Shown: piece after piece, positions 1 to 64,000 of the stretch
Layout of the letters: every line of letters starts with the position of its first letter
Position numbering within the stretch: position 1 is the first letter of the stretch
Assembly (NCBI GenBank): GCA_019059635.1
Contig: JAGVRJ010000013.1
Coordinates: 930,001 to 994,000, forward strand
DNA: 64,000 bases
Reading direction: 5' to 3'
Origin: Proales similis
Lineage: Eukaryota > Rotifera > Eurotatoria > Ploima > Proalidae
Position numbers and translations under genes: made by a program
The notes under the pieces: generated by a model
What the model was told of the DNA's origin: nothing
Database searches by the model: none
Seen by the model: the letters and a program-made list of their open reading frames with translations, nothing else

Positions 1-2214
1 GTCTGTTGAGAGCGAGTTCATCGTTAGACGACGCTTCTTCTTGTCGCTGGCAAGCAGAGTAAAACTTGTACTGTTTGAGGCGAGAACTTTGTTGGCGGTC
101 GTCTGCTCAGACTTGATCGATTTGCTGACGGTCAAGCCGGCTGAGCCGAGCTTGTTCTTCATGGTCGACTTGAAAACGCCTGAGCGGTTTTCATGGTCCG
201 CGCCGAGCTGCTCCCCACCGCCGGCGCCCTCTTTCTCCTTCTGACTCTGGATGTACTGGATTGCGCTCAAGAGGGCTCTTCTGAACTTTGTACACTTTAG
301 ATGGCCCGACTGCACGTCTTTGATGTACTGGTCGTTGACTTTGCCTCGTTTGAGCCAGTCCGGCTTGGAGGCCATTATTTGCGGGTGCCGCGACAGAAAG
401 TCGTACCACCAGTCCATGCTCGGCCGTCCGTTATTGAACGGATTCGGTCTCTGCGACTTTTTGAATATGTGCACCACTTTTTCAAAGACGAGATGAATGG
501 CGTCGTTGTACTTTAGCTCCTTGTTCTCAATCAGCCATTCGACAATCTCGTTCTCTTCGGCCTCGTTCAGGCGGGTCTTTTTACCGCGCGGCGCTGTGCC
601 ACCTGACAAGCACTTTAGAAGTGCTCCCTTGCTGATTCTGTACTTGTTACAGGCCTCTTCTACGCTCAGGCCTTGACGGATGTGCTGCACGGCATAGCGG
701 TACCGGTCTATTAGATAGGTTTCGGTCTGGCCGCCGTTCGAGCTGCACGTGATCATGTTGTTTATGTTGTTCTGAATCAGAATGTTTGTAATGTTGGCCT
801 CGTTCGCACAGCTTTTGCTGCCTGATTGACTCTGCTTGCGTTTGCGGCTGACCGTCGACTTGGCCTTGGTCGTGGCGTTGCTGGTGTTCAGCGACCGCTT
901 GTAGCGGCCATGCTGCTCTTGTTCAGAGTCCGGATCGCTCGAGAGTGACATGGAAACGCCGATCGACGAAGAGGAAGAAGCGCCCGAAGAGTTCGGTGAC
1001 GACCAGATGTTGGTCAGCTGTCCGAGTGCTTGGTCTTTATCCACTTGATTGTTTTGTTTTTTCTTACGCTGTCCGTTGCCTCGGCCTTTTTTCTCCGGCT
1101 TCTTCCTCAGCTTGAACTTGTTCTCAATCTGCTCAAACTCGTAATACCGGTCCAGTGAGTCGTGGTGCGTCTGAGAGCCGAACTCGTCCAGTTTGAGGCC
1201 AAGATTCTCTTCATAGTCGAATATTGACGTTGGATGCAATGACTCGTCTTCTTCGCTCTCCTCGTCCTCCTCTTCGTCGTCGTCTTCTTCTTCTTCCTCC
1301 TCCTCTTCTTCTTCTTCTTCGGCGTCCTCATCTTCGTTGCCAGCCTCGTCTACACCTCCTTGTTGTTGTTGGACGCCACCGACAACGTCGCTCATGATGC
1401 TTTTATTATGAAGCGCTTCTTGATCACCATTCGCCTGCTGAACCGAGTGCCAGTCAAAAGTCGGATTTTGCTCGCCGACATGCACCGCTGGATAATGGTT
1501 GACGAACTGATTCAAATTGGCGTTGGGCACCTGACACTCGGCGAGCGCAAGTTCTCTTGGGTCGACAAGCTCTCTGATCAGGTGCTCATCTTCTCGCTCG
1601 ATTGATTTGTTCGTTCGTCGTTGCTTTAGATTTGCGTCTGTGGCGATCATGTCGAATTTTTCTTTGCGTTTCAAAGCGTTCGGCTTCATATTTTTGAGGT
1701 AGAGATTGGCCAGCTCGACCGCCTGCTCCCATTGCTCGCGCTTGTTGAGAGCGACCTTGAGCTGGAATCGTTCGACAAGCTTCTCCTTGGCCTGTTTGGT
1801 CGCGGCCCGGTCTACTTGGTCTTGTGCGTAGACTTTGAATGACTCGATGCCGTTGAACGAGAACATGTCCGCATCTGTGATCCACGCGTACTCGTCTGAT
1901 CGACCGAACAGCTCGACTCGGTAGTGCAGCTGATCGTCAACCAGTTTGAAGTAGGCGCCGTCTAGTTCGCTGAACGTTATTTTACATGGCCACCACGGGT
2001 GAGCGCTGAGCTTTGCCCAGACCAAGTCGCCCGGCTGATAGGTCAGCTGATGTGGCTGTTGTCTTGTCTGCTGCATGTCCGACTGAATGGCCGTCGACGA
2101 GCGTTTGTTGACCGCGCACAAGCTCTTTGGTCTGGCATGTTGCTGATGCTGCTGCAGGCTCTTGTTTGCGCCGCATGCGTGATATTCATACATGCTCCCA
2201 TAAGTCGCTGCCAT
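1..2214 (-). CDS. PWWP domain + Pipsqueak/CENP-B-type HTH fusion protein (partial)
   Basis: One uninterrupted reading frame starts at the ATG at 2214-2212 and runs off the left edge (at least 738 codons, no stop). Residues about 60-125 form a PWWP domain (GDLVWAKLSAHPWWPCKI), a chromatin reader of methylated histone tails. A long middle part is acidic (Glu/Asp run near residues 295-320), then Lys-rich and Ser-rich. Residues about 498-640 form a Pipsqueak-type helix-turn-helix (YRISKGALLKCLSGG) followed by a CENP-B/Tc5-type HTH (NNGRPSMDWWYDFLSRHP). This pair is typical of pogo/Tigger transposases and the proteins domesticated from them. No DDE transposase core is visible before the window edge. 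The likely role is a chromatin-bound DNA-binding protein; that is inference from the domains. I know of no named family with this architecture. The 3' end is outside the window. Confidence 0.85.
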   Translation of the reverse strand, partial: MAATYGSMYEYHACGANKSLQQHQQHARPKSLCAVNKRSSTAIQSDMQQTRQQPHQLTYQPGDLVWAKLSAHPWWPCKITFSELDGAYFKLVDDQLHYRVELFGRSDEYAWITDADMFSFNGIESFKVYAQDQVDRAATKQAKEKLVERFQLKVALNKREQWEQAVELANLYLKNMKPNALKRKEKFDMIATDANLKQRRTNKSIEREDEHLIRELVDPRELALAECQVPNANLNQFVNHYPAVHVGEQNPTFDWHSVQQANGDQEALHNKSIMSDVVGGVQQQQGGVDEAGNEDEDAEEEEEEEEEEEEDDDEEEDEESEEDESLHPTSIFDYEENLGLKLDEFGSQTHHDSLDRYYEFEQIENKFKLRKKPEKKGRGNGQRKKKQNNQVDKDQALGQLTNIWSSPNSSGASSSSSIGVSMSLSSDPDSEQEQHGRYKRSLNTSNATTKAKSTVSRKRKQSQSGSKSCANEANITNILIQNNINNMITCSSNGGQTETYLIDRYRYAVQHIRQGLSVEEACNKYRISKGALLKCLSGGTAPRGKKTRLNEAEENEIVEWLIENKELKYNDAIHLVFEKVVHIFKKSQRPNPFNNGRPSMDWWYDFLSRHPQIMASKPDWLKRGKVNDQYIKDVQSGHLKCTKFRRALLSAIQYIQSQKEKEGAGGGEQLGADHENRSGVFKSTMKNKLGSAGLTVSKSIKSEQTTANKVLASNSTSFTLLASDKKKRRLTMNSLSTD

Positions 2215-4088
2215 GGTCTCTAAAGCGATTTAAATCGGATTAGTTTGATGCCATTTGTTCTCTTTTGTTTTCAAACAATCGCTCTCTCTCTCGCCCGCTC
2301 GCTCGCTCTCTTTCACGGCGCAAGCACCAAATATAAAAGTGCAGTTTCAATTTGATCTAGATTAAACAGCGAGCGTTTTAAATCGAAATGGCGCATTTCA
2401 AAAGAGACAACTCCAGCTCTGAAGAAGCATCGAGCTGCCGATTAGAACATTCGAAAATTGCTTTGCACATACCTTCAGCTGCTCGCTTCATTTGTTTTAT
2501 TGCTCACTCGTTCATGCACATACTGTTCTAAAACAGCTTTGCCAATTCTCCATAACATTTGCCTAATTATGAGGCCTTTCCTCTCCAGCTCCTTCTTTTT
2601 CTCAATTTTTTCTCGCTCTTAAAACTCACTGGTTAGCTCGCTCCCTCCTTCTCTCTCTCTCTCTCTCGGTTTCACTCTGGTTCGTGTTCACATTCAAATT
2701 CGTATTTGCATGAATTATTATTCGTGCCTGTGCGAAAGCGGCGAGAATGAAAGTTCGAATCGAGACGTGTGGATAAAATGTTAATTTTAGAAGTTGAAAG
2801 GAGAGTTGCAGCAGAGCAGCAACGGCGGCGATGATGATAAAGAAGAAGAAGACGATGATGGCGATGAAAAGTTGTTGTTCAACTTGATGCTGCTGGTCGC
2901 GCTGGTGATAAAAAGAACAAAATTCTTTTTTTTTCTCTCTAAATTTTTAAAATAGACGGCCTCACACGAGCAAAAATCGGCTAGGAATGGAGCGCCCGAT
3001 CACAGCAGATAGGCAGGCCAGTCGAGTCACTCAGCTCTGACAGTCAGCTGGCTAGATGAACAAGCAAATTAGACTACAACAAAAAAAAAATGCGCGCATA
3101 CGCAAATGACACGCTAAATATAAAATGCGTTTGTAATGAATGTAACGAAAAACTTGACTCGCGCGCGATCGTATATAAATAGCATTCAGCAGACAGATAG
3201 GCGGCTTAAAAATATGCGCTAGAGGGACTGGCCAAGTAGGCAAACGGGCAGGCACAGCGCCAGGCAGCAGGGATTGGCGCCATTCAGGCTGCTTATCGAA
3301 TAGAGAGCAGGATGAAGATGGACGGGCAAGCGCTTGTCATCTGCGCATCGCTTTAAAAATCAAAGCGACAAAGCAAAATAATTTTGTTCAATATCTAAAC
3401 GCAAAGTAAAACGTCTTGCGCGCCACGAACATGATGTGAGGGAAGGAAGAGAGCGAGCGAGCAATGAATCGAGCGAAAGTTTTGAATAGCAGCAAGCTAA
3501 TCACATTAATTTTGCAATGCAAGTATGGCGTTTTGTTCGCTCGTCATGTTCGCTGTTCAAGGTTGGTGCGAGAATGATTGCCAACACAGAAGAGAAATCG
3601 TGCGGCCTCTCTCTCTCTCGTTGACTCGTATCAGCGTCGCCGCCAATCGGCTCTCGACATCCACCCATCCCCTTTCAAATTTTGCGCAATGACCAGCGTG
3701 TGAACTCCAATCCGCGCACACTTGCTTCGCTCTCGTTGTTGAGTTCGTACTCTCCGTCAACTACTGCCCGATCTTTTGAGTAAAATGAATACTCCCGTTC
3801 GGATTTTCATTCATCCGTTCCGGTTCGATCTATTTCAACTCGTTTTTCATGTGGATGCAAGTTTTTGTTGTTTTTTTTTTTTCTAATTTTATTCAAATGG
3901 TTTGCAAAACAAGCTAGATAGAGATAGATTGAGAGAGAGACATTGATTGCTGTTCAATCTTTTTTTGCAAGTGGATTGTGCGATGGTCCAGTTGTGAGAA
4001 ACTACTGTTAATATTCAAAAAGCTAAGATTGGCCAAGATTGTCGGCCGCTTGGTTGTTTGGTTGGGAGATATGTTGACGCCAGCGTGT
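2215..4088. other. Intergenic: upstream of the PWWP gene and 3' of the myosin light chain gene
   Basis: No convincing coding exon on either strand. It holds short CT/GA tracts near 2280-2310 and 2650-2670, a purine-rich GATGATG/AAGAAG stretch near 2830-2880, and AT-rich runs. It is presumably the promoter and 5' leader of the PWWP gene and the 3' flank of the light chain gene, both on the minus strand. Confidence 0.5.
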
Positions 4089-6696
4089 TTATTCATCGTC
4101 CTGTTTGCCTCGCTTGATGATTCGAGTGAACGCTTGATAGTCGAGATTGCCCTTCGGATCGATCGGAGCGCCCTCAAGCACTTGGTTGAACTTGACGCAG
4201 AGAATAGAAATTTGTTTTAGCTCTTGATCGATTCGGGTGTTAGGACTCGTGCACACAAATCAGAGCACATGCGGTTAGGACAAATCGTCAATCGATCGCA
4301 ATCGGTCAAGGGCAGCGTTAGCTTGTTCTAGGCGCCTCCTTTCCATCGGTTAGTGATGTGGCTAAGAACGCGCGCCTTACTTCTTGCTCAGTCAATCGTT
4401 CGTCGGGTTTGCCCTCGTGAACAAGGATCTCGCGAAGACTTTTTTGGTGCAGATAAAAAGGTAAAGATAAAAAAGGACTATCAGGCAATAGCAACAGCAA
4501 TCGGCTCAGCAGTCGCATCCAAGCAGAGCAGAATAAGGTCAGAGTGAGGGCTCTATCTACTCAGTGAACGTGGCCCGGGGAGTGGAAGCAAGGCAGAGTG
4601 AAAGCTAACAGAACGAGGAAGTCTGGGACAGCGGAGAAAAGTCGGGAATGGTGCTATCGTAGAAACAAGGGACAGCCAACACGATTCGAATGCTACTAAT
4701 GTAACTGAGCAATGTTTGTAATCACTTACTTCCTGATCGGTCAATCGCTCGTCGGGTTTGCCGACACTGGTAAGCAATTCTCTAAAACTGAACGAGCCCT
4801 AGTCTTAAGCCAACTGGAGTCCAACGAGAGTCTATTGCCGAGCTACTCACTTATCGCGGTGGATCAGGCCCTTGCCCTCAGTGTCAAATAGTTTGAACGC
4901 GTTCATCAGAACGTTCTCTTCGTCAGTGCCTTTAAGAAAACCAGTTGAACTTGCAGTCATGAGACACTCAAAGTTCACGGGCATGAAAGCGTGCGAGACT
5001 AGACTAAAACGACTAGGCGAAGAAAATAGTGGCAAAAGAGCGGAAAAGGTTGAGGGGGGGGCCAACTGATGCTCAATGGAACAAGCTGATTGGATGCAAC
5101 AAATTGGAATCTCTGAGCCGAGTGCGAATCGAATCATCGAAATTCGCCACTCACTGTTTAGAGCTAATCAAGCCAGTCGCGTCTGAGTCGTACATTTTAA
5201 AAGCATTCAAAATGTGACTCTCTTCGTCCGTGCCTAAACAAATTGAAGGTTGTATAGAGAATCAAATCAAAAGCAACGCAGACTCAACAAAAAGACAGAG
5301 AGCAGTGCAATCTAGACAATTGATGGCGAAAATAGAAGCCATCGGGCGTATCGAGCATGCCGAGTCACGGCCGTAGACATTGATGTCTTCTGCAAACTAC
5401 TAACCGTTGAGTCGGTCGCCGAACAAAGTAAGGAGCATGGTGAAGTTGATCGGTCCGCTGGCCTCATCAATCATGGCCTTCAGCTCAGCCTCCTTGGGCA
5501 CACGTCCTAGACAAGTTAAACCGGTTAGACTACATTGACAAGAGGATAGCGAACGGATAGTTTCATGCTGCATGCAACTCGTGCTTGGTTTATTCTCTCG
5601 GCCGCTAGACCGGGGACGCATTCAACGATTTGGGAACAAGGGAGGGCCAAGTGCAGAAGGGAAGGAAAAAGGCGATTTTCAAGGCTGCCGGGTGTTGTGA
5701 ACAAGCTAAGGGAAAGGGAGAGGTGGTGGCTAAGGGTCGGGGCCGTTTTTACCCAGAGAGTTGAAGACCTCCTTAAGGTCGTCCATACTGACGACTCCGT
5801 CTCGGTCTTGGTCCATGAGACCGAAAGCCTATTTGTACAGTTAGAGAGTGTTTAGTAAAGCAAAACAAATAGCTTCGGACTCGGATCGATTGTGGGACAT
5901 GGGACAGAGTAGATGGCCCTATTCGATTAGTTTCACTCGGAACAGCACATCTCAAGCAGTGTTCGCTGAGTAAAAGCACACTGGCACACTAACCGAGAGA
6001 GGCGTTTATCTCTTTGAGGTCGTCAAGACCAATGACGCCGTCTCTATCTTGATCGATCATGGTGAAAGCCTAGCATGGCGAGTTTGGGTAGAATACGAGT
6101 CCAATTTTGGCCACGCGATGTTGCCGCCCCATGAACGGGCTGAAGAAAATAAACGCCCACTCACCTCTTTGAACTCTTGCACCTGAGACTGTTCGAACAT
6201 GGCAAAGACGTTGCTGGTCGCTCGCTGAGCCTTCTTCTTTCCCTTTTTCTGTTTCAAAGTCACTCGATTAGAATCAGAATGAGTAAAGAGAGGAGTCGAT
6301 ATTGAAAAAAAAAACATGATTTTTCGTTTGAAGGCTGCAAGGGTGATTGCGAACTGAATTAGAATTCAGGAACAGGCGACAAGTGGGCAGCAAATAGGAG
6401 AGATAGGAGGGGAGGTGAGGGTCATTGGCGAGCAACGAACATGACTCAACAGGCTCGAAACTTGATCAGCGTGATCAGATAAAGCTACTTACGTCCTATT
6501 GGCGAAGCAAATTTTTAAAAGCAATTTCGATTAAAGCATCAGAGAGAGAGATGAAGAGAAAAGAAAAATGAGAGCGTGACATGAAAGAGTATCTGAGTTG
6601 TGCAGAGCGCAGACTTGAAGCAGGAGTTAAGCCCAGTCAGACTTGGCGCAGAGGTGGAGATGGAAAATGAGACTGCTTTTTACTTACATCGGCCAT
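4089..6696 (-). CDS. Myosin regulatory light chain with three pairs of alternative exons
   Basis: EF-hand regulatory light chain of myosin II (MRLC, Sqh/MYL9/MYL12 family). Exons on the minus strand: 6688-6696 (MAD), 6165-6248 (contains [10 protein letters not shown], the MLCK/ROCK phosphorylation site), B1 5994-6069 or B2 5753-5828 (EF-hand 1), 5405-5506, D1 5155-5233 or D2 4851-4929, E1 4730-4781 or E2 4381-4438, and 4089-4190 ending in TAA. One choice per pair with E1 gives 504 nt (167 aa), the usual family length; E2 adds two codons. Both B copies keep an intact calcium loop ([12 protein letters not shown] or [12 protein letters not shown]). Pair members share phase and homologous sequence, so the pairs are read as mutually exclusive exons. 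All junctions follow GT-AG. Gene identity is very secure; exclusive use of the copies is inferred from lengths and phases. Confidence 0.93.
4381..4438 (-). other. Alternative exon E2 of the myosin light chain
   Basis: A 58-nt exon encoding [19 protein letters not shown]. It duplicates E1 (4730-4781, 52 nt, [17 protein letters not shown]). Both enter in phase 2 and end GAA|GTAAG in phase 0. E2 keeps two extra codons (LR) found in typical family members. Both lengths are 1 mod 3, so double inclusion shifts the frame. Confidence 0.88.
4851..4929 (-). other. Alternative exon D2 of the myosin light chain
   Basis: A 79-nt exon encoding [19 protein letters not shown] followed by KGLIHRD. It duplicates D1 (5155-5233, 79 nt, [19 protein letters not shown] then TGLISSK). 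Both enter in phase 1 and leave in phase 2. Including both would break the frame. Confidence 0.9.
5753..5828 (-). other. Alternative exon B2 of the myosin light chain
   Basis: A 76-nt exon encoding [17 protein letters not shown] and LKEVFNSLG. It duplicates exon B1 (5994-6069, also 76 nt, [17 protein letters not shown] and LKEINASLG). Both start in phase 0, end in phase 1 and are flanked by AG and GT. Including both would add 152 nt and shift the frame. Confidence 0.9.
6493..6495 (-). other. Possible 3-nt microexon (GAC) of the myosin light chain
   Basis: On the minus strand the sequence reads AATAG|GAC|GTAAGT, an acceptor and a strong donor separated by three bases. It lies between the MAD exon (donor at 6687) and the next exon (acceptor at 6249). 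Inclusion would insert one Asp. Only RNA reads could show that it is used. Confidence 0.3.
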
Positions 6697-7850
6697 CGTG
6701 ACTTGCTTTGAGATTGGATACTAGAACAAACGTTACAATCTAAACTGAACGGCAACAATTTTAGCGTCGGTGATACGAACGCACCAAGAGAGGCAAAACA
6801 AAGAGAAACAAAAAGAGATGGTGCGCACACAATGAGAGTATGGCGTTCAGAAATCGAGCGAAATTACGGACTGACGCTTGGAGCAGGCAATCCCGAACCA
6901 TTTTGTAGTGGAATAAGTATTGCAGGCGCTGCCGGCGGGGCTCGAGCATAAATGATAATGAATTACGGCGCGATTATCTCGAATAATAATAAAACAGAAT
7001 ATAGGCCGCTTCTCTTTTTCGTATTCACGTTCAACTAGTTAGAGAGAGAGAGAGGCATTGGCAAGAAATCGGGCAAGATGGCAGCCAACAAACAAGCTAA
7101 CTAGCGCCATATAAATATGAATCTGGTCGATCGTACGGCCGCATCTGGCCTTATTTAGAGTTGCGCTGAATGCGCCAACCACATTCAAGCAATTGCTGAC
7201 GGCCGATTATGAATAGCAAGTCGAATGGAAGCCGAACGGTGGATTATCTGTGAGCGGCTCGCTGCTTGCACTCGCTCATTTGGCCATTATGTGTTGAGAT
7301 CGGCCGCGGTTCGTTCTATTTTAGGCAACTCGGCTACGAGGCGAGCTGAGCAGAAACTCGACTCTCTTCTAGATTGATTATTACGGATATCTTCGACTGC
7401 ATAGGTTGCAGGCTTCATCGTCAGCATTTAGAGAGCAATCTTAATCGAAAGTTGAAACGCTACTCGCTGCTGCTCGCTGCCATTATAGAATGGAATAAAT
7501 TTACTTTTGAATAGAGCGAACATCGAGAGTAAAGGCAAAGAGCAGCAAGCAGCTGAGAAGAGGGAGGAGCATCGAACGTGAAAAAGGTTCCTGCACCGAG
7601 CCAGACGTAGCCGGCATCGCTTGCATCAGTCTCTCCCTTGTCGAGTTTGAACTAGCCCTCCCCCAGAACGTGTATGGGACGGTTGGACGCGCTGAGAACT
7701 GGCTGTTTATTGATAATCACGACATTGAGAGCGAGTACGCACATTTAGAGCTTCTGTTTAAAAAAGGGCTTGGGGATAAAAATTAAATAAAAATAATCGA
7801 CTTGAGTGGGGGGTTTTAGTGGTGCGGATAGAAAATTATCGCCGAGACAG
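6697..7850. other. Intergenic: light chain promoter side and KCTD 3' flank
   Basis: No supported exon. It contains a short GA tract near 7042-7052 and AT-rich blocks near 6950-7020. It probably holds the myosin light chain promoter and the 3' flank of the BTB gene. Confidence 0.45.
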
Positions 7851-8873
7851 CTACCACAAGAACCTAATTACGTGTGCAATGTTTTGGCACTCGCGCGGAG
7901 CCAGAATTCCACCTAAACGGAGAGAATGAGCGAGCGAGGCAGCGATCGAGTTTTAAAGACTCTTACCCGCTGTGTATAGACCGGACAGAGTGCAGCTCTG
8001 GCAGCGCTGACTAAACTTGCAGACCACGCGGCTGTAAGTGACCCGGAAGCCGACATGAGCGAGCTCGTCGACCACAAAGCCGACCAGCTTGTCCATGTCT
8101 ATGTCCATGGTCTTGAGGAATATGGTTATGTCCGACGGCTGGCCGTCAAAGGCACAAGCATGGTTGACCGAGACGAACTCTCGCGTGCAGTTGTAGCATG
8201 GAATCGCTCCCTTGAGCTTGGGATGGTCCGACTGGGTGATGACCACGCGCGACTCTTCGAAGCAGGTCTTCTTTTCTGTGGCGCGACTGATCACGTTGTT
8301 TTTGATCGTCTCGTAGTCGGGTATGAGCTGGCGAAAGTATTCGCGTCTTCGCAGTGAAATCACCTTGGGCGAATGCGCTTCCAGCTTTTCAATCAGCGCA
8401 TTCAGACAGAAGAACTCTGCCTCTTTGAGCACTTCGAGCACAACCTCCTCGGGCGGCAGGTCGTTGCTTCGAATAAAATTCAGAATGTGCCTTGAGCCGT
8501 TCAACGATCAAGCTCTTTCAAGAGACGCAGGCACCATTTACTGAAGCTACCTGAAGAACTTGCCGTCTCTGTCTATGAAGTACTTGCCGTTGTCGTCCTT
8601 GACCACCTCGTGCCGTCCGCTGAACATGACCGCCAGCATGGAGTCTTCATACTTTGAAATTGTGGACAGACTCGTCGTGAAGTAGTAGCCGCCGACGTTC
8701 AGCTCGACCACATTTGGAATCTGAAAGACTCTTAGAGGCTGCATCCGACTCGAGCGTTTCGTCAGTTCGATTCTTACTTGATTCGCTTGTTGAATGTTAT
8801 TGCTCTCGACCGGCTTGACGCAGAGTTTCTGGCTCAACTGCGTTTCAAGTTGTCCGTTTGAACTTTCGCTCAT
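7851..8873 (-). CDS. KCTD7/KCTD14-like BTB (T1) domain protein
   Basis: Exons 8778-8873, 8551-8720, 7967-8490 and 7851-7912 join in phase to 283 aa, close to vertebrate KCTD7 (289). The N-terminal T1/BTB domain (residues about 33-125) contains VVELNVGGYYFTTSLSTIS, SMLAVMFSGRH, YFIDRDGKFFR and NFIRSNDLPPEE, all KCTD7-type motifs. Known KCTD7/14 proteins are substrate adaptors for cullin-3 ubiquitin ligase and influence membrane excitability; that role is carried over from the family. The start is the ATG at 8873. Introns are 54-60 nt. The first (8721-8777, GTAAGA...TTTCAG) is 57 nt, in frame and stop-free, so retention would only insert 19 residues. The last exon adds a short tail ending VIRFLW. 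Confidence 0.85.
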
Positions 8874-10421
8874 GGTATTTAGCGCAGGCCAAATGCCGTC
8901 CGGAATGGATGAAGAATGCTTGTCGAGCTGTTGTTCTGGCAGCTTTTCTGTTTTTCTAAAAGCAACCACCACCAGACAGATGGAAACAATTTGCTAATAA
9001 TTAACAAAATTTACACTTGCGCATTGAGAAGCGGAAATGGAACACCACAATCACGCGAATTCATTAAGTCTAATTGGAAAACGGAGACAGATAGAGACAG
9101 AGAACGGCACAGAGAGAGAGAGAGAGAGAGTTAGGGAAGAGTAGAACGGAAGGAATGCAGCGGAGCGACAAACTGTGAGACGAGCAAAAAAGGGAGAGAG
9201 AAAAGAAAGCCAAATTAACAGTCGGGCGCCTAAAAAGAAGAAACATGAAAAGAAGACGTCGAAGTGAAAAAGAACGATGACGGGCGACAGAAATGACGTT
9301 AGCAGTCTAGGGATCTAGCCGATTGCCAGCTAATCAGTTTGGCAGATCCTTGAATCGATTCACGGACACTTAATCAAGATCAGATCGTTGCATATTTTTT
9401 AATAATAAATTAAAAATGATTGAAGCCGCTTTGCTAAGCAAGTAGTAGTAGAATCGAGCACTCCGGCAGCAGAAGCAGCTGCTGTGCAGTGTATAGAACA
9501 AATCTGCTCTCGCCCTGTCAGAATCACGCTGACGCACTTTAATTGAACAAGACGCAAGCGCCAACATCCGAAATTAGTTAAACAAGTCATAAATGCATTA
9601 AATTGCATCACTCGCAGCGGAATATTAGATTTATATGTGCGCATTTAAAAATAGACGACGACGATGATATAGATGATGACTGTGATGAATAGTAATGCCG
9701 AACAAGGAAGCCGAGATCGATGCCTACTTAGAACCATCACGATGATATTTACTGATGCGCAGCAATATTTGAATAGGGCGCAAGAATCCAGGGCAGCTTA
9801 CTCAACCGACAAGAGGCCCGTCGTCAGCTATTCTCGACGCGCTTGTGTTTTAGCCGATTTTATTAGAAATAACTCGATGCCTTCTGGCGGATGGGTGGAA
9901 TCTGCTATTCTAGACTCATTTCTGCCGGAGGCCTTCCATGTTTCAAGAACTCATAAACATTCCGTTTGAGGATGCGCATAATTTGCCCGATTCATAAGCT
10001 TTCATGGATTGGTTCTACAACTGTCTGCCTGTATTTGCTGTCAATCTCTCTTATCGCTCCGTTTCTCTTTCCCTCTGCTCTTTTGTTCCTGCTTAATCGA
10101 TTCTGCTTGTCGAGCAATCTAGTCGGAAATGAGAGAGAGAGAGCGCTGCCTGAAGGCTGAAATAAAGAGAAAAATGCATAATTATCGCCTTACTTACCAA
10201 TGACGGTAATAGTAACTACTTTGAAATTTAAGCGGAGAAAAGCTGTCGTTCGGTCTGGTTGCGATCTCTTTCGAAATCGGTTGTGAACGCTGCTCGTTTG
10301 GTCGGTCCGTGACAACTTAGTTCTTCTAGTTTCGTGACGTGAGAAATGAAATAGACGACTCGCTGCATCCTCTCTCGGCTTGATCGTGAGAAAAATAAAT
10401 TGTCGACAAATAGACACAGAA

Positions 10422-10458
<37 letters not shown>

Positions 10459-10587
10459 AAGAAAAAGACAGACCAAGAGAATATCAGAGGTCTGTCAAGC
10501 AGCTAACAAGAGCAGCTAGAAAGAAAAGAGAATTTTTCCAACAGTCCATCTCCAGGCATCTCCAACAAGGCCTCCTCACATTCCGAA
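8874..10587. other. Intergenic between divergent KCTD-like and TUBGCP3 genes
   Basis: No exon with family support. It contains a GA tract at about 9111-9130 and a longer (GA)n at 10423-10454. It must hold the divergent promoters of the KCTD-like gene (-) and TUBGCP3 (+). Short open frames near 9400-9970 have no recognisable domain. Confidence 0.45.
10423..10454 (+). repeat. (GA)n microsatellite
   Basis: About 16 uninterrupted GA units, followed by GAAAGAAAG. It lies 134 bp upstream of the TUBGCP3 start codon, in a position expected for the 5' leader or promoter. Confidence 0.95.
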
Positions 10588-13500
10588 ATGAGTCAGATTA
10601 GTGACGAGGACCGAGCGATGGCTACTCGTCAGCACCAGCAAGAGCTGCAGAGTTTGGTCTACGCGCTGTCAAGTCGATTGACTGCCGCTTTTGAACCGGG
10701 CAGCGAGTCGAGACGCAAGCAGCTGCTGAATCAAGTCTATGCGGAGGTGGTTCGCTGCATATCATCGGATGGGCCGAGCACCAACTTCGAGCGACTTGAC
10801 ATCAGTCAGAAAATAAAGAAGAAGCGTAAGTCACTTGTGCGCTCCTGAGTGATTGCGGTCGTTTTCTCAGCAAACTTGCGCAGTCATCTTGCAGAATCGA
10901 CTAATTGACGCGAGCAACTTCACCGAGCTTGAAAACAAGCTCAGTCAAAACGTAGGCGATTCTCCTTCTTCTCCGAATTCTGGTTGATTGTTGAGATAAA
11001 TGGGCAGAAAATGATCGAGAAGCCGGGTGCGGTCTTGCAGTTCTTCTTGACCTTCATGAGTGAGAAGAGCAAATACGACGCGTCAAGTGTACGAGTAGGA
11101 GCTGTACTTGGCGCAGGTCGCGATGAGTCAATGGAGCCGCCAAAGTTAGCAGACGACGTGCAAGAGAACATTGCGCAGCAGTCGAGAGGCACTCAAAAAC
11201 TTGTGAATTTATTCAAAAGCGAAAAACGTGTCGAAGCCGAGCTGTCGACAACGGCGGCAAGTTCGCTGTCTGGCGCCGCTCTGAGGCAGAGCGGAAAATC
11301 AAAGTCAACTATGGCTGAGAACGAGGGCGCCATACTCCGCGAGCTAGTCTACGCTCTACAGGGACTGGATGGCAAATACTTTCAAAAAGATCCGGTCGAT
11401 ATGATGACGATGAACATCAAAGTGGAACTGGAGAATAGCGTTCGGATGTTTGTTCAACGCTTTCTAGAGTGTGGCTGGCTCTATTTGCGCCTGCGCAAGT
11501 TCATGAACGCATTTAACAACAACCCGTCGGCCGGACTCGTGCTCCAAGTAAACCAGAGAGAGTCCGTAATCCAGATTGATTCATAATTCCGCATCTTGCT
11601 TCTCTCTAGGCCTTTTGTGCGTTCATATCGGCCGAGCTGAAGGAGTATCATCGACTGCTCGCCGTGCTCGAGTCCCAAGTTAGCTAGCAATCACTTAGCC
11701 TTTCTCTCATTGCCGATCATGCATCGATTTTTGAAAGCTTCAGAACAAAGACGATCCCAACGATTGTGGCAACTTGACCCTGCGTCGCCTGATGGTCTGG
11801 CTGGCCGAACCTATTGAGCGCCTAAAATATCTGAACATCGTCTGCGATGCCATAAAGGGTCTCTGGACGAACTTGATCAATTATTCTCGTCTCCGCGTTT
11901 CTTATCAATTAGTTTAAAGACAAGAAAGGCGGTGTGCTGCTCTCCTCCTTGCACACGTTTTCGATTCACGGCGACAAGATGGTTTGCAACATGCTCGGCA
12001 GTGCGCTCACAAAGGTAATGCGCTTACTGGAAGTTTTACTTCCGAATCGGCTAAATTCCCGCTTCTAGTGCGCTCTGCCATTGAAGGAAATGATTGTCGA
12101 GTGGATTTGCGACGGCCAGATCAGGGATCTTCACCAAGAGGTTCCTCTTTTTCTCCTTTTGCTCTCAATCTTCAACAATCAATTGCTCGTTGTTGGTCAA
12201 GTTTTTTGTCGCCTTTGACAATTCCATTTCCAACGATCGTCTTTGGCATGAAAAGTACAATTTGCGACCCTCGCAAATTCCTGCGTTTATAAGCGAGAGT
12301 CAAGCGAAAAAGGTTTGTCCGTTTGATTTTCCTGTTGCTGTCTGGAGAGCGATTGAGCGTTGTCTCTCTCTCTTGATAGATTCTGGTGGTCGGCAAAAGC
12401 ATAAACTTTTTACGTGTGGTCTGCAGTGAGCAAAAGCATCTGGAGATTTCGAGCAACAATGTCGACAGTAGGTGTCCTGTCACGTGCGCTTCCATGCCTT
12501 AATTGATTGTAAATCGGCGATTAGTCAACAGCATGCTGAACCAGCGCGAACAAAGCCAGTTTCAAGAGTTGGTCAACGAAGCGTATTTGGACACTAGTGT
12601 GACCTTGATTAGAGTGCTGCGAGACAAATACCAGCTGATGGATCATTTTAACGCGCTGCGCCGCTATATACTGCTCGGCCAGGGCGATTTCATTCGCCAC
12701 CTGATGGACTTGATGGAGTAAGGAAGCAGTTTGCGTAGGAGCTCTCCCTAAACTAAACACCGCCTCGAGCAGAACTGAGCTGAACAAGCCCGCGTCTGAG
12801 CTGACATTGCACAAGCTGAAGCGATTGCTGGACAAAGCGATCGCCGAAACAAACGCCCAGTTCGAGCCCGGATACATTGTGTCACGGATTGACGTTCGTC
12901 TTCTAACCGTAAGCGCTCTTTCTTTCGATGTCTGCTTCGATTATTGAGCTCTCTCTAAAGAATTCGCCAAACGATTTCGGCTGGGACGTGTTCTCGCTCG
13001 ACTACATTATCGACGGGCCGCTTAAAACGGTGAATGCTCTCGAACGAGCGCTGGACAGCGCGTCATCGCTAATCGCTTCCACTGCAGATATTCACCAGCG
13101 ACTGTCTCCTGCGCTATTTGCGAATATTCAATTTCATGTGGCGCGTCAAACGGATGGAGTACATCACATGCGCCACATGGCGCTCGCACAAGGCCGAGAT
13201 GGAGAAATTTCGCTCGATGGCCGACATTTACGAGATAATTCATCAAAATCACATCATGAGCTCTGAGATGCTGCGACTGGTGCAGAACATTAATTTCTAT
13301 GTCATGTTCGAGGTCAGCAAGTCCTCTCTGTCGTTTCAAATTATGGTTGCTCTTCTAAATTCAAGTGAAAACGCAATAGGTCCTTGAGGTCTCTTGGAAG
13401 GTGCTCATGGAGAAGCTGAACAGCGCTCAAGATTTGGATGAGATAATCGCAGCCAACGGCGAATTCTTGAACACAATCATTTCGCAGCTGCTGCTCGACA

Positions 13501-14042
13501 AAGAATCAGGGGTTGGCATACGCACGCTCGCTCTAATCTCTGCATTGCTCTTGATTGAATTGAAGGAAATCGCCCGCGAGCTGAGAAGCATATTTGATCA
13601 GATAGTCAAAATGTCGCTGTTTAACGAGTCGCTCTACCAGACCGCCATGGAGGAATACGAGGCGCGCAAACGCTTTCGCGAGAGCAGCTATGACAACATC
13701 AGCGAGGCAAGGCCTTTAAGCCCGACTAGCTCGGCGATTTCAGTCGTTAAACAGCCTCTTTTTCACGCAGAGCGAAATGTGCGAAATTGAAGACGCGGAA
13801 CGAAAGCGATACAACACCGAGGTGAAGCCGAAAATCAGAGCCATTCTGAATCAGGCCAATTTGATGAGCACCACATTTCATGTGAGCGATTCTGTTGTTT
13901 ATTGACGTTTTGCGCGAGCTCCTGTTTCATGTGAACATTAAAGGACCTTGTGAGCAAGCTCATTGAAATGCTTCGCACCCACCCCAACGAGAGTCTTCGA
14001 TTCCTCAGCTTTCGATTCAATTTCAATGAATTTTACGTTTGA
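10588..14042 (+). CDS. TUBGCP3: Gamma-tubulin complex component 3
   Basis: Multi-exon gene with introns of about 50-100 nt. The product nucleates microtubules as part of the gamma-tubulin small and ring complexes at centrosomes and basal bodies. Diagnostic segments in order: a GCP3-type N-terminus with a helical region (DISQKIKKK, joined to LILQNRLIDASNFTELENKL); ILRELVYALQGLDGKYF near 11324; LMVWLAEPIERLKYL near 11790; DRLWHEKYNLRPSQIPAF near 12235; GKSINFL near 12395; LMDHFNALRRYILLGQGDF with IRHLMDLME near 12635-12718; GWDVFSLDYIIDGPLKTV near 12980; and the C-terminus SLRFLSFRFNFNEFYV ending TGA at 14040-14042. These match GCP3 better than GCP2 at each point. Start ATG is 10588. Exact exon edges between 10850 and 13400 were not all resolved. 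Confidence 0.92.
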
Positions 14043-14170
14043 AACGATCGCTCAGCTGCGTTCGATTTTTCAATTGCTCAATGCACACGCCAGGGCTTCT
14101 GTCGGCACAAAATCAGTCAATCTGGCGCTGAATCCTGTCTTTTTTAAAAACACATTTCACACATGAACGA

Positions 14171-14221
14171 TTTATTTCACACACACACACAGGTTAATAG
14201 CAATATAATATTCATAATAAA
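14171..14221. terminator. Crossed poly(A) signals of TUBGCP3 (+) and the PXK-like gene (-)
   Basis: AATAAA for the plus strand is at 14216-14221, and AATAAA for the minus strand (TTTATT on plus) is at 14171-14176. Each lies beyond the other, so the two 3' UTRs should overlap by roughly 80 nt. A (CA)n tract at about 14180-14191 sits between them. Confidence 0.7.
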
Positions 14222-14245
14222 AATGGCGATGAAAGCAGCAAACGT

Positions 14246-15955
14246 CTAAAATATCGGTTTGGATCGATCGTTGGTTTCGGCCTTGCGCAGCGATCTGCCC
14301 TGTCGTATGTCGGAGAGAAGTGAAGCTCGATCGGGTTGCCCGGCGCTGTTTACTGCTGTCGTGTCTGCTGGTACCGGCGGTAATGGCGGTGGCGGCGGTG
14401 CAGGAGGACCAACTGATGCCGGTGGAGGTGGTGCTTGTCCGACTCTGGCTTCTTCTGACGGCTTTTTCGACTCGTCAATCGTAGCCAAGCTCACCACTGA
14501 ATTCTTTCGGTCAGTGCTGATACCATCTTCGAGTATTCGGCTCTTGCGTCGGCCTGATGATCGACTAGCGAGTGTGACTTTTCCGCCGATCGCTTCAAGC
14601 ATCTCGGAAGCTTTAACCGATAAGTTGGCCATCGCCGTTTGTTCGGCAAGGTCGATACGAACGTCTTGAAAGAACACGTGTTCGATGAGCTCCTCCAGAT
14701 CGGCAAGCACAAACTTGCGCTTGGATGGCTGCTCCGTCGTTTGAATGTAAGTGTTGAAGAAAATGGTTCTCACCAGCGCGATCAGCTCTTTGCCTTCGCC
14801 GGGGCCGAGCGTTTCGCTCAGCCGGTCTAAAATGCTCTGGTCCGGAATGAGTGCGTCTAGCTCACAGCCCATGCTCATTTCAAGCAGCAGTCGACCAAAC
14901 CGCAATGTCTCGTACGCCCGATTCAGTTCGTAGTCGTTTCGAATTTTCCTCAATACCGTTTGCCCCTCCTTTACTGGCTCACGAATTAGATAGTTCTTGT
15001 ATACTTGTTGTAAATTGGCGCCGTTAAATGCCGCAGACTGCTCTCTAGTATCATAGAGAATAAAGTCCAGGCCAGCAAGAAGGCAAATGCGTCGCTTGTA
15101 AGCGAGTATCACATTTCCCGAATGTAAATTGCTAACCGGAGGAAAACGCGACCGTTTAAGATAGACAAGGGCTCGTAGTATTTGTTTGCCGTAGCTTTTC
15201 ACTGTTTTCAGAGGCAGGCGTCGAAATGTGGCGCCTGTACGATTGCCGTACTTGGCACTGGCGCTCTCCTTTGCGTAGCTCTGGTACAGCATGTCCTTGA
15301 TTGAGCCGTCGCGGCTAAAGTCCTGGATGAATAGCGCACGCTTCTCGTCGATATGCAGCTCCGCTTGGATATACGGAAGAACATTCGGATGCTGAATTGA
15401 GGTTAGTACTTGGCCAAGTTCGTTCTCGGTCTGCTTTAAGCTCAAATTCAGCGCCTCGCCGATCGATGCGATCTTCTTAAACGAGGTCTTCTCTTCGCCA
15501 ATCAGGTCGACAAACGCCAGCCGGTAAATGTTAAAGCGCCGCTCTATTTCGCTCAGCTCTTGTTTGAGCAGGAACCAGCTGCGCTTGGTCTGAAGTCCGA
15601 GTCGCGGCAGCTGATCGATTTGCTTGAACACAAGTTCCGGGTGCGATCGAATGTAAAATTGCAGGTACAAATAGGCGCTTTCACTCGACCGCTTCTCGCG
15701 CTCGCTTTTCTCACGTTCGACTCGTTCGACCAGATTCTGCTCGCCTCTTAAAAGACTGAGCGACATTCGACTCACTCGCCTCCTCTCTTCGTATTCGTTG
15801 TCGAGCAGAAACTGCTCTTCGCTTTCATAGCCTTCTGTCGACCGGCAGCGCTTTCCACACACAAACTTCCAGCAGACACATATCACCACAATAGCAAACA
15901 CGATTGAAAAGGGAACGGCCACCAGCAGAATCAACTCGGTTGTCTCGAGTGCCAT
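14246..15955 (-). CDS. PXK/Slob-like membrane-anchored pseudokinase with C-terminal WH2 motif
   Basis: Intronless, 569 aa. Residues about 8-30 form one hydrophobic transmembrane segment (LILLVAVPFSIVFAIVVIC), followed by a basic Cys-rich stretch. Residues about 85-440 resemble the kinase-like domain of PXK (modulator of Na,K-ATPase) and Slob (Slowpoke-binding protein). The catalytic loop reads NLHSGNVIL with no catalytic Asp and the DFG position reads GLDF, so it is probably inactive. The tail is poly-Pro followed by a WH2-type actin-binding motif (ASLLSDIRQGRSLRKAE), the arrangement at the PXK C-terminus. PXK itself begins with a phosphoinositide-binding PX domain; here a transmembrane helix stands in that place. 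The likely role is a membrane scaffold linking actin and channel or pump regulation. Start ATG 15955. Confidence 0.82.
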   Translation of the reverse strand: MALETTELILLVAVPFSIVFAIVVICVCWKFVCGKRCRSTEGYESEEQFLLDNEYEERRRVSRMSLSLLRGEQNLVERVEREKSEREKRSSESAYLYLQFYIRSHPELVFKQIDQLPRLGLQTKRSWFLLKQELSEIERRFNIYRLAFVDLIGEEKTSFKKIASIGEALNLSLKQTENELGQVLTSIQHPNVLPYIQAELHIDEKRALFIQDFSRDGSIKDMLYQSYAKESASAKYGNRTGATFRRLPLKTVKSYGKQILRALVYLKRSRFPPVSNLHSGNVILAYKRRICLLAGLDFILYDTREQSAAFNGANLQQVYKNYLIREPVKEGQTVLRKIRNDYELNRAYETLRFGRLLLEMSMGCELDALIPDQSILDRLSETLGPGEGKELIALVRTIFFNTYIQTTEQPSKRKFVLADLEELIEHVFFQDVRIDLAEQTAMANLSVKASEMLEAIGGKVTLASRSSGRRKSRILEDGISTDRKNSVVSLATIDESKKPSEEARVGQAPPPPASVGPPAPPPPPLPPVPADTTAVNSAGQPDRASLLSDIRQGRSLRKAETNDRSKPIF

Positions 15956-16515
15956 GTTTGTCCTAATTGCGCTAAACGCCCTTTCGACTTGGCTCTAATC
16001 TACTCAGCGCGTCGACTGCACTCGTGACAGGCGCTCACACACACACGCACATACGCTCACTCTCACATTCTCGTTCTGATGTTGATAATTTTCTCGCCAA
16101 CTCTTGTCTCGACAACAGAGTTGGTTTTTCTGCTTCCTACTCTCATCGCCAGCGTCATCACCTTGTTTGCAAACCAACGCTTCGACTTGCGCCTACTGAC
16201 TCAAGACAAGTTTTAGAATCTGTCTGTAGTCTCTTTAAGATTGCCAACTTCTTTGACTCATTTTGCTTCTTTGAAAACTTTGCCCTTCTCTATCTGTTCA
16301 ATTCTGAATTCAAATTTCATTTACAAAGTCTGACTCTGACAAAATGAAAACTCTCAATGCTCTTCTTCATTCTCAAGCATTGTTCGAAATTCGTTTAGAT
16401 TTTGCCTATCTCATTCGGCTATGAACAAAGCGTTTTATTGAAGGTTTCGTTTGCTTCTGTAGTTCTTGCGGCTCCCTTCTCACAGTCGATTGCTTTAGAA
16501 ATGGCCAAGAAATGT
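15956..16515. other. Intergenic between MAPKAP1 and the PXK-like gene
   Basis: No supported exon. It includes a short CA tract near 16037-16047 and AT-rich sequence. It contains the 3' flank of MAPKAP1 and the promoter of the PXK-like gene, both on the minus strand. Confidence 0.45.
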
Positions 16516-18664
16516 TCAAATCGGGCGCTTACACTTTATGGGCTTGAGCTGCTCGGCGAATTGCTCGAATTTCTGTCGGATCGGGCTGTTGGAAAGTGTT
16601 ATGAAATGCATTAACGTGCTGATGAGGTCAATGGCGAGTCCGTTGCTGCATTCAAAGTCGAGGTACTTTGGATCAGCAGTCAGCTCTTGCTCGTTTACTT
16701 CTTCGGCCACTATTATTCGCACATGACACTTTCCTTCGAGTCAATTGATTTAGCGGCTCTTTGCTTGGTCGGATTCTGGCGATTTACCGTTTGGCAAGTT
16801 CTTATGAGTCGCACAGCTGAGCACATACTGCATGGGAAACGAGTAAAAGCTGGACTTTTGCTCTGAGAAACGTAACCGATGCAACATGGCCCCTTTAATC
16901 TCTTCCAGAGTTATGTTCTGTGACGATATTTCTGCTCGTTTGTGTCTATCTGGTCGAACAACTAGATCACTCACTGGGCACGAGGCAAGAGTCACCTACC
17001 AACTTTGAACGGCGCCCGGCCCCATTTGCTCAAGTATTGAAGATTGAACTCTCGTGATTCTCTGACTATTTGAGCCGGCGTCAGTTCGGACAAAGAAAAT
17101 ATTGAGCCTCGCTTTTGGTCGACTCGGCGAACGCCTTGGCACCCAACAGCTCACTTTAAAGGGCCAAAACACGCACATGCTCATCGTACTCACAATTGTC
17201 TCGGACAAGGTAGAACTCCTTTGTGGCAAACTGGCTCAGGCGAGTCGAGTCGAGGTCTATAGCCACGTTGGGCTCTTTTTTATGCTCCAGATGATAAGTG
17301 ATCACTTTTCAGGGATTTGTTCAAATTCAAGTGCCTGACCACGCGTGCATCAAGTTCTGGTCACCTGGGCAAAAGAGAAAATCGTTGTTTGACTGCTTGT
17401 CCAAGGCCAACTCATAAATCTGCCTCATATAAACTGAATCGTCATCGAACCAAGTTTCCAGTGGCGATCCTTCTCCCAGGTGCCTTCTCCCAACATGGTC
17501 AAGCTAAGTAACCCCGGAGCCTCTTCTAATGCTCACGTTTTAACTTTGATCTTGGACGTGCCTTCATCTTGCTCTGATGTTTGCTCCCGCTCTCCAGAGC
17601 TTTCAACCAGAGCCAAACAGTTGAAGCCGAATTTAGACACGCTTTGATTCTTTTCCAAACAGGCCAAGTCCTCTTCTATCTCTCCACTCTCGTCGGCTAT
17701 TTTTAGATCGTAGTGCGATATGTCCTTGAATCTAAGCGACTAGATTCGAAACCAAATGTTCTAGCAAGAGCACAAGAATCGCTCACTTGAGCTTGGGCTC
17801 TCGCATCTCCAGCGTGTACTTGAAGCAAACAAGGCCGACTAGTTCAGCGATCGAGGCCGATTTGTAGACGTGGATGAGCAGGGGACTCTTGGGCTTTTCG
17901 GAGCCGAATATCTGTAGTTTCTGTGCCAGTGACGGATCTTGGCCCTTGAATGTTCAAGGTCAAACTAGCCAAGATGGACAAGCGCAAGGTCACTTGCCTT
18001 GGCATCGAATTTCGCAAAAGATTTAAACGCATTGTCGCCAAGTGAACCATTCTCGAACATTAGAGAGAACGCCGACGTTCTTGGCTGCGCATTCATTTTT
18101 ATCTGCGACTCGCTTCGCTTCACAAACTCAATTGAGCTGGTGGACGGTTCATCTGAAGAGCGAAGCATTGGCGCTCATTCACTAAAAAGTCAAAATCGAG
18201 CCGATTACCTTCAAAGCTTTTGGCTTTACGTTCGAGTCTGGGCTCACCGCTCGGCTCTGATTTCATCCGATTCAGGCTTTTCTCGTGCGGTTCTGATTTG
18301 GACGCCCAGAATTAATGCGAACGCTTTGAATTGGGCATGTTGGAAAAGACGAATTTACTGCTGAGGCGAACGTATTCATAGGCCCGGGCGTGAATCCTGG
18401 CTCGTAGAATCCTTTCCTCGTCCGAACCTTGGCTCGATCGCTCTTGGCTTGAAATTGTCTTACTCAGTCTGGCGCGACAAATTTTCACGTTCAGGTGGTT
18501 TACTTTAAAATGGCTTCGACTCTGAGCTGAGGCTCAATTGAACGTTCACAGAAGCTTGTTGTGTCGGCGGCCACAAAACTCTTTCTCAAATGCTGCAACA
18601 GAAATGCACTCGAGCCGACCGATAAAGAGCAGTGTCCGCTTCGACAATGATCGAAGCCAATCAT
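16516..18664 (-). CDS. MAPKAP1: Sin1/MAPKAP1, TORC2 subunit
   Basis: Multi-exon gene encoding Sin1, the TORC2 subunit that presents Akt/SGK/PKC substrates to mTOR and contacts Ras and membranes. The N-terminus from ATG 18664 has the family signature (SAFLLQHLRKSFVAADTTSF). Near 18060-18150 lies EFVKRSESQIK then NAFKSFAKFDAK. The CRIM region follows (DPSLAQKLQIFGSEKPKSP, SIAELVGLVCFKYTLEMRE) at about 17815-17945. MLHRLRF near 16880 corresponds to IHRLRF at the start of the PH-domain region. The last exon, ending TGA at 16516-16518, contains LAIDLISTLMHFITLSNSPI, the C-terminal helix of the PH domain. Some exon edges are uncertain, and a GTGTAAGC near 16524-16531 could be a donor to a further exon. 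An acceptor-like AAGCTTTTCAG lies about 60 nt upstream of the ATG. Confidence 0.83.
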
Positions 18665-18885
18665 CTATCTTGGCTGCTTCAGCTTGATAGCGGCCAACAA
18701 ACTTCTGTTGAAAGCACTGAAAAGCTTAAAAGTTCACAAGTTAGATTCGTTTTTGCTTTGTGTCAAAAGGTTGGACTTTAAGATCCAACTCCCACCACAA
18801 TGAATATAGCAACCAAACGTGCGAGCGAAAGAATTCAACATTTATTGTTTACTGATCAGTTGGGCACGAGATCGGCAAGGTTGGA

Positions 18886-20148
18886 TTAAAACTGGGAGCT
18901 GCTGTCAGCAGTGATCTCGCTTGAGAGTAAAGAGAGTGGATCGGGCCCTTTGCAATGCAGTGTTGGTTTAAACACATTAAATGATTTGGAACGAATTGAA
19001 ATAGAAAAATTACCGATTATCTGAATGAGCTTGTTTATCTCATCGTCGAATTGATTCACATTAAAGTCGCTGAGGAATTCGTCGAGCGCCGAAGACGCTT
19101 CTTCGTTTAGACTTGAAGCAAACTTTCAGTCCGCTGAGTGCTCAATTGGCTGCTTTCTCTTCACTTACTGGTCGTTTTCCTGAATGAACTGGCCGAGAGC
19201 GACGTGTTTATTTGGCGTTTCGCCTTTGATCTGCTGCTCACTGCGACGCTTTAGATAGTCCTGGTAGAGAGCGTTCACTTTACTGTAGGCGTGCTGATAG
19301 CATTCGATTATTTGCCGACGATAGAATTCTCGAATCTGTTCAATCGGGCCAATACGAGACTCGCTGAACGCTTGTCTTATCAGGTTCTGGCCATTTTCAA
19401 GTTAAAAGCCGGTCGGCTAAGGCTTAAAACGCTTATCCAACCTGATTTGTCGTGCTCGATCCGGTCCCGGTTTTAGAATCTGACGCGCGGCTGTTTTGTT
19501 CAACTTGTTGAAGGTTCTTGAACAGCTCGATGAGTGAAACGATAAAGTTCTCCGTCACTTCGGTCAAAATGTCCAGGCCGAGCTCAGACGCGTCTAAGAG
19601 TAAGCGGTCAGGCTCTAAATAGAAGGGAATCACAATTATGGAGCAATACTTCCAAAGCCCGAGTGCATGCTCATGATTTTGACAAAGTTCAAAAGCAGAG
19701 TCCGCGCCTGATTCTCGTTCAATGGACCCTGGTGGTTTTGCTCTGCAGCTCTAAGACTCGGCTTGACCGAAGATCGTCTGAAGAATTCGACCTGCTCGAA
19801 TGGCAGGTCCATGCTGAGAATCTTGTTCAGTTTGATCGTGTTTATTATGTACGAGTCCATGCTGGGCGCTCTTTTCTCATTTCTACTGGTAGAGTCTATT
19901 GTCAGCAAACAGCGATCGAACGAGCCAAGAGGCTGGGATTACCGTTCGTGTCGGACAGAGCTGACTGCCGCCACTGACACATGCTCTTGAACTTTGCCGG
20001 CGCTCCACGCCTCAACGAGTTCGTCTACTTGCAGTATCGGTTGGGACCAGCTTAGACATTCGGCGGTGAACGAGTCGGACAGTGGATGTGAACTGGTCTC
20101 GCCCCATAGTTGATATGCATCCGAAACGGAGGTGTCCTCGCAGTCCAT
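18886..20148 (-). CDS. SUPT7L: SUPT7L (STAF65-gamma), SAGA complex histone-fold subunit
   Basis: Multi-exon gene starting at ATG 20148 (MDCEDTSVSDAYQLWGE) and ending TAA at 18886-18888. SUPT7L is a structural subunit of the SAGA histone acetyltransferase complex. A histone-fold (Bromo_TP-like) region spans 19440-19740: ENQARTLLLNFVKIMSMHSG, then LLLDASELGLDILTEVTENF and VSLIELFKNLQQVE. The most diagnostic stretch is at 19190-19380: IGPIEQIREFYRRQIIECYQ, then VNALYQDYLKRR. After it come LGQFIQEN and a short acidic C-terminal segment (ALDEFLSDFNVNQFDDEI) in separate small exons. Its poly(A) signal (AATAAA on minus) is at 18841-18846. The gene sits 110 bp downstream of the DYNC2I2 stop codon. 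Confidence 0.82.
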
Positions 20149-20224
20149 TCTCACGTCGTCATGTGACCGTCTCCAAATTTCATATTCAAAGGCCCGAGTC
20201 AAACTCGATGCATAAAAAAGGTTT

Positions 20225-20230
20225 TTTATT
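20225..20230 (-). terminator. Poly(A) signal of DYNC2I2
   Basis: AATAAA on the minus strand, 28 nt after the DYNC2I2 stop and only 77 nt upstream of the SUPT7L start codon. The space between the end of one mRNA and the next start codon is therefore operon-like. Confidence 0.6.
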
Positions 20231-20257
20231 TGCAATTAAATTGTGTTTGTCGCAAAT

Positions 20258-22355
20258 TTATTTCTCAAATGTCTTCTCGGAGATGTTGTTTAGTTTGTCG
20301 AGTTCGCCGGCTTCCGGATTGCTCAGCTTGTTGGACAACTTCCAGACTTTGACGAAACCGGTCGCATCTCCGGTGGCCAAGTAGCCGGCCCGGCTCTTGT
20401 TAAAAGCTAAGCAAGTGAGAGCCGATTCGGACACGCTGACTGACTCGCACCAGGACGAAGTGCTCTTGGCCAAGTCGAATATCAGCAGCTTGCCGCGGTG
20501 AGTGCCGCACGCAAACAGACACGGCCTAGTCGGCGACCACTCCACGCAATAGAGACTTCCTCGATCCGGACAGAATTTGTACAAGCACGTGGACTGAAGC
20601 ACTGAAAAGAGGCGAATCTCCGAATCACTGCCACACGAGAGCATGAGGTTTCTGTGAAACGGCGAGTAGCTTATCGAGTACACAGGTCCGTAGTGAGAGT
20701 CGTAGGACAGACTAGTGGGCGATTTGAGTTCGACCGAGAACTCGTCTTGCTCTTCTCCTAAGAACAAGTTTAAGGTCGAATAGCCAGGCATCAGACAGTC
20801 GTCAACAAACCTATTGCAAATGGCGTATCGGACCCGAACGAGCATTTAAGGACGCTGCCAGACTCGCAGCCTAGAACGAACGTGTCCGGGCTGCTTAGGC
20901 TTACGTCGAACGAAGTTACTACAGACCTGGTCAGTTTGAGTCAAGAGTGCGAAACGCGGACCAAGAGCCAACCTCCCATCTCCGAGCCGTAGTCTTTGTA
21001 CTGATTCCTCGACAAGAAGTCAATCACGATCGCGTAGCCGTCCGTGAGTTTGAGAAGATTCTTGGTCGGCAGTGCATTCCAGAGCAGCATTTTCCCGTCA
21101 TTGCTTGCACTTAATAGCTAGCTCGAGCAGAATTAAATATTTGCAGAACGCCGATGCCTGAGAGCGCCAAGTACCAAGTATTTCTTCTTGCTCGCTTTAG
21201 GGTCCTTGATCCATTTGAGTGCGCTCACTTCGTCGCGATGTAAATCGCGTTGATCCTGCACACTTGCTACGAGCGGCTCAATTGTTTCTCGAATGTCGAA
21301 CACTTGAATTTCACCTGACGAAATTGAAGATTAGAATAGAGAGAGAGAGAGCGAGGAGCAACTTAGAAGTTGAGCGCTCACCGTTTACGAATCCGGCGGC
21401 CACAATCGCCGGATATTCAGGATGGGCGGCTAGGCTGCTTATGCAACCTGTGGTCTCAATATTGACGTCCGGCCGGTTGGCGTTCAGCTTGATTCGGTCA
21501 ATATTCCAGCTGCACACGGCGCCTCGATGAACACAAACACTTTCGTGGTCCATTCGACCGTAGCCGCAAAATATCGTTGAGCCCGATGCATTCCAGTCCA
21601 GCGCAGTAATGCTAAGCTGAAGAGTTAAAGAGAGCTCAAATGCAACTGCTTTAGTCAAGTTGAAGAGTAGACGAGATACCTCTTCTGCTTTGAGCTGCTG
21701 GTTGGTCAACATAAACGGAGCGGTGATTACTGAGCTTCCCACATACCAGTCGACCTCGTAGTCTTGCAACAAATTCCAACTGATTTCAAAGAGTTCTTTC
21801 ACTTGATGCGAATTACTTTGAAATGCTCTGCTGGCCTCGTTTTCTTTAAGGGCGTCAAGTACGAGATGCGCGCGCTTGTCAAACAGGCGCTGCATCTTTT
21901 CACGGTCTCTCTTGCTCACCTCGTGTTCATCTAGTGGCTCCGATTCGGTTTGAACCTGAGCTCGAGTGGACTGGAGAGTTGATTAACAACTCGCTTGGCC
22001 ATTTCTTACCTCTTTGCTCTTTTTAGATCGAGTCTGCGCTGAAGAGTTGGACAACTCGCGCTGAATATTCGCCTGGCAATGAGACTCTGTTCGTTCGATT
22101 CTTGTCATCCAAACTGGTTTTAGACAAACTCGGCCTTGTGAGACCGTCGATTTGAGTAATTTACTTGGTTCGAACTGCTTGAAATGGCTTGCAAGTGACA
22201 GGCGGCAGAGTTGAGTCATCAGTGAACACTGCTCGTCTTTTAAATTGAATGTCCTCGAACAGACGCTTTTCCTCTTCGATGTTGTCAAAGAACATTTTGA
22301 CGTGAATGAGATCGTCGGCGAACAGTGTGAATTCCACTCGGCCACTGCTTGCCAT
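20258..22355 (-). CDS. DYNC2I2: DYNC2I2 (WDR34), intraflagellar transport dynein-2 intermediate chain
   Basis: WD-repeat intermediate chain of cytoplasmic dynein-2, the retrograde intraflagellar transport motor. Start ATG 22355, stop TAA 20258-20260, about eight exons with introns of 50-70 nt. The N-terminal part carries SSAQTRS and VQTES, reminiscent of the QT-type light-chain (LC8)-binding motifs in this family. The WD propeller follows: SITALDWNASGSTIFCGYGR, MDHESVCVHRGAVCSWNIDR, ASNDGKMLLWN, YGPVYSISYSPFHRNLMLSC and GYLATGDATGFVKVWKLSNK, all aligning with WDR34 rather than WDR60. A perfect X-box lies 12 bp upstream of the ATG. The first intron was placed at GTAAAT...GACAAG (64 nt) because other acceptors give a premature stop. 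Confidence 0.9.
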
Positions 22356-22366
22356 GAACTCGCTTG

Positions 22367-22380
22367 GTTGCCATGGTTAC
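22367..22380. promoter_or_regulatory. X-box (RFX site) of DYNC2I2
   Basis: GTTGCCATGGTTAC, an inverted repeat matching the RFX consensus GTNRCC-N(0-3)-RGYAAC exactly on the minus strand. It lies 12 bp upstream of the DYNC2I2 ATG, the typical promoter-proximal position for RFX control of cilium genes. Confidence 0.85.
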
Positions 22381-22964
22381 CCGAAATGCTTGACTCGGAG
22401 CGCTTCGCATAGTCCGACATCCCAACTAATCGCAACTCAAATTCCGACTCTTGAGATTTGCTTAAAATGTTTTTATTGAATGCGACGCCGCTCTAATACA
22501 AAGTGCTTTAGAAAAAAAAGAAATTTTCAAGTTTATCATAAAAACGAATTTGTCGTTTTTGTTCCTTTTTAAGCAACCGCACAACTGGCAATCGCATCAA
22601 CAACACTGGCTGCTCTTTTGTCGTTGTTGTTGTTTGAGCGCTCGAAAGCGAATCAGATGAAAGCAAAAGGCAACAGCATTCAGGAGCAGCCGTCAATGCT
22701 GAAGCGTCACATTCGATTTGCATGAACGAGTGAAATTGAATGATTGAGTGAGATATTAATATAAACAAATTAGTCAATAATAAAGTAAAAATTGAGCTTA
22801 AAATCGACAAGAATTGTAAATAAGCATGCACCACGGCGCATTGGGTACCTGATCGATGAATAGCGAAAAAAATCAACAAGGCCCGTTAAATACAAGTTGG
22901 CAACGTGGTCTCGAGCTCAATTAAACCGGAATTACGCTTTTGGCTCTGCCTGTGTGGCGATGCT

Positions 22965-25229
22965 CTAAGAAGCGTGCTGGTTATCGACCAGAATGCGGTT
23001 CGAGTTGAACGACTCGGCTATGCTGGCCAATGTGCCCGCAGCGCCGAGCTGTTCGTGATCACGCTGGTTGAGCAAATACTGTGTGGCGTGGTATTCGTTT
23101 TGAGAGTTGTTTATCTGCTGTTCAATGTCCTGCTCTTGCGAGTCAAGGTCCTCGTCCTCCTCGTCCTCTTCGTCCCTCTCAAAATGGTCGTTCTCGCCCA
23201 GATCCATGGCGCCGGCTTGTGCACTGCTCGCCTCGGCCGAAGACTGCGCCGGGTTGTCGCAGCCGCCAGCCTCTCCCTCCTCATGGTGCTTCCACTCGGA
23301 CTGCTTGTCTTCCCACGACTCGCTCGACTTGTCACTGCCACCTTTGGTGCCGGCTCCCTCGCCCTGATTGTGGTGACTTCTCAAGTGCTGGCGGAACGAC
23401 GCCTCCCACTTGTAGCTCTTCTGGCAAATGTCGCACACGTACTTGGGCCATTCCGAGTGACACGCGTCCATGTGCCGCTTGTAGTAGCAGTAATACTTGA
23501 ATCGTTTATCGCAAGCGGTGCACTCGAACTCGAGATTGCCGTTTGCGCTCGAGTTCTGTCCACGGCCTGCGCCGCCCTCCTCGTGTATGTTCTCTTGCTG
23601 CGCGTCATTCTCGTCGTCAGAGTTCTTTAAAGAACGCATACTGTTCACGTTTAGCTGACTGTTGAGCATCTGCTGGTAATGAAGCGCAGCGGCCATCGCC
23701 ATCGGATTGCTGGCCTGACTCGCGGCAGTGAGCAGGTTCGACGAGTCCTGGAAATGCTGGGCGGCCAGTTTCTTCTTGCTCATTGCCTTGCCCGTTTTGG
23801 TGACGCCGATCTGCGCCGACAAGCTCGACGGCGTCGGAATCGCCTGCATCACAGGAGTACTGCTCACCGAGGCAGAGAGCAGATATTCTTTCTTGCTCAT
23901 CGCAGTCGGTGTCTTTGTGATTTTCGACTGATCGACGCCCAAATCTACTCCTTCGGTCTTGAGGCCGAACTGAGAGGCGAGCATGGCCAGATTGCGCGGC
24001 AATTCCATTGCTTGCGGAGTGCTGAGCGAGCTGTCAGCGCCACCTGGGCTCTGAGAAGCAGCCGCGGCTGCCAGAGCTGCGATTGTCTGCTTTCGACTCT
24101 TGGAAGACTGTTTGCCGTTGGCCTTGGTCGCCGACGAGTTGGACGAGGTCGAGGATGGAGATAGGGCGGCACCTGCCGCTTGTTGCTGTTGCTGCTGCTT
24201 TTTGGACTTTTTCTTTGGCGGCAAGCCATCTCCGGTCGCTTTGACGTTCTTGGCCAAGTTCAGTGCCATGTTCTGCTGCATGAAGCGATCGTTCAATGCT
24301 GCGGCGGCCGCCATCATGAACTGCTTCTGATGCTCGTGAGTGGCTGCAGCTGCAGCAGCAGCGGCTGCGGCCGCTGCCGCGTTGCTGTAAACGCCCATGT
24401 TGAACTGAGACGCTTTATCTGCGCCTGTGTCCTCGTCGACATAGAGCTGCTCTTCGCCGCCGCTATCTGCGCCAGTGGTCTGATTGGCGGCAGCCACGGC
24501 AGCCGACGCGAGCTTGTCGAAATTGTCGAATCCTTCTAGATGAGCTGTGTCGTGAACTTGAGGTCTGCTCCTGCTTGTGTTTAGGTACTTGGAGGCAGCA
24601 GCGGCCGCCGATATGAGTGATAGAGTAGCGGCGGCAGACGCGTCTTCGTCACTGCTTCGACACCTCTTGAGCGGGGTCTGTTCACCGGACGCCTCGACGG
24701 CGCCGTCCTCTTCTTCGAGCGTTTGCTGCATTGCCGCTCCGTCGGCCTCTACTGTCGACCATGGATGCTCGACCGCTCTGGGCTTGAATCGTTTGCGCTT
24801 ATTGCCACCGGAAGCAGACGAGGAGAACGAAGAGTAGGAGGACGATGAGGAGGCGCTCGAGGACGAAGAAGCGCACGAGGCGGCCACCGGCTTGCTCACA
24901 CTGTTTACATTGAGCGGGTTGTTGAGGCGAGTTTGATTCTGCTGATACTGCTGCTGGAGACTGGCGACCAGACTCAACGGGTCTCGGCTACTCGGGTCGA
25001 CATATGCGGGCTTTGATCCGGGCCTACTGGCCGACTCGGTTTCGTCGCTAGAGTCGCGGCGTCTCAAGCATTTCTCGTTGAGCAACAAGTGCATCGACTC
25101 TGTTTGCCCGTCGTCGACCAGCACATGCACCGAGCCGTATATCTTGAGGCTACACTCGAACTTGAACGTTTGCTCACAGTATTTGCCTATTATCTGCCTG
25201 AGCGCGTTCTCTTCTGCCATTGAGACCAT
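22965..25229 (-). CDS. Two-finger C2H2 zinc finger protein with homopolymer tracts
   Basis: A 754-aa protein in one coding exon. The ATG at 25229 (MVSMAEENAL) was chosen because the upstream open frame contains a GTGAGC...GATTTTAG intron (about 25263-25350) whose exon joins through a stop. Residues 1-55 (LRQIIGKYCEQTFKFECSLK, IYGSVHVLV) form a compact unrecognised domain. The middle has poly-Ala, poly-Gln and Ser runs. Two C2H2 fingers lie at residues about 564-620 (FECTACDKRFKYYCYYKRH and YVCDICQKSYKWEASFRQH), reminiscent of ZNF618-type fingers but not enough to name an orthologue. The tail is strongly acidic (ERDEEDEEDEDLD). It is probably a nuclear transcription factor; targets are unknown. 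Confidence 0.8.
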   Translation of the reverse strand: MVSMAEENALRQIIGKYCEQTFKFECSLKIYGSVHVLVDDGQTESMHLLLNEKCLRRRDSSDETESASRPGSKPAYVDPSSRDPLSLVASLQQQYQQNQTRLNNPLNVNSVSKPVAASCASSSSSASSSSSYSSFSSSASGGNKRKRFKPRAVEHPWSTVEADGAAMQQTLEEEDGAVEASGEQTPLKRCRSSDEDASAAATLSLISAAAAASKYLNTSRSRPQVHDTAHLEGFDNFDKLASAAVAAANQTTGADSGGEEQLYVDEDTGADKASQFNMGVYSNAAAAAAAAAAAAATHEHQKQFMMAAAAALNDRFMQQNMALNLAKNVKATGDGLPPKKKSKKQQQQQQAAGAALSPSSTSSNSSATKANGKQSSKSRKQTIAALAAAAASQSPGGADSSLSTPQAMELPRNLAMLASQFGLKTEGVDLGVDQSKITKTPTAMSKKEYLLSASVSSTPVMQAIPTPSSLSAQIGVTKTGKAMSKKKLAAQHFQDSSNLLTAASQASNPMAMAAALHYQQMLNSQLNVNSMRSLKNSDDENDAQQENIHEEGGAGRGQNSSANGNLEFECTACDKRFKYYCYYKRHMDACHSEWPKYVCDICQKSYKWEASFRQHLRSHHNQGEGAGTKGGSDKSSESWEDKQSEWKHHEEGEAGGCDNPAQSSAEASSAQAGAMDLGENDHFERDEEDEEDEDLDSQEQDIEQQINNSQNEYHATQYLLNQRDHEQLGAAGTLASIAESFNSNRILVDNQHAS

Positions 25230-25962
25230 TTTGTTCACGTATATGACAGTACGAGCGCTTCGGATCGGTCTAAAATCGAGTGTGCAAGTTAGCTTGTGAT
25301 CCAACTGTGCGGTTATAAGCCGAAAAGGAGCGGTGCGCAAACAGCTCACCATCCAGTCGGCCGCTATTAGTCAGCGAGGTTAGTGAGCGAGCGAGCAAAT
25401 TGGTGACCGACCGATATTTAGTTTGCATTCATGTGTTGTGCGACAAGTGATGTGTGTGTGTGTGTGTGTGTGTGGCGAGTGTACGAGAAACACATGAGCG
25501 ATCATTCAACTTGTCGAGTTGCAAGTCTGCAAATGACTGAATCGGCGATTGTGTCGACGACGTGGTTTACATGGCGTTCAGGCGCGCTCCACCTGTCCAT
25601 GCAATGCGGTGCCAGGTGGAGTCTGCGTGCGCTGTTGCATAATCCGACTCGAACTATTGAACTCAAGGCGCAGCTTTCAAGCTGCTGGCAATGAGGTCAG
25701 GCTAAACTGCAAACGCACTCGCCTATTGGTGTTTGACTCAATGTGGCCTCTGATTTCAAGCCAATCAGCTGTGAACACTTTATGTAATTTTCGCAGCTTG
25801 CATTGCGTCATTCGTCGGTCATGCGCATAATCTGGCCAAGGTCAAGGATACTGTGGCTGTAAACAGTGGACAAGTCAACAGACCCACTGTCCGTTTAGCG
25901 TCCGCGCTTCCTCTTCTCTCACCTGCATTTATTTCTCGACATTTAGACAAGCTGGCAGTAGA
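25230..25962. other. Intergenic with (GT)n repeat, divergent promoters
   Basis: Contains the probable 5' leader intron of the zinc finger gene (minus, about 25263-25350), a (GT)n at 25451-25474, and the promoter of the small membrane protein gene (+). No other exon is supported. Confidence 0.5.
25451..25474 (+). repeat. (GT)n microsatellite
   Basis: Twelve uninterrupted TG units. Confidence 0.95.
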
Positions 25963-26253
25963 ATGGAGAGTCGACTGATTGGCCGTCTGTTATTTATCGC
26001 CTTCAGTCTCGCGCTGTTTATTTTTTTGTCGGCAATCATTTTATCGGTAGGCTTGCAATCAGCTCAATTTATCTCCGAACTGGTTTTAATCCATGCCAAG
26101 CCCTTCTACGCACCCGAGTATGTCCCGTTCGTTCTAATGGTTTTCATCACCCCTCTGATGGTCGGCGTTGCCCTTCTCGGCCTTGGCCATGCTCTATTTA
26201 TGCTTCACGTGATCAAGTCGCGTGTCCCCCAATCCTCAATGCAGAAAACTTAA
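25963..26253 (+). CDS. Small two-helix membrane protein, unrecognised
   Basis: An intact 96-aa reading frame with two strong hydrophobic segments, residues about 8-32 (LLFIAFSLALFIFLSAIILS) and about 53-80 (VLMVFITPLMVGVALLGLG), and a short basic tail. I do not recognise the family. A TTTAG acceptor-like sequence ends at 25946, 17 nt before the ATG. AATAAA follows the stop at about 26269. These flanks support a real single-exon transcript. Topology and function cannot be inferred beyond membrane residence. Confidence 0.6.
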   Translation: MESRLIGRLLFIAFSLALFIFLSAIILSVGLQSAQFISELVLIHAKPFYAPEYVPFVLMVFITPLMVGVALLGLGHALFMLHVIKSRVPQSSMQKT

Positions 26254-26438
26254 ACCCAACGCTCCTGTTAATAAAATTGCTCAAATATAAATCGGCCGTG
26301 GTGTTGGTACGTTTAGTTTTTTTTATGCGGCAATTTGATTCGTTGACCCTTGGTTCGTATCGAAGTTTTCGGCCGTTGGGAGCAACGAACAGCTCATTGG
26401 CCAGTTGCCTTGTTCAGTGTTGATTCGATCGCATCACA

Positions 26439-26650
26439 ATGAAAACCTACGGAAGAAGAAGGGTAGAGCCGCAAGCTGATCGACTCTTCGAGCAGTTGAT
26501 GGAGGACGTTTGCAAGAGACAAGTCGGCAGTCGGCAAATCAAACAGCTCGTCAAAACAGAAACGAGAAGAGGCCGACAAAAGGAGAACATGCCGCATGCG
26601 GAGGCAATTAGCGTGGTTAAGCGAAAGAAGATGCTGCGACTTTTCGAGCT

Positions 26651-26692
<42 letters not shown>

Positions 26693-26912
26693 AGAGGACG
26701 ACCAGGGCAGCGAGAAAGAGGAAGCCGTGAAAAAGGCGGAGAAGGGCAGAGATGAGATGGGCGCTGAGCCGAGAAAGGAAAGCGAGGAAGACGAGCTGAA
26801 AGCTGTCAATTCAAACAGATCCGCTCGCCGTAAGAAGACAAGCACCCCTAACGGCACAAGGAGGCAACCGTTACGAGCGCCTAACGCGTCAATGATCAGC
26901 AAAGCGCCTTAA
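26439..26912 (+). CDS. Acidic nuclear-like protein with poly-Asp run, unrecognised
   Basis: An intact 157-aa frame starting MKTYGRRRVEPQ. It has a basic N-terminal half (TRRGRQKENMP, VVKRKKMLRLFEL), a run of Asp encoded by a (GAC)n tract at about 26655-26692, then mixed Glu/Lys and a basic Ser/Thr-rich end. The charge pattern suggests a chromatin-associated or nuclear protein, but no domain is recognised. AATAAA at about 27001 follows. A minus-strand frame opposite (poly-Ser from the same repeat) is judged a shadow. Confidence 0.55.
26655..26692 (+). repeat. (GAC)n trinucleotide tract
   Basis: About 12 to 13 GAC units inside the acidic protein gene, coding for Asp. Confidence 0.95.
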
Positions 26913-27904
26913 GCTTTTGTTTACACCTTAATTGCTCGTTATCGATTCTGTTTTCACACACGTGTGCATTGAACAACAATTGAGGAGAGATTTATGCGAC
27001 AATAAAACAGAAGCAAAGCTGTCAGAGTAGAGAGAGAGATGAGGGAGAGTTAAAGCGGATATGGATTTGGACGCCGAGTGGCGGAGGAAGGGCGGGCTCA
27101 GGTGTTTTCCTCGTCAAACGTCCGGTATGACCTCGAAACAGGTGGCAACTTGGCTAATATGACCGCAACGACCTACATTAGGCCTGACAGCACGACCCTT
27201 AGCATTTTTAAGGCTCGCTCTCTGCTTCGTCGTGAATATCGCGCCTAGCTGTCAGTAACGGACGCTGCCCGGTCGTTCAATTATTGCCACAACAACCGGC
27301 AAACATGCCACACGCTGCTTATCGGCATTTCTTCCTCTATTTCGTTTGAAGATTGCGCCGCCAGCTCCATCGGCCCCGGTGGCGGCCAATTGGCACTTTA
27401 ATCGTGTCTAATCACAGCGAATGCTTATAATCGGCTTTCTAGTCACTACTTATTTACAAAACGTGCGGGCCAGTCGGCCACCAGTCCAATTCTGTTTATC
27501 CCTGTTCGTTTTTGTTTATCATAGCTTGCAGTGTGTTCCTGTCTCGGCCGCTGACTCAAGCCAGCTCATGAGTGTGCGCGGCTTGTTGTTAATATGTTGC
27601 GCAATGTTGTGAATGTGTTGAACCGAGCGGTGAGAATTGCCCCCTCATAATGTTGGCTTGTCTGGCCGACGTCCATGTGTTGTAAATGTGTGTGTGTGCG
27701 TGCGCGCTAGCGAGTTTTCTTTAAGGTTGCTCTATGTTGGATGCCCTCTAACGAACAATTTATGCACCACTGACAGCCACTTAGTTCTAAATGTTCTCAT
27801 GCTCGCTACTTCTCCCACACACACACACACATTCCATTTGATATTGTTAAATTGTTTCGCTCATTCTCGATTCTTAGTAGAGATTCGCAAGAATTCGCTT
27901 GGCA
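26913..27904. other. Intergenic upstream of Cdc25
   Basis: No supported exon. Short GT and CA tracts lie near 27687-27700 and 27815-27828. A pyrimidine-rich stretch ending TTCTTAG at 27877 lies 27 nt before the Cdc25 start codon and looks like a 3' splice site. Confidence 0.5.
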
Positions 27905-29081
27905 ATGGAGCTCGAACGCGTCAAACGTCTTCGTCTACATTCAGGAAACGGCAGCGAGTCGCCGACCGACTTTAAACTAAACACAATAAGCCTGAATTGC
28001 AGCAAACTGATGGACATATCCAACTGCTCATTCTCACAGCTATCGCCAATGGAGTCGACCAGTCGTCGAAGCCTTTTCAACAAAGAGCTCTCAACCACGC
28101 CGGTGAGCACCGCCAACCGACTGATCGATCTGGTAGACACCGAGTCAAACGAGCTGATCGATTACTCCCTGGACTCGATTGAACGATCGCTCGAGCTCAA
28201 GGAGAGCCACGAAATGATCAAGCAGTCATTGGAGATCGAGTGTGTGCAAATGTTCGAGTCGCATTCGATGTCTTGCGAACTGTTCAGTGAGAGCTGCACG
28301 AACCAGAACGGCGGCGGCGGTGGTCACTATGCACTGCAGCGTCAAGCGAGCTGCAGCCGACTGATCGGCGACCGCACTGCCTATCACATTCTGCCGTGCA
28401 AGCCCAATCTCAAACACGTTGATCTCAATGTAATCGAGCCGCAGACTTTGGTCAGGGCTCTGAACGGCGAGTTCAACTCTCAAATAGGTCGCTTGATAAT
28501 TGTCGACTCGCGCTATCCCTACGAGTTCGAGGGCGGTCACATCCACTCGGCCCTGAACGTCTACACCAAAGAGGAGCTCGTCGAGACATTTATCGATCGT
28601 CGCCACCAAATTAACGACGATCCGTCCAAGAAAGTGATAATCATCTTCCACTGTGAGTTTTCGTCCGAGCGCGGCCCGAGCTTGCTCCGCTTCCTGCGCA
28701 ACCAAGACCGCGCCATAAACAAAGAATCCTATCCAAAGCTATTTTATCCCGAACTCTATTTACTCGAAGGCGGCTACAAGGCATTTTTCGAGGCCTACAA
28801 GGTGAGCAGCGCTCTTTTCCCCTAATCTCTTGCCACTTAGTGTTCTAATCGTTGCCAATTAGGAATTTTGCACTCCCCAGTCATACAAGCCAATGCTGCA
28901 CGCAGACCACTCGCTCGACCTGAAGCATTTCCGCGCCAAGACAAAAACTTGGGACATGAATAACAAGCAGAATCAATATTACGCCAGCGCCATGAAGACC
29001 TCGCGCGGCGCCGAAAATCGAATTAAGCGAAAGGCCAACAGCGGCCGTCTGCAGCGTTTTCCCAGAAGCACTCTGTTCTAG
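27905..29081 (+). CDS. CDC25: Cdc25 dual-specificity phosphatase
   Basis: Exons 27905-28801 and 28863-29081, joined in phase (371 aa). The protein activates cyclin-dependent kinases by removing inhibitory phosphates. The N-terminal 170 residues are regulatory (Ser/Thr-rich, SRRSLFNKELSTTPVST). The catalytic rhodanese-like domain occupies residues about 185-330: IIVDSRYPYEFEGGHI, then the CX5R active-site loop in FHCEFSSERGPSLLRFLR, then YPELYLLEGGYKAFFE. The C-terminal tail (YKPMLHADH, then basic residues) is the cyclin/CDK-contacting end. The start is the ATG at 27905. AATAAA is at about 29327. The intron is 61 nt. Confidence 0.93.
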
Positions 29082-29729
29082 CCAATGTTTTCTCTTTTCT
29101 TAATCGTCGTTCGCTAGTTCTTCTTCCTCTTGGTGGTCAGCTCTCGTTTCTTTTTGATGTGAGTTCTTCGGTTATTGTTGATTTGGCTCATTTTTTATTT
29201 CTCTATTGTTCGGGTGAATGGGGTCTTCTTTTTCTCTGCGGGTTGTTCAATTTTCTTTTTGTAAAGTGAATTCATCAAATTGTAAAAATAGAAAATTTAT
29301 TCGCAACTATTTGTGTGTGCTCGGAAATAAACGGCAAATGAACTAGGCAAATCGTCGACGCAATTACTAATTTGTGGAAATCAAGTGAACCTGTGCCTAT
29401 TCGGGCCTAACTGGGTCACTGGCCAAGCAGCACAAGCAAGACTATCAGTCGGTCGCCGGATGCCCGCCGTCCATTTAGCATAATCTTTCGATCGGTCGAA
29501 TAGGACGCGATCGGGCAGCCGCTCCTCCATTCGACACGGCTCATTATGAATGCTCGATGGACCGATGCCTGTTGCAGTCGTTTGGTCGACAATTGCTATT
29601 CAATAGCGAGCACCTTGCAGGCGACCATCCCTCCGACCAGCGGCATCAAATCCCTTTTCCCACAATGATTCGATTTAGAATTCACTGAAACTGTTTTCTG
29701 AAATTTAGAATTGCGCGCGCGCGGCTAAG
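29082..29729. other. Intergenic between Cdc25 and beta-catenin
   Basis: Cdc25 3' UTR with AATAAA at about 29327, then about 400 bp with no degron-encoding exon that I could find. An acceptor-like AAATTTAG ends at 29708, 21 nt before the beta-catenin ATG. Confidence 0.5.
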
Positions 29730-31805
29730 ATGTTGAGCATGGAACAGACACGGCCCGGAGGCCTCTACATTGAAGAGGCGGGCGAGTTTGACTACGTCTA
29801 CAATCAAGCAAGCATCGACGAGCTAAATCTAAACCACTCGCGCGCCCAGCGCATCCGAGCGGCAATGTTCCCCGAGTCTCTGGGCGACTCGGCACAGTCA
29901 GACAGCGGCAAGTCAGCGCTTGAGCGTCTATTGCCGCCCACGCAGCGGCTAAAAAGCGCCCTGATGCAGTTGATCAACTATCAAGAGGACGCCGACATGA
30001 CCATCAAGGCCATTCCGGAGCTGCTCAGACTTCTCGCTGACGAAGAGCCGGAGGTGGTCATGCGCACACTAAAGCTAATCGAGCAGCTCTCTAAAAAGGA
30101 CTCGTCCCGATTCGCCCTATCGAGTTCATCTCAGCTGATCGAGACCCTTATCAGTCTGATCTTGGCCTCTAACGATCCGCATTTGCACAACTTCTGCGCC
30201 GGCATTCTAAACAATCTTTCCCACGGCAGCAATAAACAAGCGTTGCTTCTCATATTCAAGGCCGACGGAGTAGCAGCGTTGATCAAGCTGCTTAGCTCGC
30301 CAATGGAGAGCGTCTTGTTCTACGCCATGACCACCCTGCACAGTCTGCTCATGTACGAGCCGGCCGCCAAAGCCCAAGTGCATCACTACAACGGCACCAG
30401 AAAAATGGTCGAGCTGCTCGGTCGACACGGAAATGTGAAATTCCTTGCGTTTGTGGTCGACTCCCTGCACATACTGGCATTTAACAACAGCGAAGTGAAA
30501 CTTGTCATTCAAACAAGCGGAGGTCCATATCACCTGATTCGCATACTTCAAGCAACCGACTATCCAAAGCTCATCTGGACGTGTGTGCGCCTGATGAAGG
30601 TGCTGAGCGTGTGCAGCGAGAACAAACGCGTGCTGGTGCAGGGCGGCGCCATGCAAGTGCTCAGCTCTCTGCTCTTGAGAAAAGTGGCCGACCAGCGAAC
30701 CGCTTACAACTGCCTGCTCACACTGCGCAATCTGAGCGACTGTGCGATGCGAGAAGAGAACCTCGAGCCGCTAATCGAGCAGCTCATCGACTACATCGCC
30801 CACAGTCAGGACATGAACGTGAGCACTTGCGCGGCAGGCATCCTCTCAAACCTCACGTGCAACAACGATCGCAACAAGATCAAATTCGTCGAGCACAACG
30901 GCATCGAGGTCATGCTTCGCTGCATGCTCCAGGCAGAGCCGGACAATCGGGACGATATTTGCGAGCCGGCCGTCTGCACACTACGCCACGTGACCAACAG
31001 ACACGCAGAGGCGAGCGCAGCTCAGGAAGCGGTCAGGTTCTATTACGGCCTTCCAGTAATCGCGCCACTGCTTCAGTCAGAGCAGAGTAGATGGCCGCTG
31101 CTCAAGGCCACAATCGGTCTCATCCGCAATCTGGCTCTGAGCGACAACAACCTGGCGCCGTTAAGAGAGCTCGGCATCATTCCGCGCCTAGTTCAGCTCT
31201 TGATCAAGGCCATAAACGCTCACCAGCAGGCGCAGCAGAACGGAATGGAAGGCGCCCTGATCGACGACGTGGCCATGGAAGAGATTATAGAAAGTTCAGT
31301 TGGCGCCCTGCACCAGCTTGCTCGTGATCCACACAACGGAGCCGTTATCAGAGAGCTGAAGTGCATTCCAGTTCTTGTGCAGTTGTTGTTCATGCCGTGG
31401 GAGAGCATTCAGCGAGTGGCGTGCGGCTGCTTGTCCGAGTTGGCCAACGATCGAACCAACTCGGAGCTTATCGAGGCCGAGAAGGCCACAGACAGACTCA
31501 CAGAGCTGCTGAGATCCAAGGACCATTCGATATCAACATACGCGGCCGCTGTGCTCTACAGACTCTCTGACGACAAAAACGAGCCGTGGGAAGGCGGCAA
31601 AAACTACGCTGACGCCCAGTACGTCAGAGGCGCCGCCATCACAGGCACTCAAATAGGCTCCAATGACCAGTTTGTTACATACAACACAATAGACCCATAC
31701 GAGAGCGGAATGGCGCCCTCGTCGCATTACAATCAGCTCGTTGACTTGTCGAGCGCCCAGGCCAATCCGCAGTCGCCAGCCACCTGGTTCGACACGGACC
31801 TCTAG
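29730..31805 (+). CDS. Beta-catenin/Armadillo lacking the N-terminal phosphodegron
   Basis: Intronless, 691 aa. Twelve armadillo repeats cover residues about 75-600. Landmarks: RAQRIRAAMFPESL (alpha-catenin-binding region end), LINYQEDADMTIKAIPELLR, VCSENKRV and NDRNKIKF (Lys residues equivalent to human K312 and K435), CTLRHVTNRH, and IRNLALSDNN. The C-terminus ends ATWFDTDL, the conserved PDZ-binding end of beta-catenins. Alignment begins near human residue 120, so the GSK3/CK1 site region (DSGIHS-type) is missing and nothing like it lies upstream. The charged groove residues for cadherin and TCF are kept. It could be an adhesion-specialised paralogue or a constitutively stable form. An upstream coding exon feeding the acceptor at 29708 remains possible. 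Confidence 0.93.
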   Translation: MLSMEQTRPGGLYIEEAGEFDYVYNQASIDELNLNHSRAQRIRAAMFPESLGDSAQSDSGKSALERLLPPTQRLKSALMQLINYQEDADMTIKAIPELLRLLADEEPEVVMRTLKLIEQLSKKDSSRFALSSSSQLIETLISLILASNDPHLHNFCAGILNNLSHGSNKQALLLIFKADGVAALIKLLSSPMESVLFYAMTTLHSLLMYEPAAKAQVHHYNGTRKMVELLGRHGNVKFLAFVVDSLHILAFNNSEVKLVIQTSGGPYHLIRILQATDYPKLIWTCVRLMKVLSVCSENKRVLVQGGAMQVLSSLLLRKVADQRTAYNCLLTLRNLSDCAMREENLEPLIEQLIDYIAHSQDMNVSTCAAGILSNLTCNNDRNKIKFVEHNGIEVMLRCMLQAEPDNRDDICEPAVCTLRHVTNRHAEASAAQEAVRFYYGLPVIAPLLQSEQSRWPLLKATIGLIRNLALSDNNLAPLRELGIIPRLVQLLIKAINAHQQAQQNGMEGALIDDVAMEEIIESSVGALHQLARDPHNGAVIRELKCIPVLVQLLFMPWESIQRVACGCLSELANDRTNSELIEAEKATDRLTELLRSKDHSISTYAAAVLYRLSDDKNEPWEGGKNYADAQYVRGAAITGTQIGSNDQFVTYNTIDPYESGMAPSSHYNQLVDLSSAQANPQSPATWFDTDL

Positions 31806-32394
31806 CCGCACTGAATGACTTTTTTTTATCTGAATGCGTCAATTTACCTTTACTGTGCGCATCTCTCACCTTCATCAGCTATTTAAAGTGGCCACTGTGC
31901 CTCGACTGGCAGACAGCTTGTGTCCGACCCACCTCTATTAGTTTGACTCAGATTGAATATTGTATATTTTGCTGTTAGTCTGAATGGAGAATCAATGTCG
32001 CTCTTTGTCTTAATCTTAATTTTCGCCTGCTGCAGACTAATAATCGCTGTGAACGACTAATCTCAATGCGGACGAGTGAGGCGACCGCTCTTCTTTGAGT
32101 TTGAATTTCAATTCTTTTGTGCAGATCTAATCTTCAACAGCATGTTCTTGTTCATTTCAAAATAAAAACGAAAGCAAAAAAAAGCATAAACGAAGAAATT
32201 ATCAAACGCCCAAATTTGACTGAGATTTCAGCCTCTTGGGCTTTTGTTTCCATAGCAATCGGGCTCGCTCTCTCGCTCGGCCCTATTTGCTAATTCAATC
32301 TTTTCGAGCTGAATGCGTCGAGATTTGATGATTGCCTAATTAGAACGCTTTAGAACACGCTTTCGGCTTGAACTGATTGAGCAGGCTGCTTGAT
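31806..32394. other. Intergenic between beta-catenin and TTC16
   Basis: Beta-catenin 3' UTR with AATAAA at about 32160. Then a degenerate X-box (32246-32259) and a short promoter region for TTC16. No other exon seen. Confidence 0.5.
32246..32259. promoter_or_regulatory. Degenerate X-box upstream of TTC16
   Basis: GTTTCCATAGCAAT matches the RFX consensus GTNRCC-N2-RGYAAC with two mismatches. It lies about 135 bp upstream of the TTC16 start codon. Confidence 0.5.
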
Positions 32395-34756
32395 ATGGCC
32401 GACCAAGCAGAAGACGACGACTTGCTGGACATTGGCGATGGCCTTAGCAAACAGCATTTTATAAACGTCGAACCGTTCCTGGCCCGAAGAGGCGAGTTCT
32501 ACATCCGGGCCCTTGAACAAGACTGGGACGGCACCAAGTCAAGTGAGGTCGGCTCGAGCACCAGATCTTCGGGTCGTCTCACTGGACACTCGTCTTCCCA
32601 AGCCGACTCGTTTGCCGCTCAGATTGAAGAGGCGGCGATCGAAAACGGTCGACGCAGAGTCAGCCAGAGTATGAGTGACATGGCCGAGAACGGTGAGCTG
32701 TCACTGAAAGTTGACTTTAGCACCTACTTGATGGACAAGCCCGAGGAGATAAAGAACAAAGTGCTTCTCAAGGGCGACCTCTACTATCAGGAAGCATTGC
32801 GCCAATTCCGACTCGGCCACTTTGAACAGGCGCTGTTCTCGCTCAGGCTCGCGTTCAATTTCAATTCGTTCAACGTTAAATATTACTTGCTCAAGTGCGA
32901 GGCGTTCATTCAGCTGGCCGACTTTCAAAGCGCCATAGTCACTCTGAACAATCTGATGGCCATGCTGATCGTTTACGCCGATCGAGCCGAGCCCGGCCTC
33001 GACAGCTTAAAACAGAGCATCCACTCCAAGATTGTGTTTTGCCTCACTCTTCAAGGCCAGTCCCATTTCGATCTGACTCGTTACAGTGACGCGCTGCTCT
33101 CATTCCGCAAAGCCTGTGAGCTCAGTCCGGACAATGTGAAACTTGTTGTCAGATGGTAACTTGACTTGTCCTCCCCCCTCCTCTCTCTCTCTCTTTCTCA
33201 GTGTCTCTCAACTTCCGATTTGCCAACAGCATTTCGTGCTTGGTTCAAATGAACAAACTCGACGAGGCCAACGAAGCGCTTGTCTACGCGATGAAGTTGA
33301 CGCAAGATAAGTCGACTCAAACCGATCTGACCGTTCTTCGAGCCAAACTGAAGCTGCTGACTCATCAGGTGACTAGGCAACGAATACAAACCCTTGCGAG
33401 TTGGGACTAAGACACGATGAAAGATAAGCGAAAGCTACTCCGAGCTGAAAATGGCCTTGAGTGCGGACGCGGCGCATGCAGAGGCCAACAAGCTGCTAAG
33501 AGGCATGGAAGAGATGGCGGCCAACTTGCGCAACGAAGGCATTGTCCATCTGCTGGCAAACCGAGGCCAGGAGGCTCTGAACAAATTCTCGGCCTCGATC
33601 ATGTTCGATCCGACTCAGGCCGAGCCTCACTTGCAGCGAGGAATGGTCAACAAACGCTTGGGACGATACATGGCAGCTATTGACGACTTCTTGATGGGAC
33701 TTGAAAAACAAGGCAACGACGTGGACTTGTTCGAACGCTTTCAGCGTCAGATTGTGCTCACCTACAACGAGTTTGCGTTGAGCTGCTATCACAAGGGCAA
33801 ATACGACGATGCCATCGAGCTGCTAAATAAAGCGATCAAGAGCGACCGAAGCGAAAAAGGCTTCTTCCTCAACCGGGGCGACTGCTATTTTAGAAAGGAG
33901 GAAATCGCATTCGCCATTCTGGACTACGAGCAAGCGCTCGAGCTTGATCCCAAAGACAGCGCAGTTCGTTATCGACTCGCCGAAATCTATCACAACTTTG
34001 CACTCGACCAGTACGACCAGAAGCACTACGAGGTTGGGCTCACGTTGGCTTCGGGGTCCAAATCGATTCTACTATTTCACTTTCTATAGGAAGCCAAGAA
34101 GAGCGCCGCCCTGGCTATCGACTACTCGCCCCATGTTTGCCGGTATTATTTAACTCGATCTCGAATCGAATACTTGACCAACGTAAGTGGCCGCAATTGC
34201 CTTTTTCCTGCGCTCTCAATGAGACTGCCGCTTGATTAGAATGTGCAGGGCGCGCAACGGGACCTGTGCAAATGCATTCTGCTCGAGCCGTCCAACAAAG
34301 AAATTCCGTCAATAATCGGCCGGATATTTCCTCAGGAGAACCTGCAGAGTCTGATGTGCTCCCAGATGATGCAAGAGTCTTTTGCACACTTGAGCTCAAT
34401 GGGTGTGCATTGCAAATTCGAGTGAGTGGCAAGTCTTTCTCGTGCGATTTCGATTTAGTCTCACACGTGTTTATGCGATTTCGATTCAAGTCCTCGCCAG
34501 TCGGCTGAGTCGATTAGCAAGACAAAGCCAAAAGAAAGTGCGCGACAGTACCACAACATTCAGCCGCCGTTGAAGAGCGTTCTTGAAGAAGAGGCCGAAA
34601 ATCGACGCCTTGTCGAGGCCAAGAAACTAGTGAGAGCAGCTTTGAGTTAGATTTCAATCCATTTGAGCCTGACACGTCTGTTTGTTGCGCGTTTAGATCA
34701 AGAACTCGTTGAAGCAGCGATACCCGATGGCCTTGAAAAAGACCAACTGTCTCTAG
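32395..34756 (+). CDS. TTC16: TTC16-like tetratricopeptide protein
   Basis: Multi-exon TPR protein starting at ATG 32395 (MADQAEDDDLLDIGDG) and ending TAG 34754-34756. At least eight TPR units run from about residue 125 onward. The best match to TTC16 is at 33760-34010: VLTYNEFALSCYHKGKYDDA, then LLNKAIKSDRSEKGFFLNRG, DYEQALELDPKDSAVRYRLA. A later exon has ICLLEPSNKEIP-type sequence (CKCILLEPSNKEIPSIIGR). TTC16 is poorly characterised and expressed in tissues with motile cilia; the X-box upstream agrees with a ciliary role. Introns lie near 33158-33202, 33370-33450, 34030-34090, 34180-34240, 34423-34490 and 34630-34697. Exact edges were not all confirmed. Confidence 0.8.
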
Positions 34757-35022
34757 TTCGATCTTCTCTTTCCTCTCCAGTGGTCACTTTGTCTTTTGTT
34801 TGTTCTGGCGAAGCGAAATAAACCGCACATGGTCACTAAATGCGTAGATTGCCTAACCAGTCGAAAGAAGAATACATGTGACGAACGAGCGAGACCAATC
34901 TTGATTGGCTGTCGTTTATTTGATTAGTCATTTTCAATGTTAATAATAATCGTTGTCAAAAGGCGACAGCTACGGAGGAGGTTGAGAAAAGTGAAGATTT
35001 CAAAGGAGACTGTTCATTAGAA

Positions 35023-36194
<1,172 letters not shown>

Positions 36195-36858
36195 ACAATA
36201 TCGAACCAGTTCTAAAGCGACTTGCTCTTGCAGTTTTGGTCAATAATTGGATTTTATAAAAACTAAAACACAAGCACCAAAATATTTGAAGAAAGAAGAA
36301 TAGCCAACAAAAAAAGAAAGAAGCAAAGACGGTAATAGAAGAAGTGAAGCAAAAACGTAAAGGAAAATGCCGAAAGAAAAAGAGATAGATCGGTAAATAA
36401 GATGAGAGCAACAGATGTGTGTGTGTGTGTGTAAAATTATCATGCGATAGAGAGATGTTTAAAGTGATTTTAAAGTGATGTTTAAAGTGAGCCAAGAGAG
36501 CAAGTTTCTCTGTCCAAAGTGGACCTCCGTGTGGCGCTGTTCAATTCAATTCTCTTCCTTTCAGAGTGTTCACTTCGAATTGCTGACTGCTCTCGTCGTT
36601 CAAGAGGTTGACGCATCATCATTCGTTAAATGTGGCATTTGGGTCACATTGCTTCTGCTGTTGTTGTTGTTGTTGTTCTAACCGGCGTTTAGAGCGAAAT
36701 TAAATCATCAATGGTTTGTTTAAAAGCAAGCAAGTTGATGAACAATGAATAAGCGGATGCTCGTCAAGCAAGCAGTCTTCATATATTCAGTCAATGTCTA
36801 TCAGTGGAAGAATGGATAACAATTCACTGTTCAGTTATCAGGTCGCGCCTCTGGCGGC
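36195..36858. other. Intergenic between convergent YAP-like and Pax genes
   Basis: 3' UTRs of the two genes. It has A-rich purine sequence at 36250-36400 and a (GT)n near 36416-36432. No exon supported. Confidence 0.5.
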
Positions 36859-38601
36859 TCATTGAGGCGAAACGGCAGACTTGGCCGACTTGGCCGAGCT
36901 TGCAGCTGCTGGCTTGCTGGGATTAGAAGTAGCAGCAGTTCGGTTTGCTGCCGTGCTTGCAGGTGTAGTATTAGTAGTATTAGATGCGTTTGAATGGGTG
37001 ACCACTGCGAGTTGAGCCGAGTTTAGAGAAGCGGCCATGAATGCCAGCAGCGACGGATTTGAGAGGATCGCAGCGGGCGAGAAAGCGGAAGCGCTCGCTG
37101 ACGCTCCGCTCAACAACGGCAAGTAATGTGGCGCTAGAAGATTGCTCGACAGAGCAGGCAAGGCAGAAAGTGAGAGCAGAGCTTGTAGCGGGTGTGCGCC
37201 TGCCGAGAAGGCAGAAAGACCGGCGTTAAGAAGACCATGACTCGATTGGGCCGGTTTCTGCTCTGTCTGATGCAGGGCCTTCGCGTCGCCGTTCAGCAAA
37301 TAATTTATATTGAACCTGTCCTGGCGACCGTTGATTAAAGCGTCTGTGCTTGGCTCGCGCTGCTCTTTGAGTCGCTTCTGTGCCAAGTTCTGGGCGAGTG
37401 TATCCACCGACAGTTTTCGTTTAGATGTTGCACAATTGTTGGCCGCCGCAGCTGCTGCCGACAACTGATGATTGCAATTGGCAGCGCCGTCAATGTTTAT
37501 GAGCGAGTTCGGAGGGGACGGATAGAGCTGTTCAATGGTCTTGAGATCGTTCAGACTGAACGAACCGGCGCCGTGCCCGACCAGTTGGCCGGCCGCCGTC
37601 AAATATTTGTACTTGTTCACACAGGTCTGGCAGCAGCAGTTGCCCTTGTGACGCTGACTCGCCTGTTTATTGCTTGCGCTTTCAAAGTCTGCGTTGCCAC
37701 TCAGCTTGCAGCTATCAGTATCCGAGTTCGCTTGACTTGTCTGATTGTTGTTCTCGTCAAGTTCGCACTTGAGGTTGTACGATTGACAAGGAGTCGTTTG
37801 GCCGTCCTCGCTGCTCTCGGCGTTCAACGAGTCCTCGCTGCTCAAACGGTTCGCATCGTTCGTGCTGCTGTCCAGCGCGCCGTACTCGTTGTCACTATCG
37901 TCATAGTATTTATTTGAACGCACAATTCGATTTATGGAGCTGACACTGGGCAGCTTGTCCTCACTGCAGATTCCGTCCGACTCGAGTCGCTTGCGGATCT
38001 CCCAGGCGAATATTTGCGGGTTAGCTCTCTTGTACTCTCTGATCTTCTTGACCACCTCGGGCGTGGCCACTTTTGGCTTTGAGCCGCCGATCAGGCCCGG
38101 AGACGTGGTTTGAAAGAGGCGATAGCGTTTGAGTATTTTGCTCACGCAGCCGTGCGACACTTGAAGTTTTCGACTTATCTCGCAGGGCCGCACGCCCTGA
38201 TTGGCCAGCTCGACTATTCGCTCGCGAGTCTCCGACGGCAATGGTCGTCCGTTTATGAACTCGCCGCCCAGCTGATTTAACGAGGCTGCGGTCTGACGCG
38301 CCTTGGCCATTGCACTGCTTGCCGATCGGCTTCGATTTGAAGAGTTGGAAGACAGAGTGCCGTTGAGGTTGGGCAGGTACTTGACGTCAACCGATAGGCC
38401 CGCTTCTAGTGGCGCTCTGCAATGCTCGCTGCTCTCCTCAATGTCACTTGAATGTTCCGGCTCGTTATTAGTCTCGTCATTCTCATCGTCCTCGTCGACA
38501 GATGCGCTCGCTTGACTTTGCATTGTTCGCCGTTGTCTTTCTTGTTCTTCGACAACTATCAGCCGCTGCACAGGCTTTCCATTCTCTTCACACTCATTCA
38601 T
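36859..38601 (-). CDS. Pax transcription factor: paired domain and octapeptide, no homeodomain
   Basis: One coding exon of 580 aa. The paired domain spans residues about 110-232 ([84 protein letters not shown]). The usual YYETGS linker is replaced by [10 protein letters not shown]. An octapeptide/eh1-like repression motif, FNINYLLN, lies near residue 430. There is no homeodomain. This fits the homeodomain-less Pax classes (Pax1/9, Pox neuro or the lophotrochozoan Pax-beta group); features of Pax2/5/8 and Pax6 are mixed, so I do not assign a class. The ATG at 38601 is directly preceded by CCACTTTAG, so a 5' exon or spliced leader joins at the start codon. Pax genes normally have introns in the paired box; none is present. 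Confidence 0.9.
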
Positions 38602-39995
38602 CTAAAGTGGCGGACGAAAGCGTGCTTGTTGAAAATTTGTCAATTTGAAAACGGTTTTAGGAAACAAACTGCTTCTGGAAAGTAAAACAACATCGGACAG
38701 ACAGACAATCACGGCCAGACCAAGCGCGCCTGGCAGACAGAACCGAGAGAGAGTCCTGGTGCCTGAGAGCCAAGTAGAATTGAGGTCGACACTCACACGC
38801 ACTCATTCAGAAAGAATAAATTAAGGCTCCATTGGCCCGTAACGGTGCTCGAAAGGCAAATTTTTCGGCCCGTGAAATAAAAATTGCTCATAACCTACAT
38901 TTAAACGCGAAAATAAATATTTATTCAAGCGGAGCAGTTGAAATAAATCCGCAATGGGGGCCGCCAGCTTCTCATAAGTCTCATTCAACTCCCGTCGCGT
39001 GTGTCCGTCAATTGACGCTTTAGTACGCTGCATTCAACTCAAGCGAATCATGATCATCAGATTCTTTTTGTCGTTGTGATTCTAATGATCGTTCAAGTCG
39101 TTAGCGTGCTCGTCGGCGTCATTCTTGCTCTCATTCTTCCAATTCAACTTTGATTCTCTTTGTTTCTCTCGAAACATTCAAACGCCCATTCGCCGGTATA
39201 TTGTTTCACGGTCGATAAAAAGCGTAACGGCCAACGAAAAATAGATGGGAAAAGCGAGAAGCGTTAAAGCGGAAACCGGAGCCCGAATGCAGTCGAATAA
39301 ATTAAGCGAAACTTGCAATTGGACTCTTGATTGAACATTGACGACGAAGCTGAAAGCGCGACCGATAAATGACTCTTGAAAACTGATGATAGCAAGGCAT
39401 GAAACGCCACACGCACACAGATAGAAAAAAATAGAGAGAGAAAAAGGCGAAGGGTTGGAGCATTTTGGTGATAATAGCGACAATGATGATCATAAAAGTG
39501 TAACGGCAAAGTCATCTTCTCTATTTTCTTGTCGAAAAGTAGAGAAAAAAATACGAAAAAGCCGGTCGCGCACCAACTGTTATTATAATAATTAATTCTG
39601 CTGGCAGTTGAGAGGCAGGCCGGTTTCAAAGATAAAGCGAATTGAGTCAATGTTAGCAAACAAAAAAGAAAGAAAGACTCGCGCTAAACTATTTCAAGTG
39701 TCGTCGTTGCTGGCATGACTAGCAGCTTAAGGGCAGGCGTGCGTGCGAACCAAGAGCTGATTCCTTCGTTGTGGCGGCCGCGTTAGCTCTTTATTCAATT
39801 GCACGCACAGTTGGTTGGCCAACTCAAATAAGAGCGAAGAAAAAAAAAGAAAAAGAAGAACGGGAGAGAGGGAGAGAAAGAGGAGATAAGCAAGTAAACC
39901 AACGAGCAACGAGAGGGAGTGTGCATTCGCGCGCGCAAATGCAATCACCCACGTGACTTGATATATAAAGCGGATAGGTATGTGACGGAAGGAAG

Positions 39996-40104
39996 CGTTT
40001 ACCGTCATAATCACAACTTGAAATGAGTTGCCTTGGCCGCAACAGACGGGGTGCCTGGTCTCGTCGATAAAGTGGGCCATTTGCTCGCTCCTGAACATGA
40101 TCAA
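39996..40104 (-). other. Exon-like island upstream of Pax
   Basis: On the minus strand an ATG opens a frame (MIMFRSEQMAHFIDETRHPV, then CCGQGNSFQVVIMT) that ends at a donor ACG|GTAAAC. The composition is coding-like against low-complexity surroundings. Its phase 0 end would join the phase 0 acceptor in front of the Pax ATG (intron about 1.4 kb). No domain is recognised, and it may instead belong to another transcript. Confidence 0.3.
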
Positions 40105-42802
40105 AATCTAGAACTTTGATCGATTCAAAACGCTATTGAGCAAAATTAAGCGTTTAATCAATGAATGATCTCTCTCGACTCACTCAATCAAGCATGCACG
40201 AATCAATCGAGCAAGTTGGTCCAGTTCATGGCTTTAGTTGGCTGACTGGCTCAAAGCAAACGAAAGAACGCTCGAACGACGACGAAGACGACAACGCTTG
40301 ACGAGGCAAACGCTATTCAACATTCGAGCGTGCTTGTCGTCACTCATTCGTTTCCTCATTCGTTGCGCATCTAGCGCTCGCTCGTCCGTTAAACGCGATC
40401 GTCCTCAACATTTGAAAAGCAAAATTTCAATCAAAATAAAACGCGCGAATATCGTCAAGAGCTTTGCGAGGTCGAGACCCAGCCACTGTGTGTGTGAGAG
40501 AGAGAGACGACCGACCGCACGAATAGATGAGATGAGAATTCAAGGAGGGAAAAGAATAAAAACAAAACAGAATGATGATGGTTACTCGCCATTATGGAAT
40601 TGGCATGTTTCATTGCTGCGTTGCAGGCCAATTATTCAAATGAGCATGAACAATAATTGATTGAAATCAATAAGCGCAGAAGAAGAGATTGCAAAAATCG
40701 CATTGCTGACTATTGAGCTGAGTTTTACAAAATCAGGCCATGTCGACAACGCGAAACAAAAAGCAAAGATCGAGCGGGAATCGAGAGAGAGAGAGAGAGG
40801 GCGCGAGATTGTATGATGGCAAGGGAGAATTAAAAAAAAAAACGCGTCATGCATTCAAGTGTGATAGCGGCGCTCTAATGAAATTAGCCGCTCGAATGGC
40901 CCCCAAACCGCTACATATGTGGCCTAAATCGAATTTAGCAAACTCTAGCCTAATTTCATTTGACGGCTTGGCGTGCAGGTACCGGCGTCGATGCATATCG
41001 GCTCGTCGACCTTGCCTCGGCCGCTTATCTTAATCATCCATGCACAACTATTAAATGAGCGATATCGTCTGCGCCTCTTGGCCGTGTGTGGCAACTATGC
41101 GTGCGTGTGTTTAGAGCCAATCTAAACGCCTGGGTGTGAACGTGCGCTGTCTGATGCATGCTCGGAAACTCATCTTTGATGGTCGCTTCCAGGATAAACA
41201 CTCAACGGCGTGTAAGCTTCCAATTTTACTCTGATCCGCTCCTCTTTGATTTTATTTTGGTTTCTCGATTATTGTCCTTCCTCTGCCTGTCTGCTTTTCT
41301 ATTTCTAAAGCAAAACAAAAATTTTTATAAATAAAATTAAAAAGCAACCAAAATATGAATTATGCAATCAATGCGACAGAGACGTTGGAGAGTAAACGGA
41401 TGATGAAGCACGCCGCCTCGATTGCCTTGATTGCAATCCCACTCCCTCTCTCTCTCTCACACGAGCGCACTCGATTGAGAAGAAACACATAGGAAAAATA
41501 AAACGAGACCGTTAGCGGGCGGCTATTGCGTCGCTTGAGCTATTCGCCGCTATAGACACGCGCGCACGCTCTCCCTCTCTCTTGTTATTTTTTTGCTCGC
41601 TTGCTTGCTTTCTCGCGCATCCTCATGAGCCAGCCGCTGAGCTCAGATAAGCGAAACTCAAATAAAATCATGTTTCGCTGGCTGCTCTCTCGTCGCTCCA
41701 GTTCTGACGGTTTCGAGCGCACTGAAGCATAAATAATTGCAAATTATGTTTTAATGTGGTCGAAGGTTGTGCGATGACAAAGCGACACACAAGTGCCGTT
41801 AGTGTTGAAACCGCCGCCCCAGAGACGATTGTTGAAACACGATTCAACCAACCACCAACACGCGAGCAATCGCGGCGTGTCAGCAACGGGAAAAGACGTT
41901 TAATGGAGCATGAATATTAAAATTTCAATGTGTGTGTGTGTGCGCTCGCAAAAGGGGTAAGCGTGCGCATGTGTGTGTGTGTGAGACAGCCAGTATTGGT
42001 GAGTCACTTGATTCGTTCGGGACGAATGGCGCCGGCCCGAACACAGACGAGCGCCATTGCTAAAAGATTAAAAAGTTAAAACGCAGCCCCTAATCGGCCT
42101 ATTCAAGTGGTCACGCTCAACTGATAGCGGGCAGATTGCAGCCTGTTGGATGATGGGCAACGTGTGCACTCCTTGCCTGGCTTTCTGCTGCGTTCAACAA
42201 GTCGAGGTGAACCGTGGCGGTCTAAAAGCCGCTCATCTCTAATTGCTCACTCATGCAAATAGCAAGCCCGTCAAAAAAAGGAGAACAGCGTGCAGCTACA
42301 CCAGCAACAAGCCAGGGCGGCGAGTTGTCGAGCCAAATAATAACAAAACCAACATCAAATAAATATTTATACTTGCATGGCTTATTTAGGCCGCTCTCAT
42401 GTGCCAGCCTTGCAGGCGCTATTTATTTACATATCATTACTATTAATACAATCATTAATAATCCGATTCCGCACTTTTCACTTCATTTGGTCCAAGCCGG
42501 CATCAGTTCACACATTCAAGTTTATGATCATCATCGTTACGCTGTCAATTAAGAAAAAATGCCACTCAATGGTGACTGCTGCGTGAAAGCGGTTAAAAAT
42601 CGCCGCTTTTGAACGCACCCCATGCGAGATGCAGTCGAGCGTTCGCGTTTCATTCGACCGTAATATCCGAGCGTACGGTTCGGAGGCCGTCAAGCAAGCG
42701 TGCCCGCAACTCAGCACACTTCAAACTTGAGCTGGCAAGCGAAAATCAACCTCACTCTGGAGTAATGCGCGCAGAACGAGCGGGAGAGAACTCTGCACAT
42801 AG

Positions 42803-42825
42803 ACACACACACACACACACACATA
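42803..42825 (+). repeat. (CA)n microsatellite
   Basis: About eleven CA units within the gene-poor region. Related (GT)n tracts are at about 41929-41942 and 41970-41984. Confidence 0.9.
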
Positions 42826-43905
42826 CACTAACGAACAAATACAGACGCGCACACCTCAGAGGGAAGGGGAGCGAGGAGCGCACGGTTGTGGTGGCATTGT
42901 GTAAAGTGAAACCGACGTCGGGCCGCGATGAGATTTGGCGTTCGCATGCGTGAACGCTCAGGAGGCCGTTTGCACAATTTCATGACTGAGTGCTTCCTAT
43001 AGTTGGCTATCATCGTAGCTGCGACCCGGTTTTCGCGCCACGAGAGCGTGAACCAAGTTTAACAAACTGACTAGCGAACCGGCTGCCTGAACGACTGATT
43101 GAATGACTGACTGACTTGTTAAACGAGTTGATGGCACTCTCTCGCCAGAGAGAGAGAGAGAGGTGATGCTACTGCCAGGCGGCCTGCAGCGCATTATTTG
43201 AGCTATTAGAGAGAACGCCAAAGTAGCGACTAGTTGAGCCATAAACACCTCATTGAGGCGTGCTGCAATGGCTCACTTGGAATATAACTTGCCGCATCCA
43301 GCATTGTGGCAGCAATGCCAGTGTGGCGGTGAACTAAGCGTCGAAGTCGATCGCAAACATATTCTCACCTCGTTAGGATCCATGATAAAGGTAATAATGA
43401 GCCGGTGCCATTTGAGGGCTCAAATACCGCGAGCCGTGCGCTGGATAATCGCGCAACGCGCAATGATCGAATCACTTGAACGATTAAATGGTTCGTAAAC
43501 AAGCGGTCCGCCTCAAATATTACGCGGGCCATGATGCAAATAAACAAGCAACATGCATCGTTCGTGCTAATCCTGAATCTCCTTTCTCTCGCTGCTCTCT
43601 CTCTCTCTCTCTCTTCATATATCTGCCCCTCGTTCTCTTCTTCTTATGTTGTTTTCTTCTTCGTTTTTTTTTCTTTCGCCTTGTTTTTGTTATTCTACTT
43701 GTTTGCCGCCTGCCTGAGCCGACAACAAGTGTTGCCTGACTGACTGACTGCTCTAAGCCGCGCTCGCCTGCCTCTCACTTACAATCGCTTGCTTTCTAGC
43801 TTGCTCGCTTGCTTGCCTGCCTGACTAACTGGCATTTCCACTAGTGCCATAAATCAGCTCATAATTATAATTATCTATTTTGCGCTTTATTGCTTCTTTG
43901 GCAAG

Positions 43906-43998
43906 CTTCGTGGATTGTGAAAAATCAAATGCCACCGGAGGCAGAGCAAAGTGGCCAAGCTCAAGAAAAAGGCAGCGATTATCTGCTGCCAATAATAA
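43906..43998 (+). other. Exon-like island
   Basis: Follows GGCAAG and reads SWIVKNQMPPEAEQSGQAQE, then KGSDYLLPIITTSQD, ending at the donor GAC|GTAAGG. No family recognised. It could pair with a plus-strand frame at 43268-43390 that ends AAG|GTAATA. Confidence 0.25.
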
Positions 43999-44572
43999 CA
44001 ACAAGCCAAGACGTAAGGAAATTCTCTCAAACGTGTTTAGCTAATTCACGCTCGACTGCATCTCATACTTGCCAGACTCGACTCGCTGATTGGCCAATAA
44101 AAATGAAATATTGACCGAGAAAAGAAGAAAGAGAAGAATGAAACAGTCAGAAAAGTTGAAAGGAAAAGTGAGAAAATTTGGCAAAAATGCACAGCCGTTG
44201 ATTGACATTCGATTAAAAAATAAAAGTTCGATTTGAATGATCCAAGTGGATTAGTAGGGCCAGCAAACAAACATGACCACGAGGTGGTCGAATGGCGCCG
44301 ACTTTTGATAAACTTTGATGATGAATGATGAATTCGATGGGCATGCAAGAGTGATAAATGCGCGAATGACGCGCTCGTTTCAATTAACGCGAAGAGCAGA
44401 AAGATCGCAGCTAGTTGGGCCAAAAGCGCCACCTCGGCAATCAAACCAAACACCGCAAATAGCAAGAGCCGCAATCGCTTGATTGATGTCTGATTCTTGA
44501 GAGAGTTGCATTGAGTGCGAATCGGCCATTTGGCTTGTGCTTTAATAAAGGCCTCACGTTGCCTCCCTCCGT

Positions 44573-44601
44573 CCCTCTCTCTCTCTCTCTCTCTCTCTCT
44601 C
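44573..44601 (+). repeat. (CT)n microsatellite
   Basis: About fourteen CT units in the gene-poor region. Confidence 0.9.
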
Positions 44602-47600
44602 ATTCTGCACCACTTTTTCCCTATTTTTAATTTCGCTTTCGTTCTCGTCTTGGCTTGCGTTGATTTACATTCGCATCGATCGACCGGAGAAATTCTGGCG
44701 TCCAAACAACCAATGCGAACGTGGTCTAAATGTGAGCTGCATGCGATTCAAATTAAAACGCGCCTGAAAGGCAAACGAACCAAGAGCGATCAGGCAAGTA
44801 GGTAAATTCCATGACTCGAGTGCAACAAATGAGCAATACATAAAACAGAGCGGCAAGCTCGTCGACGGCTCACGGCATCTCAGAGCCGAGCTGCTTGCTG
44901 ATGAGTAGAACAATGGCGCTTGACACCAGACCCAGTTTTGCATGTCACCGCCTTGAATTTAACGAAAGCTTGGAACGGCCTCAAACAACTTAAAGAAGCG
45001 ATTAAAGACCAGCGTGAAAGGAGAGCGGAACCGAAAAGGCGAATGAAAGTGTCAGTCTAACTGAGGCTCGCTGGCGTGCTGAGGCGACTAATTGTTGAGA
45101 AACGCGCTTTCACTTATGTCTCAAGACCCTGCGCTCTCTGTCTCTCTCCCGCTTTGAGTCGATGGACGAATTCGGTGCAGACAAGAAACCAAAGGAGAAG
45201 AAAAACTCATCTCGCCAAAGAAATGGAATGAATTAGAAAGAATAGCTTTTGAAATTGTGAATGAATGAACGGGCGCTAGACCTGAGCCGTCAGAGACCTG
45301 TTTGTCTAGAATGAGCAAAACAAGCAGAGCGCTCAATTGATGATGGATGAGACTTTTGAAACGAGCGCACGCAGCCGGCAGCGCAGTGTGAACCGCCGGG
45401 CCAGTCTAAAGTGAAAAGTGAAAATTATGAGCCAAAGAGGTCGGCGGCTATTAGGAGACTGATGGAATCGTTTCAAATCAGAGATTAATCAAAAAAAAGA
45501 GAAAAAAAAACGAACTGAGAGAGCGAGTGAGAGAAGAAGAAAGTAATGAAAGGGGAATAATGAGACACGCCAGAGTAAGTTGGTGTCGTCGTCAGTCAGT
45601 CAGTATGCCTGCTCAAGCGGCATCCGACTTGCGCCCTGGAAAAATAATGACGCATAAGAAATAAGAGGTACGGCGAGTGAGAGAGCGATCGAAATGGAAG
45701 AAGATGAAGAAAAAGAAGAAGAAGAGGAGGAGAAGGAGGGCAAAGAGGTAGAATAGATCTGGCAGACGATTGACGCCGCGGCAATCACCAGGACGAGGCA
45801 AGTTGGCGTCCAAAATAAAGTAGATTCTGTTCATGGCCACAAATTCACTCCGGCTCTGTCTTTTCCTGTCGACGATCTCTCGTTCTTGTTCCTCTTGACA
45901 AGAGGCCGCCGCCGCCGCTTTTGCTCTTGTTCTTGCCAAACAAGCAAATGAGGAGGAGCGAATTTGGTAAACGAAAATGGCAAATGCGTCTTAGCGACTT
46001 GCGTGGACTTGAACCTCTTTGAGAAATTGGAATTAGCTCAAATGTCATGCTCCTTGTTTTCGAATTGTGTGTGTGCGCGCGTGCACACAAGCAAGAGCGC
46101 AGGCACTGCTCGTACTCTATAGTTCGCCAGAACGCATCAAACCAAGAGTGAATAGGACACCTTGGTGACAATCGGCCAACTCATCATGGAGCGATTAAAT
46201 CACGATCACTGGCTTTGGCGTATCGAGCGATGAACGTGTCCGTTAGGAGCATTTATGCTCTTTCTCATTCTCTCTGTCTCATTTTCTCTCGCTGATTCGC
46301 CCAAATCGTTTGATGCCTGAATGACAGCCACGCCGGTTAGGCATATCACTGATCACGGAGACAACAATCATTCAAGCGACCGTTTTCTCTTGTCTATTTC
46401 CTAATTCGTGCCGTTCTCATTAATGGACAAGTGTCAGACAGATGCCTTCAATCTGCGCTTCAGGCGCACTAAGGTCCAATCTAATCTAGATTGCGAAAAA
46501 ATGCCAAATTTCACTACACGAGCCAACAACAAGTTGCCTGACTGCCTGCTCGGCTAGCTCGACTGCTGACGGGCGAATGGGGGATGATTCTCACTGATTG
46601 CATAAGCTGACGTTTCTTCTCTCTCCACGCATCTCTCTCTGCTTCTCTCTAAGCTTTGCCTATGCGCCAAAGTTGCTCGCGGGTCCGAGCTAGCTCATTA
46701 ATCGGAACAAGGATAATGAGTGTGTGTGTGTGCGCGCCGCGCGCGAAACCAAGTAAAAGGCAAATTGGCGCCCGCTTGATGATAATCTCTAGATTATTGA
46801 GTCAAAATTTGTGCTCAATGCTTCAAACAAGGAATCACCATCGACGAGAGCGCAAAGAATTTGATGAAGAAAAAACTGAGAGAAAGCGAGCGAAGAAAGT
46901 AAGAGCAAACGAGCGCCAACACAAGCAACAAGAGCGGCGCAGTAAGTGAACCAACCTAACGAACGAGAGAACGAATGATTGGGCTTAGCGCCTCTAAATA
47001 AATGAAGGACCGATGAATTCGAAACTTTTTCGCTCCAATTTACTCAGCCCTCTTATTTATCTTTCACCTCGTCGTTGTCGTCTTCGTTCTCTCGTTGTTG
47101 TCGTCGTCGTCGTGTTCTTGGTAGTTGTTGGCCGTAGCTCTTTACCGTTGCACTCGTGCAAAGCCACGCTCATCTTTCTTCTTCTTCTTCTTTTTTTTTC
47201 TCTTTTTTCTGTTTACTTTGAAATAATTCATTTGCAGAGGTAGCGAGCGAGAGAGAGAGAGAGAGCGCGCTCAGGAAGAGGCCGCAAATAGAGCAAGCGA
47301 GCAAGAGCGAATAGAGGCGGATAGATTGAAAGAGACCCAGGGAGCTAAAAAGAGACGCAGGGAGGTTGAAAGAAGGCAAAAGGGTGAGATGGAGACATAG
47401 AACGAGAGTCAAGTTTAAATAATATTTTCTCGTTTGCGCTCAAACGCAAATGACATCCATCAAGGAGTTGAAATCATTAGCTCTCTGAGAGCATTCTTTA
47501 TCGTCTATCTCGTCATTTCTCCGCTTCGCTTGGCCGTTTCTAACAAACCAAAACAAATAAAGGCAAATTAAGCGGCACGCGCTCACTTGTTTGCCGTTTA

Positions 47601-49771
47601 CCGCTGTAGGCCCAGGCAAAGGTAAAACGAGCAGAAAGTCGAAAACAAGCAATGTTGACATCCACCACAGAGCAAGCAGAGTCAGTGTGTGTGTGTGAGA
47701 GAGAGTTGAGCAGAGAGCAAGCGGACGTTCTCTAATAAGCAATAATTGTAGTAAAAATACGCGAATCGTGTGGCAGATGGCTCGGCACTGGTTGAAGCTG
47801 CTGATCAAATCTTGGGGCCACTAATGGCCAATTGGCAAGCGAAACGAGAGCCCTATGGCTGCTGCTTATCTAACGCACGCAGTCGCGGATATAAAGAGCT
47901 CGCCTGATTGCGTGAGGCTGGGTCCCTGATGAAATGCGGCCAAGTGGCCAAAAAAAAGAGGCAAATAAAGAGGCGAACAATCGGTGACGAGAAGTGTTGA
48001 TCATTTCATAAAGGCAGATGAGGCATGCGAGCGACCGTTCAGCTTCTTTTCTCGGATGAATTCGCATCGAAAAGGTAATTGCAAGTGAGGACACGGCGTG
48101 CAGGGCACCTTTTAAAGGGCGAGACTCGCGTGTCCAAGGCAAACACGCATCAGGGAGCGGCAAGCAAGGGCGGCAACGAGCGCAAAACGCGAATTCGGTC
48201 AACAACTAACCTATTAATTAGGAAACAAACGAATAGTCAAAGTGACTATGCGAGTGCGAGTGGTCCACTGCCGCCACCACCACCACCACCATCGGCGCTA
48301 CAATCGGCCACCCCCCTCGACTTTGTTCCTCATTGATCCCGTTGCTGTACACTAACGTTCAAGCGAATTAATTAACCGAATTAATGAAGTGTCCTTTATG
48401 AGGCAAGTTGACATGCTCCCAAAATAAAGCAACGCCAAACGAGCCGAGTCAAGTAAAGCCATCGAGCCCAGTGCAAAACGTTGAACTTTAACGAGCGATT
48501 CGACCCAATGCGCTCGTGATTAGCTTGACCGAGAAGGGCAATAAGGAAAGAGAGGCGAGTAATAGGGCCACAGCGCAGGAGACAAGCCGCCGATGGGCCA
48601 GAATTTCAGCGAGTGCGACCAACAAAGCAGCCTCTCACTCCAGTTTAATCTTGAAAAACGAATGCTACAGCTGGTCTCCGATTGCGTTCTGCGTTAAAAT
48701 ATAATTCCCAAACTTATATTATCGACCTGACAGTGCATGCTGCCTTAAATCTCGGCTCGAGTCTGTTCACAATGGACCTCGGCCTTTAGATTGTCCCGCT
48801 GAAATTGAACGTGATCTTACGCTGGCGTTGGTTTGACACGTCTGAATTGATCGTCTGACAACCGCTGCAACTTATGCCGACTTGCTTCTACCTTGGGGAG
48901 CATGTTTGTTGATTAAGTGCAGTCGGGGTGCACCGTTCTGAATAGAATCAGAACTAAGTTATGTCGGATTGCTATTTGTTTTTCGAATAAAAAGCAAAAG
49001 AAATGAAAGAGGCGCCAGCGATTGCCAACAAGAGAGTCGAGTTCTGCTCTAGCAATCAAAAGTCGAAATAAAATTCGAGATCAGCGACGAGCGCGAGATT
49101 TGCCGACGAGCGCTGAGAGCACATCGAACCTGGCCAGCAGTTTGAATTCTACATTTTCGTTGCTCTTTCTATTTTTGATGTTTGATCAGGATCAACATGC
49201 GCCGCGAATGATCCAACTGCGAGTGATGCAATAAGAGCCCTCTCTCTCTCTCTCGATGTGTCTCAACCGAGTAGCAATGCACAACAACAACTTCAATATT
49301 TGTCAATCTTTATAAGTGTAACTCTATCATTCATAGTGAGACGAAGACTATTTGTAAATTCTAGAGGCGAATGGGCTCAGCATGCCACACGATTCACAAA
49401 CTAAACGATCTTTTGACGCTATCCACTTCGATTGGACATGTTTCTATTTCGTGTGTAGATATTCTCAAAGATTGTGTGTCCTCTAGCAGACAATGAGGAA
49501 AAATTCAATTTGTAAAAGAGGAGAGAGAAAGAGAGAGAGAAAAGCGTCTTGTATGCACATAATAGCAGATTGACTGATTATGCTGCTTTCAAAACTGTGA
49601 AGAACATACGCGATAAGGCAAAGGCTGACTATTGAGATAGGCATCGTGTTAGTCGAGGGCTGCGTCTTAATTAATCCTTATCGATTACGTCGCTTCTTTT
49701 ATGACTCGCGATGAGTCGCATTTGATTATGTTCTCGTTTGTCTGTAGAGCGATTGACGGCTGATTGAGCCT

Positions 49772-51169
49772 ATGCTGCTGGTCAATCGTAAGCTAAAACG
49801 GCTGCTAGTAGCTGTGCTGCTCGTCTCGCTCGCCGGTTTTGTATTCTTCAAGAACGAGCTCCAGGACGAGGCCAAGCCTGCCCAGTTTCACATCCTCAGG
49901 CCTCCAGTCTTTCAAGTCGAAAATTTCACTCAAATTATCGAGATCATTAGAAGGGAGAAAGCTGAGAGTCAGACATTGGTGAGCGCAGTCAACAGGAATG
50001 AGTTTAAAAACATCAAAGGCGGCGCTCGTCGATTAAATCCAGACAAAGCCAAGTATGTGATCTTGGCTCACACCAAGGTGTACGGACGCGGCAAATTTTG
50101 CGATCATGCTCAGGAGAAAATATTCAATTCGCTGATTGAGTCGTGTCCGCACCAGAATTGTGAATTCACTTGTGACATAAAGTCAAATCTCGAACGAGCC
50201 GACTTGGTAATGTTCCATCAGCGCGATTTGGAGGTCGAGCTCTACACAGTATTCGGGCGAGACTTTGACTCTTGGTTCAAAAAGACAAAGCAGATTCCAT
50301 TCAAGCGAGTGGACGAAAAGCTCAAGAACAACCCGAGTCAAGTTTGGATGCTTTGGAACGATGAGTCCAGCCAAGTGCCAGAAGGCTTCAATAAAATAAG
50401 CGAGCTGTTCAATTGGACGATGAGCTACAAGCCAGAGTCGGAGATCTACGAAGGCGCTTACGGCCTCATGTCGTACTCGACTCATCTCAGCGCGGTCGAC
50501 ATTCAAAAGGCCAAAGCCGACATGAAGCGAAATGAGTTTGATAGACGCCAGAACGCCATACTCTGGTTTGTCAGCAACTGCAATTCAAAGTTGAGGATGA
50601 ACATCGCCCTACAAGTCAGCAAGTATTATCCCGTGCACATGTTCGGCAAATGCAATCCGCTAGAGTCGATCGAGCCGAGCGAAAGACGCCTGTACAAACA
50701 CCTGAAAGTGAACGTGGACACTGACGGCCTGTGCGGCCGCTTCTCAGCGTGCGAGAAAGAAAACCTGAAGAACTACAAGTTTTACTTTGCGTTTGAGAAC
50801 CGCAACTGCAGCGACTATGTGACTGAGAAGCTGTGGCGCTCACTGGAGCAAAAGCTCATTCCGATCGTCCTCCAGCCGAACATTGCCTCTTATCGCCGCG
50901 CGTCCATTCCGTCCAACTCGTTCATTCATCTGGAGTCGTTTTCATTTGACGCAGGCCGCTTGGCCGCCTACCTGCGCCAGGTTGAGTCTGACTTTGATCT
51001 CTACTTTCAGCATCTAGTGTGGAGCACAGTCTACGCCAAACCCTACTACCAAGGCGGCATACTTGAGCCGCACCGCTTCTGTCACTTGTGCCACTTGCTC
51101 AACACTCAGCAAGACCGAGTAGAGTACACGCGAGTGGCAGATTTCTTCAATTCAAAGTGCATCGGCTGA
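49772..51169 (+). CDS. Alpha-1,3-fucosyltransferase (GT10)
   Basis: Intronless, 465 aa, type II Golgi membrane protein. A short basic cytosolic tail (MLLVNRKLKR) precedes a transmembrane helix at residues about 11-27. The GT10 signature is FYFAFENRNCSDYVTEKLWR (about residues 346-365), which forms the GDP-fucose site. Upstream landmarks are the acceptor-domain segment MLWNDESSQVP and GLMSYSTHLS. Sequons NFT, NWT and NCS are present. It transfers fucose from GDP-fucose to GlcNAc of N-glycans or related glycans; whether it modifies the core or the antennae cannot be told. A splice-acceptor-like GTCTGTAG ends at 49747, 24 nt before the ATG. It may act on glycans initiated by MGAT2 elsewhere in the window. 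Confidence 0.93.
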   Translation: MLLVNRKLKRLLVAVLLVSLAGFVFFKNELQDEAKPAQFHILRPPVFQVENFTQIIEIIRREKAESQTLVSAVNRNEFKNIKGGARRLNPDKAKYVILAHTKVYGRGKFCDHAQEKIFNSLIESCPHQNCEFTCDIKSNLERADLVMFHQRDLEVELYTVFGRDFDSWFKKTKQIPFKRVDEKLKNNPSQVWMLWNDESSQVPEGFNKISELFNWTMSYKPESEIYEGAYGLMSYSTHLSAVDIQKAKADMKRNEFDRRQNAILWFVSNCNSKLRMNIALQVSKYYPVHMFGKCNPLESIEPSERRLYKHLKVNVDTDGLCGRFSACEKENLKNYKFYFAFENRNCSDYVTEKLWRSLEQKLIPIVLQPNIASYRRASIPSNSFIHLESFSFDAGRLAAYLRQVESDFDLYFQHLVWSTVYAKPYYQGGILEPHRFCHLCHLLNTQQDRVEYTRVADFFNSKCIG

Positions 51170-51402
51170 AGTCCCAAAGTGTCAAACAAACCGCCCCGCA
51201 TTGCCCGCATCGCTTAGATTCGAATTACTTGAATTACTTTCGAATTACGAAACTTGTTTTTTTCTTTACTTGAATTGAATATTGTCGAGTTGTTTCCTGC
51301 TTTCTATTGCCATTCTCCTTTATTCTTCGTCTGTTTTCAGGTAATTTCGACCAATCGATTCATTCATCCTGCATTCAAAGTCTCAAGCTGTTCTGTGCAC
51401 TA

Positions 51403-51458
51403 TTTATTCGATTATTAGTTCAAAATATTCAGTAAAAGCCAGTCGTAATAATAATAAA
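51403..51458. terminator. Crossed poly(A) signals of fucosyltransferase (+) and TACC (-)
   Basis: Plus-strand AATAAA at 51453-51458 and minus-strand AATAAA at 51403-51408. As at 14.2 kb, each signal lies past the other, so the convergent transcripts should overlap by roughly 80 nt. Confidence 0.65.
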
Positions 51459-51583
51459 AAGAAAAAAAAGAGAGAACGAAAGGGCCTGACTGATTGAAAA
51501 AAGGCGCGTGAACATGTCAAGATAACGCTTCTTATCGTCTTGAATTGAGTCGTAAAAGAACAAGAAGAGAATGCCGAACTGTT

Positions 51584-54003
51584 CTAACTCGGTGGCTTGA
51601 CTTTGCTCAGCAAATCCTCGAGCAAGTTGGTCAAGTCGTGGTTCTCCTGCTCTTTTTGCTTGATGCTCAGCTCGAGCGAAGAGGACTTGATCTCGGCCTT
51701 TCTCAGCTCGGCCTTGAGTGTCTGCAGCTCGATCTCCGAGCTCTTGCGCAACTTGTCGATTTCGCCATTCGCCCTATTCAAATGTGTCTGTCAATCGACC
51801 GGCCGTCGGCTGTTTTTAAATTTCGCCTACCAGTCGAGTTTTTCCTCTGCATGCTTCTTCAACGTGGCATATTTGGTCTTCTCTCTCTCGAGCTTCTCCT
51901 TGTAGCTCTCGATCGCCTGCTGCAGTGTATCTTCGTTCTAGATCGAATCCGGTCAAGCAGACAGTTCCAGGTTGTGCTGTTTTTGGCCTCGGAGGTGCTT
52001 ACCTTTCTGAACTCCTCCAGCTTGACTTTGACCTTTTCGAATCGTCTGTGAAGATCGTCGAACGCTCGCTCGACGCCAATCACGTCCTCTTGCATTTGAT
52101 CTCGTTCCTTGGTCAGCTCGATTATCTCTCGCTTCAGTTTGTTCTCCGACTCCTCTTTGTCCTTGAGCAGATTGTTGAATATGCTCTCGAATGCGTCGGC
52201 CGCCTCCCTGTCAAGCGATCAAGTTTAAGTCTACGCCAGATGAAAGAGTCATAGCCTTTACCTGAACTTTTGATTTTCCTCTTCAAGAGTAGCGATTCGC
52301 CTCAGATGGGCTCTCTCTCGAATTTTGAGCGCCTTGACTTCGTCAATGGTCGAAGACTTAGCTCCCTCGCCAAGTTTGCTTGTCTCTAATACATCGGCTT
52401 TGCCGCCACTCTCCGCCGGCTCGTCTTGCTCGTCCACTTTGTGGAAACTGTCGGCCAGCTTGACCGAATTTATCGTGCTGTTCGGGTTCGTGATCGAAAG
52501 GCGGTCAAAGTCGAGAATGGAAGAATTTGGTGCTGTCGATTCAACTGCCGCTCCTGCTTGCTCGACAGGCGTCTCGTTAAATTGAGTTTTCTCTTCTCGA
52601 ATGGGCTCCTCTCTTGGCTCTTGTTGTTGTTGTTGCTGCTGTTGAGCCCGATCAACAGTCTGCTCTTGTTTTTCATCGCCGAGCGTCTGCGCTGACTCAG
52701 GCAGCTCTTTCTCGACTGCTGCGGACGACATTTTAGACAGCGGCTGACTGTCCGCTGTCGACTCTGCACACTCGTCTGTGTCTCTTTCCACGATTGTTTC
52801 GGGCCGCTGGTCGCCTTCTTCGTCTATTTTGTTCAAGTAGCTCTTGATGGCGTCTTGTCTATCCTTGATTTGACTCAGCCGCTTTTTCTTCTCCGCTTGG
52901 AAATGCGGGCCGAGGTTAGCGGCGGGCTGCTATTTTCTTACGAGAGGTTTGTTTATTTACGTGAGAGAAGCTGGCTCTGTATGATGGGGTCAAACTGAAT
53001 ATAGAGCGACTTGCGCGCAAACTCCGAATACTTGATCGATTTCTAGTTGCAAACATAAGAGAAAAATTAGACTCTGTGGAAAGATATTGGTAGCCAAATC
53101 GCTTTGCTTCGAGTATATAGCGCTAACTATTATAATTTATGTTTGCTCCCTTAATACTCCAAGTGCGCAAGTGCGTGCTCGTCGCAAAAGCTGCCAACCG
53201 GTCGCTGGCGAGCAGCCGGGTCAACTGAGCGACCCGGCGGCTCGTCTATCTCGCTCTTACCTTCGAATCGTTCTCTTCGCGCTTCTCCAACAAGTCAAGA
53301 AAATCCTGAAACTCTAGACGAGGCATTTAGAAAAGCAAAAAACAAGCCGAGCAGGCTGACAATCTACCTCCTTCGTTTGAGAATATCGAGTCGAATATGA
53401 CACTGTTTGTGTCTAGATTGCCCTCGCCTGTTTGCGGCTCTTTAATTAGAGGCACAGATGAGATTAAATTGCTGCTTTCGATTCGTTCGGCCGTCTCTCG
53501 ATTCAATTTATTCGACGACCATCTCCTCTTTTGATGAAGCTCCCACTCGTCGCTGTTTATTAAATTTGCATTTAACGTCTCGTCCGTCTCAATGTCGGGC
53601 TTTTCGGCGCTAAACTGAGAGCCGCGATGTGAATTTATTCCATTCACAAAATGCTTGGGCTCGTTTTGTAGCGCGCCATTGTGCGCAGCATTGTTCAACT
53701 CAAGAGACCCGTTCTGATGGGCGTTTGAACTCGGCTGACGCTTAGGCGTGGCAAGCACCGAAGAGTCGACTTCCATCGGTTCGTCTTCGTCCATCCTTTA
53801 ACACACCGGAGTGCTTTTTAGCTGCACTAAAACAAAGAGCGGCCACGTCAGACTGACCTGCTGTTGTTGTTGGCGGCAAAGTTCTCTTTGTTCGCCTGGT
53901 GGAATCTGTCTGTCAGCTTGATTGGCGGCGAATGTGTTCGAGTCGGCTCGTCGAAGCCGTTCAGTTCACCGCCGTTTAGTGCTTCTGCTGTGCCTATGTT
54001 CAT
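51584..54003 (-). CDS. TACC: TACC (transforming acidic coiled-coil) protein
   Basis: Multi-exon gene from ATG 54003 (MNIGTAEALNGGELNGF) to TAG 51584-51586. The N-terminal two-thirds are acidic and disordered with a poly-Gln run near 52620-52640. The C-terminal TACC domain is a long coiled coil: REIIELTKERDQMQEDVIGV, then KVKVKLEEFRK, NEDTLQQAIESYKEKLEREK, KYATLKKHAEEKLD and ENHDLTNLLEDLLSKV. TACC proteins bind XMAP215/ch-TOG and stabilise centrosomal and spindle microtubules, after Aurora A phosphorylation. The first intron (GTCAGTCTG...TTAAAG, about 53805-53864) joins NNNSR to MDEDEPMEVD in frame. Together with GCP3 this window holds two microtubule-organising-centre proteins. Confidence 0.88.
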
Positions 54004-54563
54004 CTCTTGGTTGAATATTCGTTTTTTTCTTTAATGCTGAGAGCTTCCTCTTTTTGTTTACTTCAATTCGGCTTTATTCGACTCACTTTTATCTATTCAG
54101 GAGTTTGCGTGTGTGTGTGTGTGTGTGCGGCACTCGATCTTGTTTTTGTTCATGAATCGTCTGTTCAGTTCATGAAAATACAAGACACATCAAATGAGAC
54201 AGCTGTGTTGGCGCGCTTGTTAAGCTCACACACACGCACAGAGACAGAGGCGTAGAGTGCGCTCATTGCAAATCTCCGACTACAAGCATGCTAGCTTTGT
54301 ACATTGGGCCATCGGCTCGCTTTTTCTTGTTTGTCTTTTCAATTGCGCAAGCTGCCAGGCTCGCCCCAGCAAATATTCATCCGCCGCCGAATTTCAGAAG
54401 ACAAGTTTGCTCGTGCCCAATCGGCAATGATTAACAATTTTAATTATTATGCAAGAGTCGTCTTGTCGTCGACATAAATTTCAAGAAGATTTCACAAGAT
54501 GGATTTCAAGAATTGTTTCATTTTTCTCAATTCTGCTCTTGAATTGATTTAGAGCCGAACGAA
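54004..54563. other. Divergent promoter region of TACC and BPNT1
   Basis: Contains a (GT)n near 54108-54128 and a plus-strand acceptor-like TTGATTTAG ending at 54552, 11 nt before the BPNT1 ATG. No exon seen. Confidence 0.5.
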
Positions 54564-55794
54564 ATGAGTAATCTGCCGGTTTTGTCTCGTCTGGTCGCCG
54601 CTGCGGTGAGCGTATCACAAAAGTCGGCGTCTATCTTGAGAAGCGTCAAGCGCTCAGGCGAGCTAAACGTCAAAGAGAAGGAGGCGAACGACTATGTGAC
54701 GCGTGCCGATTTCCTTTCTCAGCTCAACATTGTCAGATCGCTGGAAAAGAGCTTTCCGGAGCTCAGCTTGCACGGAGAGGAAGGGGTAACTATAGACAGC
54801 CTTCAACCTAGTTTCAAACAAACGAATCAATCGATTGGATGGTGGAAAAGAATCTGGAAGACGCATACGATGACCTTGAGACCGGAATGAACCCGCAAGT
54901 GCTAGAGATTGCCAACAACCTGCCAGAAACGTACAAATCGATCAAGGAAAACGAGGTGGGCTAAAACTGGCCACTCAAGAACAACCAGACGATGACGGAA
55001 TTCAATTTTAAGCTGATGGTTTGGGTCGATCCTCTGGACGGCACGCGCGAATACACCCAGGGTCCGGACGTGGCCAAGGAAGTGACTGTTCTGATTGGAA
55101 TCGCGTGGAACGGAAAACCCATTGCCGGAGTGGTCAACCAGCCATTTTACCGAACCGAGGGCGACGAGTCCAGCTGGAGCCGCGTCCTTTGGGGCATTGT
55201 CGGCTTAGGTTTTTGCTTGCTCTATTCTGCTCGAAAGCCAAACAGCAAAGCTGAGAGTCTACATATTCGTAGGCACTTTTGACCTTGAGAAAGGAAAGCT
55301 TTCTCGGGCAGAAAGGTCCGAGTCGGACATGCTACGCATTGTGACCACCCGTTCGCACATGAACGATCAAATCCGACGCGATTTGAACAACATTGCCAAC
55401 TCGCGCATCTTGCAGAGTGGCGGAGCAGGCTACAAGGTGAGCTCAATGTCAGTGCGTGGTCGCATCGGCCAAATTAAATCATTTTGAAAAGGTTCTGAAT
55501 GTGATTGACAATTTGGCCGACGTTTATTTGTATCCGAGCGACGGAACGAAACGCTGGGACACGTGCGCACCTGAGGCCTTGCTGCGAGCGTTGGGCGGAA
55601 GTTTGACCGACGTGATGGGAAACGACTACTCTTATGAGAAGCCGGAGAACGGCCTAGTAGAGAACTGCTTTGGCCTAATTGCGTCATTGAGTCCAAGCCA
55701 CGAGCTCTATTCCAGCTATTTATCGGACGAGCTCAAGGGCACAATCAAGGCCAAAGCCGATGCTCTGATCGCCAGCAAGTCAAACAAGCAGTGA
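54564..55794 (+). CDS. BPNT1: BPNT1, 3'(2'),5'-bisphosphate nucleotidase
   Basis: Exons 54564-54785, 54851-54955, 55013-55208, 55273-55436 and 55492-55794 join in phase to 329 aa. It is a lithium-sensitive, magnesium-dependent phosphatase that hydrolyses 3'-phosphoadenosine 5'-phosphate (PAP), the by-product of sulfation, to AMP. Metal-site motifs: [19 protein letters not shown] and [17 protein letters not shown]. Other signatures are TTRSH and QSGGAGYK. The second exon was placed with a 65-nt intron, because this gives exactly the human spacing between GEE(D/G) and the WVDPLDGT motif; a nearer acceptor would imply a 26-nt intron. The start ATG lies 11 nt after a TTTAG. Confidence 0.93.
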
Positions 55795-55907
55795 GAGCCT
55801 CTATTCCATTGGCCACCTAGTTGCATGTATGACTCGTCGTTGGTCGTGCCAGTTTAGCTTGAGCCCAAGTTGTTTGAATTTAAATTTGACAAAATAGACG
55901 TGAATGG

Positions 55908-55943
55908 TTTATTATGAATATGCCGATGATGAATAAAAATAAA
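55908..55943. terminator. Crossed poly(A) signals of BPNT1 (+) and the nuclear receptor (-)
   Basis: Minus-strand AATAAA at 55908-55913 and two overlapping plus-strand AATAAA at 55932-55943. The plus-strand cleavage site would fall near the receptor stop codon (55961). The two mRNAs should overlap at their 3' ends. Confidence 0.65.
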
Positions 55944-55960
55944 ACACTCTCGAGCTTAGA

Positions 55961-58115
55961 CTATTGATCGTGTGCAAGCACATGGCCAATCTCGTTCGTG
56001 TTGGGCAGGAAAACTTTTTGAATGAAAGGATACTCGTTGAACAGGTCTGGCTCTGAGTCGATCAGTTTGAAGTAGGCGACCGCGACGCCTTTCTGCAAAA
56101 GTCGGTTGAACTTGCGGAAGAATGTGAGCATCAGTAATATCTCGTCACAGGTGATCTCCTCATTGCGTCTAGCTGCCATCAAGAGGCATTCACAAAGAGT
56201 TTCATTAAATTTCGAGTGTGAAGAAAAGACTCAACATCGATTCACTTACCGATCATGTAGAGGCGAAGCGCAGTGCCGATCTCCTCGCGGATCTGCATGA
56301 TACGCTCGTAGCCAAGAAGGTTGCTGCTCGCTAAAGCAAAGAAAAGCGCATTGAGCGGCGCAGCAAGGGCGTGGAAAAATAGCCGAGAGACAGTTACCGG
56401 TTGAAATGACGAGCAGGGCTGAGTAGAGCGCGTACTCTTTATCGTCGAGTTTGAACTTTTCGAACTTCTCGTTCAGACTGCGCATGAAAAAGGCGGCGCG
56501 CGAAAATGCCGGAAATATCTGCAAGAACTGGTCGAGTTTGCTCGGCTCGCAGTTGAAGTAGTTCAATTGGTCACATTTGCGCTGGAGAGCGAGCAGCACA
56601 ACAGAGTGAATAGATGTCTTTATAAGCTCCTCCTTGTCCTCGGTGGCCAGTTCGCCCAGGCCCGGTATGGTTTCGCAGAAGCTGGCGAACTTGCGCGCGT
56701 AGAATCGAAGACATTCGATCAGTTCGAAGAGAGACGCTCGACTCAGCTGAAACGTGTGGAAGCCGTCTTTCACATAGATTGCGCTCATCTGACAGTAATC
56801 GTTCAATTTGCTCGCCTCGTAGGTCGAATAAAACTCGTCGCGTATCATGAGCGCCAGCGGAGCCAGATTGGCACTGTAAGACTGAGCGGTCGCTTTGACC
56901 AGATCGCGTATGCGAGGCTCAAACGAGTCTTCGATACAGCTCTGCATTGCCTCATGCTTGCGGTCTAACTCAATTGAGAACGCTTTGCTTGACGAGCAAT
57001 GGCTGAGCTGGTCTGGCACCCAGCCGTTCATGTACTGACTGTCCGCATGTAATTTGATTGACGCTTCGCTAGACAAATACGCTGATGTAGATGCGGCATC
57101 GAAAATTGACGACGTCGTCTCGTGCTCGGACCGCATTCTGTTGTCGACTGCCAACGACGAATAGTCGGCTCTGGCCAGTGCGTTCGGTATCGGACTGAAC
57201 GAGTCGCTCTTGTTCCTTTTGCCTTTGCGCTGGGAAACAATGTAGTTGAGACTTGGCATTATTCCTTTGCTCTGCCACTCGATTATGTTGTGCTTGAACA
57301 GATTCGATTGTCGGCCAATGCGGCTGTCTGTCCAACGCAGAGAGATTCAATTTGGCCATTTGCTTTGTTGCGATTGGCGTCGACTTACTCTGAGCGGACA
57401 TTCCGGCCTCGATGCATCTCTTGAAGCGGCAATGACGACACATGTTTCTGGTCGCGGCGCTTATATCGCACGAGCCGTTCTCCATGCACCTGTAGCGATT
57501 GGGCGCTCTTTCTTTAATGCTGCGGCGGAAAAAGCCCTGATTGACGAGAGAGGAGATTTCATCGAAAAGTGTGATAAAAACGAAAACTAGAATGAGCCGA
57601 AATTACTTTGCAGCCTTCACAAGTGATGGCGCCAAAGTGAACACCCGACGACGGCGCTTTGCACACATGGCACGGAAACGCCTTGAATATTTCGGCCACG
57701 GTCGGATTGTTCGGATTCTCTTTTGTTCAGCAACAAGTCCATTCAAACGAGCGAATGAGCGATCGAGCAGGAGGCCACTTACCATTCACAGTCATGCCGA
57801 CCTCTCTGCACTTTTGAAAACGGCAGTATTGACATTGAGTACGTGTGGTGCGCACAATCACACAGTCCTTGTTGCGAATGCATTTGTACTTGGCATCTTC
57901 GCCGTTTATGCTGCGGAGGAAAAATTTCTGCTCAAGTTGCAACGTCACAGGCACAGAAATGGCCAAGCAAGCTGAATCCACAGTCTCACCTTGCACGCCT
58001 CGCAGGTGATGGCGCCACAATGCCAGCCGCTAGATGGCTCTCCGCAAACTCGACACGGCTCGAAGCGCTCCTCGCCAACAAGCATTCTGAGCGCGCCGGT
58101 CTCAACCATTTTCAT
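55961..58115 (-). CDS. Nuclear receptor with two DNA-binding domains (2DBD-NR)
   Basis: Starts at ATG 58115 (MKMVETGALRM) and ends TAG 55961-55963. First zinc-finger DBD: CRVCGEPSSGWHCGAITCEA with P-box CEACKKFF (split by an intron after CEACK), then CQYCRFQKCREVGM. Second DBD: CHVCKAPSSGVHFGAITCEG with P-box CEGCKGFF (also split there), then CRHCRFKRCIEAGM. A hinge and a ligand-binding-domain-like helical region follow (LFELIECLRFYARKF, YALYSALLVIST, YERIMQIREEIGTALRLYM, FRKFNRLLQKGVAVAYFKLI). The C-terminus (IGHVLAHDQ) shows no clear AF-2 motif. 2DBD receptors are known from flatworms, molluscs, rotifers and some arthropods; ligands are unknown. The P-boxes match the described 2DBD pattern exactly. 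Introns are about 50-80 nt. Confidence 0.93.
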
Positions 58116-58503
58116 TCGACCTGATCGATTCGTGACTATTTAGAATCTGGCGCTCGTCAAGTCCAGCACTAATGCAGAGCAAACGACAGTCTGTTCTTTT
58201 TAGGGTCAAACAACGCAGTGTGTGCGCGATTGCCAATCTCGATCTGTCTAGTCCAAATCGGCCGCATTCTCAGACACCAAGAATGCTGCTCGCTGTCCTA
58301 AAACTGGTTCAACCCCGTTCCTGGATAGAATAATTATTCATTCATTGCGCGTCGACTGTCCTCGAACGAGGCCGATTTCTCTCGTATGCGTCAACAATGC
58401 CGTTTCAAAAGCCCCCGTTCAAGCCAGTTGGATTTGCCATCTAAAATTTATTTGCTGCTGCAACACTAAAGCTTCAAAATGCCCGACCAATCTCCGTTGT
58501 CTC

Positions 58504-59423
58504 CTATGAAGTGCTCGACTTGGAAACTGACCACAAATAGTCTCTCGATTGCGGCGAATCTGCTCGCCAAGTCTGCGTGTCATTGAGTTTACGAGTAATG
58601 GTCACCATCAACGGCTAAACTTGAGACTGACCTGATGAACACTGCCGCTAGATTTTCTCTTCGAATCGTCCAGACTTGCTTTGCACGATTCTAGCTCGAG
58701 CTCAAGCTGTCTTATTCGATCTTTGAGGCAATTTTGGTTTTGGATGTCCAATCGGCTTTGAAGACTGAGCTGGTCCAGCAAGGCGTTCAGCCGTTCATTT
58801 GCTTTTTTCTCCTCCTCAAGTTCTTTTCTCAAACTCTCGTTGCTCTGCTTCATCGTGCTGCCGCTTTTCTTTGCCATTATCAGGTCCGCTTCGTTCCTGA
58901 TTAGCGACTCTTCCAGTGAGCTGTTCAACTAAAAGGCAATCAGATTCAAAATCGCAAATTTCAAAGTTTCCTCCTGGCTTACTTTGGAATTCTCGTTCTC
59001 CAGAACCTTTACTTTACTCTCGAGACTTTTAATTTTCTCCTTGAGCTGCACATTTTCCTCCTTCAAGAACAGCAACTCAAAAATTTTAAGCAATGCTTCT
59101 CGAAGAGAACAGAGGTAGAACCGACCTGAAGGTACTTTTCTTTTTGAAAGTCAATGCTTCTACTCGCTGTTAGTGAAACGCTTTCCGACGCTTGCGATTC
59201 AAGTCTCCTGTGCGTTTGAGAACGAGTTAAGGCAACAAGAAACGATAGAGTCAATGAACAGAGTCTGTTTAGATCGGTTTAGATGGCCGTTTGGATGAGG
59301 TAGGCAAAAAGGATATAAGAATTCGCGCTCGGTCTCGAGATATAAAACTTGCAGCTGAAGATTCTTTATGTACTCGAGCTCGATGTTCTTAATCGACTCG
59401 TTGGCCAGCAGTGTTGTGTCCAT
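58504..59423 (-). CDS. Coiled-coil protein with X-box promoter, unrecognised
   Basis: Starts at ATG 59423 (MDTTLLANESIKNIELEYIK). The next exons encode LESQASESVSLTASRSIDF and KEKYLQ, KEENVQLKEKIKSLESKVKV, then NSSLEESLIRNEADLIM through KKANERLNALLDQLSLQSRL. A short last exon appears to end RDYLWSVSKSSTS and TAG 58504-58506. It is nearly all predicted coiled coil. I do not recognise the family. A perfect palindromic X-box 70 bp upstream suggests a cilium or basal body protein. The first intron (59208-59316) is U12-like and is the only solution that keeps the frame. The downstream poly(A) signal is at 58447-58452 (minus). Confidence 0.7.
59208..59316 (-). other. U12-type (AT-AG) intron
   Basis: The donor reads TT|ATATCCTTTTT, a full match to the minor-spliceosome donor consensus. 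The branch site is GCCTTAAC (59226-59233), about 19 nt from the 3' splice site CACAG. There is no usable GT donor in the region. The splice TT|G AGA CTT keeps the coiled-coil frame open. Confidence 0.75.
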
Positions 59424-59492
59424 TTTTATTCCCAAAAAATTAGGTGCTTATAGGAGGCGAGAGGTAAAAGTGGCTAAAAATAGCTCGAGCTG

Positions 59493-59506
59493 GTTGCCAT
59501 GGCAAC
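59493..59506. promoter_or_regulatory. X-box (RFX site) of the coiled-coil gene
   Basis: GTTGCCATGGCAAC, a perfect palindrome matching GTNRCC-N2-RGYAAC. It lies 70 bp upstream of the coiled-coil gene ATG (59423, minus) and about 475 bp from UBE2L3 (+). Confidence 0.85.
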
Positions 59507-59980
59507 CAATTTATTCTGTAATCTAGGGCCATAAGGATAAAGAGTACTTTAAAGACTGTCAAAGACCTTGGCTCGGTTTTACTTGGTTTTGGCTGCGGGC
59601 TCATTTGTTTATGATTTAAGCAAAAAGGAACCTTATTTTGGTCTAATTTGAATATTTCGCACAAGTCTTATTTCTACAGGTAGAGGGCCTTGGAATTATT
59701 TGAAGGAAAATTGGATAATTTTGATGATAATCTTTCCATGGTTTTTGTCACAGAGCAACAAGTCAACAAATTGTGAATTTTATGAAAATTGAAATTAATT
59801 TTCCAAAAAAAGCGAAATTTGTTTTGCATTCTTGACATTGTGGATTACACGTTAGCAAGTTTAAATCGCATTAATAATTGCAGATTTTTCAGACTCTATA
59901 AAGACAATTCTCGAAGCGAATAGCCACAAATAAAGCGAGACGCTCTCAAGTCGAAAAACAAATCACGAATATAATAAAAT

Positions 59981-60518
59981 ATGTCGTCGACCCGAAGGCT
60001 GCAAAAAGAGTTGCACGAACTGCGCGAGAGCGGATTCAAGTCGTTCAAAGTGCTCGAAGTTGACGAGCAGAACATTCTGCACTGGACCGGTTTGATAATT
60101 CCAGAGAATCCTCCGTACAACAAAGGCGCGTTCAAAATCGAGATCAACTTTCCGGCCGAGTATCCGTTCAAGCCGCCCAAGATTGCGTTCAAGACCAAAA
60201 TCTACCACCCGAACATAGACGAGAAGGGCCAAGTCTGCTTGCCCATAATCATTCCAGAGAACTGGAAGCCGGCCACCAAAACCGAACAAGTGATCCAGTC
60301 GCTTGTGGCACTAGTCAATGACCCCGAGCTGGACCATCCACTTCGCGCAGATCTCGCCGATGGTAAGTTCCGTCTTTTTTTTTTTGCCACTAGAGCCAAA
60401 GCCATCCTCTCACTCTCTGTTGCCCGACTATCAAGAGTACACCAAAGACAAGAAGAAGTTTATGAAGAATGCAGAAGAATTCACCAAGAAGCATGCGGAA
60501 AAGCGTCCCAGCGAGTAA
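59981..60518 (+). CDS. UBE2L3: UBE2L3 (UbcH7) ubiquitin-conjugating enzyme E2
   Basis: Exons 59981-60362 and 60436-60518 give 154 aa, the same length as human UBE2L3. It shows a complete UBC fold: [18 protein letters not shown], then [20 protein letters not shown] with the catalytic Cys in QVCLP, then [20 protein letters not shown] and [13 protein letters not shown] at the C-terminus. UbcH7 works with HECT and RBR ligases (parkin, HHARI) and transfers ubiquitin to a ligase cysteine. A pyrimidine-rich TTTTTCAG ends at 59892, 88 nt before the ATG. Confidence 0.97.
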
Positions 60519-61806
60519 TTCACGACAAACACCCCGAGTCCGAGCGCTCTACTTCAATTTAAACGAACGGATTTTCTGCATCGATTTTATATTCTCGATT
60601 AAAAAATTCACAAACAAACGTCTCGTTCTTTTTCTCAAATCGCCTAATACTTCTCCTCTTACAATCGCTTGTTGCGCAGGTTTGCGTCCTAATTATCCGC
60701 TCGTCGTTGAATTAGCTCAAGAAATCAATATTGCACCTTCAAGACGCAAGTTTTCCCGAAAATAGAAGCAAATCGCACTAAATTGCAAAATCTATTTAAG
60801 AGAGGAGAAATAGCTTTTTCTGTGCGCAGTTTTAGGGCTTTACTATTTACTGACTAGTAAAATGCCAATTTGACGCGTCTTGGGTCGATATTCGTTCGTT
60901 GGCTATGGCTCTCGTTCCCATACGTGTGTGTGTGTTAAACAGAAAATATGAAAAGTTAATTCGAAAAAATATTTAATCTATTTCCTATGACGTGACGAGG
61001 AGCGGTTTAATCATGCAAATGGTTACGCGGCCCAATGCCTGCGAGAATCTATCCAACACGGGAGAGCCATTAATTATTTCTTTATTCTCCGTTTCGATTT
61101 GTGTGCGCACAACTCTGCTGCAGTGCGCGCTGCAGCCAACCAGCGTGTAATTCAGGGCCTCATTGTTGCAGGTCCCAATCAGCTCGTATGCAAACAAGTG
61201 CAAAGTCAATAATCTGTTCCTTGTTCCATTTTATTTCACTTCATTTCGACACTCGCTGGATGAGAAGGCGACCGAGTCAATGTTGCTCTAGCATACAAGA
61301 TTGACGAGAGCAGCTAGAGAGGATGAGACCGAGGCTGTTTTGGCGGCTAAATAGCGTCCTAGCTAAGACGAGTTTAAGCCAACAACATGCAAGACTAATT
61401 CAAAGCATAGAGCTCGAAAGCCAACACACAAGAAAGTCTCCTTTGATGATAATTCGGCATAATTTGAAGCGAAACTAGATCGCACTGCATTCTAATCAAG
61501 AAAGCAAGACAATCAACTCTCAGTTTGAGCTGATCTTTGGTTTGTTCGAGCAAAGCAAACGTCAGCACCGCATACGTTTTAATCACAAACACCGCCTCCG
61601 ATTCAATTAGCACCACCACCAATGCCGACGGCGCCTACTTGGACGACCATCAGTTACAACTGAATGGCGTACACTGAATCGCTCTTGCTTAATTGCAAAT
61701 TAAGACCGTTCGCTCTATATTTGTTTTTAGATCAAACAAAGAAGAAGAGTGAAGGCACGGAGCGTTGGGATGGTCTAGTAAACGTCGGATCGGGTCTAAT
61801 GCGGAG
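60519..61806. other. Region between UBE2L3 and MGAT2; possible small minus-strand gene
   Basis: UBE2L3 3' UTR, then two coding-like minus-strand open stretches without a recognised domain: about 61430-61598 (VFVIKTYAVLTFALLEQTKD, QLKLRVDCLAFLIRM) and 60985-61209 (LIGTCNNEALNYTLVGCSAH, ending KPLLVTS). They could be exons of one gene with an ATTAAA-like signal near 60971. Start and joins are unresolved. A pyrimidine-rich acceptor TTTTTAG ends at 61730, ahead of MGAT2. Confidence 0.3.
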
Positions 61807-63654
61807 ATGGACGACTGGGCAATTGTGATACGAAGTAGACTGTGCAGGCGAGTCGTACTGGTCACGGTGCTCGTCGGACTTGTTCTGCTCAATCTGAGTC
61901 TGCTGAGAGACATAAACGTAAACACGAGCAGTGAAGATGGCGACGAGAGTACGGCGTCCGAGCACGACGAACCGATCGCCTATCGCAGCGAGGCTACAGA
62001 CGAACTGGACGCTTTGACGATTGCACCGGTGCACTTGCAACCTCCTCGAGAGCCGCATAATAGAACCAACGAGCTGTTGTTCCAGCAAATAGCTGAAATA
62101 AACAAGAAAGCGAAGATCAGGAATATTCATTACATCGAGCGCTACTTGAACAATCCGTCCGCCGCTACGACCGTATTTAATTCAACTGCCAAGCCAAATT
62201 ACGCGCTGGACGAATCGCGTCTCTTGGTCATTCTAGTTCAAGTTCATTCGCGAGTGAAATACCTTGAGTCGCTGATCGACTCGCTCCGAGCCACCAAGTA
62301 CATTAACGAGACTCTGGTCATTTTTAGCCACGACATTTACTCGAATGAAATGAATGAGCTGATCGCTGGCGTCGAGTTTTGTGCCGTATGTAAAGCAAAA
62401 GCAAAATTAGCTTCCGACTTGTTCCGACCCTCTTTTGTTTGCAGACTCTTCAAATTTTCTATCCCTATTCTATGCAACTCTTTCCGAACGAGTTTCCGGG
62501 CCAAGATCCACGCGACTGTCCGACGAAAATCGGCCGCGCCAAGTAACTGTCACACACGACCAGAATAGGACAGACGTCAAGAGAACTTTCTTCTTGATTT
62601 TAAAGGGCATTGAAATCTGGCTGCCAGAATGCCGCCTATCCGGACACATATGGCAATTTCCGCGAGGCCAAAGTTGTACAAATCAAGCACCATTGGCTGT
62701 GGAAGGTTGGCATTTCAGTTGGGCGCGTGATCGATGCACTTCTGATTGTTCTGCTTTAAGCTAAGTTTTGTTTTCGACCGACTCGAGTCCACCCGCGCCA
62801 TTCCTGACCTGCCCGTGCTGCTGCTTGAAGAGGACTATTTCCTTATGCCCGACTCTTTACATGTGCTACGAAAGCTGACCGAAAAGTAAGAATTTAAGAA
62901 CGGCCAGACAGCAACAGCGGCTGCAGTTGAGCTTTTGCTTGAAAAGAATTCTCAGTGACATCGACGTAGTCTCGTTGGCCTATTTTGTCAAGTCAAAGCA
63001 AAACCTCAAAATGGACTTGTTGCACAAGTACGCCAAGGCGATGTGGCACTCGTCCAGCCACAACACTGGCCTGCTGTTGACCAGAACCCAATGGAACATG
63101 CTCGTCCATTGTGAACATGTAAAATTTCACTCCAACCTCAAGAGGCTCGATCGCTCACTCTGTTTCTCAGACATTCTGTACCTATGACGACTACAATTGG
63201 GATTGGACGTTCCAATATTTGAGTCAGAACTGCTTCAAGCTTCCGCTTGTGTCTATTTACCCGGTAAGTCAGGTCTATCGACCAAAGAACTTAATCCTCA
63301 AACTTGCGCTTCGAAGATCAACTCTCGAGTTATTCATCTTGGCGAGTGGTAAGCGCACCCTTTTCAACTCATTCTCGATCGTTTGCGGCTAAATCATGGA
63401 CAAACGCAATTCGCAGCGGTACTCATCACAAAGGAAAGAACTGCGACGTGCACTCGAAGATCGCGCAATTGAAATCGTTAATTCAACAAAAAGAGACTCA
63501 AATGTACCCGGACAAGTTCGAATTGACCACAGTGAGCGGCGGCATCCGCAAACTCAAAAAGTCCAACGGCGGTTGGTCTGATCCGCGCGACCACCAGCTG
63601 TGCAAAAGTTTTTTCCACAAATCTACAAATTACTCAATAAATTTGCATCTCTGA
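61807..63654 (+). CDS. MGAT2: MGAT2, alpha-1,6-mannosyl-glycoprotein 2-beta-GlcNAc transferase
   Basis: Eight exons: 61807-62385, 62445-62542, 62606-62705, 62761-62885, 62947-63118, 63171-63263, 63317-63348, 63417-63654; 478 aa in phase. It is a type II Golgi enzyme (transmembrane helix at about residues 15-36) that adds GlcNAc to the alpha-1,6 mannose arm, committing N-glycans to the complex type. Motifs: ESRLLVILVQVHSRVKYLES, VIFSHDIYSNEMNELIAGVE, MQLFPNEFPGQDPRDCP, REAKVVQIKHHWLWK, LLEEDYFLMPDSLHVL (metal-binding EED), CTYDDYNWDWTFQYLS, THHKGKNC and NGGWSDPRDHQLCKSF. The family is usually intronless in vertebrates; here it carries seven introns of 52-68 nt. An AATAAA at 63636-63641 overlaps the last codons. 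Confidence 0.95.
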
Positions 63655-63922
63655 CCCTTGAGGCCAGCAGAACGTTCGTATCCAATCAGTTAAGTCCCTT
63701 GCCTGCAATTGCTGGCCTCCGCTCGACGATGAATTTTAAAAGTCTCGAGTAGGAAAAAATGTTTAATTGCACAAGTCGTAAAGAAGGGACAATATGTATG
63801 AAAAATCAAATCTCCGAGTAAATCGTCAAAGTGAATGAAATTCTAGTTCAATTTAGTTCGTAGCGCATGCGCAAACCTAATTACAACTTTCTCACTGCTA
63901 ATTGAGCTATTTGGCTTGCGCT
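63655..63922. other. 3' flank of MGAT2
   Basis: No exon supported. AT-rich and short. Confidence 0.4.
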
Positions 63923-64000
63923 TTAGAAATTGCTCTCTTTTTTAACAAACAAGTCGAATAGAACGTTCTCCATGGTGTTTGACGCTTTCACAAAGTAGTA
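63923..64000 (-). CDS. Possible 3' end of a minus-strand gene (partial)
   Basis: On the minus strand the frame entering from the right edge reads YYFVKASNTMENVLFDLFVK, then KESNF and TAA at 63923-63925. The pattern resembles the C-terminal end of SNF2-type helicase domains (F-x-V-K-x-x-T-x-E), but 25 residues are too few to name a family. Confidence 0.35.
   Translation of the reverse strand, partial: YYFVKASNTMENVLFDLFVKKESNF

Follow-up and report, generated by a model that had tools for sequence, protein, structure and literature searches.

The window, by which we mean the whole stretch of 64,000 nucleotides of Proales similis DNA that was analysed (G+C content 48.2%), contains on its minus strand, at positions 4089-6696, a gene for a myosin regulatory light chain (RLC) with a predicted product of 169 residues. 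Neighbouring open frames encode a WH2 motif (14246-15955, minus strand), armadillo repeats (29730-31805, plus strand), a paired-box domain (36859-38601, minus strand) and a fucosyltransferase domain (49772-51169, plus strand).

The RLC gene, with all of its features on the minus strand, opens with a coding part of only 9 nt in exon 1 (6688-6696; ATGGCCGAT), which starts with ATG, encodes Met-Ala-Asp, the N-terminus found in other rotifer RLCs, and is followed by GTAAGT. Exon A (6165-6248) is constant and carries the N-terminal extension and a phosphorylation-type site, QRATSNVF. Its limits are given by the AG/GT edges, the reading frame and the alignment to the solved smooth-muscle RLC. There follow two versions of the exon for EF-hand 1, B1 (5994-6069) and B2 (5753-5828), both with an open frame and AG/GT edges; in database proteins the B1 type occurs in P0022 and P0053, and the B2 type in most monogonont rows. 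The constant exon C (5405-5506, 102 nt, AG/GT edges) encodes EF-hand 2. Exons D1 (5155-5233) and D2 (4851-4929) are two versions of the linker, entry helix and loop of EF-hand 3, of which the D2 type is found in 30 of 39 monogonont rows. Exons E1 (4730-4787, with the acceptor CAG at 4788) and E2 (4381-4438, AG/GT edges) are two versions of the exit helix of EF-hand 3 and the linker to EF-hand 4. The constant exon F (4089-4190, 102 nt) provides EF-hand 4, the C-terminus and the stop codon, and beyond it AATAAA at 3888-3893 is a candidate polyadenylation signal.

In all three pairs the copies are adjacent, homologous, of equal phase and of equal length: 76/76 nt for B, 79/79 nt for D and 58/58 nt for E. 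The coordinates that an earlier note on this DNA gave for B and D hold without change, each copy being preceded by AG and followed by GT. Its single exons A, C and F also stand, although the 9-nt first coding exon was absent from its list. For pair E the position of E2 is confirmed, but E1 had been given as 4730-4781, or 52 nt, and needs to be extended to 58 nt. An AG in frame 6 nt inside the exon would produce the start at 4781; among the 37 monogonont-type rows (of 39) that reach this exon, none is without the residues in question. All 37 have the complete 19-residue E segment, and the 58-nt exon is therefore favoured, with the acceptor for a start at 4781 possibly acting as a minor in-frame site.

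It is worth adding that the intron separating exons 1 and A contains a candidate 3-nt microexon, GAC (6493-6495, minus strand; TAG/GAC/GTAAGT), which would add one Asp. The window contains two matches to the pattern YAGNNNGTAAGT, where 0.56 would be expected; the other match is the end of exon E1, and no claim is made for the microexon.

The best structural matches of the product are the smooth-muscle RLC 7mf3_D and MYL9 (E 7.4e-55, residues 4-168 of 169). The EF-hand_6 and EF-hand_7 family models score above cut-off in both of the isoforms scanned (222 and 111). Using the usual EF-hand numbering and the smooth-muscle RLC alignment, we take exon B to be EF-hand 1, C to be EF-hand 2, D and E together to be EF-hand 3 with the linker, and F to be EF-hand 4. 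The odd-numbered EF-hands (1 and 3) would then be exchangeable and the even-numbered ones (2 and 4) fixed. This matches the earlier placing of the variation in EF-hand 1, the linker and EF-hand 3, but not in EF-hand 4, which lies on the constant exon F. EF-hand 1 holds the divalent-cation site of RLCs. As an RLC, the protein would be expected to bind a myosin heavy chain and to be phosphorylated by a light-chain kinase, for which the site on exon A is present.

Every combination that takes one copy from each pair has an open frame (8/8), each encoding 169 residues, so that eight light chains from this one gene, as had been suggested, would be possible. The consequences of a wrong choice were followed for six kinds of error, namely a skipped or doubled B, D or E, each in eight contexts, and every one is out of frame. 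In five of the six kinds there is a stop upstream of exon F: a skipped B leads to a stop in C, a skipped D to a stop in E, and a doubled B, D or E to a stop inside the second copy. The exception is a skipped E, where the frame is shifted and F is read through into the 3' flank, with a stop at codon 209. The statement that the frame is lost with two copies or with none is thus correct for all three pairs, although as an argument it is slightly weaker for a skipped E, which has no premature stop.

In mammals, nonsense-mediated decay as a rule requires the stop to lie over 50 nt upstream of the last junction. Here the stops for double B, skipped B and double D fall 133-262 nt ahead of the last junction, while those for skipped D and double E fall only 10-14 nt ahead of it. 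Decay could remove the first three forms, but could hardly remove skipped D, double E or skipped E, and as the sole filter it was rejected. Since decay could reach only some of the mis-spliced forms, regulated choice must carry most of the work.

The two copies of each exon have diverged considerably, with 52 of 76 bases in common in B, 46 of 79 in D and 40 of 58 in E. The differences at codon positions 1, 2 and 3 number 9, 3 and 12 in B, 10, 7 and 16 in D, and 5, 3 and 10 in E. By the Nei-Gojobori method (NG86) over the three pairs together, uncorrected pS is 0.74 and pN is 0.257, and the bias to silent sites is present in all three pairs. The copies thus have the look of long-lived coding sequence under constraint, unlike relics. 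The earlier note had named stop codons or decayed splice sites in one copy as evidence against alternative use, and in this genome none is present in any of the six copies.

Further evidence comes from the proteins of other rotifers. The twelve closest have 82-86% identity to the Proales RLC, and more distant ones come from bdelloids, Brachionus, acanthocephalans and Seison; the labels 'monogonont' and 'bdelloid' are given here to rows according to their resemblance to named records of Brachionus, Adineta, Rotaria and Didymodactylos. A pairwise comparison was made of 39 monogonont-type proteins and two Proales isoforms, requiring at least 55 comparable constant residues. Among the 40 closest pairs, and setting aside the pair of Proales isoforms, at least four database pairs have 0 of 98 residues different in the constant segments. 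P0002 and P0008 differ at 14 of 27 residues in segment D and at 0 of 142 elsewhere; P0009 and P0011 differ at 6 of 19 in E and at 0 of 150 elsewhere; and P0009 and P0022 differ at 10 of 25 in B and at 0 of 144 elsewhere. In these three pairs the limits of the swap are the Proales exon edges. The fourth pair, P0011 and P0022, differs in both B and E with the constant segments identical. Three combinations are therefore recorded for one other species: B2-D2-E2 (P0009), B2-D2-E1 (P0011) and B1-D2-E2 (P0022). The five records in these pairs come from contigs of 917-1467 bases, and since their frame is uninterrupted at the places where Proales has introns, they are most simply regarded as spliced transcripts.

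Other close pairs are less clean. P0010/P0024, P0012/P0024, P0004/P0010, P0015/P0042 and P0007/P0018 have 1-3 constant differences, most of the change being in D, alone or together with E, and further pairs, such as P0013/P0019 and P0009/P0016, show ordinary divergence. Several records run on past an exon, these being P0155, P0157, P0160 and P0195 past exon C and P0049, P0063, P0064 and P0065 past exon E. They leave the family sequence exactly at the exon edge and end shortly after, and resemble read-through into the next intron, as retained introns, genomic fragments or early transcript ends would give.

The automated gene model P0053 of Brachionus plicatilis contains B1-type and then B2-type sequence in tandem, in the Proales order. 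Both P0053 and P0058, from B. calyciflorus, stop at exon D, an ending that would be expected of automated models stumbling over paired exons. If transcripts agree, these doubled or truncated Brachionus RLC models would be explained.

The versions differ in how often they are met. The D1 type is found in 9 of the 39 monogonont rows, and the B1 type in P0053 and in just one of the 37 rows in which segment B can be read. B1 is thus rare in the sampled records, and may be a minor form. The E classes depend on few residues and were set by motif; with this definition, 22 of the 37 rows that include segment E are of the E2 type (motif EG), and for the remaining 15 the E type is uncertain. Residues that differ consistently between the classes are 3, 4, 5, 21 and 23 in B, 20, 24 and 26 in D, and 4, 7, 8 and 17 in E (from 3, 5 and 3 species, respectively). 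Such natural pairs of isoforms point to positions that are consistently different between versions, in a protein with two EF-hands fixed and two exchangeable.

The relatives also give an indication of the age of the duplications, for which their proteins were compared. Copies of the same class are alike across species at 0.81 (B), 0.70 (D) and 0.68 (E), against 0.68, 0.56 and 0.61 for the two copies within a species, and the class labels score best among the 4, 16 and 4 possible labellings. The species in this comparison (3, 5 and 3) were chosen by the analyst, and for E the motif-set classes make it partly circular. For B (25 residues) and E (19 residues) it constitutes the evidence on age. 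For D, trees were built with 45 and 46 rows, including 31 of the 39 monogonont-type rows, 9 of 20 bdelloid rows, two acanthocephalan rows and two outgroup rows, plus Proales. Of the monogonont rows outside the trees (P0047, P0049, P0053, P0054, P0058, P0063, P0064 and P0065), two are the Brachionus gene models, one, P0054, is full length but divergent, and the others are partial or run on past an exon. A recent duplication of exon D within Proales was rejected, in that D1 and D2 as sisters on segment D gave p-AU 0.0067. It follows that exon D was duplicated before the sampled monogononts diverged. A single lineage of the eight D1 carriers on the constant segments was also rejected (p-AU 2.7e-5), and the D types therefore do not mark one old gene pair.

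On segment D, the D1 types form one clade with the bdelloid rows here called alpha (P0027, P0028, P0030, P0031 and P0041) and the two acanthocephalan rows (support 96/96), while Proales D2 groups with the bdelloid rows called beta (P0034, P0036, P0039 and P0044; 96/90). On the constant segments all nine bdelloid rows come together (93/99). The alignment of segment D is 27 columns long, and the tree run gave a long-branch warning; forcing the bdelloids together on this segment was not rejected (p-AU 0.174), and the partition of D types among bdelloids is best described as suggestive. The Seison rows P0057, P0059 and P0060, which were included in the FastTree run only, fall with the outgroup rows on D and not with D1. 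We tentatively propose, as one possible history, that the exon duplications took place before the split between bdelloids and monogononts, and that the monogononts kept both versions in one gene while the bdelloids duplicated the gene and retained one version in each. If this is true, the same choice of isoform has been made once via splicing and once via separate genes, and the bdelloid comparison becomes a test of whether exon and gene duplication can substitute for each other.

On the basis of these observations, we conclude that this is very probably a monogonont RLC gene in which one of two copies is spliced in at each of the positions B, D and E. The reading of the earlier note, that one RLC gene contains three mutually exclusive pairs, is thus the favoured one, each of the three swaps being found in protein records of other rotifers. 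It could be argued instead that one copy of each pair is a relic or is very rarely used, the gene in effect making a single RLC. The scarcity of the B1 type, noted above, is in keeping with this. On the other hand, no copy has acquired a stop or lost a splice site, the differences between copies are mostly at silent sites, nine of 39 rows are of the D1 type, and class-specific residues have been kept across species; we consider this alternative to be highly improbable. Just as little credence is due to the idea that the swapped proteins of other rotifers come from separate, near-identical genes or from chimeric assemblies and have no bearing on splicing. Bdelloids do offer a precedent, in having two RLC types that are apparently encoded by separate genes. 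However, their constant parts are different, and in the swapped pairs these are identical at 98 of 98 residues, with 6-14 differences confined to one segment whose limits are the Proales exon edges. The D1 carriers do not form a lineage of their own either, a result that rejects one old gene pair, though not a pair in each species under conversion.

A refinement of the favoured explanation, rather than a replacement for it, is that the choices at D and E are coupled, since together they make up EF-hand 3, and that fewer than eight forms are made. The intron between D2 and E1 is merely 63 nt long, and E2 is present in six of the seven B2-D1 rows that have an E segment. Against this, D2 is found with both E types, although the E classes are uncertain, and the three combinations recorded for one species include D2 with each of them. 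Coupling is a possibility that we regard as rather unlikely.

As to how mutually exclusive splicing is achieved, the introns between the paired copies are 165, 225 and 291 nt long and all of the common GT-AG type, which makes steric hindrance or a clash between U2 and U12 splice sites unlikely. Competing RNA pairing was considered for nine pairs of introns, with duplex energies compared to 60 shuffles each, and none is convincing after nine tests. The lowest ranks were 3/60 (the D2-E1 intron with E1-E2) and 6/60 (C-D1 with D1-D2), and the other seven were between 13/60 and 44/60. The choice of copy would more plausibly be regulated by splicing factors. In the proposed mechanism, each Proales transcript would take B1 or B2 for EF-hand 1, D1 or D2 for the entry helix and loop of EF-hand 3, and E1 or E2 for its exit helix and the linker, making in Proales the swaps seen in the protein records of other rotifers. 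Splicing regulators would pick the copy according to tissue or stage, and the isoforms would tune the divalent-cation site and the grip on the myosin lever arm for different muscles.

The rest of the genome (G000, 15 contigs, 32,716,893 bases) was searched for other myosin genes. The best match outside the locus is a second, conventional RLC gene (L009, C12:52795-53244, 54% identity), which has one coding intron, and within its 3.4-kb locus no second copy of any part was found. Weaker EF-hand matches are present elsewhere in the genome. Given the conventional gene on contig C12, the paired-exon gene does not replace separate RLC genes. The contrast originally drawn between paired exons here and separate genes in other animals is refined by this: one gene could provide eight forms, and a separate conventional RLC is also present. 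Over 9.9 kb of a myosin heavy chain gene on contig C7, probably muscle-type, the search gave a single pair of putative mutually exclusive exons (L028:3156-3267 and L028:3613-3724, about 168,655-169,223), which are alike at 28 of 37 residues (76%) and each of which ends at a GT donor. In a second myosin heavy chain gene, on C12, no convincing pair of alternative exons was found in 9.0 kb. In this animal it may therefore be the light chain, more than the heavy chain, that carries alternative myosin exons, unlike the arrangement in insects (PMC11944230); with one genome behind it, this is only a lead.

Mutually exclusive exons are well known in muscle myosin heavy chains (PMC3912159; PMC6537884). 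According to PMC11944230 and PMC3912159, the muscle Mhc genes of insects, crustaceans and lophotrochozoans contain clusters of such exons, those of Drosophila Mhc being five in number and giving 480 possible combinations. For RLC genes, no such exons appear in the titles or abstracts among the matches listed from the open-licence literature, and among the same matches there is likewise no gene with three such pairs, in agreement with the earlier note.

The Proales RLC gene resembles the Mhc genes in having tandem homologous exons of equal phase, of which one per transcript would be used, and which would diversify muscle myosin. It differs in that the protein is a light chain of 169 residues, with three pairs spread over EF-hands 1 and 3. 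With RLCs of the MYL9, MYL12 and sqh type it shares the family, the N-terminal phosphorylation-type site and the four EF-hand regions. The C12 gene of the same genome represents this conventional type and, unlike the paired-exon gene, has no duplicated exons; compared to vertebrate RLCs, segment E of the Proales protein has a 3-residue insertion. A further parallel is provided by the RLCs of bdelloids (Adineta, Rotaria, Didymodactylos and similar), which like the Proales gene have two versions of D, one D1-like and one D2-like. In bdelloids the constant segments are different as well, so that the two versions apparently belong to separate genes, while in Proales they lie in one. If transcripts agree, a small light-chain gene gives in this animal a combinatorial variety that is elsewhere known mainly from the heavy chain or from separate genes.
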